From Cycloclasticus sp. (GTDB lineage: Bacteria; Pseudomonadota; Gammaproteobacteria; Methylococcales; Cycloclasticaceae): a stretch of 64,000 nucleotides of DNA. Of the stretch, positions 1 through 64,000 are shown piece after piece (position 1 is the first letter of the stretch; the number at the start of each line of letters is the position of its first letter). The position numbers and the translations under genes were made by a program. The stretch spans positions 186,001-250,000 of the forward strand of contig PADC01000006.1 in NCBI GenBank assembly GCA_002700385.1, in the 5' to 3' direction. The notes beneath the pieces were generated by a model that was given only the letters and a program-made list of their open reading frames with translations, was not told the DNA's origin and made no database searches.

Positions 1-222
1 TTGTACCCCTGTTTCTGTTCCATTCCATAATAAGGGTAAATCGTACCCGCGTTGCTGTTTCCAGTTATCAATGGCTGCTTGGGTCACGTGCTTATCACCC
101 AATTGCATACGTGCCATGTCGTCCGGTGAATTAACGACAAAAAAGAGCACGAAAGTCAGCACATTAACGCCAAGCAACACGGGGAACACGTAAAGTAATC
201 GCCTGATAATATAATTGATCAT
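1..222 (-). CDS. Peptide ABC transporter permease, OppB/DppB type (partial, N-terminus)
   Basis: The minus-strand reading from the ATG at 222-220 stays open for 74 codons to the window edge. It starts MINYIIRRLLYVFPVLLGVN and continues with a hydrophobic first segment, the usual N-terminus of inner-membrane permeases of the OppB/DppB/YejB family that form half of the channel for peptide import. Its start overlaps the stop of the upstream substrate-binding gene (ATGA), so the two are translationally coupled in one operon. The rest of the gene lies outside the window. Family is confident from the N-terminus; the substrate is unknown. Confidence 0.85.
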   Translation of the reverse strand, partial: MINYIIRRLLYVFPVLLGVNVLTFVLFFVVNSPDDMARMQLGDKHVTQAAIDNWKQQRGYDLPLLWNGTETGVQ

Positions 223-2366
223 AGAGCCGTGCTTCTCTCAATTCGCCGAAAAATCACATACGCTGGTATGGCCAAACAAGCTAACAGCAGTAAAATTAAA
301 ACCAAAGGCCAATAAACGGGCTGATTCCATTGCTGTTGATATTGCTCTCGTTGTACTGGGTCAATATTTATATATTTGGTTTTATTATTTGCCATTAAGT
401 TAGGATGGGCATTCTTATACCACCCGTGGTACAAAGAAAAAGCCTTCGGGTGAAAACCCCAAATCCACGGAGCATCTTGTTGAGCAATACTGACCATTTC
501 ATTAATAAGAGCCTGCCTTTCAGGCGTGTTTTCCATGGTACTCACCTGCTCAAAAAGACGATCAAACTCTGCATTCTGGTAATTAGCCGCATTCTCTCCA
601 CCATTAATGGCTTTTGCATTTTTTCCATACAGCAAAAACAAGAAGTTTTCAGGGTCTGGGTAATCAGCATTCCAACCCCACATAAACATTTGTGCACTGC
701 CTGTTCGCATTTTTTCTTGGAAACGGTTGTAATCTGTTCCGCGGATAACCAATTGAATATTTAATTTATTAAATTGTTTGCGAAACCAATTTAATCGAGC
801 CTTGCTGTCAGGGCCACTGTCCATGGTATCAAAGTATAATACCAATGGCTTACCTGTGGCTGGGTCAACGCCTTTAGGGTAGCCTGCTTCACTCAATAAG
901 GCTTTTGCCTCAGTTATTGATCGCCTTTGCAACCCATCCTGCCAGGCATAGACAACGGGGTTCATCCCCTGCTCTCCAGCAAGGTGCCCAAAAATGCCTG
1001 GAGGAATAATCCCCTGTGCGGCAACTCCTCGGCCATTTTGAAAAATTGAAATATATTCTTCAAAATCAACCGCAATAGAAATAGCCTGGCGAAGTTTTTT
1101 AGTTTTTTCTGAGCGGCCTCCCAACACCTCATCCATCATATTAAAACCAAAATAATACGTAGATGTCGTAACGGCTGTTTGAAGACCAATCCCTCGATCA
1201 ATCATACGTTGAGTTAAGCCCACATCCCCCTCTGCCGAAAAGTTAACCGCTTGATCAAAACTATCTGAACTGACACCTGAAGCATCATAATAACCCTGTA
1301 AAAATTTATTCCAGTAGGGTATCGATTCTTTTTCAAGCGAAAAAATGACCTGATCTATTAATGGAAGGCGTTTACCAGCATCGTTTAGCAGGCCTTTTTC
1401 TTTTGCCCCTGCGTGCCCGTCGGATGGATAATAGTCGGCATGGAAATGGGGATTTTTTGTTAACACCATTCGCCGGTTAGGATTATTTTCCCGCAAATAA
1501 AAAGGCCCAGTACCAACTGGAAACCAGTCCAGTGTTATATTTTTCTCACGCAAGAACGGATGAGAATAAAATTCATCGGCCTCCCAAGGTATTGGGGAAA
1601 AAAACGGCATCGCTAACCAATTTATAAACTGAGGGTATTTACCCTTAATCCGAATTGAAAAAAAGTACTCATTTATCTTTTTAACACCCTCAAGCGACTT
1701 AGATTTTAAGCGCTGGCTCTTGGTAACGTCAGGAAATTGTTTTTTTAATGCCGATTGCTGATTGGCAAATTCAGCAAAACCAACAATATAATTGGCCATT
1801 AATCCTGCTATTGGTGATTGAGTTGCTGGATCAGCCAAACGTTTTATTTGATAAATAAAATCATCTACCGTTAGCGTTCGCGTTTTCAAAGGTAAGTCGT
1901 AAATCGATTTACCCTCCCATGTTTTCGGTAATGCCTTATGAAGCGCTAAATCAAAACTTGGGTGAGGCTGGAATTTAATACCTGGTTTAATAGAAAGTTG
2001 ATATTCACTATACGCAATTTCATGATCGTCAATTTTGCCCACCAAACGCGTCCCCTCAGCATCATAATAATGTACTTGGGGCATTTCGTTAGCTAACAAA
2101 GGTTCAAGCTGGTAAGGCTTTTTTAAATAATGGTATTGAAACAGTGGCTCATACGTTTGAGCGATAATGGCATATTCATTTGAGCTGTAGGCCTTCGCTG
2201 GATCCAAGTGCTTTGGGCGCTCAGAAAAGGAAGTATAAATTACCTTACCTGACCCGCTTTTTTCTACGTAGGGACTATTTAAGGGCGTGTCGGAACAGGA
2301 TGAGGTCAGTGCCATTAAAAACAATAAGCCAGCCACCCTAAACAGTTTCATCTTTGGCTTCTTCAT
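219..2366 (-). CDS. Peptide ABC transporter substrate-binding protein, family 5, with C-terminal membrane anchor
   Basis: A 715-residue solute-binding protein of the SBP_bac_5 (OppA/DppA/YejA) type that would capture peptides in the periplasm for the permease encoded downstream. It has an N-terminal signal sequence ending in a Cys (LTSSC, a weak lipobox because the -3 residue is Thr). The long family-5 body includes PVGTGPFYLRENNPNRRMVL and, near residue 600, MFMWGWNADYPDPENF. Unusually the C-terminus carries a strongly hydrophobic segment (about residues 685-708, WPLVLILLLLACLAIPAYVI) followed by RR, a likely second membrane anchor that classical OppA proteins lack. It overlaps the permease start by four bases. 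Confidence 0.88.
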   Translation of the reverse strand: MKKPKMKLFRVAGLLFLMALTSSCSDTPLNSPYVEKSGSGKVIYTSFSERPKHLDPAKAYSSNEYAIIAQTYEPLFQYHYLKKPYQLEPLLANEMPQVHYYDAEGTRLVGKIDDHEIAYSEYQLSIKPGIKFQPHPSFDLALHKALPKTWEGKSIYDLPLKTRTLTVDDFIYQIKRLADPATQSPIAGLMANYIVGFAEFANQQSALKKQFPDVTKSQRLKSKSLEGVKKINEYFFSIRIKGKYPQFINWLAMPFFSPIPWEADEFYSHPFLREKNITLDWFPVGTGPFYLRENNPNRRMVLTKNPHFHADYYPSDGHAGAKEKGLLNDAGKRLPLIDQVIFSLEKESIPYWNKFLQGYYDASGVSSDSFDQAVNFSAEGDVGLTQRMIDRGIGLQTAVTTSTYYFGFNMMDEVLGGRSEKTKKLRQAISIAVDFEEYISIFQNGRGVAAQGIIPPGIFGHLAGEQGMNPVVYAWQDGLQRRSITEAKALLSEAGYPKGVDPATGKPLVLYFDTMDSGPDSKARLNWFRKQFNKLNIQLVIRGTDYNRFQEKMRTGSAQMFMWGWNADYPDPENFLFLLYGKNAKAINGGENAANYQNAEFDRLFEQVSTMENTPERQALINEMVSIAQQDAPWIWGFHPKAFSLYHGWYKNAHPNLMANNKTKYINIDPVQREQYQQQWNQPVYWPLVLILLLLACLAIPAYVIFRRIERSTAL

Positions 2367-2372
2367 TCCGAT

Positions 2373-2594
2373 TTAATCAGATTGTAAGACCTGATTTTCA
2401 ACTTCATTTCGGGCAATAATCAGGGCACCAGACGAATCACTAAAGGCATTCACACGGGTTCTGCACATCGCTAAAAATCGTTCCACAGCGAGAATTGAAA
2501 CAAGCCCTTTACAAAGGCCATGAATCAAAGCGTCCGCTGTCAACCTGCCAGCCAAAATAACTAAACCGGTTGCAATAAAATTTGACAGAGACAT
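2373..2594 (-). pseudogene. C-terminal remnant of a dicarboxylate/amino acid:cation symporter (DctA/GltP family)
   Basis: This 73-codon frame fits tightly between ppiD (12 nt upstream) and the peptide-binding protein (6 nt downstream). Its second half, LVSILAVERFLAMCRTRVNA followed by FSDSSGALIIARNEVE, resembles the conserved C-terminus of DAACS symporters (family pattern LILAVDRFLDMCRTxVNVxGD...IARxE). The rest of the roughly 400-residue transporter is absent, because ppiD lies directly upstream. It is best read as the tail of a deleted transporter gene. It could still be translated as a small membrane peptide, since it begins with ATG and has a weak GAAGTG upstream. The similarity is judged by eye. 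Confidence 0.6.
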
Positions 2595-2605
2595 TTCACT
2601 TCAAA

Positions 2606-4513
2606 TTATTCGGACTGATCAGCAAAAACCACGCCCGCATCAACACTTAAATTCGCTAATGAGGCGGCTAAAGTCACTTCACCTGTTAACCGAGCTAAAA
2701 ACACCTTGAATGACCGCAAAGTTTCTTCATCAATTTCAGAGACATCGCCATCAGTAACTTTTGCAAGTTCAATAACAGCGAAGTCACCGTTATCCAGCGT
2801 TGTTAATTTATACTTCCTCTCGTCTTCATTCGGGTGAGGCATACTAAATGCCTCTCTTAATAGTTTAGCTGGCGTTGATTGATCATTCCTAGTGACAGGG
2901 CCCACATCTTCCAACAACACACCATCTTGCGAGGCTAGTTCATTAAAACTCACCCCCGACGTCGCTTTCGCCAAAAAGTCCGCTGCTTTATCTTTTAATA
3001 ACCGCTGAGACTTCTCTTTTTTTACTGACAATTCAACCGAGTTTTTCACAGCCTCAAGCGGTAGAACTTCCTCGGGTGTATGAAGGTTAACCCTCAGTAC
3101 CACAAAGTGCTCAGAATTCAATTCAATCACTTCGCTATTATTGCCAGCCAACACATCTTCCTTAAACACAGCATGTCTTACCTTGTCATTTGAGGCAATG
3201 CCTTCTCCATTAAGACGTGTAATGCCGGATTGTTGCTGTATTTTTAACCCCAACTCATCAGCTAAAGGCTCTAACGAGTCAGGATTTTCAAAACTTAGTT
3301 CTGCAAAACGTTCAGCTAATTGATTAAATTTTTCACCCGCAATATCCCGTTTAAAAAGCTCTGTAACCTTCTCTTTAACTTTATCAAAAGGCTCAATTGT
3401 ATCGGCTTCTTTAGAAACCAGTTTGATAATTTGAAAGCCGTAAACAGTCTGAATCACTTCACTGACTTCGCCTTCTTTAAGCGTTGCAAGCGCTTTTTCA
3501 AACTCTGCATCCATCATGCCTTCTGTGATGATACCTAAATCACCACCTAATTTTGCTGAGCCAATATCTTCAGACACTTCTTCGGCAATGACAGAAAATT
3601 CTTCACCATTTTTAATCCGACTGAGTGCCTCTTCAGCTTGCGCCCTCTTTATTTCGGCATCGTCTATTGAGGTGCCTTCAGGGACTTCAAATAATATGTG
3701 GCTGGCTCTTCTATGCCCGGCCATCATAAAAGATTGTTTTTCGCTTTCATAAAATGCCAATAATTCCTCATCAGATGGGTTAATATCAGTCATCAGGTTA
3801 GCCAAACTGAGTTCGACATAATCTATCAAGGCGACCTCAGGCGTCTTATATAAATGCTCGTTTTGGGCATAATTTTTTTCTATTTCTTCATCCGTTACGG
3901 TGACTTCAGCCATTACTGATGAGACAGGAAGCAACAAATAACGAATATCTCGGGTTTGATTAGTCAAGCGGTAAAAGTCTTCGACTTCGCTATCATCAAC
4001 CAATGTTGTATCAACAATCGAATTTATAAATTGTTCCCGCTCTATACCTAACCGCACCGATTCAATAAAGCCTGTTGTAGTCAATCCTTGCATTTGTAAC
4101 AACTGCTCATAAGTAGCTTTATCAAATTGGCCATCTTTTTGAAAAGCCTCTAATTTAGAAATCACATCAAGAACCGCCCTGTCTGATGCGACATAACCAT
4201 CTTTAGCAACCGTTTGTGATATCAGTTGCTCTTGGACCAACCGATTTAATGACTCTTGCCGGACGGCTGCTTCATTAAATAAATCAGGAGAATATTGTTC
4301 TCCATATTGCTCTTTTAATTGAGAGACGCGATTCTGATAAGCTCTATTAACATCGGCTTGGTAGATTTTGACATCACCAACTTCAGCCACTGGTTGTTCA
4401 GAGCCTCCCGACGTGTAATTTTGCAAGCCAAATAAGGCAAAGGGTATGGAAATCAATATCAGAATAGCCATACCTAACCAACCTTTAACATGTACTCTCA
4501 ATCTTTCTAACAT
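2606..4513 (-). CDS. ppiD: Periplasmic folding chaperone / peptidyl-prolyl isomerase PpiD
   Basis: A 635-residue protein close to the usual PpiD length. It has a short cytoplasmic start, one transmembrane anchor (about residues 12-32), a SurA-like N-terminal chaperone region, and a parvulin (PPIC) domain in the middle starting near HRRASHILFEVPEG and including GGDLGIITEGMM and VYGFQIIKLV. PpiD is anchored in the inner membrane next to the Sec translocon and helps newly exported proteins fold. It lies downstream of hupB, as in many gammaproteobacteria, but here two tRNA genes and a terminator separate them, so it probably has its own promoter. Confidence 0.95.
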   Translation of the reverse strand: MLERLRVHVKGWLGMAILILISIPFALFGLQNYTSGGSEQPVAEVGDVKIYQADVNRAYQNRVSQLKEQYGEQYSPDLFNEAAVRQESLNRLVQEQLISQTVAKDGYVASDRAVLDVISKLEAFQKDGQFDKATYEQLLQMQGLTTTGFIESVRLGIEREQFINSIVDTTLVDDSEVEDFYRLTNQTRDIRYLLLPVSSVMAEVTVTDEEIEKNYAQNEHLYKTPEVALIDYVELSLANLMTDINPSDEELLAFYESEKQSFMMAGHRRASHILFEVPEGTSIDDAEIKRAQAEEALSRIKNGEEFSVIAEEVSEDIGSAKLGGDLGIITEGMMDAEFEKALATLKEGEVSEVIQTVYGFQIIKLVSKEADTIEPFDKVKEKVTELFKRDIAGEKFNQLAERFAELSFENPDSLEPLADELGLKIQQQSGITRLNGEGIASNDKVRHAVFKEDVLAGNNSEVIELNSEHFVVLRVNLHTPEEVLPLEAVKNSVELSVKKEKSQRLLKDKAADFLAKATSGVSFNELASQDGVLLEDVGPVTRNDQSTPAKLLREAFSMPHPNEDERKYKLTTLDNGDFAVIELAKVTDGDVSEIDEETLRSFKVFLARLTGEVTLAASLANLSVDAGVVFADQSE

Positions 4514-4537
4514 AAATATAACCTATGTAAAATTTTC

Positions 4538-4573
4538 AAAAAAAAACCCTAAGGCTTTATCGGCCTTAGGGTT
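4538..4573 (-). terminator. Rho-independent terminator of the hupB-tRNA-Val-tRNA-Asp unit
   Basis: A perfect 11-bp inverted repeat (4545-4555 and 4563-4573, 7-nt loop) is followed on the minus strand by a run of T (the A run at 4538-4546 on the plus strand). It lies 4 nt beyond the CCA end of tRNA-Asp, so it ends the transcript containing the two tRNAs and probably hupB. Confidence 0.9.
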
Positions 4574-4577
4574 GTTT

Positions 4578-4654
4578 TGGCGGAGTGGACGGGACTCGAA
4601 CCCGCGACCCCCGGCGTGACAGGCCGGTATTCTAACCAACTGAACTACCACTCC
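4578..4654 (-). tRNA. tRNA-Asp (GTC)
   Basis: The minus strand folds as a 77-nt cloverleaf with 7-bp acceptor stem GGAGTGG/CCACTCC, G73 discriminator and encoded CCA. The anticodon GTC sits in CCTGTCACG, and the T-loop is GGTTCGAGTCC. It follows tRNA-Val by 3 nt and precedes a strong terminator. Confidence 0.97.
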
Positions 4655-4657
4655 TAA

Positions 4658-4733
4658 TGGTGGGTGCTGAGGGGATCGAACCCCCGACATTCGCCTTGTA
4701 AGGGCGACGCTCTCCCAGCTGAGCTAAGCACCC
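4658..4733 (-). tRNA. tRNA-Val (TAC)
   Basis: The minus strand folds as a 76-nt cloverleaf with acceptor stem GGGTGCT/AGCACCC, encoded CCA, anticodon TAC in CCTTACAAG, and T-loop GGTTCGATCC. It starts 17 nt after the hupB stop codon with no obvious promoter of its own, so it is probably cotranscribed with hupB. Confidence 0.97.
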
Positions 4734-4750
4734 CATGTCCAGAAGAGGCG

Positions 4751-5023
4751 CTAGTTTACAGAGTCCTTTAAAGTTTTTCCAGCTTTAAATGAAGGAATTT
4801 TAGACGCTTTAATTTGAATCGTTTCACCCGTTTGCGGATTACGTCCTGTACGAGCAGAACGCTCTTTTACAGAAAAAGTACCAAAGCCAATTAATGAGAT
4901 GGAATCACCGTCTTTTAGTGCATTACTCACTGATGAAATAGTTGCGTCAAGAGCGCGGCCTGCGTCTGCTTTCGTGAGTCCCGATTCGTCAGCAATTGCG
5001 TTGATAAGGTCTGATTTGTTCAT
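4751..5023 (-). CDS. hupB: DNA-binding protein HU (beta type)
   Basis: A 90-residue histone-like protein, the standard HU length. It has the N-terminal dimerisation helices ([20 protein letters not shown]) and the conserved arm [20 protein letters not shown], whose proline-tipped beta ribbon inserts into the DNA minor groove. HU bends and compacts DNA and takes part in replication, recombination and transcription. It sits downstream of lon, the classical order lon-hupB-ppiD, and upstream of two tRNA genes with which it probably shares a transcript. A sigma70-type promoter lies at 5127-5156 with a perfect palindrome over the -10 region. Confidence 0.97.
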
Positions 5024-5104
5024 ATATTTCCCCCAATAGGATGATTAGATACGTTAATAAAGTTGTATGTTCTTGTTGGTTCTTATAGCGACTATGTTCT
5101 TAGC

Positions 5105-5134
5105 GATATAAATTCAACAAGTTGAATTTATATC
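5105..5134. promoter_or_regulatory. Perfect 14-bp palindrome over the hupB promoter -10 region
   Basis: Positions 5105-5118 (GATATAAATTCAAC) and 5121-5134 (its exact reverse complement) are separated by two bases. On the minus strand the palindrome begins at the -10 hexamer of the likely hupB promoter and runs past the expected start site. It could be an operator or a hairpin at the 5' end of the hupB mRNA. There is no T run, so a simple terminator for lon is less likely. Confidence 0.65.
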
Positions 5135-5156
5135 CTTTCATACCCACTAGTGTCAA
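5127..5156 (-). promoter_or_regulatory. Probable sigma70 promoter of hupB
   Basis: On the minus strand TTGACA (5156-5151) is followed after 18 bases by TATAAA (5132-5127); shifted by one base it is ATATAA with 17-bp spacing. This is a near-consensus promoter about 100 nt upstream of the hupB start codon, leaving a leader of roughly 95-100 nt. Confidence 0.65.
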
Positions 5157-5242
5157 GCAGCATAAGGCTTTTAAACAGTTTTTTAAAATTAAACGCCATA
5201 TCCAAAAGCCACCTTATCTCAAGCTAATTCTAGTTATACAAC

Positions 5243-7654
5243 TTAATGCTCTGTTATTTCTTTAGTTTTTGTTTGTTTTTTCTTTTTCATTCCACTGCTG
5301 CTCAACTTTTTATTTTCCTTTACAGGTACCGGCATGTCCTCTAAAGCAACAGTCAGCACCTCATCAATCCATCGTACAGGAATAATGGTCAGCCCCTGTT
5401 TTATGTTAGCAGGCATTTCTACCAGATCTTTTTCGTTCTGATGCGGAATGACAACTGTCGTAATGCCGCCCCTTAGCGCCGCCAATAACTTTTCCTTAAG
5501 CCCACCAATGGGTAGCACTTCACCCCGCAGTGTTATTTCTCCAGTCATTGCAACATTCGCTAAAACAGGCACACCCGTTAGTGAGGAAACCAACGCAGTA
5601 CACATGCCAATACCCGCACTTGGACCATCTTTCGGCGTGGCACCTTCAGGGACGTGTACATGGATATCATTTTTTTGATAAAAATCTGGGGGAATGCCTA
5701 AGGTTTCAGCTCGACTCCTGACAACGGTTAAAGCGGCTTGTATAGACTCCTGCATCACATCGCCTAATTTACCTGTCAGGGTGAGTTTTCCTTTTCCTTC
5801 AGTGATAGCTGCTTCTATAGTGAGTAACTCACCACCCACTTCTGTCCATGCTAAGCCAGTGACTTGACCCACTTGATTACTGCCTTCAGCCTTACCAAAG
5901 TCAAACCGTCTAACGCCTAAGTATTTATTTAAATTGCGAGAGGTCACGTTGATTCTTTTTTTCGGCTTACTCAGCAAAATATCACGAACCACTTTGCGAC
6001 ATATTTTTGACATTTCTCTATCAATATTTCTGACTCCAGCCTCTCTTGTATAATAGCGAACTGTATCTCTGATGGCCGATTGACTGATATGAAGCTCGGA
6101 CTCTTTTAAGCCATTATTCTTAAGCTGTTTTTTAATCAGATAATTTTCGGTAATATTTATCTTCTCATCTTCGGTGTATCCCGATAAATTAATCACCTCC
6201 ATTCGATCCAATAAAGGGCCGGGAATATTCATGCTATTTGCTGTTGCCACAAACATAACATCTGACAAATCAAAATCCACTTCCAGATAATGATCATTAA
6301 ATGTGTTATTTTGTTCAGGATCTAATACTTCTAACAGAGCGGAGGCGGGGTCTCCTCTAAAATCCATCGCCATTTTGTCAATTTCATCAAGTAAAAACAG
6401 TGGATTTCTCGTTTCTACTTTCGACAAATTTTGCAAAATTTTTCCTGGCATCGACCCGATATAGGTACGCCTGTGCCCTCTTATTTCTGCCTCATCGCGC
6501 ACGCCACCTAATGACATACGGACAAATTTGCGGTTTGTTGCACGTGCAATCGATTGGCCTAACGATGTTTTACCAACCCCTGGTGGACCAACCAAACATA
6601 AAATCGGTCCTTTCATGTTTTTTACACGTTGCTGTACAGCAAGGTATTCTAAAATACGTTCTTTTACTTTTTCCAAACCAAAGTGATCGGTATCCAATAC
6701 TTTTTGAGCCGCTGCGAGGTCATGCCGGATACGTGTACGCTTTTTCCAAGGCACCTTTACCATACAATCTATGTAGTTTCTTATTACACTTGCTTCAGCC
6801 GACATGGGCGACATCATTTTTAACTTAGCAAGCTCAGATTCGGCCTTCTCTTTTGCCTCTTTAGACATGCCGGCATTTTTTATTTTCTTTTCTAATTCAT
6901 CGACTTCATTGGAACCTTCCTCCATATCGCCGAGTTCATTTTGAATGGCTTTCATCTGCTCACTCAAATAATATTCGCGCTGGTTTTTCTCCATTTGTTG
7001 CTTTACACGACTACGGATTTGTTTCTCCATCTCGAGGATATCAACTTCGCCTTCCATCAATAACAACAAATGCTCTAGCCGTTCACGCAAGTTATTAATT
7101 TCTAGAATGTTTTGCTTCTCTTCTACTTTTAGCACCATGTGTGCGGACATGGTATCGGCAAGACGTCCCGCATCGTCAATACCAGACAATGACGTCAAAA
7201 CCTCAGGGGGAACTTTTTTATTTAACTTAACGTAGCTTTCAAAAGCAGATGTCACCGTTCTAATGAGCACGTCCATTTCTTGTTCTTCAATATCCAAGTT
7301 ATCTTCAAGCAAGGACACATCTGCACTGAATAACGGCTCTTCGGAATGGACTCTATCTACCTTGACTCGCTTTTCACCTTCCACTAATACTTTCACTGTG
7401 CCGTCTGGCAACTTTAACAGTTGTAGAATAGTGGCCAATGTTCCTACTTGATATAAGTCAGCTTCTTTAGGGTCATCATGATCAGGGTTCTTCTGAGCAA
7501 TTAATACGATCTTTTTATTGTCTTCCATTGCTAAATCAATGGCTTGAATAGAGCGGTCTCGACCAACAAACAGTGGAATAACCATATGCGGATATACGAC
7601 CACATCCCTGAGAGGAAGAATAGGTAAATTTGTTAAATCTAATTTGTCGCTCAT
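5243..7654 (-). CDS. lon: ATP-dependent protease Lon (La)
   Basis: An 803-residue Lon with all three parts. The N-terminal substrate-binding domain starts [20 protein letters not shown]. The AAA+ ATPase has Walker [10 protein letters not shown] near residue 355 and Walker [10 protein letters not shown]. The C-terminal peptidase has the catalytic Ser in DGPSAGIGM and Lys in [13 protein letters not shown]. Lon degrades misfolded and short-lived regulatory proteins. The C-terminal tail is Lys-rich, slightly longer than in E. coli Lon (784 aa). A heat-shock type promoter precedes it, and a terminator separates it from clpX, so it is an independent transcription unit in the clpP-clpX-lon-hupB order. 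Confidence 0.98.
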
Positions 7655-7689
7655 TAAGCACCGCCTTTAAAAAATAAATGTTAACGAGA

Positions 7690-7718
7690 ATATTGGGGCA
7701 CGAAACACCATTTTCAAG
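7690..7718 (-). promoter_or_regulatory. Sigma32 (heat-shock) promoter of lon
   Basis: On the minus strand CTTGAAA (7718-7712) is followed after 13 bases by CCCCAATAT (7698-7690). This matches the sigma32 consensus CTTGAAA-N(11-15)-CCCCATNT closely. It lies about 36 nt upstream of the lon start codon and downstream of the clpX terminator, so lon is expected to be induced by heat or unfolded protein. Confidence 0.8.
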
Positions 7719-7730
7719 CAATTAAACATA

Positions 7731-7758
7731 AAAAAAGGCGCTTAAAGCGCCCTTTTTT
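7731..7758 (-). terminator. Rho-independent terminator of clpX
   Basis: A GC-rich stem GGCGC/GCGCC (7737-7741 and 7747-7751) has A6 on one side and T6 on the other, so it can act in both directions. It lies just past the clpX stop codon on the minus strand and upstream of the lon promoter. Confidence 0.85.
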
Positions 7759-7775
7759 ATCTCCAAATGAATTCT

Positions 7776-9053
7776 TTATTCCGATGACGCCATTTTTTGC
7801 TCATTTTCATAAATAAACATCGGTTCTGATTCGCCACGAATGACTTTATCATCAATAACGACTTTACACACATTCTCTAATGAGGGGAGGTCATACATTG
7901 TGTCTAACAAAACATGTTCAAGAATCGTCCTTAAGCCACGAGCCCCCGTTTTGCGGGCCATCGCTTTTTTAGCAACCTCTCGAAGTGCTTCCTCTCTAAA
8001 TTCCAGTTCAACCCCTTCCATATCAAAAAGGCGCTTGTACTGCTTAGTTAGCGCATTTTTAGGCTCACTTAAAATTTCGATCAACGCATCTTCATCCAGT
8101 TCTTCAAGCGTTGCAACAACCGGTAATCGCCCAACAAACTCTGGGATTAAACCATATTTAACAAGGTCCTCCGGTTCGACATTTTGCAAAATATCTCCCG
8201 CTTCTGCAGTTTCTTCCTCGCTGATAACCTCTGCAGAAAAACCAATGCCGGCTTTATTTTGAGAACGATCTTTAATCACTTTATCAAGACCTGCAAACGC
8301 GCCACCTACAATAAATAATATATTTGCAGTATCAACTTGCAAAAATTCTTGCTGAGGATGTTTTCTACCACCTTGCGGAGGAACAGAGGCGACTGTACCT
8401 TCGATTAATTTTAACAGGGCTTGTTGAACACCCTCACCCGAAACATCACGCGTTAACGATGGGTTATCAGATTTTCGTGAAATTTTATCGATTTCATCGA
8501 TGTAAACAATGCCACTTTCCGCTTTGTCGACATCAAAGTCACATTTTTGCAATATCTTCTGAATGATGTTCTCAACATCCTCACCAACATAACCTGCTTC
8601 GGTGAGCGTCGTTGCATCAGCAATCGTAAAGGGAACATTCAACATTCTTGCCAGGGTTTCAGCTAATAAAGTTTTTCCTGAGCCCGTAGGTCCAATCAGT
8701 AATACATTGCTTTTAGCTAATTCAACGTCGTCTGCTCCCTGCGGCGCCTTTAGACGTTTATAGTGATTATAAACAGCTACAGATAAAATCTTTTTAGCTT
8801 GTTGCTGGCCAATCACATATTTATCTAAAGATTTCTTAATTTCAGTAGGTTTAGGTAATTTACCATCCTCATCTGAGGTTTCGTTCTGCTGAAGCTCTTC
8901 TTTGATAATATCGTTACAAAGCTCAACACATTCATCACAAACAAACACAGAAGGGCCTGCTATTAACTTCCTGACTTCGTGCTGATTTTTTCCACAAAAC
9001 GAGCAATTTAAAAGCTTACCGTCATTCTCGTTGTTGTCTTTTTCATCACTCAT
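7776..9053 (-). CDS. clpX: ATP-dependent Clp protease ATP-binding subunit ClpX
   Basis: A 425-residue ClpX, the normal length. The N-terminal C4 zinc domain ([11 protein letters not shown] ... [11 protein letters not shown]) dimerises and binds substrates or adaptors. The AAA+ module has Walker A GPTGSGKT near residue 120 and Walker [11 protein letters not shown]. The IGF loop that docks on ClpP is present as AGIGFSAEV. ClpX unfolds tagged proteins and feeds them into ClpP. It lies 114 nt downstream of clpP and ends at a terminator. Confidence 0.98.
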
Positions 9054-9167
9054 ATGAACCTCTTTTCTTAAGCAGCAAAACTATAAATATGACTTTTTAG
9101 TGACTATTTATCTTACATGACACATCAAGTATGGTCGAGAATTACAATCTGTCTAGCTCATCGATCC

Positions 9168-9797
9168 TCACTTTTCTGACTGTTCGCCTGCTCGTGTCTT
9201 AAGCACCTTGTCAATCAAGCCATAATCTACTGCCTTCTCACTTCCCATAAAGTTATCTCTATCTGTATCACCTTCAATAACGTCTATGGGCTGCCCTGTA
9301 TGCTCCGCCATAATTTTATTTAGGCGATCGCGAATCAGTAAGATTTCTTTAGCGTGTATATCAATATCAGACGCTTGACCTTGAAATCCGCCTAAGGGTT
9401 GATGAATCATCATCCTTGAGTGCGGCAAGGCAAAACGTTTACCTTTTGTTCCGCCGGTGAGCAATAAAGCCCCCATACTGGCTGCTTGACCAATGCACAT
9501 TGTGCTGACATCTGGCTTAATGAATTGCATGGTATCGTAAATAGACATGCCAGCCGTAACCGAACCCCCGGGTGAGTTAATGTAGAGATGGATATCTTTA
9601 TCAGGGTTTTCGGATTCCAAAAACAACATTTGAGCCACAATTAAATTAGCCATGTGGTCTTCAACCTGGCCAACTAAAAAAATAACACGTTCTTTAAGTA
9701 GCCGAGAATAAATATCGTACGAACGCTCACCTCGAGCCGTTTGTTCAACCACCATTGGAACCAAACCAAGCGATGTTGCTTCAACCGTATTATTCAT
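9168..9797 (-). CDS. clpP: ATP-dependent Clp protease proteolytic subunit ClpP
   Basis: A 209-residue serine peptidase that forms the double-heptamer chamber used by ClpX. The catalytic Ser107 lies in [10 protein letters not shown] and His132 in MMIHQPLGG; the Asp of the triad lies in the conserved C-terminal third ([10 protein letters not shown] region). A short N-terminal propeptide is expected to be removed by self-processing. It sits 24 nt downstream of tig and upstream of clpX, so tig-clpP-clpX probably form one operon. Confidence 0.98.
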
Positions 9798-9821
9798 ATT
9801 TATTCCCTTTTATTCTGTTCG

Positions 9822-11129
9822 TTAACCCGCTGCCTGAGCCGATGACATTAACTCTTCAAACGATAAAGAAGTCTCTGTGACGTTTGCTTTTTCCAATACC
9901 CAATCGACGAGCTGATCTTCCAATACAACACTCTCAACCTTCTTACGCTCTTCGGGGTTGGACGCGTACCAATTAATCACCTCTTCAGGAGACTCGTAGG
10001 TTTGCGCAAAGTCTTCAATGCGCTGTTGAACTTTTTCATCATCTGTTTTCAGGTCATTTTGCTTAATCACTTCAGACAATAACAAACCTAATTTAACGCG
10101 TTTAGTCGCTTGGTCTGCAAAAAGCTCTTTGGGTAATTCTGGTTGTGCAGGTTGTCCTGCTTGAGCTGCTTTTTCATTTAATGAGGCAATCATTTGATTG
10201 ATTTCGTTATCCACCAACGCTTCAGGCACGGAAACGTCATTATTTTCAACAATCGCGTCCATCACAATTTGTTTACGTTTAGTCGCTAAAGTACGGTCCA
10301 ATTCCGCCGTCATGTTTTTAGTTAAATCTGCTCTAAAATCAGCCATTTCCCCACTTTTAACGCCAAACTCTTTGATGAATTCTTCGTTCACCTCGGGTAA
10401 TTCACTCTTTTCAACCTTGATCACTTCCACGTCGAAGGCGCCAACTTTTCCTGCAAAATCAGCTTGCTGATAATCATCAGGGAAAGTCACTTCAAAACTA
10501 ATGTTATCACCTGCCTTAACACCCTTTAGCTCATCTTCAAATCCAGGGATCATGCTTTTTGAACCAAGAACAACTGGAAAATCTTTGATCGGCTCTTCTG
10601 AAATAGGTTTATCACCCACCTTACCCTCAAAACTCACCGTTACTTGATCATCGTTTTTCGCTTTTCTTTTAACTTCAGACCACGTAGCTTTTTGTTTTTG
10701 CAACTTTTCTACCATTGCATCAATATCTGATTCTGCTAATTCAGCCACGGGTTTATTTAACGCTAACTCTTCAACAGCATTAACGGTAATTTCGGGATAA
10801 ACTTCAAAACTGGCCGTGAACTCATAACCCTCCGTTTCTTTCTCGGTAGGGGTGATAACAGGCGGACTAACGGGGTTCATTTTTTCTTCCATGATCGCTT
10901 TATAGAAAAAGCTTTGCGTTAACTCTGATAGAGCTTCAGCGCGAACACTGGCGCCAAATTTCTTTTTGATGACGCTCATGGGAACTTTACCCGGTCTAAA
11001 ACCATCGATACGGGCGTTTCGTTTAACATCGTCATACCGTTTATTAATCGCCATATCGACCTCTTCTTGTGGCACAACGATTGTTAATGTTTTTTTAATA
11101 TCAGAATTAGATTCAACAGAAACCTGCAT
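9822..11129 (-). CDS. tig: Trigger factor (ribosome-associated chaperone and prolyl isomerase)
   Basis: A 435-residue trigger factor with all three domains. The N-terminal ribosome-binding domain carries the signature GFRPGKVPMSVIKKKFG (about residues 43-60). An FKBP-type isomerase domain follows (DQVTVSFEGKVGDKPI ... FPDDYQQADFAGK). The helical C-terminal arms form the substrate cradle. It meets nascent chains at the ribosome exit tunnel. The gene begins 48 nt after tRNA-Leu and is followed by clpP. Confidence 0.98.
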   Translation of the reverse strand: MQVSVESNSDIKKTLTIVVPQEEVDMAINKRYDDVKRNARIDGFRPGKVPMSVIKKKFGASVRAEALSELTQSFFYKAIMEEKMNPVSPPVITPTEKETEGYEFTASFEVYPEITVNAVEELALNKPVAELAESDIDAMVEKLQKQKATWSEVKRKAKNDDQVTVSFEGKVGDKPISEEPIKDFPVVLGSKSMIPGFEDELKGVKAGDNISFEVTFPDDYQQADFAGKVGAFDVEVIKVEKSELPEVNEEFIKEFGVKSGEMADFRADLTKNMTAELDRTLATKRKQIVMDAIVENNDVSVPEALVDNEINQMIASLNEKAAQAGQPAQPELPKELFADQATKRVKLGLLLSEVIKQNDLKTDDEKVQQRIEDFAQTYESPEEVINWYASNPEERKKVESVVLEDQLVDWVLEKANVTETSLSFEELMSSAQAAG

Positions 11130-11177
11130 AATTATTCTCTAGTGTCGTTTAGTGATGATTATTCAAAAAAATATAGA

Positions 11178-11263
<86 letters not shown>

Positions 11264-11356
11264 TTTTGCTTGGAAATTATGTGCGGTATCATACCGATTC
11301 TTTGAACATTTTTGCACTTCTTTTCGAGACATTTTTTAAATTTGTAAAAAAACTTA

Positions 11357-12223
11357 ATGAAAGCTTCTTTATTTTTTATTTTCTACTTTTTGACTGCCGC
11401 TTTTATGGCCGCCTTAATAGCTTACCCATTATTTCAATTATTTGGCAGTGATGAATTTCGTTTTGAACGGTGGGTCACCCGCGCCGCCCTTCTATTATTA
11501 GTGTTAGGTATGTTCCCTTGTTTTAGGTATTTTAATCTCAACCTTCGGGCTATAGGGCATAACAATTCTGTATTACTTTTTTGCAAACAGGCCTCAATTG
11601 GTTTTTTTGCCGGTCTTTTAATTCTTGCTTCAGTAATTTTCCTATTGATTTTCCTCGACATCCGGCAGGTCTCTCATGATGCCGCCATAACATTTAAGCT
11701 GATTTTGAAAGCACTATTAGCAGGCTTAATTGTCGCGCTTATTGAAGAGACACTGTTTAGAGGCTTTTTTTTCAAGTTGGCAAACATCTGGCATCAAGCG
11801 ATAACAGCCGTCTTACTGAGTAGTTTTTTTTACGCCCTGTTACATTTTATCAAGCCAATAGAACACATTGATCAAACTCAGCTGAGCATCAACACAGGGT
11901 TTGAAGTCATCATCAATGCATTTAAAGGACTTCTTTATATGCCGACTGATGATTTTTTTGCTCTTTTTGTTGTCGGTATTTTCCTTGCTCTAGTTCGCCT
12001 CCGTACCCAAACCCTCTCTTATTGCATTGGACTCCATGCCAGTTGGGTTTTTCTCATTAAAATAACTAAAGACCTTACAGAGACAAACGCTTTATCTCAG
12101 TGGGCTTATTTAACCGGCGAATATGACGGCATCATTGGTTACCTTAGTATTTTTTGGCTATCACTGCTTTCCTGCGCATACTTGATCTATATCATGAAAT
12201 CGCTTCGCCAAGCCTCTTCGTAA
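11357..12223 (+). CDS. CPBP family intramembrane protease-like protein
   Basis: A 288-residue protein with about eight hydrophobic segments. The conserved first motif of the CPBP/Abi (CAAX protease and bacteriocin-processing) family is at residues 130-136 (EETLFRG). A second motif, FFYALLHF, contains a His, and a later one is LHASWVFL. These Glu and His residues would form the intramembrane active site. The substrate is unknown; in bacteria such proteins are linked to bacteriocin self-immunity or membrane-protein processing. It is transcribed divergently from tRNA-Leu/tig and is not obviously linked to the feo operon downstream. Confidence 0.8.
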   Translation: MKASLFFIFYFLTAAFMAALIAYPLFQLFGSDEFRFERWVTRAALLLLVLGMFPCFRYFNLNLRAIGHNNSVLLFCKQASIGFFAGLLILASVIFLLIFLDIRQVSHDAAITFKLILKALLAGLIVALIEETLFRGFFFKLANIWHQAITAVLLSSFFYALLHFIKPIEHIDQTQLSINTGFEVIINAFKGLLYMPTDDFFALFVVGIFLALVRLRTQTLSYCIGLHASWVFLIKITKDLTETNALSQWAYLTGEYDGIIGYLSIFWLSLLSCAYLIYIMKSLRQASS

Positions 12224-12259
12224 TAAAGCGGATCTTGACATCCTTTTTCTATAGATTAG

Positions 12260-12278
12260 AATGGGAATCATTATCATT
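12260..12278 (+). promoter_or_regulatory. Fur box upstream of feoA
   Basis: The 19-mer AATGGGAATCATTATCATT matches the Fur consensus GATAATGATAATCATTATC well in its right half (AATCATTATC). It lies 16 nt before the feoA start codon, so the operon is probably repressed by Fe-Fur and opened when iron is short. Confidence 0.8.
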
Positions 12279-12293
12279 TAGCTTTAGCAAAAT

Positions 12294-12542
12294 ATGCCAA
12301 ACGACAATAAAAAAGCATTAAACAAGACGTTAGCCGAGATTAAAACCGGTCAACAGGTCATGCTCTGCAAAAATAAAATGGATCAACAGCTAGAAAAAAA
12401 ACTCATGGCACTTGGTTTTTCAAAATTGATGCCGCTTGAAGTAACACAAAAAAGAAAAGGTGGTCTTGTTGTCGGTATAGGCAACGCTCGTATTGCCTTA
12501 AATGAAACGTTGGCTCAACAAGTGCTGATTGAAACACTATGA
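12294..12542 (+). CDS. feoA: Ferrous iron transport accessory protein FeoA
   Basis: An 82-residue SH3-like FeoA domain protein (LMALGFSKLMPLEVTQKRKG, VGIGNARIALNETLAQQV). FeoA is a small cytoplasmic partner needed for FeoB-dependent Fe(II) import. It overlaps the feoB start by 4 nt, and a Fur box lies directly upstream. No strong ribosome-binding site is visible before the ATG. Confidence 0.92.
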   Translation: MPNDNKKALNKTLAEIKTGQQVMLCKNKMDQQLEKKLMALGFSKLMPLEVTQKRKGGLVVGIGNARIALNETLAQQVLIETL

Positions 12543-14896
12543 GCAAACCATGTTGCGAGGGATCGACTGGCACACCTCTCTCTAATAAGTACCCTGTTGT
12601 GGCCGTTATTGGTAACCCTAACTGCGGCAAATCAACTCTGTTTAATGCCATTACCGGCATTAAACAAAAAACAGGGAATTGGCCTGGCGTGACAGTTGAA
12701 CGCCGAGAAGGCACTGCTAAAATCAACAATCAAGATATTATTTTGGTTGATTTACCTGGTGTCTACGCTCTGGATAGCGATCGTGAGGCGCTTGATGAAC
12801 AAATTGCCCGTCAATACATTTTATCAGCAGAGGCCGACGCCTTACTCATCGTGGCTGATGCAGCCAATTTAGAACGCAGCCTCTACCTTACCAGCCAATT
12901 ACTCGAAACGGGCATGCCTGCCGTCCTGGCTGTCAACATGATGGATGTTGCCCAAGCCAGAGGATTGAAAATAAACCTTGATCTTTTATCAGAACAATTA
13001 GGCTGCCCTGTACTTCCTATCATGGCACGGCAAAAAAAAGGCCTTCCTGCACTTCTAACAGCGCTTTTAAACGTAACGACGAGTTCGACAAAACAGCCTT
13101 TAGAAATCGGCTACCCAGATGTTATCAAATCTGCGATTCATAACATCACACCCATCTTAAATGATCAGCAAAAGTCCCCTTTTTATACGCAGTGGCATGC
13201 ACTTCAAAGCCTGGAAGGTTACTTCACCTCATTAACAACGGAACAAACCAAAGAAACGTGTGAAGCCCTACTAAAACGTATTAAAGAAGAAACGGGGGAA
13301 GATGCCGACACCCTTATTGCTGCGAGTCGTTATGAGTTTGCTCATCAATTAACCGCCCTGGTCGTCGAGCAAATTAAAACCATTCGACAAACATGGTCTG
13401 ATCGCGTCGATAAATTTGTTTTAAATGATTACGTCGGCTTACCTATTTTCTTTTTAGTGATCTATCTCATGTTCAGTATCACTATAAATTTTGGTGGTGC
13501 GTTTATTGACTTTTTTGACATAACGACAGGTGCTTTACTTATAGACGGGGTAAAAATTCAACTTCAGCAGCTGGACTTTCCAAGCTGGTTCCAAGTCCTT
13601 TTAGCAGACGGACTGGGGGGTGGCATTCAAGTCGTTGCGACCTTTATTCCTATTATCGCTACGCTTTATTTTTGCCTTTCTATTCTGGAAGACTCGGGCT
13701 ACATGGCACGAGCTGCTTTTGTCATGGATCGCTTCATGCGCAAACTCGGCTTACCTGGCAAGGCTTTTGTCCCCTTAATTGTGGGGTTTGGCTGTAACGT
13801 CCCTTCCATTATGGCAACACGTACGCTTGAAAAACAACGCGACCGCCTTATGACCGTCATGATGGCGCCTTTTATGTCTTGTGGCGCACGGCTTTCTGTT
13901 TATGCCCTTTTTGCCGCCGCTTTTTTTCCGCAATCTGGCCAAAATATCGTTTTTTTGCTGTATTTACTTGGCATCGCTGCGGCCATTTTTACAGCTTTAC
14001 TGTTGAAAAATACAGTCCTGGAAGGCGAATCGGATAGTTTCCTGATTGAACTTCCCCCGTATCACCGCCCTGCCATTAAAAGCTTATTAATCCATACTTG
14101 GGAACGCCTTAAGGGGTTTGTTCTTGAAGCAGGAAAATTTATTGTCATGATGGTCATGGTCATCAATATCCTTAATTCTATTGGAACCGATGGAAGCTTT
14201 GGTAACGAAAACAGCTCGACTTCTGTCCTGAGTGAAATAAGCAAAACATTTACACCTGCTTTTGAACCGATGGGTATCCAGCAAGAGAACTGGCCCGCCA
14301 TTGTTGGAATTTTTAGTGGCTTACTAGCTAAAGAAGTCGTCGTCGGCACGCTTGATGCTGTGTATTCAAACCTTGAAGGCAATAACAGCGAAGAGGATGA
14401 AACTTTTGACCTTAACGCAACCTTTGCTGAAGCTGTAGCCATCACCAACGATAATTTAGCTGATGCTATGCAGAATATGGGTGACCCACTCGGCTTACGC
14501 ACCTTAGATGCAAGTAGCAATGTTGAAAATGCGGCCGCAGAACAAGAGGTGAGCCATGCTCTTTTTGGGACACTGGTGAAATATTTCGATGGTCAAACAG
14601 GGGCTTTTAGTTATCTACTGTTTATTCTTCTATATGTGCCTTGTGTCGCAGCCTTGGCGGCTGTTCAACGTGAAACGGGAACACGCTGGACCCTATTTTG
14701 TGTTTTTTGGAGTTTATATTTAGCTTATAGCATCGCTACAGGCTTTTACCAAATTGCAACGTTTGCTGATCACCCCGGGCAAACTGTCATTTGGCTCAGT
14801 TTCTTTAGTGCTGGCTTTTTCTGTATCTGGCTCACACTGCGTCTGACCGGTAAAAAGCTCTTATCTATAGAGTCCACTTCAATTAAAACCGCATGA
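12539..14896 (+). CDS. feoB: Ferrous iron transporter FeoB
   Basis: A 785-residue inner-membrane Fe(II) transporter. The N-terminal G domain has G1 GNPNCGKST (residues 25-33), G2/G3 NWPGVTVERREG and DLPGVYAL, and G4 NMMD. It is followed by the GDP-dissociation-inhibitor-like helical region, then the membrane domain with two Gate motifs (GFGCNVPSIMATRTLE and the later LAKEVVVGTLDAVY). A negatively charged insertion (NSEEDETF) lies near the second gate. It overlaps feoA by 4 nt and feoC by 4 nt, so the three proteins are translationally coupled. Confidence 0.97.
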   Translation: MSKPCCEGSTGTPLSNKYPVVAVIGNPNCGKSTLFNAITGIKQKTGNWPGVTVERREGTAKINNQDIILVDLPGVYALDSDREALDEQIARQYILSAEADALLIVADAANLERSLYLTSQLLETGMPAVLAVNMMDVAQARGLKINLDLLSEQLGCPVLPIMARQKKGLPALLTALLNVTTSSTKQPLEIGYPDVIKSAIHNITPILNDQQKSPFYTQWHALQSLEGYFTSLTTEQTKETCEALLKRIKEETGEDADTLIAASRYEFAHQLTALVVEQIKTIRQTWSDRVDKFVLNDYVGLPIFFLVIYLMFSITINFGGAFIDFFDITTGALLIDGVKIQLQQLDFPSWFQVLLADGLGGGIQVVATFIPIIATLYFCLSILEDSGYMARAAFVMDRFMRKLGLPGKAFVPLIVGFGCNVPSIMATRTLEKQRDRLMTVMMAPFMSCGARLSVYALFAAAFFPQSGQNIVFLLYLLGIAAAIFTALLLKNTVLEGESDSFLIELPPYHRPAIKSLLIHTWERLKGFVLEAGKFIVMMVMVINILNSIGTDGSFGNENSSTSVLSEISKTFTPAFEPMGIQQENWPAIVGIFSGLLAKEVVVGTLDAVYSNLEGNNSEEDETFDLNATFAEAVAITNDNLADAMQNMGDPLGLRTLDASSNVENAAAEQEVSHALFGTLVKYFDGQTGAFSYLLFILLYVPCVAALAAVQRETGTRWTLFCVFWSLYLAYSIATGFYQIATFADHPGQTVIWLSFFSAGFFCIWLTLRLTGKKLLSIESTSIKTA

Positions 14897-15120
14897 TTTT
14901 ATTAGACGTTCGTGATTATTTAAAAGCAGCTGGCAGCCTTGCTGTTCGTGATGTGTCCTTGCACTTCAACATATCGCAACATGAGGCGGCCTCCATGCTT
15001 CAGCATTGGGTTAAAAAAGGGTATGCAAGAAAACTTCCCTCTGGCTCTCTTTGTCAAGGGGGCTGTAGAAGTTGCGACCCAAATACAATCGATCTCTACG
15101 AATGGACTAAAGGTCACTAA
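14893..15120 (+). CDS. feoC: FeoC-like [Fe-S]-dependent regulator
   Basis: A 75-residue winged-helix protein (LLDVRDYLKAAGSLAVRDVS, then a helix and KKGYARKL) with a Cys cluster at the end of the wing (LCQGGCRSC), the typical spot for the oxygen-sensitive cluster of FeoC. FeoC protects FeoB from proteolysis or regulates it. Its start overlaps the feoB stop by four bases (ATGA). Confidence 0.85.
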   Translation: MILLDVRDYLKAAGSLAVRDVSLHFNISQHEAASMLQHWVKKGYARKLPSGSLCQGGCRSCDPNTIDLYEWTKGH

Positions 15121-15141
15121 AGCGCCAACGTCGTTCCTGTT

Positions 15142-16245
15142 TTATTTTAAATAATTTCCAAAATTTTGCTGGACCTTAGCGATGGGAATGGATAAACCAA
15201 ACCCTGTATTTAACGCCGATTCCTTGGCGACTTTAATCGTATTAACGGCCACCACATAACCCTCATCGGTCACCAAAGGGCCCCCACTATTTCCGGGTAA
15301 AATCTGTGCATCTGTTGCTATACCTCTCGGTGATACTTGCGTCACCGTGCCGCTGGTTAATTGATCTCTCAATCCTAACGGACTGCCAATGGCATGCACT
15401 GTCATTCCCTGCATCACGCTTTTTGAGTGCATTTTTAGATAGGGTGCCTGACATTGATCTACTTTAAGCAGCGCCAGGTCATCTGTGGAAGCCACTTTGA
15501 TGAGCTTCGCGCGAATTGTCGTGTTATCTTTTAAGACAACTTCAAATGACTGGGCCACATTTGAAATCACACTGGAAAAATTGAAATCCGATTGTTGCTG
15601 ATTAAACTTTTTTTCATCCCGATTCAAGCGCAATTGAGCTTCATTAAACTGCTGTAAATCTTGTTGATACTGCTGTTCGAATAAAGCATATTCACGATAG
15701 GCCAAGTCTTTCGCTCTGCCAGATGAAAGACCTTCCGCATATAACAAAAAGTCTTCAAGTTTTTGTTTGTTAATGGCCAACCTCTCCTTTTGTTGGGACA
15801 TCTGCAACTTGCTTCGTTTCAGCATTAAAGCGTTCTGCTTAATTTTGGCCTGGGTCATATCCCACTGCTTACCTTTTGCTGGGCGCACAACGTGTTTATT
15901 GGTCACAAGATAACAATCTTTTGTCACAAAAAACCCCGAGCCTGCGCCCAGTTTACTTTTAACAGTCACCACAGCCATGGTGGCTTTTTGCACCGGATCT
16001 GTAAATTGATACTTCTTAGTCAGTAACGAGGTAATATCACTGATTTTGCCGTTTCCTGCAAAACCACCGTTATCGGCATGAATCAACTTGGAATTCACCC
16101 CTTTCTTTGGTTTATCAGAAAATTGCCAGCGGCCTTCTTCATCTTTGTACTTGTATATATCTGCTGAGCAAATGCTGTTAAAAGTAAGTAAGCACAGCAG
16201 CCCTGTAGGAATTATGAAAAAAGAGAGGGACTTTTTTATCTTCAT
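15142..16245 (-). CDS. Trypsin-like serine protease with DUF4124 domain and inserted coiled coil
   Basis: A 367-residue exported protein. It has an N-terminal signal sequence, then a short DUF4124-like segment (ADIYKYKDEEGRWQFSDKP), then an S1C/HtrA-type peptidase domain with His118 (TNKHVV), Asp256 (TDDLALLKVD) and Ser320 (LPGNSGGPLV). Between His and Asp lies an extra stretch of about 100 residues, rich in Gln, Lys, Glu and Leu (about 130-225), predicted as coiled coil; HtrA proteases have only about 30 residues there. No PDZ domain follows. It is convergent with feoC. A periplasmic protease that assembles through the coiled coil is an inference. Confidence 0.8.
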   Translation of the reverse strand: MKIKKSLSFFIIPTGLLCLLTFNSICSADIYKYKDEEGRWQFSDKPKKGVNSKLIHADNGGFAGNGKISDITSLLTKKYQFTDPVQKATMAVVTVKSKLGAGSGFFVTKDCYLVTNKHVVRPAKGKQWDMTQAKIKQNALMLKRSKLQMSQQKERLAINKQKLEDFLLYAEGLSSGRAKDLAYREYALFEQQYQQDLQQFNEAQLRLNRDEKKFNQQQSDFNFSSVISNVAQSFEVVLKDNTTIRAKLIKVASTDDLALLKVDQCQAPYLKMHSKSVMQGMTVHAIGSPLGLRDQLTSGTVTQVSPRGIATDAQILPGNSGGPLVTDEGYVVAVNTIKVAKESALNTGFGLSIPIAKVQQNFGNYLK

Positions 16246-16584
16246 TTGGACAAATCCGTTATTTAAATAATTTAATCATGGATATCCATTTCTTTTTGTA
16301 CACATGGTGGATATAGCCTGCCTTACATTCTTTGAATACATCAACTGCTAAAACCCTCATTCAGTCCCTTAAGCTCAACACTTTAATTAACTGATATGAC
16401 TTAAATCAATATACACCAGTAAAAATCAAATAAAACCCGACTCCGTGAATTTTTCCTGATCTACATCAAAGCGAATTTGGAAGTCGATCTATAAAATCTT
16501 CCGCGCTATTCAAGGATTAATCAATGTTAGCAACATCGTTAATTCTTGTTGATAACGATAAAACCATACGGAGCACATTATATT
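16246..16584 (+). promoter_or_regulatory. Intergenic control region of the dioxygenase genes, with two FNR-like sites
   Basis: The 339-nt gap between the divergent protease and dioxygenase genes is AT-rich and holds no supported gene. Two sites resemble the FNR/Anr consensus TTGAT-N4-ATCAA: 16396-16409 (ATGACTTAAATCAA, 8 of 10 conserved positions) and 16456-16469 (CTGATCTACATCAA, 9 of 10), 60 bp apart. Their role is a guess from the match alone. Confidence 0.4.
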
Positions 16585-17904
16585 ATGAGTAATAACACGG
16601 ATTATCATCAATTTATTGATAATAAAGAAGGTTGGGTTGATCGTCGTATTTTTTGGGAAGAGGAAATTTACGAAAGAGAATTGAAACAGATTTTTGCCAA
16701 ATCATGGCAATTTATTGCACACGATTCCATGATCCCTAATGCCAATGATTTTTACACAACTTACATGGGTGAAGACGGTGTCATTGGTGCCCGTCAGAAA
16801 GATGGAAGTGTCAAAGTCTTTTTAAACTCATGCCCCCACCGCGGCAATAAATTTTGTTTTGCCGATGAAGGCAATACGCGCTCCTTCATCTGTAACTACC
16901 ACGGGTGGAGCTTCGGTATTGATGGCAAGCTTGGCGCTTTAGCCAATGAGCATGTCTATGATGAAGGCGACATTGATAAAGACAAGTGGAGCCCAAAACA
17001 AGCACGTGTAGAAACCTATAAAGGCCTGATTTTCGCGACCTTCGATGAACAAGCTCCCTCACTTGAGGAATGGCTCGGTGATTTCACTTGGTATTTAGAC
17101 ATGATGTTTGACAACGATGGTGAAACTGAATTCATCAATGGCGGCATTAAATCGTACGTTAACGCTAACTGGAAATTTGGTGTTGAAAACTTCATCGGGG
17201 ACGCCTACCACGCACTTTGGAACCATGATTCGGGCCTTAAAGCCATGAATAATGGCGAAGGGTTTGGACCGGCGGTGACTGAAAACTCTTTCCATGCCAG
17301 TGTGAATGGACATGGATGGGAATTCGGAACTGACGGTTATGCTGATGTTGTCATCAATGGATCTGAAAAGTGGCTAAATTATGTTCGAGATATTATTAAA
17401 CCGAAAATCAAAGACAAGTACGGTGAGCTAAGGTCTAATATTTTTGGTTCTCTTGCTTCAGTTTCAATTTTCCCCAACATTTCTTTCCTACCCGGCATTC
17501 AAACTTTTCGTGTCTGGTTACCAAGAGGTCCGAAAAAACTGGAATTACGTATTTTCACCATCGTAAACAAAAACATGCCTGAAGATATTAAACAAGAAAT
17601 CAATAATGGCTGCATGATGACCTTTAACCCGGCTGGTGTTCTGGAAATGGATGACGGTGAAAACTGGGAAGGAAACACTGCCGTTAATAAAGGCTATATC
17701 ACCCGCCAAGAAAAGCTTCATTATGGCTGTGGTATTACTCGACAAATTGATCATGAAGAGTTACCCGGTATTATTTATAAAGGTCAATTTAATGATGCAA
17801 ACCAACGCCATTTTTATACGCGCTGGGCTGACTTGATGAACGCTGAATCATGGAGTGATGTCCCTACGCGTTATACACCTCGTCATACAAAAACAACTAA
17901 ATAG
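16585..17904 (+). CDS. Aromatic ring-hydroxylating dioxygenase, large (alpha) subunit
   Basis: A 439-residue Rieske non-heme iron oxygenase. The [2Fe-2S] motif is C83-P-H85 ... C103-N-Y-H106. The mononuclear iron site is ENFIGDAYHALWNH with His209 and His214 and the bridging Asp206; the third ligand is expected in EMDDGENW. The family inserts both atoms of O2 into an aromatic ring, giving a cis-dihydrodiol. The ATG at 16585 is chosen because it has GGAG 11 nt upstream; the frame is open to an earlier start at 16546. The beta subunit follows after 10 nt and an extradiol dioxygenase comes next. The natural aromatic substrate cannot be read from the sequence. Confidence 0.92.
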   Translation: MSNNTDYHQFIDNKEGWVDRRIFWEEEIYERELKQIFAKSWQFIAHDSMIPNANDFYTTYMGEDGVIGARQKDGSVKVFLNSCPHRGNKFCFADEGNTRSFICNYHGWSFGIDGKLGALANEHVYDEGDIDKDKWSPKQARVETYKGLIFATFDEQAPSLEEWLGDFTWYLDMMFDNDGETEFINGGIKSYVNANWKFGVENFIGDAYHALWNHDSGLKAMNNGEGFGPAVTENSFHASVNGHGWEFGTDGYADVVINGSEKWLNYVRDIIKPKIKDKYGELRSNIFGSLASVSIFPNISFLPGIQTFRVWLPRGPKKLELRIFTIVNKNMPEDIKQEINNGCMMTFNPAGVLEMDDGENWEGNTAVNKGYITRQEKLHYGCGITRQIDHEELPGIIYKGQFNDANQRHFYTRWADLMNAESWSDVPTRYTPRHTKTTK

Positions 17905-17914
17905 GAGCCCAACG

Positions 17915-18448
17915 ATGACACATTTATCTGAAAAATCAGCCGTAGCGGCCTCTATGGAATTAACGTTTGAAGTTGAACGATTTTTATACAAAGAAGCGCG
18001 CCTTTTAGATACCGAGGAATTTAAAGCCTGGCTTGATATGCTAACGGAAGATATCCATTACTGGATGCCTTACCGCTATCAACGTTACCGTAAAAATCAT
18101 GTAGAACCCACAGTCAATGATCAGTCCTATTACAACGATGATATGCACAATCTTAAAAGAAGGGTTTTACGAAATGAAACCGGTACCTGCTGGTCTGAAG
18201 ACCCCGCGACACGCTCTTCTCATGTTGTCAGTAACATTGAAGTTGAAAACACAGATAAGCCTGATGAATACAAAGTTTATTCATTAATCACGGTTAACCG
18301 CAATATGAATGAAGACGAAGAGCATCTGATGGTTGGGCACCGTACCGATATTTTACGTCGGGTCGACGGCCAATTAAAACTGGCCAAACGTAAAATTATT
18401 TTAGATCAGAATATTTTCATGAATAAGAGTCTAAACGTCTTCTTGTAA
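17915..18448 (+). CDS. Aromatic ring-hydroxylating dioxygenase, small (beta) subunit
   Basis: A 177-residue beta subunit of the NTF2-like fold (FEVERFLYKEARLLDTEEFK, then DIHYWMPYRYQRY and SSHVVSNIEVENT), which packs with the alpha subunit in an alpha3beta3 hexamer and has mainly a structural role. The start at 17915 follows a good ribosome-binding site (AGGAG); a longer frame to 17855 would overlap the alpha gene and is unlikely. Ferredoxin and reductase genes, often found beside such genes, are not in this cluster. Confidence 0.92.
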   Translation: MTHLSEKSAVAASMELTFEVERFLYKEARLLDTEEFKAWLDMLTEDIHYWMPYRYQRYRKNHVEPTVNDQSYYNDDMHNLKRRVLRNETGTCWSEDPATRSSHVVSNIEVENTDKPDEYKVYSLITVNRNMNEDEEHLMVGHRTDILRRVDGQLKLAKRKIILDQNIFMNKSLNVFL

Positions 18449-18484
18449 AGCGTTTTATTAAGAACAAGAAAAAGGAGAACCAGC

Positions 18485-19384
18485 ATGGTAAAAGTAATAG
18501 AGCTAGGCTATTTAGGGTTAAACGTCACCGACTCAGCTGCCTGGAGAAAATACGCAACAGAATGTATTGGACTGGAAATTGTTGAAAGCGGTTATGATGA
18601 TCGCTTTCATCTCAGAATGGACCTACAGCATCACCGGATTACCGTTCACCAAACAGATGACTCTGATGATCTGGCCTACATGGGATGGCGAGTTGCAGGC
18701 CTTGAAGAATTTAAAGCGATGCAAAAGCAATTAACGGATGCCGGTGTTGCATATCGAGTTGGAACAACAGAGGAAGCGCGCGAACGCCATGTCTTAGCAC
18801 TGATTAAACTAGAAGACCCATCAGGCACGGCTAACGAGATTTATTACAGCCCCCAAGTGGATGTGATGAAACCTTTTCACCCAGGGCGCCCTATGTTTGG
18901 CCACTTTATTGCAGGTAACCAAGGCTTAGGCCATGTTCTAGTTCGCTCTGATAATGACGAAGAAACCTATAATTTTTATAAGCTTCTGGGGTTAGTCGGC
19001 TCGGTTGAATATAGAATTCCAATGCCGGATGGCAACTTTGCTGAACCTTGTTTTATGCATTGTAATGATCGTCAGCATTCAATAGCTTTTGGTTTCCACG
19101 GCATGGTAGAACGCCTTAACCATCTGCACATTCAATACAGCAATTTGGATGATTTTGGTCAATCACACGATATCATTCGAGACAAAGGTATTGATGTGGC
19201 TATGCAGTTAGGCAAACATGCTAATGACCAACTATACACTTTCTATTCAGCCACACCATCGGGCTGGTTAATGGAACTTGGCTGGGGAGATTACATTAAG
19301 CCTGAAACTCAAGAACATTATTCGGGTGATATCTTTGGGCATGGTGTCGAAGCGTCTGGCTATGGCATGGACATTGACATATAA
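18485..19384 (+). CDS. Type I extradiol ring-cleavage dioxygenase (BphC-like)
   Basis: A 299-residue two-domain vicinal-oxygen-chelate protein, the usual length of 2,3-dihydroxybiphenyl or 1,2-dihydroxynaphthalene dioxygenases. The Fe(II) ligands are His150 (GLGHVLV), His213 (ERLNHLH) and Glu264 (GWLMELGWG). It would open a catechol-type ring next to the two hydroxyls. It lies 36 nt after the beta subunit with an AAGGAG ribosome-binding site, so oxygenase and ring-cleavage enzyme probably work in sequence. The dehydrogenase that should link the two steps is not in this cluster. A terminator follows. Confidence 0.92.
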   Translation: MVKVIELGYLGLNVTDSAAWRKYATECIGLEIVESGYDDRFHLRMDLQHHRITVHQTDDSDDLAYMGWRVAGLEEFKAMQKQLTDAGVAYRVGTTEEARERHVLALIKLEDPSGTANEIYYSPQVDVMKPFHPGRPMFGHFIAGNQGLGHVLVRSDNDEETYNFYKLLGLVGSVEYRIPMPDGNFAEPCFMHCNDRQHSIAFGFHGMVERLNHLHIQYSNLDDFGQSHDIIRDKGIDVAMQLGKHANDQLYTFYSATPSGWLMELGWGDYIKPETQEHYSGDIFGHGVEASGYGMDIDI

Positions 19385-19416
19385 ATAACTCAAATACGTT
19401 ACATTAAGGCCTTAAT

Positions 19417-19443
19417 AAAACGCTCACTTTAAGTGAGCGTTTT
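19417..19443 (+). terminator. Rho-independent terminator after the extradiol dioxygenase gene
   Basis: An almost perfect inverted repeat, AAAACGCTCAC and GTGAGCGTTTT around a TTTAA loop, begins 32 nt past the stop codon. The A- and T-flanked stem can terminate in both directions. It closes the alpha-beta-extradiol unit. Confidence 0.85.
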
Positions 19444-19634
19444 AGTCTCTTTGGACCGGTTCAACCCTCTACACCCTCTGTTTAGAAAAACTTTCTCACA
19501 AGCACCAACGCTTCTATTTCACTGTTCATACACCCTCTAACGCTTTTAAGCTGGCAATATAAATTTAGCGAGAAAGCTGTTAAGACTACTGCTACGGATC
19601 CATTTCCGTTAAAATAACTATTTTTTATTAATAT

Positions 19635-20750
19635 ATGATCAAACGTTCTTCTCATCAATCCACCCTGAACTCAAGCGATCAGGGCGACCTTTCTTTGTCG
19701 CAAAACACAGTAAAGAGCGATAGTCGGCCTCTCTGCCCTGTTACTGTTATTGTTCCAGCCTATAATGAAGCAAGTTGTATCGCCGACACAATTAATAGCT
19801 TGTTGGCACAAACGTTAATGGCTCAAGAAATCATCGTGATTGATGACGGATCCACAGATCAGACCGCTGAGATTTGCCGTTCATTAGGCGTCACTGTTAT
19901 TTCACCCGCTAAAAACACCGGGTCTAAAGCTGGCGCTCAAAACTATGCCCTTGATCAGATACAAACACCCTTCACGCTGGCTATAGATGCCGATACAACA
20001 CTGAAAAATGATGCTATAGAAAAGCTGTACACCGCGATGACTGAGGATGACGTTGTTGCTGTTTGTGGTTTTGTTATTCCTCAATATGTTAATACCCTCT
20101 GGGAAAGGGGTCGGTATGTTGAATACCTGATGGCTTTTACGTTTTATAAAGAAATTCAGTCATATTATGAAAAACCCTTAATCTCTTCTGGTTGCTTTTC
20201 CTTATTTCGCACAGACTATTTAAAACAAATCGGCGGCTGGTCTTTGCGCACGATGGCCGAGGATATGGACTTAACTTGGACAGCTTATCAGCTGGGTAAG
20301 AAAGTCCGTTTTGTTGCGGACGCAATTTGTTACCCTATTGAACCGCATAATTTCCATTTTATGCATAAACAATTAAAACGCTGGGCCCATGGCTTCATAC
20401 AAAATGTCAGGTTACACCGGCAAGGTATTCTACACGTGCCTTTTCTTCGTTCAATTGTCAGTGTCATGTGCTGGGACGCTTCCGTCGCCTCTATTTTTTA
20501 TTTATTCGTCATCCCCATCTTAGCGGTCACCATGAGCCCTCTCTTCCTGCTTGGATACCTTATTGACCTGCCGATGGTTGCCGTTCCAACACTTGTCAAA
20601 GCATATAGCAGAGATGAAACATGGAAAGCACTCACCAGCATCCCCGCTTTTATGGTATTGCGCGTTGTCAATTCAGTTATCTTCTTAAAGGCGCTTGTCA
20701 AGGAGCTTATCCTTAAAACGCCACTCACAACTTACGAAAAAGGGCATTAA
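19635..20750 (+). CDS. Membrane-bound family 2 glycosyltransferase (processive type)
   Basis: A 371-residue GT2 enzyme with the usual motifs in order: VTVIVPAYNEA, IDDGSTDQT, DADTTLK, AEDMDLTW and QLKRWAHG. The ED and Q-x-x-R-W motifs are typical of processive or hyaluronan/poly-GlcNAc synthase-like enzymes. Two or three hydrophobic segments at the C-terminus (about residues 280-360) anchor it in the membrane. About 35 N-terminal residues are polar and not part of the domain, so the true start could be later. A small membrane-protein gene begins one base after its stop, suggesting a partner protein. The sugar substrate is unknown. Confidence 0.85.
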   Translation: MIKRSSHQSTLNSSDQGDLSLSQNTVKSDSRPLCPVTVIVPAYNEASCIADTINSLLAQTLMAQEIIVIDDGSTDQTAEICRSLGVTVISPAKNTGSKAGAQNYALDQIQTPFTLAIDADTTLKNDAIEKLYTAMTEDDVVAVCGFVIPQYVNTLWERGRYVEYLMAFTFYKEIQSYYEKPLISSGCFSLFRTDYLKQIGGWSLRTMAEDMDLTWTAYQLGKKVRFVADAICYPIEPHNFHFMHKQLKRWAHGFIQNVRLHRQGILHVPFLRSIVSVMCWDASVASIFYLFVIPILAVTMSPLFLLGYLIDLPMVAVPTLVKAYSRDETWKALTSIPAFMVLRVVNSVIFLKALVKELILKTPLTTYEKGH

Positions 20751-20751
20751 A

Positions 20752-21111
20752 ATGAATGTTGGCTTACCGGGTGCCGGAATCGGCGGCCTTTATTACCTAA
20801 TTTGCGCCGCGGTTATACCATTCAAAGAATTGTATTTAACCCTGACCAACACGGAACATCGTTTTCGTTATCGTCTGGTGCTGACTCAGCTCGGTATCGC
20901 CAGTACCATTATATTTGGCTTTATTTTAATCTATCAGTTAGTGAACCGTTTATTTGACACTGATGTATCAGTCCCAATATCAACACAGACGAACGGTTTC
21001 GCAGTAAGTCTTTACCCTATCATTATCAGCCTTGCCTTGCTGTTGGTCATCTTAATTATTGTGGAGCTATGTGCTTTTATACAAAAAAAGAAGCGTCGAT
21101 TTAAAAAGTAG
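20752..21111 (+). CDS. Small two-helix membrane protein of unknown function
   Basis: A 119-residue hydrophobic protein with two clear membrane segments (near residues 45-66 and 85-108) and a basic tail (QKKKRRFKK). The start at 20752 is one base after the glycosyltransferase stop codon, so the two are coupled; a longer reading back to 20695 would sit inside the glycosyltransferase. I do not recognise the family. Its position suggests it assists the glycosyltransferase, for example in assembly or polymer export. The 3' end overlaps the convergent methyltransferase gene by 11 nt. Confidence 0.6.
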   Translation: MNVGLPGAGIGGLYYLICAAVIPFKELYLTLTNTEHRFRYRLVLTQLGIASTIIFGFILIYQLVNRLFDTDVSVPISTQTNGFAVSLYPIIISLALLLVILIIVELCAFIQKKKRRFKK

Positions 21112-21895
21112 CTGGTTTTGTTAGCTCAAATAAATACCGATTGATACAAAAGAAATATTCGCCCTTAGTATCAAGCTTTTCAAAGTCCGCAAGCCAACGC
21201 TCGGCCTCATCTTGGATCACGCCATGTCGTCCTATTGAAAAAGCAGCGATGATTTTAGATAACCAATAACTAAAGTTCATTTCATCATAAGCGCGATTCA
21301 TAATGGGTAGCGCTTGAACATTTTCCAATTGTAGACCTGATAATTTAATCGAGGCGGGAAGTCGCATTGGTACACTTTCCTGTTCACAGTGACCTTTCCA
21401 AGCCTCAATCATGCGGTCACGGATCGTTACATCCATAGAATGCCAGTAGGGAAAAGCCCAATCCGTGTCGACTATAACACCTCGACCACCTGGGCGAAGA
21501 ACCCTTGCAAATTCACTCAATGCGGTGTTTAAGTCAGGTACATATTCATAAACTTGTGTCGATACAACTGCGTCAAAGCTATTGTCTGGAAATGGTAACG
21601 ACATTGCATCGCCGTGCTTAAAGGTCACGGTTTTGAAGTCACTGCAAAGCGCTTTGGCCGACTCAAGCATATTATCCGCCATATCAAGACCCAAAACGGC
21701 CCCTGAAGGCCCAACTTGTTGCGCAATGTCTCGTACCAACAAACCCGGTCCAGAACCAATATCTAGAACCTGTTGACCTTCGATTAAATTAAGTGCTTCA
21801 ACAACATGCCCCCTTGCCGATACAATGTCAGGGGTTTGATAGGCCATTTTTAAAGCATGATTTACTTCGTCGTTAAATTCTAAGCCACTAGACAT
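21101..21895 (-). CDS. Class I SAM-dependent methyltransferase
   Basis: A 264-residue protein with SAM-binding motif I VLDIGSGPGLLVRDIA (about residues 37-52), motif II GLDMADNML and a post-motif SLPFPDNSFDAVVSTQVYEY, typical of the UbiE/Methyltransf_11 group. The C-terminal half is less conserved, so the substrate (a small molecule such as a quinone, arsenic or lipid) cannot be assigned. It is transcribed alone, 32 nt after the patatin gene on the same strand. Confidence 0.82.
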   Translation of the reverse strand: MSSGLEFNDEVNHALKMAYQTPDIVSARGHVVEALNLIEGQQVLDIGSGPGLLVRDIAQQVGPSGAVLGLDMADNMLESAKALCSDFKTVTFKHGDAMSLPFPDNSFDAVVSTQVYEYVPDLNTALSEFARVLRPGGRGVIVDTDWAFPYWHSMDVTIRDRMIEAWKGHCEQESVPMRLPASIKLSGLQLENVQALPIMNRAYDEMNFSYWLSKIIAAFSIGRHGVIQDEAERWLADFEKLDTKGEYFFCINRYLFELTKPATF

Positions 21896-21927
21896 TGGTT
21901 ACCTTCTCCCTATAAAAAATTCTTAAA

Positions 21928-22824
21928 TTACAGTAGGTTCAACGTGTACTTAATTTCTGGCAATAATCGATTGACACACTCGACGCCCTCACTGATCGCC
22001 TCCTCGGCTCGATAAAATTCAAGCAACCCCATTTGAGACAGTTTAGGGGTCAAAACAATATCGGGTGGGTCCCCGGCCATTCGACTACGTGTGATTCTGT
22101 CTTGTGTGATATTCACTGAGCCGGCGATAGCTTCAAAAATGCTGGGCATTGGTTCCTCGTCCTTCTCAAATGAAAATAATGAATCTGTGTAGTCTGTTAC
22201 GAAACTCGCCAATTTATTTACGACCTTGTCAGGTGATTTTTCGGGTTTTTCATTTTTATTCAAATGTTTCCCAACAATATCCCCATTTAAATTCACGGCA
22301 ATAACCACTTCTGCTCCCAACGCTCTACAAACCGAAATGGGTACAGGGTTTACTAACCCCCCATCAACCAACCAGTTATTGTCTTGTTTTATCGCTGGAA
22401 ATAAACCCGGTACAGAAATTGAAGCCCCTACTGCTTCAAGCACTGAACCTTTAGACAACCAAACCTCTCGACCCGTTGCTAAATCCGTCGCCACACTGGC
22501 AAACTTTTTATCCAACTGCTCAATTAACTGTTCTTCTGGGGCCACAAAGGAACTTAAAAAATGGTGCAACCGTTCAGTATTCACAAAACCATTTAATGAA
22601 CGGTTGATCTCAAAAAACCTGGCCATTTTTAGCTTCGATAATGCACTGGCCCAATCTTCAAGATCAGGAAGATGGCCCGCCACATATGACGCGCCAACTA
22701 AAGCACCAATGGATGTGCCACAGACAATGTCCGGTTCTATTCCATGCGATTTTAATGCTTTTATAACACCAACATGAGACCAGCCTCGGGAGGCTCCACT
22801 ACCCAATGCCAACCCTATTTTCAT
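21928..22824 (-). CDS. Patatin-like phospholipase, RssA type
   Basis: A 298-residue patatin-family hydrolase. It has the oxyanion-hole glycine motif LGSGASRGWSHVGVI at the N-terminus, the nucleophile Ser38 in CGTSIGA, and the catalytic Asp in WLVDGGLVNP. The dyad is intact, so lipid acyl-hydrolase activity is likely. It resembles short bacterial RssA/NTE-like proteins without the cyclic-nucleotide domain. It lies 28 nt downstream of a DMT-family gene; a functional link is not evident. Confidence 0.85.
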   Translation of the reverse strand: MKIGLALGSGASRGWSHVGVIKALKSHGIEPDIVCGTSIGALVGASYVAGHLPDLEDWASALSKLKMARFFEINRSLNGFVNTERLHHFLSSFVAPEEQLIEQLDKKFASVATDLATGREVWLSKGSVLEAVGASISVPGLFPAIKQDNNWLVDGGLVNPVPISVCRALGAEVVIAVNLNGDIVGKHLNKNEKPEKSPDKVVNKLASFVTDYTDSLFSFEKDEEPMPSIFEAIAGSVNITQDRITRSRMAGDPPDIVLTPKLSQMGLLEFYRAEEAISEGVECVNRLLPEIKYTLNLL

Positions 22825-22852
22825 TGCGTCGACTCCAGCATGATTATCAAAT

Positions 22853-23311
22853 TTAAAATCGTTTGACCACTAAAAAAACCCCGATCGCCATTAACAAAAG
22901 CCCAAAAAACCGTTGCATCGTCAGTGAATATTGCAGAGAGCCTAACAAACCAAAATGATCAATGACCGTCATTGAAACCAGTTGGCCTAATAAGACAAAA
23001 CAAACCGCATTGCCAATACCGAATTTAGGCCCAATAATCGTAATGCTCAGCGTATAAAAGATGATAAACACACCACCCAAGTAATATTGAACCGGAATCG
23101 TTGCGCTTGGTAAAGCGTTTGGCAAGCCTTCAACAAAAAACAGGTACAAGGCAGCAATAATAAAGCCAACAACAAAAAGCACAACAGCCGCCAAGGCAGG
23201 GCTTTGTAGCCTGGCACCCAAACCTCCACTGAGCGCCCCCATAATCGGAATACCTACACCCGCCATAAACATAACAGAGGCAAATAAAAAATTTTGTCCT
23301 AGTACATTCAT
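22853..23311 (-). CDS. DMT family membrane protein, YdcZ (DUF606) type
   Basis: A 152-residue protein with about five hydrophobic segments in the DUF606/YdcZ pattern (GVGIPIMGALSGGLGARLQS, GPKFGIGNAVCFVLLGQLVS, MQRFFGLLLMAIGVFLV). These are half-size relatives of drug/metabolite transporters that work as dimers; substrates are mostly unknown. The frame is clean and lies between abgT-like and patatin genes on the same strand. Confidence 0.8.
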   Translation of the reverse strand: MNVLGQNFLFASVMFMAGVGIPIMGALSGGLGARLQSPALAAVVLFVVGFIIAALYLFFVEGLPNALPSATIPVQYYLGGVFIIFYTLSITIIGPKFGIGNAVCFVLLGQLVSMTVIDHFGLLGSLQYSLTMQRFFGLLLMAIGVFLVVKRF

Positions 23312-23363
23312 TCTTTTTCCTCGGTCAATGTAATTTTATTTACTAAGCACATACTTTACCTCT

Positions 23364-24893
23364 TTAACGACTTGGCTGGTAATACAAAAAACCATCTGGC
23401 CCCAATGGAACACCTAACGCTATCCAAGCACTCAATAATAAGCCCCAAGCAAATAAAAAGGCGAATGAATAAGGCAACATCAAGGTCATCATCGTCCCCA
23501 CACCAACGTGTTCATCATATCGTTTCATAAAAGCAAAAACCAAGGCAAAGTAAGGCATTAAAGGCGTAATGATATTCGTTGAACTGTCTCCAACCCGGTA
23601 AGCCGCCTGCACCACTTCAGGAGACATCCCCAGCAACATAAACATTGGTATAAAAATAGGCGCCATAATGGCCCATTTAGCAGATGCGCTTCCGATAAAT
23701 AAGTTGGCCAATGTACAAAAAAAGATGAAGCCTAACATTAATGGAACAATCCCTAATCCGCTGTTTTCGAGAAGCTCGGCACCATTAATGGCAAGAATCA
23801 ACCCCAAGTTAGTCCAGTTGAAATAGTTAACAAATTGAGCAGCAAAAAACATCAGCACAATATACGGCGCCATTATTGCCATGGACTTTTCCATGCTATG
23901 GATGACATCAGCAGGGCTTTTGAATCGGCCAGATACTTTCCCATAAATATACCCCATCATGGCTGCACTCAACGCAATTATTGCTATTAACCCCGACATA
24001 AAGGGTGACTTAATAATGCCACCAGTTTCAGTATTTCTTAAAAAGCCATCCTGCGGAATTAACCCCCATAAGACACAGACGAAAATAAACAACCCTGCCA
24101 GCAAAGCGGCTTTCAAGCCTTTGCGTTCTTCATCCGACAAGCGTTCACTCATTTCATTGCTGTATGTACCCTGATATTCGCCCAATCTAGGGCCAATATA
24201 GCGTTCCGTTACCCAAGTTGCCACACCTGAGATAAGCAAGGTAGAAACAGCAATAAAGTAATAATTCGCTGTCGCCGTCACCTCGTAACTTTGATCAACT
24301 AAATGAGCTGCCTCTGTACTGATACCGCCAAGAATGGCATCAAATGGGCCCACCATTAAGTTTGCACTAAAACCGCCAGAAACGCCTGCAAAACAGGCTG
24401 CTATACCAGCTAACGGATGCTTGCCCGCCGCAAGAAAAATCAGGCCGGCCATCGGTATCATCACAACATAACCTGAATCCACCGCAATACTCGACAACAC
24501 CCCAGACAAGACAACGATAAAGGTTAAAAATTTAGAGGGTGCCTTTATCACCAGCAAGCGCAAGGCCGTTTGAATCAACCCCGAGTGCTCAGCAATTCCC
24601 AATCCAAGCATAGCAACTAATACAGGGCCTACCGGCGCAAACTCCATGAAGTTTGACACCATTTTCCCAACTATTTGATGTATACCAGCACTATTTAGAA
24701 GGCTCACCGCCTGAACTGCTTCGGCATTGACAGGGTGTATAGCGGATAACGCCAAAAACTCACCTAGCCATGAAACCCCGATGACTATGAAGCATAAGTA
24801 AACAAACAGCATCGTCGGGTGGGGTAAAGCATTGCCCCACGCTTCAATTTTATTTAAGCAATGTTGAATAATTGACTGTCGAGAGGTGTCCAT
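23364..24893 (-). CDS. abgT: AbgT family transporter (p-aminobenzoyl-glutamate or sulfonamide transport)
   Basis: From the ATG at 24893 the protein has 509 residues, the same size as E. coli AbgT (508), with about a dozen membrane segments. It carries AbgT signatures such as VDSGYVVMIPMAGLIFLAAG and GDSSTNIITPLMPYFALVFA. The family moves p-aminobenzoyl-glutamate or acts as proton-driven exporters of folate-pathway drugs. The frame stays open upstream to an ATG at 24980, but those 29 codons lie inside a structured repeat and are not AbgT-like. No ribosome-binding site precedes the preferred ATG, because the repeat begins two bases upstream of it. Confidence 0.88.
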   Translation of the reverse strand: MDTSRQSIIQHCLNKIEAWGNALPHPTMLFVYLCFIVIGVSWLGEFLALSAIHPVNAEAVQAVSLLNSAGIHQIVGKMVSNFMEFAPVGPVLVAMLGLGIAEHSGLIQTALRLLVIKAPSKFLTFIVVLSGVLSSIAVDSGYVVMIPMAGLIFLAAGKHPLAGIAACFAGVSGGFSANLMVGPFDAILGGISTEAAHLVDQSYEVTATANYYFIAVSTLLISGVATWVTERYIGPRLGEYQGTYSNEMSERLSDEERKGLKAALLAGLFIFVCVLWGLIPQDGFLRNTETGGIIKSPFMSGLIAIIALSAAMMGYIYGKVSGRFKSPADVIHSMEKSMAIMAPYIVLMFFAAQFVNYFNWTNLGLILAINGAELLENSGLGIVPLMLGFIFFCTLANLFIGSASAKWAIMAPIFIPMFMLLGMSPEVVQAAYRVGDSSTNIITPLMPYFALVFAFMKRYDEHVGVGTMMTLMLPYSFAFLFAWGLLLSAWIALGVPLGPDGFLYYQPSR

Positions 24894-24894
24894 A

Positions 24895-25076
24895 TAACGG
24901 CAATCGCGGATAGGCGGTAGGTTCTTGAAGGAATGACTGTAGCAGGGCTGGGGTGTTCCTTCAAGGTTCTTCCGCTTCATGCGCCTTGTTAGGCTACGCG
25001 GTAGCGCAGCTTAACTTGGCGGATGTTAATCCGCGATTGCCGTGAGGTCTGAGCCACGTAGCGGCTCTGACCTCAC
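24895..25076. repeat. Structured intergenic repeat with 17-bp terminal inverted repeats and an adjoining hairpin
   Basis: The outer arms 24895-24911 (TAACGGCAATCGCGGAT) and 25029-25045 match as inverted repeats at 16 of 17 positions, bounding a 151-bp element. Inside is a second inverted repeat (24924-24933 and 24956-24965, 10 bp). Overlapping the right end is a third hairpin, 25042-25055 with 25063-25076 (13 of 14 paired, 7-nt loop). The right end recurs alone at 34178-34205. There is no coding capacity of its own and no T run. It resembles a MITE or REP-like mobile repeat. Confidence 0.75.
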
Positions 25077-25195
25077 TGATCATTTAATTGTTTGGGTAAT
25101 TTTAGTCCGTGTTAATGCTAAGAATGACACAAAATGACCTGGAATTTCTTGGAAAGAAATCGCTTTAAATGAAAGGCCCGCTGAATAAAAATCAG

Positions 25196-25444
25196 TTAAT
25201 TTGCATGCATATCTACCATTTGTAATAACGATTCCAAGGGACTCTGGTCAATACCCCACTCCTGACAGAGGGCAAACAATTGCTGAATCGATTCAACCTC
25301 AATTCGTTCATTATCAAGCTCCAACATCAGGTGCGTTGCCATGTCGTCGGTATTTTTGTGCGCCAGAATGTCACTCAACTGGCTCAACAATTGTGCATTT
25401 TTTTCCTGACTTAGCTGGGATGGTTTACTAAAGAGTATTTTCAT
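25196..25444 (-). CDS. Small hypothetical protein downstream of parvulin gene
   Basis: An 82-residue acidic, Leu- and Gln-rich, probably helical protein (KPSQLSQEKNAQLLSQLSDI). I do not recognise a family. It starts 18 nt after the parvulin stop codon on the same strand, which supports its being a real gene in that operon. It has no signal peptide or membrane segment. Confidence 0.55.
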   Translation of the reverse strand: MKILFSKPSQLSQEKNAQLLSQLSDILAHKNTDDMATHLMLELDNERIEVESIQQLFALCQEWGIDQSPLESLLQMVDMHAN

Positions 25445-25462
25445 AAGATGTATTGTTGATTT

Positions 25463-25741
25463 CTATGTGCGATATATCGTTTCTATGAGGTGATAACCAA
25501 ATTTTGTTTTAAGAGGACCGTGCACTGTTAATAAGGCCTTTTTAAACACAACTTGATCGAACGCTTTTAACATCTTGCCTGGGCCAAACTCACCCAGGTC
25601 GCCCCCTTTTTTTGCGGAATGACAGCGAGAATATTTTTTAGCTAAACTGGCGAAATCGGCTCCTTCCGCCAATTGTTTTTTAAGCCGATCAGCTTCTTCT
25701 TTACTTTTAACTAAAATGTGTCTCGCACATGCCTTTGCCAT
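25463..25741 (-). CDS. ppiC: Parvulin-type peptidyl-prolyl cis-trans isomerase (PpiC)
   Basis: A 92-residue single-domain parvulin, the size of E. coli PpiC. It has the conserved start ARHILVKSKEEADRLKKQL, the CHSAKKGGDLGEFGPGKM segment and the closing KTKFGYHLIE. It catalyses proline isomerisation in the cytoplasm. The start codon follows the EamA stop by 3 nt, so the genes are probably cotranscribed. Confidence 0.92.
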   Translation of the reverse strand: MAKACARHILVKSKEEADRLKKQLAEGADFASLAKKYSRCHSAKKGGDLGEFGPGKMLKAFDQVVFKKALLTVHGPLKTKFGYHLIETIYRT

Positions 25742-25744
25742 TTC

Positions 25745-26659
25745 TCACGCCTCTATTTTATTTTTCCAACAGACATTAATGTAAACACCCGCAATAATCA
25801 AACCGGCCCCCATTAACGTCTCTAACCCTGGGTATTCCTGATAGAAAATCATTCCTAATAACATGGCAAAAACGACCTGCAAATAGCCAAAGCTTGTCGC
25901 ACGACCCGCCGATTCTGTTCGCATGCTTTTTGTCAAACCAATTTGACCTATTTGTGTTGCCACCCCAATAGCTAATAAATAAAACCAAACAATCCCTTCT
26001 GGCATCACAAACTCATCCCATAATAATAAAATACTCGCCGGTAAAGAAATCAATGGAAAATACAAAATGATCACTAAGGGATGTTCTGTTTTACCAAGTG
26101 CTCGCACGATTGTGTAGGCCACTGCGCTACCCAATGCACCAAGAATGGCTATCATGACGGTAAAGGCATCGTAATGAATACTTGATGAAGCAAATAGAAA
26201 ACGGGGTTGTACAATAATAAGCACACCGATAAAGCTTAGAAAAATACAAATTAATGTCCCCTTTGTTAGATGCTCCTTTAAAAAGAATAAGGCCAATACA
26301 GCCGTAAACATTGGGTGTAAATATTGTAAAACCATGGCTTCTGCTAAGGGCAGATGGGTAATTGCATAAAATACGCAAATCAGTGCCGCAAACCCCGTTA
26401 AACCTCTTGCCGCTAGCAGAAGTTTGCGCTCACCCAATAGCGGCACACCCGCGCGTCTAATACCAATATAACTGATAACTAACGAAACGACTGAGCGTGC
26501 AGCGACGGTTTCTAAAACAGGAATTCCGTGATCACCCACTAATTTGACAAACAACGCCATAACACTGAAAGCGAAAGCGCTCAGAATCATATAGCGAACA
26601 CCCAAGGGAATTAAATAGAAAGCGTTTATAAAAAAATCTCCACGGATAAGAGGCGGCAA
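25745..26659 (-). CDS. EamA/DMT family transporter
   Basis: A 304-residue protein with ten predicted membrane helices in two EamA repeats (MILSAFAFSVMALFVKLVGD in the first, TSFGYLQVVFAMLLGMIFYQ in the second). DMT transporters export amino acids or other metabolites; the substrate is not readable. The true start may be the Met at codon 24 (position 26590), where the first membrane helix begins; the upstream residues are unremarkable. It is followed directly by ppiC. Confidence 0.85.
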   Translation of the reverse strand: MPPLIRGDFFINAFYLIPLGVRYMILSAFAFSVMALFVKLVGDHGIPVLETVAARSVVSLVISYIGIRRAGVPLLGERKLLLAARGLTGFAALICVFYAITHLPLAEAMVLQYLHPMFTAVLALFFLKEHLTKGTLICIFLSFIGVLIIVQPRFLFASSSIHYDAFTVMIAILGALGSAVAYTIVRALGKTEHPLVIILYFPLISLPASILLLWDEFVMPEGIVWFYLLAIGVATQIGQIGLTKSMRTESAGRATSFGYLQVVFAMLLGMIFYQEYPGLETLMGAGLIIAGVYINVCWKNKIEA

Positions 26660-26785
26660 GAATAAGGGCCTTATTCTACCGTGTTTAGTGCAAACTTTTT
26701 GTGGATCTTCATTGTCCGCTTAAATGAAATGACTGAGCCCATTCGGTTATCAACGCGCTGAGGACCGGCCACAAAAAAGCGTTTA

Positions 26786-27691
26786 TCAACCCTTACAGCG
26801 ATGATCTTCACACCGATACACTTCAATAGTGATATGCGATAGACGATGGAAGTCAGTCAATAATTTTTTGTAATATTCTGTCGGTTTAGGATCGTGCGTC
26901 ACTAATGAGATAATGGCCGCATAATGAATCGTGCTGATTTTCCATATATGAATATCTGAGATGCGATTATCGGAATCTTGTTCAAGAATATCCTTAATCG
27001 CTGATTGATATTGCTCATCAATACTACCGTCCAACAAGATAGGGCTTGTTTGTTTTACCAAGCCATATGCCCAACGCCCAATAATCAATGCCCCTACTAT
27101 ACCCATGACTGGATCGAGCCAATTTAAGCCAGCGTATTGACCTAAAAGAAGAGCCACTATAGCCAATAAAGACGTGAGTGCATCGGCCAGCACATGCATG
27201 TATGCGGCTTTCAAATTATGATCATGGTCGTGTTGATGATTATCTTTTAATAAAACAGCGCTCACGATGTTAACAACCAATCCAATAACAGCGACTCCAA
27301 TCGCCGCATTAAATTGAATAACTTGAGGATCAACCAGTCGATGCAACGATTCCATCAGCATAAAAAACGCCACTACGGCCAACGCCATGGCACTGGCAAA
27401 ACCACCCAACACACCCACCTTACCGGTGCCAAATGCATAGTTTCTGTCTTTTTCATGCTCACGCGAATAACGATAGGCATACAGGGTAATTAAAAAAGCG
27501 GCTACATGGGTTGCCATGTGCCAGCCGTCTGCCAGTAATGCCATCGAGCCAAAAACTGTACCGGCGATGATCTCTACCACCATCGTAACGGCAGTCAATA
27601 CTAAAACATATTGTGTGCGGCGCTCTCCTCGATTATTTTTAATCGAAAAATCATGGCTATGCCGTAATTTCTGCAAAGTGCGCTCGTGCAT
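26786..27691 (-). CDS. Cation diffusion facilitator (Zn/Co/Cd exporter, DmeF-like)
   Basis: A roughly 301-residue CDF transporter with six membrane helices. It has the metal-site motif LLADGWHMATH in helix II, a His-rich loop (KDNHQHDHDHN) and the paired site HVLADALTS in helix V, then a short cytoplasmic domain. HxxxD sites of this type exchange Zn(II), Co(II) or Cd(II) for protons. I prefer the start at 27691 because it has AAGGAA 7 nt upstream and resembles DmeF N-termini. The frame is open to an earlier ATG (27709) and further into the focA-like gene. It follows that gene on the same strand. Confidence 0.88.
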   Translation of the reverse strand: MHERTLQKLRHSHDFSIKNNRGERRTQYVLVLTAVTMVVEIIAGTVFGSMALLADGWHMATHVAAFLITLYAYRYSREHEKDRNYAFGTGKVGVLGGFASAMALAVVAFFMLMESLHRLVDPQVIQFNAAIGVAVIGLVVNIVSAVLLKDNHQHDHDHNLKAAYMHVLADALTSLLAIVALLLGQYAGLNWLDPVMGIVGALIIGRWAYGLVKQTSPILLDGSIDEQYQSAIKDILEQDSDNRISDIHIWKISTIHYAAIISLVTHDPKPTEYYKKLLTDFHRLSHITIEVYRCEDHRCKG

Positions 27692-27737
27692 GAGCGGTTC
27701 CTTATTCATTTTTTTAGGCCATTTAATGGTTGCTTTT

Positions 27738-28553
27738 TCACTTATCTCGGAGGTAAATAATGTAATAAACAAAGCCAACAAACAAGCTTCCACCGACTAG
27801 ATTACCTAAAATCACAGGAATAAGGTTGTTAAAAAAACCAGTCCAATGAACCGTCTCAACATTAGGAACCCCATAACCTGACGCCTCTAACAACATACCC
27901 ATCGGGATAAAGTACATATTAGCAATACTGTGTTCGAACCCTGCAGCGACAAAGGCCGATATTGGAAAAATAATCGCGACCACTTTATCCATAACACTGC
28001 GGCCGGCAAAAGCCATCCAGATAGCCAGACAAACCAAAATATTACACAAAATACCCCGAAAAAAAGCCGTCCAGAACGGCAGTGAACATTTAGCCGTAGC
28101 AATTTTAAGGTATTGCTCAGCAATGGCTGCATTATTCATCTCAGGGTGCCCCGAATAAAAAACCAGCAACGCCATGCCACTTGCACCGACAAAATTAGTA
28201 CAACAGACAACCAGCCAATTTCTTAATAAATCTTTTGTCGAAATTTTATGATCCGCCCAAGCCATGGCCAGCAGATTATTACCAGTAAATAACTCGGCAC
28301 CCGCCACAACAACAAGGATAAGCCCTAAAGAAAAAGCCACGCCGCCCAACACTTGTGAAGTAGCAAACCCCAGCGTAGCATCAGATTTAATTAACACAAA
28401 ATAAAGAGCACCAAGCCCAATAAAGGCCCCGGCCAGCAGCCCGAGGATAGCCATCGAAAGTAAGGGAAGTTTCGCTTTTGCAACCCCAACCGTTTCCACC
28501 CGCTCAGCGATTTCTTTTGGTGAAAAAGCATTAAAACCAAACACCTCTGACAT
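27738..28553 (-). CDS. Formate/nitrite transporter family protein (FocA/NirC)
   Basis: A 271-residue pentameric anion-channel protein with six membrane segments. FNT signatures present include GAELFTGNNLLAMAW and the GFEHSIANMYFIPMG segment containing the conserved central His. The family passes small monovalent anions such as formate, nitrite or hydrosulfide. No formate or nitrite metabolism genes flank it, so the substrate is open. It precedes the CDF transporter by about 46 nt. Confidence 0.9.
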   Translation of the reverse strand: MSEVFGFNAFSPKEIAERVETVGVAKAKLPLLSMAILGLLAGAFIGLGALYFVLIKSDATLGFATSQVLGGVAFSLGLILVVVAGAELFTGNNLLAMAWADHKISTKDLLRNWLVVCCTNFVGASGMALLVFYSGHPEMNNAAIAEQYLKIATAKCSLPFWTAFFRGILCNILVCLAIWMAFAGRSVMDKVVAIIFPISAFVAAGFEHSIANMYFIPMGMLLEASGYGVPNVETVHWTGFFNNLIPVILGNLVGGSLFVGFVYYIIYLRDK

Positions 28554-28604
28554 ATCACACCTCCTACACGTTATAGATAAAAATTTGTATGGCCTGCCTT
28601 TGTA

Positions 28605-29213
28605 TTACTGAATAATGTTATTCATGCCCCATATAAAGTCCGACTTACCGCCATACGATGGGTGCCGGATGTAAACAATTTTTTCATCAGGGAATGATTT
28701 TTTAGCGCATTCAACTCCCTTATGGCCTATTCCTGCAACCCTATCAGGTTGATATAGGGCATAAAGCTTTTTTAAATAGTCACGGCCCAGCTTGATTTCT
28801 TCCGCATTGGGGGCCCTGTTTTTATTAACATGGCCCTTAGGATGAGGATGAAAGGGAAATGAATTCCAAAACAACGGCACACTTTTCTTTGTTGATAAAT
28901 AAGACCAAACAATAGACGCCGTATTTTCTGCTTCTAGTTGACTGATTTTAAGTTTTGGCCTGATTTGCTTTAACAAGGGATGATCTATTTTTTCAAAAAC
29001 ACGCCCGCTGGTAAAAGGAATACCGGTGATTTTACACCCTTTATATCCAGGTGCTTCTCCAACTAAAAGAACCCGTTTACCTTGGGTTTTATTCATGTGT
29101 GTCAGGTAAACACGTAGATTATCAGCTAAATCATCGTTTAAATACGGGTTAGCTATTTTTGACGTATTCTTTTGCTTCGCCAACTCCATAATAAGTTCTT
29201 CTATTGGATTCAT
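28605..29213 (-). CDS. Uracil-DNA glycosylase-like protein
   Basis: A roughly 202-residue protein with the uracil-DNA glycosylase fold signatures: motif RVLLVGEAPGYKGCKITGIP near residue 50, an aromatic/Asn segment FWNSFPFHPHPKG, and a C-terminal IGHKGVECAKK...YIRHPSYGG with the motif II His. It probably removes uracil or damaged bases, but it is not the standard Ung and could have another nucleobase role. The ATG at 29213 is preferred over a GTG nine bases earlier. Confidence 0.72.
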   Translation of the reverse strand: MNPIEELIMELAKQKNTSKIANPYLNDDLADNLRVYLTHMNKTQGKRVLLVGEAPGYKGCKITGIPFTSGRVFEKIDHPLLKQIRPKLKISQLEAENTASIVWSYLSTKKSVPLFWNSFPFHPHPKGHVNKNRAPNAEEIKLGRDYLKKLYALYQPDRVAGIGHKGVECAKKSFPDEKIVYIRHPSYGGKSDFIWGMNNIIQ

Positions 29214-29268
29214 TAACACCACTTTTTATCGGCTAACTTTGATCCGCTGAGCCAGCCTACTCATCAGT

Positions 29269-32115
29269 TTAACCGCCCCCATCAGGCGACCTGGACTTTG
29301 AGCGTAGAAAAAACTTCTCAAGCTCAACAAGAAATAAAACCGACGAAGCTACTAAGATAATCCAAAGCCATGTCACAAAACCAATCGCTGATGTTCCGAA
29401 CAAAGATTGCATCGGTTCAAGGTAAGTAAACCCCAGTTGAAAAACAATAAGGGCTCCAATGGCTATCAAAACATATCGATTCCCGACGAAACCTTTCCAA
29501 TTAAACACAGAGGCTGTGATATATCGCGAATTAAATAAATAAAAAATTTCAAACATCACCAAGGTGTTCACCGCAACTGTGCGCGCATATTCAATAGGAA
29601 AACCTTGTTTTATATACCACGTAAAAAGGCCAAATGTCCCCACCATTAAAATCATAGCAACTAATACAACACGCCAAAGCAGGTAGGGGGTCAACATGGG
29701 TTCATCTGCACGTCTAGGTGGGCGTTGCATCACTTTTGATTCCGGTGGCTCAAATGCCAGGGATAAGGCCAAGGTCACCGCCGTGGCCATATTCACCCAC
29801 AAGATTTGTACTGGCGTTAAAGGTAGCTGATGAAAACCTAATAAAATTGCAGCGAGAATAATTAACGCCTCACCGCCATTCGTTGGCAGAATAAATAAAA
29901 TCGCTTTTTTAAGATTATCGTAAACCGTACGGCCTTCCTCTACAGCGTGGACAATTGACCTAAAATCATCATCAGCCAACACCATTTCAGCTGCTTCTTT
30001 AGCCGCTTCAGTGCCATTAAGACCCATCGCTGTTCCAATATTTGCGCGTTTCAAAGCCGGCGCATCGTTAACACCGTCCCCCGTCATCGCGACAATAAGC
30101 CCCTGGTCTTGCATCAACTTAACTAACCGTAACTTATGTTCGGGGTTCACCCGTGCATACACATCCACATCATGCGCTTGTTGCCTCAACTGATGATCGC
30201 TCATTGATTCAAGCACCTGACCTGTTAGTACCTCCTTGGTGTTAATAAGACCCAATTTTCGCGCAATCGCAAGGGCCGTCGAGGCATGATCACCGGTAAT
30301 CATTTTCACTCGAATGCCCGCTTTTTTACAGGCATCTACTGAATCTACCACCCCATCTCTGGGCGGGTCGATCAGCCCAAACAGCCCCAACATGATCAAG
30401 CCTTCATCAACATCCTTAAACGCTAATGTCGTTTGTTCATTACTCACAGGTCTAAATGCTATTGCTAATATACGCTGACCATGTTGGGCCATCTTTTCAA
30501 TGTGATTCAACCAATACGATCTATCTATTGGCTCAGCGCCTGACACACTTTTTTGTTGTAAACACATCTCGAGAACACGTTCGGGCGCTCCTTTCAAAAA
30601 AATAAAACCTTCACCGGTATGGCTATGATTAAGGGTAGCCATAAAACGATGTTCTGATTCAAAAGGTATCAGGTCTGTCAGAGGGTATTGTTTGGTTTCA
30701 ATGTCAATATCGATTCCGGCTTTCAAACCAGCGACTAATAACGCGCCCTCCATTGGATCACCATGAACGCGCCAATCACCTTCCCTTTTATCTAACGTGG
30801 CTTCGTTACAGAGCACACCAGCCCTGAGCGTATCTAATAACAGCGGAGCTTCATTGTCGGGCACACTTTTAGTTGACAACAGTATTTCCCCATGAGGATC
30901 ATACCCTGTGCCTGTGAGCTCGAAAAGATGCTCACTGGTGACGACAACTCGAACCGTCATTTCATTCTTGGTCAACGTGCCGGTTTTATCAGAACAGATT
31001 ACCGTTACGGCCCCCAGTGTTTCAACTGCCGGCAATTTTCGAATAATCGCATGGCGTTGCGCCATTCGTTGTACGCCAATGGCCAGTGTAATCGTCATAA
31101 TAGCGGGCAAGCCCTCAGGAATGGCTGCTACGGCCAAACTAACGGCAGCAAGAAACATATCGGCCAATGCATAATCACGAATAAGCGTCGCAAACATAAA
31201 TGTAAACGCGGCAACAGCAATAATAGCTAACGTCAGCCATTGACTAAATTTTGCCATTTGACGGAACAACGGCGTCGTCACTGATTCCACCTCAGACACC
31301 AAGGTACTAATTAAGCCAATTTGTGTTTTTGCTCCTGTTTCAACGACAACCCCTCTTCCCTGCCCATGTGTCACCAGCGTGCCTGAAAAAGCCATACAAC
31401 GCTGATCACCGATCACAGCACCCTCGGCAACCGATTCTATCGACTTTTCTACAGCCATCGATTCGCCAGTTAATACCGACTCTTGAATTTGTAACCCTTT
31501 AGCACGGAACAAACGAAGATCTGCTGGAACCTTGTCACCCGATTGAAGCAAAACAACATCCCCCGGCACCAGTTCATCAGCGCTCATCGTTGTTTGCCGA
31601 CCATCGCGTAACAACATGGCACTGGGTGAAAGCATCAATTTGATCGCTCTCAAGGCATTTTCTGCCTTCCCCTCCTGTACAAAACCAATGAGCGCATTAA
31701 GAAAAACCACCGCTAAAATAACACCGGAATCGACCCAATGTTCCAACAGGGCTGTTACAAGACAGGCTACTAACAATACATAGATTAATACGTTATGAAA
31801 TTGAAAAAGAAACCTTAGGAGTGCTCCACGGCTTTTTGTTTCTGGCAAACGGTTTGGACCGTACTTGGTCAGGCGATCTACCACACTTTGTGTCGACAAC
31901 CCACCTTCAGACGTATCAAGCGTGTTAAACAACTCATCAAGGCTCTTCTGATGCCAGTTTGTTGGTTTACCCGCGGTTTTTGAATGTTTATATAAGGCAA
32001 TAGTTGACCGACGAATTAACATAAACGCCAAAATCATCAACACGATGAAAACGGCTAAAATAATAGACCACTCTGCAGCCGAAAGATCAAAAAACCATTG
32101 AAGCCTGTTCATCAT
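29269..32115 (-). CDS. P-type cation-transporting ATPase (P2/CtpF-like)
   Basis: A 948-residue P-type ATPase. An extra N-terminal membrane helix (about residues 16-34) precedes the cation-ATPase N domain. It then shows TGES in the actuator domain, IPEGLPAIMTITLA in M4, the phosphorylated Asp in CSDKTGTLTKNE, KGAPE in the nucleotide domain and TGDGVNDAPALK. The M6 segment reads WVNMATAVTLALSLAFEPPE rather than the Asp-containing Ca2+-ATPase form, as in CtpF-like bacterial pumps of unsettled ion specificity. It exports a cation at the cost of ATP. It is transcribed alone. Confidence 0.9.
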   Translation of the reverse strand: MMNRLQWFFDLSAAEWSIILAVFIVLMILAFMLIRRSTIALYKHSKTAGKPTNWHQKSLDELFNTLDTSEGGLSTQSVVDRLTKYGPNRLPETKSRGALLRFLFQFHNVLIYVLLVACLVTALLEHWVDSGVILAVVFLNALIGFVQEGKAENALRAIKLMLSPSAMLLRDGRQTTMSADELVPGDVVLLQSGDKVPADLRLFRAKGLQIQESVLTGESMAVEKSIESVAEGAVIGDQRCMAFSGTLVTHGQGRGVVVETGAKTQIGLISTLVSEVESVTTPLFRQMAKFSQWLTLAIIAVAAFTFMFATLIRDYALADMFLAAVSLAVAAIPEGLPAIMTITLAIGVQRMAQRHAIIRKLPAVETLGAVTVICSDKTGTLTKNEMTVRVVVTSEHLFELTGTGYDPHGEILLSTKSVPDNEAPLLLDTLRAGVLCNEATLDKREGDWRVHGDPMEGALLVAGLKAGIDIDIETKQYPLTDLIPFESEHRFMATLNHSHTGEGFIFLKGAPERVLEMCLQQKSVSGAEPIDRSYWLNHIEKMAQHGQRILAIAFRPVSNEQTTLAFKDVDEGLIMLGLFGLIDPPRDGVVDSVDACKKAGIRVKMITGDHASTALAIARKLGLINTKEVLTGQVLESMSDHQLRQQAHDVDVYARVNPEHKLRLVKLMQDQGLIVAMTGDGVNDAPALKRANIGTAMGLNGTEAAKEAAEMVLADDDFRSIVHAVEEGRTVYDNLKKAILFILPTNGGEALIILAAILLGFHQLPLTPVQILWVNMATAVTLALSLAFEPPESKVMQRPPRRADEPMLTPYLLWRVVLVAMILMVGTFGLFTWYIKQGFPIEYARTVAVNTLVMFEIFYLFNSRYITASVFNWKGFVGNRYVLIAIGALIVFQLGFTYLEPMQSLFGTSAIGFVTWLWIILVASSVLFLVELEKFFLRSKSRSPDGGG

Positions 32116-32374
32116 TCCTGAGGAGCTACCTTAGCTTGGATTCACAGTTAAGTGTAAACGCTTTTACATAAAACATATCAGGCTTTAAAGCCAAAGCTCT
32201 CCGGTTTTTAACATTTTTTGATCTAAGACATGTTCTAATTCTCAAACGAAATACAATAAAAACTCTTTAAAAACTTCACCCGTGATTTTTAAATCTTTCT
32301 TGCCTCCAAGCTTCTAACTGTGAGATCGTGTAGGCCAGATTTAGCATTTTATTCACCACTATAAAACTATAATA

Positions 32375-33262
32375 ATGAACTACGCTGCCTCTATTGTATT
32401 AACTTGCTTAATGTTTGGAATGGGTTTGAGCCTTAAACTAACCGATTTCACGCGTGTTTTTAAACTCCCCAAAGCCGCATGTATCGGTCTAATAGGTCAA
32501 CTCATCCTATTACCCCTACTGGGTTTTGCCCTTTGTCTAGCCCTAAATCTAAAAGGTGTTGTCGCCGTAGGGATCATGTTGTTAACGCTTTGCCCAGGCG
32601 GTGTTTTATCTAACTTGTTTACCCTTATCGCTCGCGGTGATTTAGCTTTATCGGTCACTATGACGAGCATTTCCAGTTTAATCACGGTCTTTACACTCCC
32701 CTTTGTTTTAAACTTGAGCTTAATATTTTTTGATAATAGCAGCGTCCAACTGTCCTTACCTTTTCTTAAAACGGCTTTTCAAATTATGCTCATTACCGTT
32801 ATTCCCGTCAGTCTCGGCATGATCGTTTTTAAAAAAGCGCCGTCTTTTGCTGAACATTCTAGAAAGTGGGTCCGTTTAGGGTGTAATTTATTTTTGCCTG
32901 TCGTTATTTTGGGTATTCTTCTACAAAATGATGGCGCCTGGTTCCAAGACTTTTTGACACTGGGCGCCTTAACCGTCACCCTGAACCTTCTGACTATTTT
33001 GTTAGGGTACAGCCTAGCCAAATTAGCACGCTTAGAAACCAAAAAAGTTCGTACTTTATCAATAGAAGTGGGCGCACAAAATGCCATGCTAGGCGTAACG
33101 ATTGCCATTAGCCCCTTCCTGCTTAACAATGCGCAAGTCGCTTTAATACCATCAATCTATGGCATCACAATGGTGTTGATTTTATGGGCTTATACCAGTC
33201 TCATTGCTCGATTTGATGGCAAAAAACTCGCCCTTGCAGAGACCAATGAATCTAAGCGATAG
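32375..33262 (+). CDS. Bile acid:sodium symporter (BASS) family transporter
   Basis: A 295-residue protein with nine or ten membrane helices and BASS signatures: MFGMGLSLKLTDFTRVFKLP near the N-terminus, LCPGGVLSNLFTLIARGD in the crossover region, and EVGAQNAMLGVTIA in the second crossover. Bacterial members use the sodium gradient to import organic acids such as pantoate or keto acids. It is a single gene on the plus strand; the substrate cannot be assigned. Confidence 0.88.
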   Translation: MNYAASIVLTCLMFGMGLSLKLTDFTRVFKLPKAACIGLIGQLILLPLLGFALCLALNLKGVVAVGIMLLTLCPGGVLSNLFTLIARGDLALSVTMTSISSLITVFTLPFVLNLSLIFFDNSSVQLSLPFLKTAFQIMLITVIPVSLGMIVFKKAPSFAEHSRKWVRLGCNLFLPVVILGILLQNDGAWFQDFLTLGALTVTLNLLTILLGYSLAKLARLETKKVRTLSIEVGAQNAMLGVTIAISPFLLNNAQVALIPSIYGITMVLILWAYTSLIARFDGKKLALAETNESKR

Positions 33263-33433
33263 TTCGCTGACTCATTAGCAATTCACGATATTATGTTTTC
33301 TTACAGAGAATGTCGCATTTTCCACTTAATGGCCTAAGACTTCTACGGTCATTAAAAAATTATCCCAGCATTTCAACCCAATACCCAAGTGTTTGTCTGA
33401 TTGAAAAATCAACCCTTATATTACGGCTATTGA

Positions 33434-34087
33434 TTAATTATTTATTTTACCTTGAAATTTAGCACATTCAGCATCCAACCATTCATCGCCGGTTTCAACT
33501 GAGCATAACAGGTCCAAGCGGCCATAACTGTCAACGGCTTTATATAGCGTTTTAGGGTCACGCTTGATGACAACTTCAGCTACCTCCCACACTTTATCTT
33601 GTATTCGCTCATCAAGCCATTCCCACGTCAGCAAGCCAAGTTTCACCACTTCTATCTGCAACGTCCTTTCATTCGGTTCGTAACGTATCGTATTCGTAAG
33701 AGCTCTCTGAAACTCGCTATCTAGCTCAGATGCTCTCACTTTTGCTCTTGATAGCTCAAACCAGGTATATGGCCACGTAGGTCTTTCTTTTAACGATGCT
33801 CTATAACGCGTCAAGGCTCCTGCGAAGTGCTTTTGCCTCTCTTCCGTTCAAGCATCAGCACTGTAGGCCTGCCATTCTGACAAATGCCCACCCACTTGCA
33901 ATAAACCAGGATATTGTTCCAAATATTCAATAGCGGTTTGATATAAACGATCCATTTGAGCTAGGTCTTTATCTGCTGGCTCATCAGCTTGTTTCGCCCA
34001 AAATTGTATGTGCATGCCTAAAACTAAATTAAGCGACTGATTGATGAACAACAATCGCTCTCGGGTTGGTGTCTACAAGGTCAAAAA
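33434..34087 (-). pseudogene. VpsP-like exopolysaccharide protein, broken by a stop codon and 5' truncated
   Basis: Two stretches in one frame, 34087-33850 (RERLLFINQSLNLVLG ... QVGGHLSEWQAYSADA) and 33846-33434 (TEERQKHFAGALTRYRASLK ... RPTWPYTWFELSRAKV), are separated only by a TGA at 33849-33847. Joined, they resemble VpsP-type polysaccharide-biosynthesis proteins. An in-frame TAG lies directly upstream and no N-terminal membrane segment is found, so the 5' end is lost too. It sits beside a wcaJ-like gene, consistent with a decayed exopolysaccharide operon. The family is recognised by eye with moderate confidence. Confidence 0.6.
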
Positions 34088-34177
34088 CCAGTTTATCACC
34101 AATAACATCAGCAGCAGCTTTCTGTCCCGCCAATAATACGGGCGGTCTATTTTTGCAATTATGGACATCCATTGCAG

Positions 34178-34205
34178 ATGTTAATCCGCGATTGCCGTTA
34201 GGTCT
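34178..34205. repeat. Solo end copy of the 25-kb structured repeat
   Basis: The 28-nt stretch GATGTTAATCCGCGATTGCC plus GTTAGGTCT matches 25022-25050 with one difference and includes the full 17-bp terminal repeat (34184-34200). The other terminal repeat is absent within 150 bp on either side, so this is a partial copy. Confidence 0.65.
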
Positions 34206-34300
34206 TATATGTCTACGAGGAAATTGAAGTAAAATTACTTTGTAGCTACCTAACCCTCTCACTCAAAATTGAATCTGCTGGTGCTAAGATAAAAGCTAAA

Positions 34301-34468
34301 CTAGCAGTTAGTTCTACCACAAGACCAAGGGTCCTCAGCACCCTCAGCACGAGTATCGCACATAAAATCTATTAACGCTGTTAACAATTTATATTGGTTA
34401 GGTGTACCAAAATCAAATACTGACAACTCATCTTGTAAGCCAACCCAACCATTATCAGATTCTTCATA
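34301..34468 (-). pseudogene. C-terminal coding remnant of an unidentified protein
   Basis: A 55-codon stretch open between a TGA (34471-34469) and a TAG (34303-34301) on the minus strand reads as protein-like sequence, for example NGWVGLQDELSVFDFGTPNQ, then LLTALIDFMCDTRAEGAEDP. It has no start codon near its 5' end. It looks like the tail of a deleted gene in the decayed region between the VpsP-like remnant and the wcaJ-like gene. I do not recognise the family. Confidence 0.4.
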
Positions 34469-34620
34469 TCATGATGCCGAGGTACCAAATTAAACACACT
34501 CACATGAAAACTTTTCTGTATCTGTCACAGTGCTTGAACTTGAGATTTCTCTACCACAGCATGTCGATAAAAAACTTCTCTATGTTATTAGCAGATGTAG
34601 CCAATATCATTATTATGGAA

Positions 34621-36024
34621 TTAATAGGCTTTTCGATCCTTAATTACCTTAAACATTGTCATACAAATGATTTTAATATCCAACCAATTCGACCAGTTAC
34701 CTATATACCAAAGGTCATGTTCAATACGCCCTTCCATCTCCTCCAACTTCTCAGTTTCTCCTCGCCACCCATTAACCTGAGCCCAACCAGTGATCCCAGG
34801 TTTAACCGCATGCCTTAGCATATAACCTCGAATCTGGTTCCTATATAATTCGTTATGCGCAACGGCATGAGGCCTCGGTCCAACAATAGACATATCCCCC
34901 ATTAAAACATTAAAAAACTGCGGTAATTCATCTAAAGAGGTACGCCTTAAAAAGCTCCCTAAAGGTGTAATACGTGCATCATCTTTAGTGGCTTGTTTAA
35001 TGTTATTACCGTTATCCTGTGTCGTCATTGACCTAAATTTCCACACAGTAATTTCTTCGCCTGAGATGCCATAACGACGTTGTTTAAATAATACAGGGCC
35101 TTTCGATGTTAATTTTATACCTGCAGAAATAACCAGCATTACAGGAGAAACTATCGTCAAAATAATGATTGATAAAACAATATCTTGTGCTCGCTTAGCA
35201 TAAGAATTAAGACCTAAAAAGGGAGATTCAAATACGCTAATAATAGGGTGTCCTGCCATGTTTGTCCACGAACCATTAAATAACTGATATGTGTAAAGAT
35301 CAGGCACTAAATATACCGTTACTGTCGTATCCGCTAGCTTATTAACAACTTCTTTGATACGCTCCTCTGCTTTCATGGGTAACGTAATATAAATCAGATC
35401 AATCTTGCCGCTTTGAGCATTCTTGACCAGTGCATCTGTATTACCTAAGATAGGATAAACCAACTGAGCATGACGCTCTTCACCACGATCATCATAAAGT
35501 CCTTGGAGTATCATGCCTAAAGACTGGGTTTTCTCAATATGGCCTATTAGTTGGTTCGCCAAACCATTCACACCCAGAACAGCAACCTGTCGAGTGTTGT
35601 ACCCTTTACTTCTAAAATAATTAAGTATACCTTTAAAAACAGCACGCCAAAGCAATAATAAAATGGGTACTAAAATAAACCAAATACTAACAAGTATTCG
35701 AGAATATTCGGCGGTAACCTTACTTATATATCCCAGTATCATCAAGCAAGTCACCGTCACAAACCATATAATAAGAACACGCTTAACCAGCAATGTAAAA
35801 TCAACACCTCTCCACGATTGGTATAGGTGTACAGACTCAGCAGCAAATAAATAAATTAAAATTGACAACAATGCTAAAAGTTTATAGCCTGAAACCCACT
35901 CGATATACGGAAAAAACAGGGTAAGCATAAATAAAGAAGCATATATCAGCACCATATCCAGCGCCTTCAGCAATAAGGGTAGAAAGAGCAGATCCTTAAT
36001 GCGTCCTTTGCTAGGAAAAGTCAT
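34621..36024 (-). CDS. wcaJ: Undecaprenyl-phosphate glucose phosphotransferase (WcaJ-like)
   Basis: A 467-residue polyisoprenyl-phosphate hexose-1-phosphate transferase. Four N-terminal membrane helices are followed by a CoA-binding-like cytosolic domain (RQVAVLGVNGLANQLIGHIE). A fifth helix leads to the catalytic domain with KFRSMTTQDNG, RTSLDELPQFFNVLMGDMSI, VGPRPHAVAHN and KPGITGWAQVNGWRGET. It starts exopolysaccharide repeat synthesis by loading glucose-1-phosphate (or a related sugar) on the lipid carrier. The enzyme looks intact although its neighbourhood is decayed; ugd lies 387 nt upstream. Confidence 0.93.
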   Translation of the reverse strand: MTFPSKGRIKDLLFLPLLLKALDMVLIYASLFMLTLFFPYIEWVSGYKLLALLSILIYLFAAESVHLYQSWRGVDFTLLVKRVLIIWFVTVTCLMILGYISKVTAEYSRILVSIWFILVPILLLLWRAVFKGILNYFRSKGYNTRQVAVLGVNGLANQLIGHIEKTQSLGMILQGLYDDRGEERHAQLVYPILGNTDALVKNAQSGKIDLIYITLPMKAEERIKEVVNKLADTTVTVYLVPDLYTYQLFNGSWTNMAGHPIISVFESPFLGLNSYAKRAQDIVLSIIILTIVSPVMLVISAGIKLTSKGPVLFKQRRYGISGEEITVWKFRSMTTQDNGNNIKQATKDDARITPLGSFLRRTSLDELPQFFNVLMGDMSIVGPRPHAVAHNELYRNQIRGYMLRHAVKPGITGWAQVNGWRGETEKLEEMEGRIEHDLWYIGNWSNWLDIKIICMTMFKVIKDRKAY

Positions 36025-36411
36025 ATATTTAGTTCCTTTTACTTAACTAAAAAATCTCATATTTGTCATAAAAAATTAAGCCTGCACACGCTGCAAAATT
36101 AGTAGTAACAAGTATAGACTAAACTGAAAAAACAGAATTGCTATCTCTGAAAACAAAACCGATTTAAGCAGAGAGCACCTTCTCATACATAAGGAAGTAG
36201 TAGTGGTATAAGATCAAAAACTCTCTGTTCATTAGAGAAAACTCCCACGTTATAAACATCAAGAAACCGAACAACAAGAAGGTTGGGGATCGTCAGATTC
36301 AACAAAATAATTACTATATAATTTTTACCCTTCCAGTAAAAAAACACCTGATTTCGTCAAACATATTGACTAAATCTCAACCAAAAAACCAGTAAACCAC
36401 CAATTATAAGT
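36025..36411. other. AT-rich intergenic gap between wcaJ-like and ugd genes
   Basis: The 387 nt are strongly AT-rich. I see no convincing open frame, RNA gene or strong terminator on either strand. It probably contains the promoter of the wcaJ-like gene. Confidence 0.6.
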
Positions 36412-37770
36412 TCAACACTTTAAAGCTCCGACTGACAACCCACGCCCAATCGCATAATACTCAATCCCCTTTGCTTTCACCCGCTCAGGATCAAATAAAT
36501 TCCTACCATCAACAATGACTGGTTGGTTCAGCTCCATTTTTATTAAGTCAAAATCTGGGGCTTTAAAACTTTGCCATTCGGTACAAATAACTAACGCATC
36601 GGCCCCTTTTAAGGCGGCCTCTTTTGTGCCCATTAAGACTAAGTCATTTCGGCTGCCATATAACCGTTGGGTTTCTTCCATGGCTTCTGGGTCAAAGGCT
36701 TGTACGTTTGCTCCGGCTGTCCAAAGGGATTCCATAAGCACTCTGCTGGGTGCTTCGCGCATGTCGTCTGTTTTAGGCTTGAAGGATAGCCCCCATAGCG
36801 CAATGGTTTTGCCTTGTAACTCGCCTTTAAAGTGTTTATTAATGTAGTCAAACAATTTGTTTTTTTGGCGTTGGTTAATGGCTTCTACTGCGTGCAATAA
36901 TTCCGGTTGATAGCCAATAACTTCGGATGTTTTGCTGAGTGCTTGTACATCTTTGGGGAAGCATGAGCCGCCATAGCCACACCCGGGGTAAATAAACTGA
37001 AAGCCAATGCGTGAGTCGGAGCCAATGCCTTGGCGTACGTGTTCAATATCTGCCCCTACTTTTTCGGCAATATTCGCCATTTCGTTCATAAAGCTCACTT
37101 TGGTAGCTAACATGCAGTTGGCGGCATATTTGGTTAACTCGGCACTGCGTGCATCCATAAAAATAATGCGATCGTGGTTGCGGTTAAACGGTGCGTATAA
37201 GTCTTTGAAGGTTTCTTTTATCGCTGGTTTGGCATCATCTGGGCGTATGCCGACAACAATGCGATCCGGGCGCATGCAATCGGCTACGGCTGAGCCTTCT
37301 TTTAAAAATTCTGGGTTTGATACCACTGAAAAGCTGAGTTCTGAATTTTTAGCAGTTAAAGTGTGTTGAATACTGGCGGCTACTTTATCGGCTGTGCCAA
37401 CCGGTACGGTGGATTTATCGACAATGATCTTGGGGTTTTGCATATGTGTTGCGATGGTATTCGCTACGGAAAGCACATATTTTAAATCGGCTGATCCGTC
37501 TTCATCGGGTGGTGTCCCCACGGCGATAAATTGAATATCGGCAAAGTTAACGCCTTCTTCCGCGCTGGTGGTAAATTTTATGCGCCCTGCTTCAAAGTTT
37601 GATTTTACTAAAGGCGTTAAGCCCGGCTCGTAAATGGGGATAATGCCTTGCTTGAGTTTTTCTATTTTGCCTTCATCTACATCAACACAACAAACATGGT
37701 GACCTACTTCAGATAATACGGCGGCTTGTACCAAGCCGACATAGCCTATGCCAAATACAGTGACGTTCAT
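36412..37770 (-). CDS. ugd: UDP-glucose 6-dehydrogenase
   Basis: A 452-residue UDP-glucose/GDP-mannose dehydrogenase. The N-terminal NAD-binding motif is [20 protein letters not shown] with Asp ending strand 2 (CVDVD). The central domain has [11 protein letters not shown] and the catalytic Cys in [15 protein letters not shown], and the C-terminal UDP-binding domain follows. It makes UDP-glucuronate for polysaccharide synthesis. Its base composition looks less AT-rich than the surrounding spacers. It is separated from wcaJ-like by a long gap, so coregulation is uncertain. Confidence 0.95.
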
Positions 37771-37998
37771 TACTTACGATTCCCTTATCTTTTAGTTAAC
37801 GATACCTTTATCAATCGTTTATCATCCCTTTTTTTCATTATAGCCAAATACCAAACGTTTTGATGCTCATCGATGCTTTTCCCTCTTTTTTCTACTCAAA
37901 AAATGCAAACCAACCTAGGATATTTCTTTGAAATTGCTACAGCTGATGGCCTTCTTCCCAAATTTAACACCATGACAACGATGAGATTTCCAGTTAAT

Positions 37999-38870
37999 TT
38001 ACGCTTTAGAAGAACAAATCATCAAGGTCATCAAAGAACATGAGGCAGGCGTAGAAGTCGACGACATCTGTCGCCGTATGGGTATATCCAACGATACGTT
38101 CTGCAACTGGCGCAGCAAATATGCAGGACTTGAAGTTAATGAAGCTAAACGGCTACGAGAATTATAAGCAGAAAACAACAAGCTTAAAAGCTGTTGGCGG
38201 ACAAGTTACTAGAAGTCTAGGCCATAAAGGATGTGCTTTCAAAAAAGTGGTAAGCCCTGCTGCACTTAAATAAGCCTTCATCATTTGAAGGTCCATTTTC
38301 AGTTGAGTGAACGAACCTCATGTGGTCTTGCAGGGGTCAGTCGCACCGCTTATCGATGCAAGCCCATTCCAGATAAAAATGGTGCATTAAGAGCACGCCT
38401 TAAAGTGCTGACAATACAGTATCCTCGTTATGGTTTGCCAATACTCCATGATTTACTCAAACCAGAAGGCTTGGTCGTCAATAAAAAACGTACCGAGTGT
38501 TTATATAACGAAGAAATCTTACAAGTACGTACCAAGAAACGGAAAAAACTACAACGCCCAGATTTGTGATGAGTTTGCCCTGTAAGGTCAATCAACGTTG
38601 ATCGATGGACTTTGTTTCAGACCAACTCAGTAACGGTCGCCGCTTTCGCAACTTGAATGTCGTTGATGATTACTCACGAGAAATGGTCGGATAACTGGCG
38701 AGTACATTTATATCTGGACATCAGGTTGCCCGATTCCTGTCTGAGTTAGCTGAGAAACCCGCTATGCCAAGCCAGATAGTCAATGAATGTCTCAAGCGGT
38801 ATCATTACAACCATGTCTGGCCTCACTGTTCACTCAATTATCTATCACCCGTGCCTTTGCTAAGTAGGCA
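37999..38870 (+). pseudogene. Degenerate IS3-family element (IS407-like group), orfA and orfB remnants
   Basis: The plus strand reads as an IS3-type OrfA (EEQIIKVIKEHEAGVEVDDI, then CRRMGISNDTFCNWRSKY) interrupted by a TAA, a one-base deletion and a TAG. It is followed by an OrfB-like part (RTSCGLAGVSRTAYRCKPIP, later SMDFVSDQLSNGRRFRNLNV and a WPHCSLNYLSP end). OrfB also has several stops, and the segment with its central catalytic residues is missing. Clear terminal inverted repeats were not found. The element cannot move on its own. Confidence 0.85.
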
Positions 38871-39369
38871 GCATAATATGAAATTTCTCATCGAGCCCGT
38901 GGTAAAAACTCTGGGGGAAGATCAATCTTAAATCGAAAAAACCTAATAGAATTGATATAGTAAAATCTACGAAAAGCAAGAACCAGAGCTAGACTATAGC
39001 ATAGAAATTATACACATCAATTAGATAAAATTAATATCCACCTTATCACAAGTAATCCTCATCCTTAAATCAAACAGCCTGTCTTTTTTCATAAAGAATT
39101 GAAAAAAATTCAGTTTTTGTTTGAAAGCAATCTATAGTTTTCAAACGCGAACAGATCTCACTTAAATAACAATTAAATATCCAGGTTAAAAATGAAAAAT
39201 CATCCTAACTTATTGATATAATTAAAATATCTGATGGGCTTATGAAAGTCTTATTTACAAAAGACCAAACAAGTACAGCTAAATAAAATGGCAAAAAGTC
39301 TTTTTGCTTGGTTTTACTCTTGCAGACATGAAATCCAGCCTAAGTAGAACTATACTTCGCTAAGTGAAT
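38871..39369. other. AT-rich gap after the IS remnant
   Basis: About 500 nt of very AT-rich sequence between the dead IS element and mgtE. No open frame, RNA gene or clear terminator stands out on either strand. It may contain the far end of the decayed element. Confidence 0.55.
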
Positions 39370-40734
39370 TCAAAGTAAAATCAAAGTGGCTGACCCCAAA
39401 AAGCAGAATAGCCCAATCATATCTGTGGCCGTTGTCAGTAAAACACCGCCAGCCAATGCAGGGTCGATTTTCATACGCTTAAGAGCAATGGGGAAGATAG
39501 CCCCAGATATCGCCCCTGTTAGTATCCCAATTAATAGCGATGCACCAAACACTATGCCAAGCTTCCAACTGCCAAACCAAAGGTAAACTACCAGAGAAAC
39601 GAGCAAAGCCCAGAAAACACCATTGATCAGTCCAATGCTGATTTCATGGTATAACAACTTAACAAAGTTTCCTCGCCCAATCTGATCCAATGCAATGCCC
39701 CGAGTCACTACAGTAAGTGTTTGACTCCCAGCTATTCCTGCCATGCTTGCGACTACAGGCATTAATATTGCGAGCGCAACCAGCTTTTCAATAGAGGCTT
39801 CGAACAATCCGATAACCCAGGCGGCCATGAAAGCGGTCAACAGATTAACGCCCAGCCATAAAGCTCGACGTAAAGAACTGGGTAACAAAGGCCCGAACAT
39901 TAACTCGCTTTTGTCCAGCCCTGCTCGGCCCAACAATTCCTTGTCTGCTTGATTGCGCATAACATCTATAATGTCATCTACGGTAATTCTGCCAATCAGA
40001 TGGTTATCTTCGTCAACAACCGGCGCAGATAAAAGATCCCGGTCAGCAAACACACGCGCGACATCGGCGTCTGATTGTAATGGAGTGAAAGATGAAGGCA
40101 CCTTTTGCATCACTGTATCAACCACAGCATTCTGGTCAGCAGAAACTAAAGTAATAAGAGGTAAAATGCCAACTAAATGATGACATCGATCGACGACCAT
40201 TAGGCTGTCTAGGTGTTCAGGTAAACCTTCTTCTCGCACTCGAAGCCTGCGATAATAGCGCTGCACTGATTTAAGTGTTACATCAGCTCGTACAGTAGCC
40301 GCATCAATATTCATCAGTCCGCCAGCACTATTATCAGGGTAATCTTTAACTGTTTCATAGCGTTGGCGCTGTTGTTCACCCATAACCATGGACATGGCAT
40401 TCAAGACCTCAGCAGGTAGATCGTCGTCTAGATCGGCCAGCTCATCTACTTGAATATGCCCCAGGCTTTCGACCAGTATACTTTCCTGCGTAGACCTTGC
40501 CAGTTCATGGCGCAATTTTTTATGTGTGCTTAGCAGCACCTCGCCCACCTGTTCGGTTGAAACGTATGGCCAGACCAACTGCCTGGTTTCTTTAGGCATA
40601 GCATCGATTAACCGAGCTATTTCTGCCGAACTCAACCCATCTAAAAATGGACGAATATCCGCTTGACGATTATCTTCGAGGGCTTTTGTTATGGGTTCAA
40701 CTAGCTGATATAGCCTGGTATCTTTAAGCATCAA
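39370..40734 (-). CDS. mgtE: Magnesium transporter MgtE
   Basis: A 454-residue MgtE with the usual order: the N-terminal helical Mg2+-sensing domain, two CBS domains (with VKDYPDNSAGGLMNIDAATV before them and LIGRITVDDIIDVMRNQADK at the end), and a five-helix membrane domain (MPVVASMAGIAGSQTLTVVT near its core, ALAGGVLLTTATDMIGLFCF at the end). It is a Mg2+ channel gated by cytosolic Mg2+. It lies 35 nt downstream of the TPR membrane protein in the ectoine operon direction, so it may be part of the salt-response transcript. Confidence 0.93.
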   Translation of the reverse strand: MMLKDTRLYQLVEPITKALEDNRQADIRPFLDGLSSAEIARLIDAMPKETRQLVWPYVSTEQVGEVLLSTHKKLRHELARSTQESILVESLGHIQVDELADLDDDLPAEVLNAMSMVMGEQQRQRYETVKDYPDNSAGGLMNIDAATVRADVTLKSVQRYYRRLRVREEGLPEHLDSLMVVDRCHHLVGILPLITLVSADQNAVVDTVMQKVPSSFTPLQSDADVARVFADRDLLSAPVVDEDNHLIGRITVDDIIDVMRNQADKELLGRAGLDKSELMFGPLLPSSLRRALWLGVNLLTAFMAAWVIGLFEASIEKLVALAILMPVVASMAGIAGSQTLTVVTRGIALDQIGRGNFVKLLYHEISIGLINGVFWALLVSLVVYLWFGSWKLGIVFGASLLIGILTGAISGAIFPIALKRMKIDPALAGGVLLTTATDMIGLFCFLGSATLILL

Positions 40735-40769
40735 TACGCTCCATTAGTCACCATTGAGATTTTGTTTCC

Positions 40770-41654
40770 TTAAGATGATGATCCGCTAATAAGTGCTAAA
40801 AATTCTGAATGATCTTTAATATTTTCAAACGCAATATCTGATTCCGCTTCAATAGCGTAAGACGCCTGCAGGTCAATGGCTTTTTTCAAAAAAGAAATAG
40901 CTTTATCTTCGACGCCCAATAAAGCTTGAGCACATGCCATTTGGTAAAGGGCAAAGCAATAATCAGGATCAACAGCCAAAGCTTGTTTGCACAGATTAAC
41001 AGCCCACTGAGGCTCCTTCAACTCAAGAACAACATCCGCCTTGTACGTTAATGCTTCAGAATCTTGAGGGCGAAGTTTCAGGATTTCGTCCAACACGCTA
41101 ATTTTATTGTTCAGCAACGACTCCTGTTGGAGTCTAAGCCAAAGGGATTGTATTTCTTGAGTTAATTCAATTTCCTCCCTGTTCGCCTCAATGTGTTGCG
41201 TTTTTTGATATAATTGTTCTTCAATGGCTGCAAGCCGTTGTTCATATTCTCTTACTAATTTTGTAATTTCTTCATCTGCCAATGAATGAACTCTTTCCTT
41301 TATATCCCGTATCGAACTCCACCCAAGCAAAACTAAAACGGAACTTGCTGCCGCAATCAAATAGAAAAAATAGGTCACCGTATCAGTTGCATAGGAAACA
41401 GCCCTATCAACCGACTTGTGCTCTCGGTCAACAATTTGCTGGGTGAGCTCTTGCCGGGTGTTAGCCTGTTCTTTGCGGAGCTGCTTAAGCTCATCCAACA
41501 CATATCGCTCTACAAAGGGCGAGTAGAGAGGTTTATCTAAATCCTCTATTCTTTCCTTGATCAGTCGTTGATCAGCATCTTGAGCCCATAAACCTGCTGG
41601 CAAAAACAGCAGAACTAAAGCAAGTTTGAAAACTATGCGGGGCATATTGCGCAC
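40770..41654 (-). CDS. Membrane-anchored TPR-like protein of the ectoine operon
   Basis: A 294-residue protein with a cleavable-looking signal sequence (LALVLLFLPAGLWAQDADQ), a region before a membrane helix at about 95-115 (YFFYLIAAASSVLVLLGW), a long charged coiled coil (about 120-175) and two or three TPR-like repeats (EALTYKADVVLELKEPQWAV, CFALYQMACAQALLGVEDKA). TPR repeats bind other proteins. The start overlaps the aspartokinase stop by about 20 nt, so it is coupled to the ectoine operon. I cannot name the family; an assembly or osmosensing role is only a guess from position. Confidence 0.65.
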   Translation of the reverse strand: MRNMPRIVFKLALVLLFLPAGLWAQDADQRLIKERIEDLDKPLYSPFVERYVLDELKQLRKEQANTRQELTQQIVDREHKSVDRAVSYATDTVTYFFYLIAAASSVLVLLGWSSIRDIKERVHSLADEEITKLVREYEQRLAAIEEQLYQKTQHIEANREEIELTQEIQSLWLRLQQESLLNNKISVLDEILKLRPQDSEALTYKADVVLELKEPQWAVNLCKQALAVDPDYCFALYQMACAQALLGVEDKAISFLKKAIDLQASYAIEAESDIAFENIKDHSEFLALISGSSS

Positions 41655-43061
41655 CCATGATCATGCACCTCAACTAACACTGAGTGCAAGCTTTTAACTG
41701 TTGCATCATAATCACTTTCTCTCACCACAAACTGCATATCTACTTGGCGCATTGATTGGTGTACGGCCAGTACGCTAATGTTGCTATCTGCAACTGCCTT
41801 GACTGCTTTCGCCAAAATTCCGGGAATTTGCATATCGCTGCCAACGGCAGAAACAATTGCAATTTTTTGCTGATTAAGTTCAGCGTCAGGGAAGCATTTC
41901 TCAACGGCCGATTGTATGCGTTTCACCGTCTTTAAGTTTGTCGACAGAAAATGCGTTAAGGTGTTGGCGTTAATATCCTTGGAAATAATATGGGCCTTGA
42001 AGCGCTTGATGATTGCCAGTACCTCTTGGTCATAGTCGTGAATGCTCCCTGCCATATCCTGGTCAAACAGTTCTAAGGCATAGATGCCCTTGCAACCAGC
42101 AATAATCTCCACACAGGGTGCGCTGCTGACGTAATCACCAGTAATCAACGTGCCTGCATGCTCTGGCTCAAAAGTATTTTTGACCCGAAGAGGGATATTA
42201 TTTTGCCTTAATCCTTTGGCTGCTTTGGGATGAATTGCTTCCATGCCAAGATTGGCCAGTTGGTCGGCTACATCGTAGTTGGTTCTGCCGATGGGGACGG
42301 CATTGTTTTCACCAACCAGTCTAGGATCTGCGCTACTCAGGTGAAACTCTTTATGGATAATGGCTTCTTTGGCTTTGGTGAGAACGGCTAATCGGCTGAA
42401 AGTCATTTCGCTGTAGCCACGGTCAAATGAGGTCATCAAGCCTGTATCACTATGAGCGTATCCGGTAACAATAGGTAGCTGCTTATCAAGATCAATATGC
42501 GCAAATGCGGTTTGAATACGCTCATCAAGAGGGAGGTGTTTGTCGGTCCGCCACCCTGTCAGATCAACAAAGCAAGCATTGATACCATCTCGCTGTAGAA
42601 GTTGTGCAGTATTCCAGGCACTATGAGCTTCACCAATACTGGCCAACATTTCCCGGACTGTCCCGAGATGAGATTTAAGTGCAAAGTGACCATGCTGACA
42701 AAGGCTCTGTAAATCCAGCAGGCATTGCCTCGCATTTGCCAATCTTTCATCCAAAAATTGATTGGCTCGCTGAAGTAGCTCGCCTTGGTCAAACAGGTTT
42801 TGGTTGATCCGGTGTAGTTCTGTACTCAGTTCGTCAAGTTTTTCTGACCAGCTTTCATCTTCCATGCTGCTGGCGAATAAACCATAGACGCCAGGTTGAC
42901 CACTTTTTTTGTGTTCTAATAATTTGTCAGTGACACCTCCGTAGGCAGAGACTACAAATACACGTTGATAAAGGTTGTTTTTTTTTGCTTTTAATGATGT
43001 TGTCTCGCACCGACAAATAATCGCTCATCGATGTCCCGCCAATCTTTTCAATCGTATGCAT
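41633..43061 (-). CDS. ask: Ectoine-specific aspartokinase (Ask_Ect), carrying a one-base frameshift
   Basis: Read across one frameshift this is a 475-residue aspartokinase of the Ask_Ect type: MHTIEKIGGTSMSDYLSVRD at the N-terminus, then VVSAYGGVTDKLLEHKKSGQ, the catalytic segment GYAHSDTGLMTSFDRGYSEM and two C-terminal ACT domains (KIAIVSAVGSDMQIPGILA). It feeds aspartyl phosphate to ectoine synthesis with relaxed feedback control. The frame breaks at nine T (42978-42986, plus strand); eight would restore it. The uninterrupted part is 41633-42865 or slightly longer. The extra base could be a true mutation, a phase-variable tract or an assembly error. A second aspartokinase, lysC, lies at 58.3 kb. 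Confidence 0.85.
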
Positions 43062-43083
43062 GAATCTTTTCTAAACCTTGAGG

Positions 43084-43437
43084 CTAATCATTACTACTGG
43101 CACAGGCCACACACTGGCGAGTCGTTAAAACTGCTTTTAAACGACCGGTTGGGATATCGCACCCACATCGAATACATACGCCTGCTTCATCAGTTTTGAG
43201 CCATGCAATATTTTTGGTGAGCTGTGAAAGTTCTATCTTGTGTTCTGAAAGAATTTTCTCACCCACAGGTGCATTAATCGTCAAATCGAGATTAGCTGCC
43301 GCATCACCTGCCTGGCTCTGCTTTTTTTCCGCGATTGGATGGCTGTCAGACAAGATTTTTTGCAATTCACTGATTCGCTGTTCTACCAGTGCTATCAATT
43401 GGAGTCTGTCTTTTTCATGCATGCCGGTCACGCTCAT
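43084..43437 (-). CDS. DksA/TraR-type zinc-finger protein in the ectoine operon
   Basis: A 117-residue protein with a helical N-terminal half (EKDRLQLIALVEQRISELQK) and a C4 zinc finger at the C-terminus (CIRCGCDIP ... RLKAVLTTRQCVACAS), the layout of short DksA/TraR relatives that bind the RNA polymerase secondary channel. It lacks the acidic coiled-coil tip residues of DksA in an obvious form. It overlaps the ectD stop by about 22 nt (or 7 nt with the internal Met at codon 6) and precedes ask by 22 nt, so it is an operon member. A regulatory role in the salt response is inference. Confidence 0.75.
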   Translation of the reverse strand: MSVTGMHEKDRLQLIALVEQRISELQKILSDSHPIAEKKQSQAGDAAANLDLTINAPVGEKILSEHKIELSQLTKNIAWLKTDEAGVCIRCGCDIPTGRLKAVLTTRQCVACASSND

Positions 43438-44374
43438 TTGTTCTCGGTATCAGATGAATATTGTCTCTGGAGCAGATATGTTCCGGTCGAGGTGCTTGAT
43501 TGCAAAATGGGGGGATTACTTTGTTACCTATCGCGTTGTAAACGAAAAATACATTTGATCGCGGAAATGGGGTGATATTGCCATTAGAGCCGTGCATGAC
43601 ATTACAATCGAAGACGATAACACTGCCTGGCTTACTCGTAGCTGACACAATGCCGCCCTGTGCTGCTAACGCTTCCAGACAATTGTCCGAAGGTACGCCG
43701 TACTCTTGCTTTTTGAGTGATTCGAGGTAGTGGTTGTCAGGTGTATGCCCTTCACACACGGCATACTGCTTATGTGAGCCTGGAATAAGCATTAAAGGGC
43801 CGTTGTGTTCATAATTTTCCGTCAGCGTTATCGACATGCTAAGAGCCCGCATGCGCGGCATGCCGTCTTCGACATGCCAGGTCTCAAAATCTGAATGCCA
43901 ATAAAACTCCTTACCCCGAAAACCTGGTTTGTAGTTTAGGCGAGACTGGTGGATATAAACGTCGTCGTTCAGTAGATATCGCGCAAGATCAGCCAAACGT
44001 CTATCCGCTGACAGTGATTTAAACAGAGGACTATTTTCATGCACACGAAACACCGAGCGGATGTCATTGCTGCTTGGTTCGGTGATGATTTCACCAGACT
44101 CTCTTACCTGGGGATCTGTTCTAAGACGCTCCAGCTCCTGTTGAAAGCGGCTTACTTCTTCAGCAGAAAATACGTTATCCAGCACGACAAATCCCTGTTT
44201 GTCGTAACTGTCGATCAAAGACTGTTCAATAGGGGGGCGTGTTTCTTTGGATGCGTAAACGGTGGGGTCCTGCCTGTCTACCAATTTGGCATGCTGCCCA
44301 TTTCTCGATGGGTATACATCGACTTCGTTTGCCAATACCTTATCTGGAGCTTGATTAGATACAACTTCTCTCAT
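43415..44374 (-). CDS. ectD: Ectoine 5-hydroxylase
   Basis: A 319-residue Fe(II)/2-oxoglutarate dioxygenase of the EctD family, which turns ectoine into 5-hydroxyectoine. The signature region FYWHSDFETWHVEDGMPRMR holds the His-x-Asp iron ligands, the distal His is in NVMHGSNGN, and the 2OG-binding Arg follows. It lies 11 nt after ectC. Hydroxyectoine production suggests that the organism meets heat or drying stress as well as salt. Confidence 0.95.
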   Translation of the reverse strand: MREVVSNQAPDKVLANEVDVYPSRNGQHAKLVDRQDPTVYASKETRPPIEQSLIDSYDKQGFVVLDNVFSAEEVSRFQQELERLRTDPQVRESGEIITEPSSNDIRSVFRVHENSPLFKSLSADRRLADLARYLLNDDVYIHQSRLNYKPGFRGKEFYWHSDFETWHVEDGMPRMRALSMSITLTENYEHNGPLMLIPGSHKQYAVCEGHTPDNHYLESLKKQEYGVPSDNCLEALAAQGGIVSATSKPGSVIVFDCNVMHGSNGNITPFPRSNVFFVYNAIGNKVIPPFCNQAPRPEHICSRDNIHLIPRTNERDRHA

Positions 44375-44385
44375 GGTGTCATTCC

Positions 44386-44790
44386 TTAATCTTCAATGGT
44401 TGCTGCGTCCAGCTCGTAGGCACCTTCTGCGTTATGGACTTCTTTGCCATTGAGCGGTGGGTTAAAAACACAGGCCATGACCATTTCTTCAAATGCGCGC
44501 AATACATGTTTGTCGTGTTTGTCCAGTATGTAAATGGTGCCAGGCTCAATGGGGTACTTCTTCCCGTCTGCGAGGGTTTCCACTTCACCTTTCCCGGATA
44601 CACAGTACACAGACTCCAGGTGATTTTGATAGTGCATCTGGAAATCAGCATCTTTGTAAATGGTGGTGATATGGAAGGAAAAACCCATTTGATCTTCCTT
44701 CAGTAAAAGGCGCGTGCTTTCCCAGTTTCCATCGGGAGATACCACTCTCCGATTGGATTGGTTAGCATCTGACAATGTTCTAACAATCAT
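44386..44790 (-). CDS. ectC: Ectoine synthase
   Basis: A 134-residue cupin enzyme that closes N-gamma-acetyl-diaminobutyrate to ectoine, the last step of the pathway. It has [20 protein letters not shown] at the N-terminus, [20 protein letters not shown] and the [20 protein letters not shown] cupin motifs of EctC. It is normal in length and intact. It is separated from ectB by a 264-nt gap that holds a broken small frame. Confidence 0.96.
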
Positions 44791-44819
44791 AAAGTTACCT
44801 TACTGTTTAAGTTATTAGT

Positions 44820-45037
44820 TCAATAAGCATTGGTTTGCTCGGCTGTGAGAGTAGCTATATCTTCACCCGGGATAGTAAGCTCATCACCTTGTGCGACTCG
44901 TACCCGATTGGCCGAAGACATGATACGCAGTTAGCCTTCCCTGATACTCAGCAATAGCGATAGCTGGTCGCCGATTTTTCTATGGGTAATAATTTTTGTT
45001 CACCTGCCCTTATTCGAATTTGCTGCTTATCTTCCAT
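44820..45037 (-). pseudogene. Broken small frame between ectB and ectC
   Basis: From the ATG at 45037 the minus strand reads MEDKQQIRIRAGEQKLLPI, then needs a frameshift near 44980 to continue as HRKIGDQLSLLLSIREG. After an in-frame TAA (44930 region) the same frame runs LRIMSSANRVRVAQGDELTI ... AEQTNAY to a TGA at 44822. Together these give about 70 residues of protein-like sequence. I do not recognise the family. It is likely a small operon gene that has decayed, leaving an unusually long ectB-ectC spacer. Confidence 0.45.
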
Positions 45038-45054
45038 GTGATGAAATGTAGTGT

Positions 45055-46350
45055 TTAGCCTGCTTCGAAATACACTTTTTCTTCGGGAATTTCGTCGACA
45101 TTGGCACAGACTTCTCTGATGGCGGATTCGACAATATCAATGCCTTTTTTCAGATTGTCGTCACTAATAATCAATGGGCATAAAAACTTCACGACATGAT
45201 CATCGGCACCACTGGTTTCGATAATCAGCCCTTTTTTAAAGGCATGACTGGTGATCTTGCTGGCGATCTCGCCATTAACACAATTAATCCCCTGAAACAT
45301 ACCTCGCCCTTTGGTAGTAAAGTTGCCTTCACCATACTGGCTGACGATTTTGTTTAAGCGTTCAGATATGTAACGCCCTTTGCGTTTGATTTCTTCTGAG
45401 AAGTTTTTGTCGGACCAGTAATTCTCAATGGCTGCTTTGGCCGTCACAAACGCTAGATTGTTACCTCGAAAAGTGCCGTTGTGTTCTCCGGGCTTCCATT
45501 GATCCAGTTCTGGCTTCATCAGTACCACCGCAAAAGGCAAACCGTAACCTCCTAAAGATTTAGAGAGCGTAATGATGTCTGGTTCAATGCCTGCTTCTTC
45601 AAAGCTGAAATAGTCACCCGTTCTACCACACCCTGCCTGGATGTCATCAACAATGAGCAATAGACCGTGTTTCTTACAGACCGCCTGGAGATTTTGCAGC
45701 CACTCTACACTGGCGACATTGATGCCACCTTCACCTTGAACGGTTTCGACAATCACAGCAGCAGGAGAGTTAATGCCGCTACTGGAATCGGAGAGCACCT
45801 TGTCCAGGTATTCCGTGGTGTCGATGTTCTCCCCCAAATAGCCGTCATAGGGCATACGGTGTGTCCCGCTTAAACTGACGCCTGCCGCATCACGGTGATG
45901 AGAGTTTCCTGTTGCAGCCAGCGAACCCAGGCTGACGCCATGGAAGCCGTTGGTGAAGGTGACGATGTTTTGCTGGCCGGTTACGTTACGTGCAATTTTC
46001 ATCGCTGCTTCGACGGCATTGGTGCCGGTCGGTCCGGTGAACTGCACCACATAGTCCATGTTACGCGGCTTTAATATCTTGTCATTAAAGGCCTGCAAAA
46101 ACTCACCTTTAGCCTTGGTATGCATGTCCAAACCGTGAGTAACGCCGTCTTTTTGGATATAGTTGAGCAGGTTATCTTTAAAAAGCGGGTTGTTATGCCC
46201 GTAGTTGAGGGTTCCGGCCCCGGCCAGAAAATCCAGATACTGATTGCCATCCTCGTCCCACATATGTTCACCCTGTGCGCGACTGAATACGCGGGGAAAA
46301 GATCGAGCATAGCTTTGAACTTCGGATTCGATTTCATCAAAAATTTTCAT
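45055..46350 (-). CDS. ectB: L-2,4-diaminobutyrate:2-oxoglutarate aminotransferase
   Basis: A 431-residue class III PLP-dependent aminotransferase that makes diaminobutyrate from aspartate semialdehyde, the first committed step to ectoine. It carries QFTGPTGTNAVEAAMKIARN, LLIVDDIQAGCGRTGDYFSF and the PLP lysine in ITLSKSLGGYG, and NHTGTFRGNN-type (here EHNGTFRGNN) substrate residues. It lies 15 nt downstream of ectA. Confidence 0.96.
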   Translation of the reverse strand: MKIFDEIESEVQSYARSFPRVFSRAQGEHMWDEDGNQYLDFLAGAGTLNYGHNNPLFKDNLLNYIQKDGVTHGLDMHTKAKGEFLQAFNDKILKPRNMDYVVQFTGPTGTNAVEAAMKIARNVTGQQNIVTFTNGFHGVSLGSLAATGNSHHRDAAGVSLSGTHRMPYDGYLGENIDTTEYLDKVLSDSSSGINSPAAVIVETVQGEGGINVASVEWLQNLQAVCKKHGLLLIVDDIQAGCGRTGDYFSFEEAGIEPDIITLSKSLGGYGLPFAVVLMKPELDQWKPGEHNGTFRGNNLAFVTAKAAIENYWSDKNFSEEIKRKGRYISERLNKIVSQYGEGNFTTKGRGMFQGINCVNGEIASKITSHAFKKGLIIETSGADDHVVKFLCPLIISDDNLKKGIDIVESAIREVCANVDEIPEEKVYFEAG

Positions 46351-46365
46351 ATTCTGTCTCTTTAA

Positions 46366-46869
46366 TTAGTTCTGTGACTGAAAAGGGCCGATACGCACAA
46401 GTACTTCGGAGTCATGTTGTCCGGCAAAATGCTTTTCTTTATCCATCCATGCTGAGGCCTGAAAGTCTGCTTCCTGTGTCTTGGCGAAGCGTTTGAACAA
46501 AGCCCAGGATGCTTGGTTGTCTTCTGTGATTGTGGTTTCCAAATAGCGAATTTGATTGCATGTATGACGAGTCAAAATTTGATCCAGCATGCGCGATGCC
46601 AAGCCGCACCCCCTAACCTTTTCTAAAACTGCAACTTGCCAAATAAACAAGGTGTCAGGCTTTTCAGGAATGATATAGCCAGAGACAAACCCAACCAAAC
46701 CACCATCTTGCTCTGCAGCAACCGACGTGCGTGCAAAATGACTGCATTGCAGCAAGTTGCAATAGCTTGAATTAACATCCAGCGGCGGGCAACTCGCAAC
46801 CAACTCAACCAAATCCATGCCGTCATCAAGCCTTGGTTGCCTTAATGAGATACTTTTTACTTTAAACAA
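46366..46869 (-). CDS. ectA: Diaminobutyrate acetyltransferase
   Basis: A GNAT-family acetyltransferase that acetylates diaminobutyrate, the second step to ectoine. The conserved body runs from SLRQPRLDDGMDLVELVASC, through CPPLDVNSSYCNLLQCSHFA and DTLFIWQVAVLEKVRGCGLA, to the end. The first recognisable residue is near codon 34 of a frame open to an ATG at 46962. I propose a TTG start at 46869 (167 residues), because the 31 earlier codons are hydrophobic and unlike EctA; the start is uncertain. It begins the ectABC operon and is divergent from the MarR-type regulator. Confidence 0.88.
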   Translation of the reverse strand: MFKVKSISLRQPRLDDGMDLVELVASCPPLDVNSSYCNLLQCSHFARTSVAAEQDGGLVGFVSGYIIPEKPDTLFIWQVAVLEKVRGCGLASRMLDQILTRHTCNQIRYLETTITEDNQASWALFKRFAKTQEADFQASAWMDKEKHFAGQHDSEVLVRIGPFQSQN

Positions 46870-46986
46870 AACAACACTTAAATGATAAAAATTAGTTTGT
46901 AATCTACATAAAAAATCTTCAATTGATAAAGCAAAGCAACCCAAAAATAAAGGGAAGAGCAACGCTACCCAAGAAAATTAATTTCA

Positions 46987-47012
46987 ATACTAAGTATTGT
47001 ACACTAAGTATT
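46987..47012. promoter_or_regulatory. Repeat motif in the ectA-ectR control region (candidate EctR operator)
   Basis: ACTAAGTATT occurs twice, at 46989-46998 and 47003-47012, with a 14-bp period. The first copy sits in the inverted repeat AATAC-TAA-GTATT (46987-46999 region). MarR proteins bind short AT-rich inverted repeats, and EctR-type repressors act on the ect promoter. A third partial copy, TAGTATT, lies at about 47178 nearer the regulator gene. Confidence 0.45.
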
Positions 47013-47235
47013 ATTTGAACTCAATCCATAAAAAAGCAACACACAAAAAATTCTTATCGATAACCATTAGAGAGCATTTCAGCAACTTATAGCTCTTAAT
47101 CAAAAAAGCATCCCAACAGTTCATCGCCACCTTTCTGGACTTAACTGAACAAACAATAATACCAAGTAAATTATTTAGTATTCTAAACACTTTGAGTTAT
47201 AATGAATTTATTGCTTATATAATTTTGAGGTGCTG

Positions 47236-47724
47236 GTGAATTCTATTGAAGAGGTTTTAGTGGCTCTACGCCGTGTCATTAGAGCAACTGACTTACACTC
47301 CAAGCATTTAGCAAAAACCACGGGGTTAACCGCTCCACAAATTTTGCTATTACAAACTATACGAAACCAAGGTGAAATAACTATTGGTGAACTAGCAAAC
47401 CAAATGAGTCTAAGCCAAGCAACGGTTACCAGCATCTTAGACCGGTTAGAAAAAAGAAAACTGGTCTATAGAGAGCGATCCAAAAAGGACAAGCGCAAGG
47501 TACACGCCTATCTCACCAACCTAGCAGCCGAAACCCTAAAAGACGCACCCATCCCACTTCAAGATCATTTTACTACGCAATTTAGTGACCTCCTGGAATG
47601 GGAGCAAACCATGATAATATCTTCACTACAGCGAGTTGCACAAATGATGGACGCTCAACATATCGACGCATCTCCTGTCCTTGATATTGGATTATTAGAC
47701 CGGCAAAGCACACAAATTGAATAA
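47236..47724 (+). CDS. ectR: MarR-family transcriptional regulator of ectoine genes (EctR-like)
   Basis: A 162-residue winged-helix regulator. The dimer helix is followed by the DNA-binding domain TIGELANQMSLSQATVTSIL with DRLEKRKLVYRERSKKDKRK as helix and wing. The GTG start at 47236 follows GAGG by 5 nt. It is divergent from ectA across a control region with repeats, the arrangement known for EctR, which represses ect genes at low salt. The assignment to ectoine control rests mainly on this position. Confidence 0.85.
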   Translation: MNSIEEVLVALRRVIRATDLHSKHLAKTTGLTAPQILLLQTIRNQGEITIGELANQMSLSQATVTSILDRLEKRKLVYRERSKKDKRKVHAYLTNLAAETLKDAPIPLQDHFTTQFSDLLEWEQTMIISSLQRVAQMMDAQHIDASPVLDIGLLDRQSTQIE

Positions 47725-47976
47725 CTTGAAGCCACAACACCACAGCAAGATGAAAGGCAAGTCTAATAGTCACGACAATTATAATTTACCCGCCCCAAAA
47801 ACTACTTTTATTAAAATCCCAGCTAGTTAGCTCAATTACGTTAGAATCACTGTTCCACTCTTCTCATTTTTACTTCTCACACCTCTTAAACTATCACCAC
47901 CTCGATAGCATGCCTGAGCTTGCGATTAACTGGCCTGACTAACAATCTAAAGGAACTACTTTCGAAGAGGATTGGC

Positions 47977-48285
47977 ATGGATCAAAACGCCATCATAGCC
48001 CATGCAGAACACACACATGAGCGGCTTAGCAAAGCAGTGCGGCAATTTATAGATCATAGCTACACAGTAAATGATGTAGTCAGTGGACGTGGTTTGACAA
48101 CCAAAAGCTATACGTTTGGGTTAACCGAGCAACGGGCGCAAAGAGCTGACAAGCAGAACTTTGTCGATTCAAGCGGAGTACGCGCTCAAAAATATCGACT
48201 CAGTAGATATACCGTCATGAAAATGTATCGCGCTCTGTACTACAGGTTAACCGCAAAGGTTTTATGCTTGGTTCAAAGGGCCTGA
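47977..48285 (+). CDS. Hypothetical protein of uncertain reality
   Basis: From the ATG at 47977, which has GAGG 8 nt upstream, a 102-codon frame begins MDQNAIIAHAEHTHERLSKA and continues through SGRGLTTKSYTFGLTEQRAQ. The composition is polar, basic and protein-like, but I recognise no family. The gap from 47725 to 47976 holds nothing else, and 48286-48405 contains no gene. It may be a small orphan gene or a remnant; the frame could also open earlier at 47920. Confidence 0.35.
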   Translation: MDQNAIIAHAEHTHERLSKAVRQFIDHSYTVNDVVSGRGLTTKSYTFGLTEQRAQRADKQNFVDSSGVRAQKYRLSRYTVMKMYRALYYRLTAKVLCLVQRA

Positions 48286-48405
48286 TAGCCAACGAACAAA
48301 AAAAGATAAAAAGCCGCCGACCAAAATAAAGCAATTTTTGGATAGAAAGTGACCGTTCTTACGGATATCACAACGACACACACAATCTAAAGCGCGATTT
48401 ATCCA

Positions 48406-49104
48406 TCACCCACACTTACTGTCGCCGCAATTCAAGCAAGTCATGCAACCATCCATTTGAATCATCGCTTTGGTATTACATTTATGACAAAGTTGAGCCC
48501 CTTCTGGAAATGCACTGTCCTTCTCTGGCTCTGGCGATTTAACTTGTTTCTCCGCTTCAAATTGAGCGCGCTTTTCATCCATTATTTTTTGCTGATGCTC
48601 ACTGATTTCTTCGGATTGAATCATGCCAATCATTCTCAGATGCGACTCAACCACATCACCAATTTCCGCCACTAATGAAGGCATGAATTTACCGCCTTTT
48701 TTGAAATACCCACCGCTTGGGTCAAAAACGGAACGAAGCTCTTCTACTAAAAAGGTAATATCTCCCCCTTTTCTGAACACCGCTGACATAATCCGCGTTA
48801 AGGCGACAATCCATTGAAAATGGTCCATGTTTTTGGAATTGATGAAGACTTCAAATGGACGACGTTGTTCATGGTCAGTATCTGGATTTAGGATCAAGTC
48901 ATTAATCGTGATATACAAGGAATGTTCAGATAACGGTGTTTTGATTTTATAGGTTGAACCTAAAAGCATTTCGGGCCGTTTAAGGCTTTCGTGCATTTGG
49001 ATGATGTTGCTTTTTTCTTCAACCGGCGCAACCGTTTCTGCTACCTTTTCTTCCTCTTTTACAACTTCATAACCGGTAATGCTTTGCGTGATTTTATGGG
49101 ACAT
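48406..49104 (-). CDS. nrdJb: Class II ribonucleotide reductase, C-terminal partner NrdJb
   Basis: A 232-residue protein of the same size as Pseudomonas NrdJb. A TSCPD-like domain in the middle (SLYITINDLILNPDTDHEQR, then RPFEVFINSKNMDHFQWIVA) is followed by a charged linker and a Cys-rich end with CHKCNTKAM and CMTCLNCGDSKCG. The end supplies the redox-active Cys pair that the large subunit lacks. It follows nrdJa by 29 nt. Confidence 0.9.
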   Translation of the reverse strand: MSHKITQSITGYEVVKEEEKVAETVAPVEEKSNIIQMHESLKRPEMLLGSTYKIKTPLSEHSLYITINDLILNPDTDHEQRRPFEVFINSKNMDHFQWIVALTRIMSAVFRKGGDITFLVEELRSVFDPSGGYFKKGGKFMPSLVAEIGDVVESHLRMIGMIQSEEISEHQQKIMDEKRAQFEAEKQVKSPEPEKDSAFPEGAQLCHKCNTKAMIQMDGCMTCLNCGDSKCG

Positions 49105-49133
49105 TGTGATTCTCCTTTTCCAAATCCACTCTT

Positions 49134-51287
49134 TTAAAATTTGCCGTAATAGCCTTCTTTTAAGGCATCGTACAAATTAGCGGCGGTGTGTGATTCACCT
49201 TCGTATTCGATCATTTCATTACCTTTTACTTCAAGCGTTGTGCCGTCTTGAAGATTGAAACGATACGTTGTGTTTTCAAGGTCGGACTCTTTGACTAACA
49301 CTCCTTGGAATACGTCTGGATTAAATCGGAACGTTGTACAACCTTTTAGGCCCTTTTCATGTGCGTATAAATAAATGTCTTTAAAGTCTTCAAATGGAAA
49401 CTCGGTGGGTACATTGGCCGTTTTTGAAATAGAAGAGTCTACCCACTTTTGCGCGGCGGCTTGAATATCGACATGCTGCTTTGGCGTGATTGTTTCAGCT
49501 GTAACAAAATAGCTGGGTAACTTTTCTTCGGCAACGTCTGAATACGGCATTGCGCTTTCATTAATTAAGGTACGATAAGCTAATAATTCAAATGAAAAAA
49601 CATCCACTTTTTCTTTTGCGTTACGCCCTTCACGGATGACATTACGTGCATAATGATGAGCAAAACTGGGTTCAATGCCGTTACTGGCATTATTGGCTAG
49701 CGACAATGAAATCGTACCCGTCGGCGCGATAGAGCTATGGTGCGTGAAACGTGCGCCTGTTTCTGCGAGCTTTTCTACAAGATCTGGGGCAACGCTGGCT
49801 ATTTGTTGCATATAGCGGCTGTATCTTGCGTGTAAAATTCGACCTTTCACTTTATCGCCCACTTCGTAGCCATCCTCAACCATTTCTGGTCGCTTGCGAA
49901 GCATATCTCCGGTCACTTCAAATTCTTCTTCCATGATCGGTGCCGGGCCTTTTTCTTTTGCGAGTTCCAAACCGGCTTCCCAACCCGTTACCGCTAATTG
50001 TTGACTGACTTCTTCAGTGAATTTAACTGATTCTTCTCCACCATATTCAATCCCCATCATGGTGAGTGTTGAACCTAAACCTAAAAAGCCCATACCATGA
50101 CGACGTTTGTGTTCAATTGCTTCACGTTGACCCTCTAGTGGCAAGCCATTGATCTCGACAACGTTATCCAACATACGCGTGAATATACCAACGGTTTGCC
50201 GAAATTTATCCCAATCGAAACTGGCATGAGAGGTAAAAGGGTCTATGACAAATTTCGTTAAATTTATCGAACCTAACAGACAAGACCCATACGGCGGCAG
50301 CGGTTGCTCACCACACGGATTGGTTGCACGAATGTTTTCGCAGAACCAGTTATTATTCATCTCATTGACTTTATCAATAAGGATGAAGCCAGGCTCAGCG
50401 TAATCATACGTAGACGCCATAATCGTTTCCCACAAGCGTTTTGCTTTGACTCGATTGTAAATTCGACAAGCAACTAAGCCCACTTCATTAACCTGATAAC
50501 CTTCGGTTATAGGCCACTCACGCCAAAGCACGTTGTTTGTATCGTTTAAATCAATCTCACCGGATGCGATTTCTTTTTCAGACAACGGGAAAACCAAGGG
50601 CCAATCTGCATCGTCTTTTACCGCCTGAACAAAATCTTCGGTAATCAATAACGATAAGTTAAATTGTCGTAAACGCCCATCTTCGCGTTTTACACGAACA
50701 AAATCGCGAACATCTGGGTGGGCCACATCAAACGTTGCCATCTGCGCACCTCGGCGACCACCCGCAGAGGAAACGGTAAAGCACATCTTATCAAAGATAT
50801 CCATAAACGATAGAGGTCCCGAGGTATTTGCACCGGCACCTGATACATAGGCCCCTTTTGGACGTAATGTTGAAAATTCATAGCCAATGCCACAGCCCGC
50901 TTTAAGCGTTAAACCCGCTTCATGTGTTTTACCAAGAATATCATCCATTGAATCAGACACAGAACCTGACACCGTGCAGTTAATGGTTGATGTTGCAGGT
51001 TTATAGGCACTCGCACCGGCATTGGAAATAATACGGCCCGCAGGAATCGCGCCGTGTTTTAAAGCCCATAAAAATTGATCTTGCCAATATTCTTTTTTGT
51101 CATCTGTTTCTTCAACATCTGCTAGCGCCTTTGCAACACGTTGATACGTTTCTTCGATATTGGCATCTACGGCTGACCCATCTTGTTTTTTTAAACAATA
51201 TTTTTTATCCCAAATATCTAAAGACGCTGCTTGAAATTCTATTTCTGATTGATTGTCTTTAATGACTTTTAAATTGACTGTTTTCAT
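49134..51287 (-). CDS. nrdJa: Class II (adenosylcobalamin-dependent) ribonucleotide reductase large subunit NrdJa
   Basis: A 717-residue ribonucleotide reductase with the ten-stranded barrel motifs GAGANTSGPLSFMDIFDKMC, NPCGEQPLPPYGSCLLGSIN and APTGTISLSLANNASNGIEP. Split genes of 700-730 and about 230 residues are the NrdJa/NrdJb arrangement of Pseudomonas, using coenzyme B12 and independent of oxygen. It provides deoxynucleotides for DNA synthesis. Two NrdR boxes lie upstream, so repression by NrdR is likely. Confidence 0.95.
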   Translation of the reverse strand: MKTVNLKVIKDNQSEIEFQAASLDIWDKKYCLKKQDGSAVDANIEETYQRVAKALADVEETDDKKEYWQDQFLWALKHGAIPAGRIISNAGASAYKPATSTINCTVSGSVSDSMDDILGKTHEAGLTLKAGCGIGYEFSTLRPKGAYVSGAGANTSGPLSFMDIFDKMCFTVSSAGGRRGAQMATFDVAHPDVRDFVRVKREDGRLRQFNLSLLITEDFVQAVKDDADWPLVFPLSEKEIASGEIDLNDTNNVLWREWPITEGYQVNEVGLVACRIYNRVKAKRLWETIMASTYDYAEPGFILIDKVNEMNNNWFCENIRATNPCGEQPLPPYGSCLLGSINLTKFVIDPFTSHASFDWDKFRQTVGIFTRMLDNVVEINGLPLEGQREAIEHKRRHGMGFLGLGSTLTMMGIEYGGEESVKFTEEVSQQLAVTGWEAGLELAKEKGPAPIMEEEFEVTGDMLRKRPEMVEDGYEVGDKVKGRILHARYSRYMQQIASVAPDLVEKLAETGARFTHHSSIAPTGTISLSLANNASNGIEPSFAHHYARNVIREGRNAKEKVDVFSFELLAYRTLINESAMPYSDVAEEKLPSYFVTAETITPKQHVDIQAAAQKWVDSSISKTANVPTEFPFEDFKDIYLYAHEKGLKGCTTFRFNPDVFQGVLVKESDLENTTYRFNLQDGTTLEVKGNEMIEYEGESHTAANLYDALKEGYYGKF

Positions 51288-51372
51288 ATATTTTCCGCGT
51301 CCCCTTGTTTAATTCTTTAAGATTTTGTCCTTAACATCTCTGAATGGCTAGGTTATAAGAAAATACAACAAG

Positions 51373-51419
51373 ACACAAGATACTGTGTTGATTATTTTTT
51401 ATTTATCTATATATAGTGG
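51373..51419 (-). promoter_or_regulatory. Pair of NrdR boxes upstream of nrdJ
   Basis: On the minus strand ACACAGTATCTTGTGT (51388-51373) fits the NrdR consensus acaCwAtATaTwGtgt at most positions. CCACTATATATAGATA (51419-51404) fits its core. The boxes are 31 bp apart, the spacing known for NrdR box pairs (about three helical turns). They lie 86-132 nt upstream of the nrdJa start codon. Confidence 0.8.
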
Positions 51420-51537
51420 TTTTTTTAACCTGAAGCCTAATGAAAAATGTTTTTTATATCAAGCCGTTAGCATTTAATGTAAAGAATAAGGTGAAGAAAC
51501 CCTCATCAATTCAGCATGTTTCGTGAAGAATAAAGAT

Positions 51538-51562
51538 AAAAAAACCCTCCGAAGGAGGGTTT
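51538..51562 (-). terminator. Rho-independent terminator of tRNA-Arg
   Basis: A stem AAACCCTCC/GGAGGGTTT (51542-51550 and 51554-51562, 3-nt loop) is followed on the minus strand by T residues (A run 51538-51544). It lies 7 nt beyond the tRNA CCA end. Confidence 0.9.
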
Positions 51563-51568
51563 CTTGTA

Positions 51569-51645
51569 TGGCGCGCCTGGAGCGATTCGAACGCCCGACC
51601 GCTCGGTTCGTAGCCGAGTACTCTATCCAGCTGAGCTACAGGCGC
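51569..51645 (-). tRNA. tRNA-Arg (ACG)
   Basis: The minus strand folds as a 77-nt cloverleaf with acceptor GCGCCTG/CAGGCGC, G73, encoded CCA and anticodon ACG in GGCTACGAACC. It has its own promoter and terminator. In E. coli the tRNA-Arg(ACG) genes follow tRNA-Ser(GCT) directly; here they are 6.2 kb apart. Confidence 0.97.
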
Positions 51646-51657
51646 ATTAGGGAGGCT

Positions 51658-51685
51658 ATTGTATTCAGACTACTCTAAAGGTCAA
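51658..51685 (-). promoter_or_regulatory. Promoter of tRNA-Arg
   Basis: On the minus strand TTGACC (51685-51680) and TACAAT (51663-51658) are separated by 16 bp and lie 12 nt before the tRNA 5' end. This near-consensus promoter makes the tRNA an independent unit, separate from the genes upstream. Confidence 0.7.
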
Positions 51686-51736
51686 GGAAAAACAGTCAAA
51701 AACTCAGCTTTTCTTTAGCAAAAGAGCAGAATAGCG

Positions 51737-53134
51737 TTATTTTGACATTTTAGCCTTTGCTGCCCTAACCTTTTTCTCAATACATTCGATCATTAATCCT
51801 GCAATATCCTTTTCAGTAATATTTTCAATTCCCTCTAAGCCAGGGGAAGAATTAATTTCCAATACTTTTGGTCCAGACTTAGAACGAATTATATCAACGC
51901 CTGCCACATGTAAACCCATTATTTTAGCGGCCTGAATGGCAATTTTTCGTTCATCAGCAGTAATTTTAACTGCACTAGCTGAACCACCTAAGTGTAAGTT
52001 TGCTCTGAACTCCCCGGCAGCAGCCTCGCGCTGAATAGAGCCAACAACCTTCCCATCAATCACAAAACATCGAATATCCTTCCCATTCGCTTCTCTAATA
52101 AACTCTTGCACAAGGATGTTAGCACGAAGGCTCTTAAAAGCGTTGATGACGCTCCCGGCCGCTTCGCTTGTTTCAGCCAAGACTACGCCTTTCCCTTGTG
52201 TCCCCTCCAAAAGCTTTATAACTAATGGCGCTCCTCCTACCATTTTTATAATATCCGACGTGTCCATTGGTGAATTTGCAAAACCCGTCGTAGGCATAGG
52301 AACTCTTTGATCTGATAACAATTGCAAGGAACGTAGTTTATCTCTGGATCGAGAAATGGACACAGCATCATTCAAACAATAAGCCCCCGTAGATTGAAAC
52401 TGTCTTGCTAGCGCGCAACCATAGAACGTCATGGACGGTTTGATACGTGGAATAACCGCGTCTATGCCATCCAACAATTGCCCGCCACGATAATGAACCT
52501 CAGGGTTTTTCGAACTGATATTCATATAACACTGACTAATATTAACAAAACGTATTTCATGCCCACGTTCTTCACCAGCTTCAATGAGCCGCTTATTAGA
52601 ATATAATTCTGGGTTACTAGCCAATACCAAAATACGTAACCCGTCTTTTTTAAGCGTGGCAGCATTGTAATGTCCTTTCACATCTTCATCAGATACAGTT
52701 CCCAGGCAAAGCGAACTATCAGGATCAATCAATACACGGTTGCTCATTGCTTCTCGACCAATGAGCATACGATACCCCATGGAATCGCGGTTCGTCAGTG
52801 TGATTTCAATTTCCCATGTTTCACTTCCGAGTGTGATCGGCGTCTTGATGACAGGGCGCTGTTCTTTGTCGCCACTGGAACTTTTAACTTCACGCTTATC
52901 TACCACCAAACCACGACAACTTTGGATTGTCTTACGATCATTTTGTATGGGGTGAATGTCGAAATGGACATAGCGTTTGCCATCTTCATCAAACATATGA
53001 ATATTGAAAGCGTGCAAAGAAGAAGTTTTAGCCCCTGAATCAACCCGAGCTTTTATAGCTGGCAAGCCTAATTCTGACAAGCTACACCATTCTTCTTTTC
53101 CGATAATAATTTTTTCCGTCATAATGATTTCCAT
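51737..53134 (-). CDS. Fusion of retropepsin-like (RimB/DUF785) domain with RimK-type ATP-grasp ligase
   Basis: A 465-residue protein of two domains. Residues 5-150 are the 'ATP-dependent zinc protease'/DUF785 domain, a retropepsin-like fold with the Asp motif [13 protein letters not shown] (Asp32) and a closing [10 protein letters not shown]. From about 165 the protein is a RimK-type ATP-grasp ligase ([56 protein letters not shown]). RimK adds glutamate residues through amide bonds. The two parts are often separate genes, so the fusion supports joint action. The true start may be the Met at codon 5. It is the last gene of a five-gene unit, 13 nt after the aspartoacylase-like gene. Confidence 0.88.
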
Positions 53135-53147
53135 TAATATTAATTGT

Positions 53148-54140
53148 TTATGGCCCTATTTTCTCATCCAGAAAATCATCAACCTGTTCTTTAACGTCCT
53201 TTGAATTATCAAAAGAAGCAATATGAAATACGGCATCGCCTTTATTTAGCAGCGGCATTGTTACAGCTCCGATGATGATACCAGTGCAACTCGCTTTTAT
53301 AGCGACTTTTTGGCTGCCAAAAGGATCCGAAATATACCCTAAAATTTGATCTTTTTGCACACGATGACCAATATGTTTCAGTTGCCTCAAACTACCACTC
53401 TGGGGAGCTCGGACCCATGTACTTGAAAGAGCAATAAAGAGTTTTTCATCTTCTGCTTTTTTACCTTTGAATGAGATCATTCCAATCTCATCCATTAGGG
53501 TTAGAATGCCGTTGAGCCCAGAGCGTATTACATGTTCATCATGCCGAAGTGCTTCACCTCCTTCAAATAAAAGCATGGGTATTTTTAACGCTCTCGCCGC
53601 CTCTCTCAACGATCCATCCGGCAGTTTAGAATTAATCATCACTGGTACATTAAAGGCGTGTGCCAACTTATTGGTTTCAGCATCATCAAGATCAGCCCGG
53701 ATTTGGGGCAGGTTTGAACGGTGAATAGCACCCGTATGCAGGTCAATTCCGTGTGTACAATGCTTTACAATTTCTGACATGAAGGTATAAGCAAGTTGCC
53801 CCGCCAGCGAACCATTCTGGGAGCCAGGAAAATGGCGATTTAAATCTCTACGATCAGGCAAGTAGCGTGATTTGTTATTATAGCCAAATACATTAACAAT
53901 CGGCACCGCGTATAATGTACCGCAAATATTCTTCAATGCTTTATGATTTAACAGACGTTTTATAATTTCCACGCCATTAATTTCATCACCGTGAATCGCC
54001 GCACTGATAAACAAACGCGGCCCCTCCTTTTTGCCGCATATAACCTCTACCGGGATATTCATCTCAGTAAAATCATAAAGACGTGCAACATTAAGGTTGA
54101 ATTTCTTACGTTCGCCTTTGGCTACTTCTATTTTACTCAT
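53148..54140 (-). CDS. Succinylglutamate desuccinylase/aspartoacylase family protein
   Basis: A 330-residue zinc amidohydrolase of the M14-like AstE/AspA family. Zinc residues are in [14 protein letters not shown] and [11 protein letters not shown], with a catalytic Glu in [13 protein letters not shown]-terminal beta domain ([20 protein letters not shown]) resembles a lipoyl-like barrel. Family members split N-acyl amino acids. Next to a RimK-type ligase it may process or reverse an amide-linked product; this is inference from the known association. It lies between the fusion ligase and the Kef-like antiporter, with short spacers. Confidence 0.85.
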
Positions 54141-54160
54141 CTGAATGACCAGTTTAGCTA

Positions 54161-55336
54161 TTATGAATAGGTGTCTTGTTTTAGCGTATTGCTGACAATG
54201 TGTTTTGTAACCATGATAAATATCGGGCTTAAAAACAGCGAAAGAGCGATAACAGCGATCGTTGTTTGGTATCCGTAATCATTAATAATTCCTGTATTTA
54301 GCCCAATAGCTGCAAGTACAAAACTGAACTCCCCCACCTGAGATAACATCGCTCCAGCATAAAAAGAAGGTCGCCATTCTTTTGCAAACAAATAGATAAT
54401 TATTGCATTAATCATTGTATTGCTTACCATCACGGCAATCACCAGTAATCCAACTTCGACAATATTTTTTTGAACAAAAGACAGGTCTATCAACATGCCA
54501 ATAGAAAGAAAGAACAGGGCAATAAAAATGACACGTAAAGAATCGAGGCTCTTATAAACCCATTCTGTTTCCCTTGCCGAAGAGACGACAATACCAGAAA
54601 CAAAGGCTCCTAATGCAGTAGAAAGCTGTAAAACTCCGGTTAGAAATGACATGCCAAAACATATACCAAGCGCTGCAAAAAGCTGCATTTCTTTGTCGTC
54701 AGCTATCTTCTTTAACCAAGATAAAATGATCCTGTCTTTAACGGATACCCAAATAGCCAAAGCAATGATGGCACTCCCTCCGACCAGTTGCAGTATCAAA
54801 ACTGTTGGTGAAAACTCCTCTCCACCCAGTAAACCAATACTAATCATCATGGGCACTATAGCCAAATCTTGTATAAGAAGTATACCAAGAACATCTTGAC
54901 CGATGCGCGTATCCAGCTCTTTCCAGTCCTGCAATAACTTAATCACCACTGCCGTACTACTCAGGCTAATAACAAAGCCCAGTAAGACAATTCGTGGAAA
55001 TGGCCAGTCAAGAAAATACCCCATAATCGCTACAAATAAAACGCTCACCATTATTTGAAGCAACGTACCTATAACGGGCAACTTCCAATTAGCTGCCAAC
55101 CTTTTGGGCGAAACCTCCATACCAACAAAAAAAAGCAATAGTACAACGCCAATAGAACCCAGTTGTCCCACCCAGTCTTTATCTGCAATAACAGCTAAGC
55201 CAGATGGCCCTAATATGACGCCTACCAAAAGATAAGCTATGACATGAGGTTGTTTGAAACGCTTTAAAATCATGCCGGTGACCAGCGTCACAAACGCGAT
55301 AGCAAATAACACCGGCATAAAGGGCTCCATATGCAT
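54161..55336 (-). CDS. Monovalent cation:proton antiporter, CPA2 (Kef-like), without TrkA domain
   Basis: A 391-residue protein with about twelve membrane segments of the Na+/H+ exchanger type: GVILGPSGLAVI, LLFFVGMEVSPKRLAANWKL, SLSSTAVVIKLLQD and GVLQLSTALGAFVSGIVVSS. It ends right after the last helix, so the cytosolic NAD-binding TrkA-N domain of KefB/KefC is missing. It would exchange K+ or Na+ for protons. It starts one base after the CorA-like stop codon, so translation is coupled. Confidence 0.87.
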   Translation of the reverse strand: MHMEPFMPVLFAIAFVTLVTGMILKRFKQPHVIAYLLVGVILGPSGLAVIADKDWVGQLGSIGVVLLLFFVGMEVSPKRLAANWKLPVIGTLLQIMVSVLFVAIMGYFLDWPFPRIVLLGFVISLSSTAVVIKLLQDWKELDTRIGQDVLGILLIQDLAIVPMMISIGLLGGEEFSPTVLILQLVGGSAIIALAIWVSVKDRIILSWLKKIADDKEMQLFAALGICFGMSFLTGVLQLSTALGAFVSGIVVSSARETEWVYKSLDSLRVIFIALFFLSIGMLIDLSFVQKNIVEVGLLVIAVMVSNTMINAIIIYLFAKEWRPSFYAGAMLSQVGEFSFVLAAIGLNTGIINDYGYQTTIAVIALSLFLSPIFIMVTKHIVSNTLKQDTYS

Positions 55337-55337
55337 A

Positions 55338-56309
55338 TCAGAACCACTTCATTTTCTTAAAAAGCAAAATTTGTATTCCCACAATGCCAACTAAAATGCC
55401 ACAGAAGATATAAAAGGCATCTGCATAATCCGCCCCGGGGATGCCACTTACATTAATACCCAACAACCCAGTCAGAAAGCCTAACGGTAGAAAAAATGCT
55501 GCGATAATGGACAGGATGTACATGTTTTTATTCATCCGATCAGCCAGCATATTAGTCAATTCATCTTTTACAACTTGAGCTCGTTCACGTATCGCCGCTA
55601 AATCTTCTATATAACGTGTTACATGGTTATGAGCTTCTTGAAGGTGATGTTTATGCGTATCACCTAACCACTCTAAATCGCTCATACACAACTGCCTGAT
55701 AGCATCACGTTGTGGCGACATATAGCGATGAAACATGATCGCTTGCTTACGGACATCTACTATTCCCTGCCGTAATGAAATATCGACGGCTTCTAACACT
55801 TTTTCTTCAATACTATCTGTTGTCTCATCCAAGGCACTTAAGACCGGCTCCATGCTTTCAAATAACCGCGATGTCAGCATAGAGACAAACTGACCTGCAT
55901 TTTTAGGGCCCTTGCCTGAGTTGATCTTTTCTGAAATATCCGATATTGCTTTAAGTTTACGTTTACGCAAGCTGATGATTCGATGCTCTTCTATCCATAA
56001 CCTGATAGATACCATATCTTCTGGATCAGCATCTTTGTTGAGATTTACACCTCGTAAAATCAGTAGGATACCGTTATCAAGTTGCATCATCCGCGGGCGT
56101 GTTTCTTCTGCCAGCAATGCATCAACAACAAACCGATCGAGATAATCAAGTTTTTCTTCCAACCATGATAAGGTATCAATGTGGTTAACATCCATGTGCA
56201 CCCACAACAGTTTATCTTCTTTAAGCTGTGCAGAAAGAGCATCTTCGTCGAGAGATTCACCACTCCCTTTTCCATCGAGGCTATAGGCCAATAAAATATT
56301 TTCATTCAT
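55338..56309 (-). CDS. CorA/ZntB-type divalent cation transporter
   Basis: A 323-residue CorA superfamily protein: a long cytosolic alpha/beta funnel followed by two C-terminal membrane helices (LSIIAAFFLPLGFLTGLLGI then ADAFYIFCGILVGIVGIQIL). Between them lies the GIN signature (LLGINVSGIPG) in place of the GMN of CorA, as in ZntB. It passes Mg2+ or Zn2+. It overlaps the mscS stop by four bases. Confidence 0.87.
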   Translation of the reverse strand: MNENILLAYSLDGKGSGESLDEDALSAQLKEDKLLWVHMDVNHIDTLSWLEEKLDYLDRFVVDALLAEETRPRMMQLDNGILLILRGVNLNKDADPEDMVSIRLWIEEHRIISLRKRKLKAISDISEKINSGKGPKNAGQFVSMLTSRLFESMEPVLSALDETTDSIEEKVLEAVDISLRQGIVDVRKQAIMFHRYMSPQRDAIRQLCMSDLEWLGDTHKHHLQEAHNHVTRYIEDLAAIRERAQVVKDELTNMLADRMNKNMYILSIIAAFFLPLGFLTGLLGINVSGIPGADYADAFYIFCGILVGIVGIQILLFKKMKWF

Positions 56310-57274
56310 TGCAGTGCCTCCGGATTTTTGATATGTAGGTCACGTTGAGGATATGGAATAACTATATTATTTTCTTTGAATTTCTTCCAAATACTTCGCA
56401 AAACATCACTTCTTGGCTCAAATCTTCCCTCTGTCACATCGGCAAGCCAGAAAAACAAAATAAAGTTAACTGAACTATCGGCAAATTCCTCAAGATAACA
56501 GCTTGGAGAAGGCTCATCAACACAGCGCGGATGCTCTTTCGCCGCCTCTAAAATCAGCTCCATCGCTTTCTCAATGTCCGACTCATAAGATACACCAATA
56601 TTAATGGCCACACGGCCTTTACTATTAGTATAGGTCCAGTTTGTTACACGATTAGTTATAAAATCTTCGTTAGGAATCATAATTTCTTTTCCCTCAAAAG
56701 TTTCTATCAACGTATAACGGGCACTTGTATGTCGAATATAGCCATAAGTGCCATCTGTAAGTTCCACTAAATCATCATTTTCTACCGACTTTTCAAACAG
56801 CAAAATCAATCCACTGATAAAATTAGATGTTATTTTCTGTAAGCCAAAACCAATACCGATACCAATTGCACCACTGAATATAGCCAGTGTTGTTAAATCA
56901 ATCCCAAGAACATCAAGGCCTATAATAAAGGCAATGAAATAAATAAGAATTTGGAAGGCCTTGACAATAAGCGCTTTATTGCTGGCTTTAATCCCCCTAA
57001 TTTTTTTTATTCGGTTTTCGCCAAACTCAGAAAGAATACCAGTTATCCAAAAGACCAGCACGACTATGACAGTGGCCTTAATCAACAGGTACACTGAAAA
57101 ACGTGTTGTCCCAATTTTGAAAGATAAATCGTCTGAATCTAGAAACGTTTTCATTGGCTGGAGGTAATCTAAAAAACCAAGTGAAAAGAAGCTCATTAAA
57201 AACGTAATTAATAACCCTGCTGAAATCCACGCCTTAGGCCTTAGTAAACTTGCCCATACTTTATTCATATACAT
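56306..57274 (-). CDS. Mechanosensitive ion channel, MscS family
   Basis: A 322-residue MscS-type channel. Two N-terminal membrane segments and an intermediate helix precede the pore helix (GIGIGFGLQKITSNFISGLI). Then comes the conserved beta domain (VENDDLVELTDGTYGYIRH, ETFEGKEIMIPNEDFITNRV) and a C-terminal cage. It opens on osmotic downshock to release solutes. It is the first gene of the five-gene operon; the next start overlaps its stop by four bases. Confidence 0.9.
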   Translation of the reverse strand: MYMNKVWASLLRPKAWISAGLLITFLMSFFSLGFLDYLQPMKTFLDSDDLSFKIGTTRFSVYLLIKATVIVVLVFWITGILSEFGENRIKKIRGIKASNKALIVKAFQILIYFIAFIIGLDVLGIDLTTLAIFSGAIGIGIGFGLQKITSNFISGLILLFEKSVENDDLVELTDGTYGYIRHTSARYTLIETFEGKEIMIPNEDFITNRVTNWTYTNSKGRVAINIGVSYESDIEKAMELILEAAKEHPRCVDEPSPSCYLEEFADSSVNFILFFWLADVTEGRFEPRSDVLRSIWKKFKENNIVIPYPQRDLHIKNPEALQ

Positions 57275-57851
57275 ACCCTTGAGAAACTGAAAATCTTGCG
57301 AGGCTTTTTTGGACGCGCCTCAAAACCTGCACTGTTTTCCGATATAAGCGCTAAGCGTACTTCACCCAGCACTTTGCGTACAGTATATTTTCATACAGCC
57401 CCTTTCAATATCGACTGGGGCTATTCATTGAATTGATATAAAACCCCGAAAACCGGATCCATTCCATGTAAAAAAAAGTTAATTCAGGGTGAGCGAATAT
57501 GTTAAATAATTTTGAATTAACGATTTAATATCTTTGATCTTAATTATTTTTAACGATAACGTTTAAAACATTAAGTCTTAGAAAAAAATCCCTTGAATGA
57601 CAATCTAAGAAGTCATCATGAGTCTGAACAGTCACGCAAGAATATGCTTAACAAAAGAAGAAAAGCATAAACCGAGATAACCCTGTCAATGACACTTGAC
57701 ATAAGAAAAACAACTTTGCTTTTAAGGGAGTCTCTACAAAAGCATATCATTAAAAAAGCGGAGGGCAGTTTTCAAAAAACACCCCTGCCGAAAATAAAAA
57801 GCATTGCTGCTCAATTCATCAAAAAGAAAATCGGGGTTTGTTGGTCTTTAA
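57275..57851. other. Long AT-rich gap between mscS and tRNA-Ser
   Basis: These 577 nt lie upstream of the mscS operon and downstream of tRNA-Ser. I see no convincing gene; the plus-strand frame at 57689-57955 runs into the tRNA and is rejected. It should contain the operon promoter. No terminator after tRNA-Ser and no clear repeat of the tRNA 3' end were found. Confidence 0.5.
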
Positions 57852-57943
57852 TGGCGGAGAGAGAGGGATTCGAACCCTCGATGGACTATAAAACCCATAC
57901 TCCCTTAGCAGGGGAGCGCCTTCAGCCGCTCGGCCATCTCTCC
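57852..57943 (-). tRNA. tRNA-Ser (GCT)
   Basis: The minus strand folds as a 92-nt type II tRNA with acceptor GGAGAGA/TCTCTCC, a long variable arm (GTATGGGTTTTATAGTCCATC), encoded CCA and anticodon GCT in CCTGCTAAGG. It is 15 nt downstream of csrA, the position of serV in E. coli. Confidence 0.96.
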
Positions 57944-57958
57944 GAAATTTATTAAAGG

Positions 57959-58144
57959 TTATCTATTACCGTTTAGATCTTTTTCATCTTGAATTTTATT
58001 ATAAATTTCTTCTCGATGAACAGAAACGCTTTTAGGTGCGTCCACTCCAATTCTAACCTGATTTCCTTTCACCCCAAGCACGACGATAGACACATCATCG
58101 CCAATAACAAGGGACTCTCCAACTTTACGCGTTAATATAAGCAT
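57959..58144 (-). CDS. csrA: Carbon storage regulator CsrA
   Basis: A 61-residue CsrA ([40 protein letters not shown]), the usual length. The ATG at 58144 is chosen because it has AAAGGAG in place; the frame is open 14 codons further. CsrA binds GGA motifs in mRNA leaders and controls translation of many genes, including biofilm and motility functions. The order alaS-lysC-csrA-tRNA-Ser is conserved. Confidence 0.97.
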
Positions 58145-58256
58145 AATAACTCCTTTTGCTTCAATAACAGAAGCGTTGCCAACCATTGTATTTTTTTATT
58201 ATTGTTGGCGATATTCTACCATAGCTCTTCAAACTCAAAAAGCCATCAGGCACCGA

Positions 58257-59477
58257 TTATGCATCAGATAAGCCAAAAGATTCGTGTAGTGTACGAACGG
58301 CCAATTCTAAATATTTTTCGTCAACCACGACAGAAATTTTAATTTCTGACGTTGAAATCATCCGAATATTAATGCCTTCATCGGCCAAAGCGCTAAACAT
58401 TTGGCTGGCGATTCCAGCGTGTGAGCGCATGCCGACACCCACAATAGACACTTTGACTATTTTATTGTCGCCATCAACTTTTGATGCGCCCAATTCAATG
58501 CAAATATCCTGCAAAATTTGCATCGTTTTCTCATAATCATTTCTATGAACCGTGAAGGTAAAATCGGTCGTTTGATCTTCCGCAATGTTTTGAACAATCA
58601 TGTCAATTTCAATATTTGCGTCAGAAATTGGTTTCAAAATAGCCGAGGCAACGCCTGGCATATCAGGTACACCTGATAAGGTAACTTTTGCTTCATCTCG
58701 GTTAAACGCAATACCTGAAATTAATGCTTTTTCCATTTCTTCATCCTCGTATGTTATTAACGTGCCTTCCCCATCCTCAAATGTTGATAAAACACGCAAT
58801 GGAACATTGTATTTTCCTGCAAACTCGACTGAACGAATTTGTAAAATTTTTGAACCCAAGCTGGCCATTTCCAACATTTCTTCAAAGGTGATTTTATTCA
58901 GCCTTTTAGCTTTTGGCTCTACTCTTGGGTCTGTTGTATAAACACCGTCAACATCGGTGTAGATTCTGCATTCGTCTGCTTTTAAAGCAGCGGCTAAAGC
59001 AACTGCTGTGGTATCTGAGCCTCCACGGCCCAAGGTTGTTATCGCACCATCGGACGTGACGCCTTGAAAACCCGCTACAACGACTATTTTATTCGCCTCT
59101 AAATCAGCTCGTATTTTATCAGTCTGTATTTCTTCAATTCGCGCTTTACCATGTGAATCATCCGTCAGGATTTTTACTTGCCACCCCGTGTAAGACACCG
59201 CTTGCATACCCAGCTCTTCAAGTGCCATGCAAAGTAACGCTATGGTAACTTGCTCTCCAGTCGATAATAGAACATCCATTTGCTTCTTTGACGGGAGCTG
59301 TTGCATTTGATTAGCTAACTCGGTCATGCGGTTTGTTTCTCCGCTCATGGCCGAAACCACTACGACCAAATCATGTCCACTGGCCTGCCTTTCTTTGACT
59401 AATTTTTTAGCTACATTCTGGATTTTTTCAGCCGTACCTACGGATGTACCGCCGTATTTGTGTACATGTAAACTCAT
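58257..59477 (-). CDS. lysC: Aspartate kinase
   Basis: A 406-residue aspartokinase of the lysine/threonine-sensitive alpha-beta type: HVHKYGGTSVGTAEKIQNVA at the N-terminus, TLGRGGSDTTAVALAAALKA and DVDGVYTTDPR in the kinase domain, and two ACT domains at the C-terminus. It makes aspartyl phosphate for lysine, threonine, methionine and diaminopimelate. It is separate from the ectoine-specific aspartokinase at 41.6 kb. Confidence 0.97.
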   Translation of the reverse strand: MSLHVHKYGGTSVGTAEKIQNVAKKLVKERQASGHDLVVVVSAMSGETNRMTELANQMQQLPSKKQMDVLLSTGEQVTIALLCMALEELGMQAVSYTGWQVKILTDDSHGKARIEEIQTDKIRADLEANKIVVVAGFQGVTSDGAITTLGRGGSDTTAVALAAALKADECRIYTDVDGVYTTDPRVEPKAKRLNKITFEEMLEMASLGSKILQIRSVEFAGKYNVPLRVLSTFEDGEGTLITYEDEEMEKALISGIAFNRDEAKVTLSGVPDMPGVASAILKPISDANIEIDMIVQNIAEDQTTDFTFTVHRNDYEKTMQILQDICIELGASKVDGDNKIVKVSIVGVGMRSHAGIASQMFSALADEGINIRMISTSEIKISVVVDEKYLELAVRTLHESFGLSDA

Positions 59478-59552
59478 AGTTTCTTCTTAATTTATTACGT
59501 TAGTTATTGCTAACAGCGATTAATGAAAAGGGTGACCCCGCGTCAAGAAATT

Positions 59553-62171
59553 CTAGCGGTTGGTTTCACTTAATTTTGCTGTAACCCAGTTTGGAACTGA
59601 TTTTAGCGCGTCAACCAATGCCGCTGGATTATCACCCCCTGCTTGCGCCATATCCGGTCGACCGCCGCCTTTCCCACCAACCTGTACGGCGACAGAATTA
59701 ACTAACTCACCAGCCTTAATTCGGTTAGTTTGACTTTTAGAAACGCCTGCGATCAATATCACTTTGCCATTATTGACCGTGGACAAAACGATCGCCGCCT
59801 CACCAAGTTTATCTTTGAGCTGATCGACTAAGTCCCGCAAGGCTTTGCCATCACTGCCTTCGATGTTGGCCGCTAAAACATTCAACCCGTCAATTTGTAC
59901 TGCCTGGCTTAGCAAGTCACCACTGGCTGCTTTCGCTAATTGGGCTTTTAATTGCTCTAATTCTTTTTCAAGCGTTTTGTTTTTATCTTGAATTTGCGCC
60001 ACCTTATCAACGGCGGAATCACGGTTTCCTTTTACTAATTTACTGATTTTTTGTAGTAAATGTTCACTTTGCTCTACCCATTTTAAAGCGCCTTCTCCAG
60101 CCACCGCTTCAATACGGCGAACACCAGAGGCAATTCCCGTTTCTGATAGAATTTTTATTAAACCAATATCGCCAACACGATTAGCATGTGTTCCACCACA
60201 AAGCTCTGTCGAAAACGCGCCCATTTTCAGCACACGAACTTTGTCACCGTATTTTTCACCAAACAAAGCCATTGCGCCATTGGCAACCGCTGTTTCAGGA
60301 TCTGTTATTTGTGTTTCTACATCAACATTTAACCTGATTTGCGCATTCACTAACCGTTCAATGTCTTGCAATTGCTCACTTGAAATCGGCTCGAAATGGC
60401 TGAAGTCAAAACGCAGCCTTTCTGCACTGACTAATGAGCCTTTTTGTGTGACATGATCACCGAGTACGTCTCTTAGCGCGGCGTGCAATAGATGAGTCGC
60501 TGAATGGTTTAATGCTGTGGCTTGTCGTTGACCCTCGTCTACTGTTGCTATCACGTTTTGCTGCTGTTGAAATTCGCCACTAGCAACTCGACCGATATGG
60601 AAATAAGCCTCTCCTTCTTTTTGCACATCCGACACATTAAAAACGGCCGTTGGCGTCGAAATCACGCCCTGATCACCGACCTGTCCACCGGATTCTGCAT
60701 AAAAAGGCGTTTTATCTAAAACTAAGTAAGCCTTATCCCCTTCTCGAATGACCGACATTTCTTCACCGTCTTTGTAGATAGCTTGTAAGTTAGCCTCCGA
60801 TTGAAGAGACTCATAGCCGGTAAATTCTGTGCTGAAATCTACTGTCGGCAGTGCTGACTGAGCCGTCGCAAAAGAGCTTGAAGAACGAGCACGCTCGCGT
60901 TGAGCATCCATCGCTTTTTCAAAACCGTCCAGATCAACCGTTAGGTTATTTTCTCTGGCATAATCAGCCGTCAAATCAATGGGAAAGCCATACGTATCAT
61001 AGAGTTTAAAGGCTATCTCACCGGTAATTACATGATCTTTAAGTGACTGCGCCCCCTCTTGTAGAAGCTTCATGCCTTGCTCTAAAGTTTCTGCAAAACG
61101 TTGCTCTTCTTTTAGCAAAATATTACTCACCATTTCTACTTTCGCCACTAACTCTGGGTACGCATCGCCCATTTGATCCGCCAAGGGCTTGACCAATTGA
61201 TGAAAAAATACACCTTTCATTTCCAACTTATAACCGTGACGAATTGCTCGGCGAATAATCCGTCTAAGTACATAACCGCGCCCTTCATTTGAGGGCTGTA
61301 CACCATCAACAATCAGGAAGGCACAAGAACGGATATGGTCTGCTAATACCCGTAGCGAGGTATGCGTGAGGTCACTCGTACCCGTCAATTTCGCAACGTG
61401 TTTAATTAAGGCCTGAAATAGTTCAATATCATAATTGTTATGGACACCTTGCAAAACAGCCGCAACACGCTCAAGGCCCATGCCGGTATCAACAGAGGGT
61501 TTGGGAAGCGGGGTCAATTCTCCTTTTTCATCACGGTTATACTGCATGAAAACCAGATTCCAAATTTCAACATAGCGATCGCCATCTTCCTCAGGTGTAC
61601 CAGGTGGGCCGCCTGATACGCTGTCCCCGTGATCATAAAATATTTCTGAACAAGGGCCACACGGGCCTGTGTCACCCATTGACCAGAAGTTATCTTTTGC
61701 TCCAATTCGAGATAAGCGAGCAGCATCAACACCGATCTCATTAAGCCATATGTCGGCAGCTTCTGGGTCTTCATCATAAACGGTGACCCAGAGCTTCTCG
61801 GCCGGAATACCCAATTCTTTTACCAGGAACTCCCATGCATATTTTATCGCGTCGCGTTTAAAATAATCACCAAAACTAAAATTCCCCAACATTTCGAAAA
61901 AAGTATGGTGACGAGCTGTATAACCGACATTCTCAAGGTCATTATGTTTTCCGCCCGCTCTGACACAACGCTGCGACGAGGTTGCTGTTGTGTATGGGCG
62001 CGTTTCTTGGCCAAGGAAAACATCTTTAAACTGAACCATCCCCGCATTTGTAAATAGCAAGGTCGGGTCATTACCCGGTACTAACGAGCTAGAAGGCACG
62101 ATTTGATGGCCTCTCTTTTCAAAGTATGTCAAAAAAGCTGATCTAATTTCAGCGCTACTTAAATTTTTCAT
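59553..62171 (-). CDS. alaS: Alanyl-tRNA synthetase
   Basis: An 872-residue class II synthetase. The catalytic core starts [20 protein letters not shown] with [14 protein letters not shown]; the editing domain has [19 protein letters not shown] and [14 protein letters not shown] coiled-coil region and the C-terminal C-Ala domain ([15 protein letters not shown]) follow. It is full length. It starts 4 nt after recX. Confidence 0.98.
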
Positions 62172-62175
62172 CTCG

Positions 62176-62589
62176 TTAAAACCTGTCTTTAGACAACTGA
62201 TTAAACAGTTGCCTGATCATGTCGTGTGTAAACCCTTTATGTTGAAAAAAGCGCATTCGTTTTGCGCGCTCTTTCATGTCCACTGGTGCCAATCCACCGT
62301 ATTTTTTGATATTCAATTCGTGTAGCAACGCCTGCCAATCAGGTTGCTCATCAAATACATGATGCACATCTATCTCTACGCCTCGTTCTTTTAACTCGTA
62401 TTGTATGCGTACTGGTCCAAACCCCTTATGGACCCGAGAGCGGCTATAGCTTTCTGCAAAACGTTGGTCACTTTGCCAACCTAACTGAACAAATTCTTCC
62501 AACAGCAGTTCAATATCTCGTTCTTGAAAGCCTTTTTGTGTTAATTTCTGCGTCAATTCCAGCTGGCTATGTTCGCGCCTGGCCAACAT
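62176..62589 (-). CDS. recX: Regulatory protein RecX
   Basis: A protein of three-helix RecX repeats ([53 protein letters not shown]) that modulates RecA filaments. From the ATG at 62589 it has 137 residues, slightly short. The frame continues upstream through residues [11 protein letters not shown], which look like the usual start of the first RecX helix, but no ATG, GTG or TTG is found in frame before recA; a CTG overlaps the recA stop. The start is therefore uncertain. It lies directly after recA and just before alaS. Confidence 0.9.
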
Positions 62590-62639
62590 AGCTAAGCAAC
62601 TTGCTCTTAAACCAGGCCCTTCATTTTTTTTCTCTTCAC

Positions 62640-63674
62640 TCAGGCTTCATCACCCTGTACATCGGCGTTCGTGGCAGCTTCTTTTTTAGGTAACAAAGCA
62701 ACCCTGATATTGGCCTCTAATTCAGCGGCTTTATCCGGGTTTTCTTTGAAGAAGCCCTTTGCATTATCTTTACCTTGACCTATTTTGGAGCCTTCATAGC
62801 TATACCAAGAGCCCGCTTTTTCAACCAAATCCAAACTCACCCCAAGATCAATTAATTCTCCTTCACGAGAAATCCCTTCGCCATATAAAATTTCAAACAT
62901 GGCTTGCTTAAAGGGCGGAGCGACTTTGTTTTTCACGACCTTTACGCGTGTATCATTCCCCAAAATTTCATCGCCTTTTTTAATCGCTCCCGTACGACGA
63001 ATATCGAGACGTACAGACGAATAGAATTTCAGCGCATTGCCCCCCGTTGTTGTTTCCGGGTTACCAAACATGACACCAATTTTCATTCGAATTTGGTTAA
63101 TGAAAACAACCAACGTATTAGACCGCTTAATATTACCGGTTAATTTCCTTAATGCCTGAGACATTAAACGTGCTTGAAGACCGACATGGTGATCGCCCAT
63201 TTCCCCCTCAATTTCAGCTTTTGGCGTTAGTGCAGCCACTGAATCAACCACTACCATATCAACAGCACCTGAACGTACCAACATATCAACGATTTCCAGC
63301 GCTTGTTCACCTGTATCGGGTTGAGAAACCAATAATTCATCCATATTGACGCCAATTTTATCCGCATAAATGGGATCTAAAGCATGTTCCGCATCAACAA
63401 ACGCGGCCGTACCGCCTGCTTTTTGACATTGCGCAATAGTTTCTAATGTCAACGTCGTTTTACCAGAGGATTCTGGGCCGTATATTTCAACAATGCGCCC
63501 ACGCGGCAAACCGCCGACACCTAACGCAACATCCAAGGCAATAGAGCCAGTTGAATACGCTTCAATATCAGGAATACTTGAACCATCGCCCATACGCATC
63601 ACCGAGCCTTTGCCAAATTGCTTCTCGATTTGTAATAACGCTGCGCTTAATGCTTTTTTCTTGTTTTCATCCAT
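62640..63674 (-). CDS. recA: Recombinase A
   Basis: A 344-residue RecA of normal size with Walker [10 protein letters not shown], Walker B in [12 protein letters not shown]1 loop [20 protein letters not shown] and L2 [17 protein letters not shown]. It drives homologous recombination and SOS induction. No canonical LexA box (CTGT-N8-ACAG) was seen in the 114-nt gap to pncC. Confidence 0.98.
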
Positions 63675-63788
63675 TTTTTATCCTCTCAAATGCCTCTACT
63701 CCCTGTAAAAGCGGGTTATCGTCAATAATCCCAAATTATCACACATACTCGGGATAAGCACATAATGAAATCACTGTTTTATGACTGC

Positions 63789-64000
63789 TTATTTTTCCAA
63801 ATTATCAATCAAGAGTTCAAGCGCTGTGAGCAAGGCCTGTTGTCTGACTTGCTGCCGACTACCTGTATAGGTTTTCGTCATCGACACGACATCACCTTTG
63901 AGTGTTGTAACCGCAAACCACACTAGGCCCACCGGTTTATCAACCGTACCACCCGATGGCCCCGCAATGCCAGTTATTGAAACCGAAATTGATGAGTTAA
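63789..64000 (-). CDS. pncC: Nicotinamide-nucleotide amidohydrolase PncC (CinA C-terminal domain), partial
   Basis: The last 70 codons run to a TAA at 63789-63791 (minus strand) and read SITGIAGPSGGTVDKPVGLV, then WFAVTTLKGDVVSMTKTYTG, the conserved end of the CinA/PncC amidase domain that deamidates NMN. The 5' part is outside the window. It lies upstream of recA, the usual place. Confidence 0.92.
   Translation of the reverse strand, partial: NSSISVSITGIAGPSGGTVDKPVGLVWFAVTTLKGDVVSMTKTYTGSRQQVRQQALLTALELLIDNLEK

Follow-up and report, generated by a model that had tools for sequence, protein, structure and literature searches.

The analysed window, a 64,000-nucleotide stretch of DNA from Cycloclasticus sp., harbors an ectoine cluster in which ectA, ectB, and ectC are adjacent and accompanied by ectD, with a divergent gene for the MarR-type regulator EctR. 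The minus-strand genes are arranged in the order ectA-B-C-D, a DksA/TraR-like C4 zinc-finger gene (zf), ask_ect, a gene for a TPR membrane protein, and mgtE. The positions, strand, and families that the initial annotation had given for ectD, zf, ask, TPR, and mgtE were confirmed by open reading frame and profile checks (Table 1), as was the distance of 35 nt at which mgtE starts behind TPR. Its description of the genes from ectD to TPR as overlapping or nearly touching holds for ectD/zf and ask/TPR, but for the start of ask only if a frameshift at a run of nine A (A9) is bridged.

Table 1. Features of the ectoine cluster in the window
Feature	Coordinates	Strand	Basis and remarks
mgtE, extra copy	39370..40734	-	TIGR00400 280 bits over 232.75
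TPR membrane protein	40770..41645 (ATG), or to 41654 (GTG start)	-	PF13431 28 over 24.4; NF047558 58.6 over 32; ATG at 41645, with a 13-nt overlap with the end of ask
ask_ect, frameshifted as assembled at A9	41633..43061	-	410-aa 3′ frame 77-78% identical to congeners
zf, DksA/TraR-like C4 zinc-finger gene	43084..43437	-	PF01258 30 bits over 24.9; start agreeing with relatives ~43422
ectD	43415..44374	-	PF05721 134.6 bits; 64-66% identity to ectD in congeners' ect loci
ectC	44386..44790	-	PF06339 198.6 bits
ectB	45055..46350	-	PF00202 280 bits; 85-87% identity in congeners
ectA (start uncertain)	46366..46962	-	TIGR02406 212 bits over 120.6
Inverted repeat, candidate EctR operator	46986..47012		overlaps promoter-like site before ectA
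ectR, MarR-type regulator	47230..47724	+	MarR PF01047 72.5 bits; 79-87% identical to counterparts in several ect loci of other genomes

The promoter-like site before ectA (TTGAGT-17-TACAAT, 47024-46996, minus strand) is a consensus match only, and the region contains 13 such sites vs 16.5 in shuffles, which is no enrichment. The possibility of a small gene between ectB and ectC (44791-45054) was rejected, as its fragments had no Pfam match at E up to 1; a comparable frame was not evident in the gaps of 15 relatives.

The ask_ect frameshift

The kinase gene starts (MHTIEKIGGTSMSDY..) at ~43061, 22 nt past zf. This 5′ frame closes at ~42927, and the remaining kinase sequence is open in a different frame; the junction of the two frames is a run of nine A (T9 at 42978-42986 of the plus strand). 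As assembled, ask_ect has no intact frame, and its open frame (41633-42865) begins 218 nt after zf. All 18 other ask_ect genes with a visible start are open across the equivalent place. For the 3′ part, comparison with genome G004 yields a dN of 0.16 and a saturated dS (returned as -1), which makes the ratio uninformative. The frameshift, seen in the one sequence of the species, may be an assembly error, decay, or slippage. An assembly generally full of errors was rejected. Five reading frames of the window contain, between them, six runs of eight A or T and are open, so homopolymer errors are not widespread in this assembly; a single error at the A9 run may still have occurred. The frameshift and the fixed ask/TPR overlap described below are both points missing from the initial annotation.

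Recurrence of the TPR gene in ectoine clusters

With a profile built from ect-linked sequences, which favors linked homologs, TPR was found in 16 of the 301 genomes of an order sample, where ectC exceeded its cut-off in 27 and both genes were present in 15; the corresponding counts in a class sample of 369 genomes were 13, 53, and 11. Among the 53 ectC genomes of the class sample, in which the window was counted as ask-positive, TPR is present in nine of the 14 with ask_ect and in two of the 39 without it. Fisher p values that ignore kinship are 3e-17 (order), 1e-8 (class), and 2e-5 (ask_ect split). In the order sample, TPR is present in all 13 clusters with ask_ect, directly after ask in nine and after ectD in four.

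In 16 of the 17 junctions listed, the final codons of ask contain the TPR start codon at the same spot, and this overlap is kept across different families. The gene is retained where ask has shrunk to 54 codons (G052) or is absent (G024), and in G787 and G822 it is divergent from the sole EctR homolog found (E 1e-25), with ectC and ask located elsewhere. Linkage takes several forms: the gene may follow ask or ectD, diverge from ectA, or lie beside ectR. EctR-like genes occur in 19 of the 21 TPR genomes searched, a count not corrected for the background of MarR genes. A strict tie of the TPR family to ectoine does not hold, as no ectC was seen in six of 44 TPR genomes (G409, G438, G720, G857, G899, and the incomplete G247). 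In the stretches viewed, 15 of the 44 TPR genes lie away from ect, two being judged from short loci. TPR is lacking in 12 of the 27 ectC genomes of the order sample, and in the class sample five genomes with ask_ect (G404, G444, G448, G461, and G549) lack it. In the tree, most ect-linked TPR sequences fall on one side of a weakly supported deep fork (78/71). Taken together, the sequence comparisons give good support to an association of TPR with ask-type ect clusters, where the gene recurs in several families.

The closest described counterpart is the cluster of Methylomicrobium alcaliphilum 20Z, whose accounts, in the excerpts available, share with the window a divergent ectR, ectABC, ask_ect, and ectD (PMC5924519, PMC8759281). 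The 20Z order is ectABC-ask_ect-ectD, whereas ectD precedes ask in the window; G091, G124, G164, and G166 of the order sample combine the 20Z order with TPR. Neither TPR nor zf is named in these excerpts (PMC5924519, PMC8759281), and the word “TPR” does not occur in PMC5924519. Titles and abstract openings of the ectoine literature searched likewise name no ect-linked TPR or DksA gene. No description of the membrane TPR gene of ect operons was found in that literature.

The TPR protein is predicted to contain a signal-like stretch, one membrane stretch, and a helical C-terminal TPR part. Its model takes on a helical repeat fold with a Foldseek match to a designed TPR, and the N-terminal 126 profile positions are covered by none of the 60 solved-structure matches listed. 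TPR domains bind proteins, and a membrane-anchored cytoplasmic TPR layout is found in LapB, to which the ect-linked protein can be likened. A TPR domain is common to LapB, MamA, and the ect-linked protein, which falls far under the curated cut-offs of both (LapB 15.6 vs 474 bits, MamA 33 vs 200).

The zinc-finger gene and mgtE

zf was found in six genomes, each time between ectD and ask. The gene order ectD-zf-ask-TPR is also present in two congeners, in a second family within the same taxonomic order, and in one genome from a different order or family, which is more than chance would give. Conservation of the initially noted gene order in other ectoine producers was borne out in that TPR, and less often zf, is kept in other genera and families. 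A search of the genome contigs with zf returned matches in the two congeners only.

The zf protein has 117 residues, of which only 5 follow the last cysteine of a C4 finger (CxxC-x17-CxxC) whose four cysteines are invariant in all six aligned sequences. The model comprises a coiled coil and a globular DksA fold, with low confidence at the coiled-coil tip (residues 35-50 under 50). It matches E. coli DksA on RNA polymerase (7khi_M, TM 0.84 by query length) and P. aeruginosa DksA2 (4ijj_A, TM 0.81 by query length). Differences from both are the low identity (15-17%), the short end past the last cysteine, and the DxxDxA motif, which is absent from the tip region of the six aligned sequences. Scores against the NCBIfam DksA equivalogs are below the cut-offs (36.9 vs 105 and 26.2 vs 115.5 bits). 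Excerpts of PMC9239242 state that the DxxDxA tip motif matters for DksA-type action and that some intermediate-length TraR relatives without such features do not work like DksA. By the descriptions given there, the intermediate-length TraR/DksA proteins RSP0166 and SMc00049 resemble zf in their similar length, C4 finger, and lack of DxxDxA (PMC9239242). Judging from the model, zf probably encodes a small DksA-fold protein that is an occasional extra in ect clusters, and it is doubtful whether it acts on RNA polymerase.

MgtE N, CBS, and transporter domains were found in mgtE, which passes the equivalog cut-off. No minus-strand terminator-like site was found between TPR and mgtE. In the other ect loci read, mgtE was never seen behind ect; the only other mgtE-like genes by ect are those of G635, which are 25% identical and on the opposite strand, and G004 carries one mgtE on its ect contig, ~44 kb off. 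mgtE was rejected as a part of the system on its paralogs: identity to the ect-linked copy is 47-49% both for the second mgtE of the window's genome and for one mgtE from each of eight congeners. Other closest paralogs reach 37% (G014) and 28% (G004, G013). The gene is probably a chance neighbor of the ect operon.

Possible roles of the TPR protein

The initial annotation had joined osmolyte synthesis to RNA polymerase control through zf and to Mg2+ balance through mgtE. The C4 site and DksA fold of zf, its kept place in six genomes, and the short gap before mgtE without a terminator-like site are consistent with such links. Control of RNA polymerase is, however, weakened by the missing DxxDxA and the short C-terminal end, and the Mg2+ link is unsupported, as no other ect locus read has an mgtE behind ect and the G635 genes face the other way; this explanation is very improbable. 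If the TPR protein instead acted as a scaffold, it would not be a sensor but would tether Ask_Ect and the Ect enzymes to the membrane, aiding their assembly or stability and channeling precursor to ectoine. Such a role would suit the fixed start overlap with ask, the tracking of ask_ect among ectC genomes, and the protein binding of TPR domains, but fits poorly with retention of the gene where ask_ect is lost (G024, G052) and with its position in G787 and G822, where it neighbors the EctR gene and is separated from ask. We regard the scaffold as conceivable, though less than likely.

TPR genomes without ectC, unlinked genes, and the one-sided distribution of linked sequences around the weak deep fork would also be expected of a general envelope protein with a role outside ectoine, carried with ect by shared ancestry and block transfer. 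Against this stand the association with ectC in both samples, the several forms of linkage, and the start overlap kept across families, and a general envelope protein appears unlikely.

The joint explanation that we favor, with not quite even confidence, is an ectR/ectABCD-ask_ect operon combined with a recurrent TPR envelope sensor, an occasional zf, and a chance mgtE. The TPR protein would be a membrane protein dedicated to ectoine synthesis, as its sensor or its scaffold. It would sit in the inner membrane, exposing a short helical segment on the outer side and placing a coiled coil and the TPR domain on the inner side, and may sense the state of the envelope (turgor, membrane). The TPR part would relay the signal to the ectoine system through protein contacts, acting either on its regulation (EctR or an EctR-independent route) or on its enzymes (Ask_Ect, EctB). 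Coupled translation at the ask end would tie the amount of TPR protein to that of the ect enzymes. For M. alcaliphilum, excerpts of PMC8759281 report salt induction of ect without EctR and propose a further, uncharacterised control. More tentatively, the TPR protein could be the missing single-span osmosensor, which would read turgor by its outer and membrane helices and set synthesis by its TPR part. As such an osmosensor, it would be made in a fixed ratio to Ask_Ect by the overlap and could act without Ask_Ect, and in this species ask_ect may be read through slippage at A9 or may be decaying while TPR is kept.

How osmotic stress is sensed for ectoine synthesis in bacteria is an unsettled question. 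A conserved membrane protein that is encoded in the ect operon, overlaps ask, and lies beside EctR in two genomes is a concrete sensor candidate, and it may also have relevance for the industrial production of ectoine.

Architecture of the ectoine locus

The minus strand of the window carries ectA, ectB, ectC, ectD, a gene for a DksA/TraR-like C4 zinc-finger protein (zf), the ectoine-type aspartokinase gene ask_ect, a gene for a membrane TPR protein and mgtE, with the gene of the MarR-type regulator EctR divergent to them. The initial annotation had described an ectoine operon extended by the zinc finger, the TPR protein and MgtE, and this gene set holds in outline.

Features of the ectoine locus and its surroundings in window coordinates
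Feature	Position	Strand	Remark
ectA to mgtE	39370-46962	-	eight genes
ectR	47230-47724		divergent to the ect genes
ectB-ectC gap	44791-45054		264 nt
zf	43084-43437	-	C4 zinc finger
ask_ect	41633-43061	-	frame broken as assembled
A9 run	42978-42986		coding strand, inside ask_ect
TPR gene	40770-41645	-	membrane TPR protein
Transposase-like stretch	about 37980-38940		broken, adjoins mgtE
Second aspartokinase gene	58257-59477		identified by eye from its start

5' of ectA lies a promoter-like site with an overlapping inverted repeat; for M. alcaliphilum EctR, binding over a -10 region has been reported (PMC5924519). The ectB-ectC gap, about 150 nt long in three congeners, contains short broken frames without a Pfam match. 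A 94-aa frame in the transposase-like stretch gives a weak HTH_21 match below the cut-off.

The zf gene occurs in six genomes (the window, its congeners G004 and G013, and G156, G190 and G654) and always lies between ectD and ask_ect, which makes six of the ten loci read in which ectD directly precedes ask_ect (the others being G014, G456, G461 and G549). When 40 further genomes with ect or TPR genes were screened with a zf profile at E 1e-12, only G156, G190 and G654 matched. The protein carries the C4 site in the alignment and the DksA fold by model and structure comparison, and the sequences compared lack DxxDxA, the DksA coiled-coil tip motif. In G014, the gap between ectD and ask_ect may hold a zf remnant (LCPSCTET), which is a weak hint. 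The gene mgtE is present in two copies in the window genome and does not lie behind ect on the same strand in any other ect locus read. At one locus (L226 of G635, 7625-10252), ectABC is followed by two mgtE-like genes (25% identical) on the opposite strand.

The TPR gene in ask-type ectoine clusters

The main finding of the locus analysis is the TPR gene. In the order sample, ectC exceeded the cut-off in 27 genomes (a weak 28th, G275, was dropped), and the ect stretches of all 27 were read: the window, three congeners and 23 others. ask_ect occurs in 13 of these clusters. The TPR gene directly follows it in nine (the window, G004, G013, where the pair is on a second contig, G014, G156, G174, G190, G222 and G229), and the order is ask_ect, ectD, TPR in four (G091, G124, G164, which has an additional remnant of the TPR start behind ask_ect, and G166). 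G024 has ectABC and the TPR gene, with ask_ect not found in the genome. In G052 (L076, about 1211-1390), ask_ect is cut down to a 54-codon remainder with the TPR gene still behind it; the remainder keeps the junction, as if retained as a coupling leader. The TPR search found no match in the other 12 ectC genomes, and a genome-wide search of seven of these found no ask_ect.

TPR searches used thresholds of E 1e-20, 1e-15 and 1e-10 for the order, class and phylum samples, respectively. Of 301 order genomes, 16 have the gene, and 15 of these also have ectC; in the exception, G247 (79% complete), it adjoins ectD on a short contig. In the class sample it is present in 13 of 369 genomes (weakest listed E = 4.7e-68), 11 of which are among the 53 with ectC over the cut-off (a threshold of E 0.001 gave 57, from which four weak matches were removed). 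Of 79 genomes searched for ask_ect, 25 were positive. With the window counted as positive, the TPR gene is present in 9/14 class ectC genomes with ask_ect vs 2/39 without. Fisher p values are 3e-17 (order), 1e-8 (class) and 2e-5 (ask_ect split), which overstate the association because the genomes are not independent. Besides the window, 13 class genomes have ask_ect: the TPR gene is next to it in seven (G437, G456, G459, G509, G566, G634 and G654), lies elsewhere in G491 and is absent by the class search from G404, G444, G448, G461 and G549.

The phylum sample has 19 of 398 genomes with the TPR gene and so adds 17 to those of the other samples; ectC is present in 14 of the 17, but eight of the 17 belong to one genus. 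The ask-TPR pair recurs in G834 and G950, the TPR gene is divergent from ectA in G972, and it lies about 3.6 kb from ectR in G841. In G787 and G822, where ectC and ask_ect are located elsewhere, it is divergent from the sole EctR homolog that a search at E 1e-25 found. Overall, 38 of 44 TPR genomes have ectC, which was not found in G409, G438, G720, G857, G899 and the incomplete G247.

The ask-TPR junction and the ask_ect frame as assembled

Among 18 ask-TPR neighbors in hand, the junction was displayed for all but G566. In 16 of these 17, the TPR ATG lies within the ask_ect codons ATA TGY at a constant distance from the ask_ect end, giving an overlap of 13 or 16 nt; the exception, G509, has an ATGA overlap. 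This fixed overlap points to translational coupling, as judged from sequence.

In the window, ask_ect starts with MHTIEKIGGTSMSDYLSVRDNII at about 43061, its starting frame closes at about 42927, and a different frame, open down to 41633, encodes the remainder of the kinase. The two frames join at the A9 run, which sits in a loop of variable length among relatives. Sequencing error, early decay and slippage are all possible causes. The 18 other ask_ect genes with their start seen are open across this place (in G013 the contig ends farther on within the gene), and the G566 match contains one TAG. Slippage at A/T runs can restore a frame, and rates under 1% are described for runs of 6-7 (PMC6260861).

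The TPR protein

The TPR protein has two hydrophobic stretches, at residues 4-22 (signal peptide-like) and 90-108 (followed by basic residues), an arrangement that would place the part between residues 22 and 90 outside, with the coiled coil and the TPR domain on the inner side. At least 40 of the 44 homologs share E46, Y48, L50, D51, E52, K54, L56 and R57 in the outer part, and F94, Y95, G108 and W109 at the membrane. The 60 solved-structure matches shown cover the C-terminal part only, and the structure model (pTM 0.45) has high confidence in the TPR part but is poor N-terminal to it. In a tree with long branches and unsure deep forks, a weakly supported deep fork (78/71) separates 23 of 25 operon-linked rows from the other two, G634 and G950. 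The window row joins G437 of another family (99/99), not the congeners, which suggests a transfer, possibly of all or part of the cluster.

Two surveys of ect clusters (PMC5924519 and PMC3979721) and one of phototrophs (PMC7824335) give ectD, ask_ect and ectR as associated genes. The term "TPR" is absent from the text of PMC5924519 and PMC7824335, and no description of an ect-linked TPR gene was found in the openly accessible literature searched, in both cases figures and supplements aside. The TPR gene recurs in ask-type ectoine operons and appears not to have been described as a part of them; its product may act as a sensor or scaffold.
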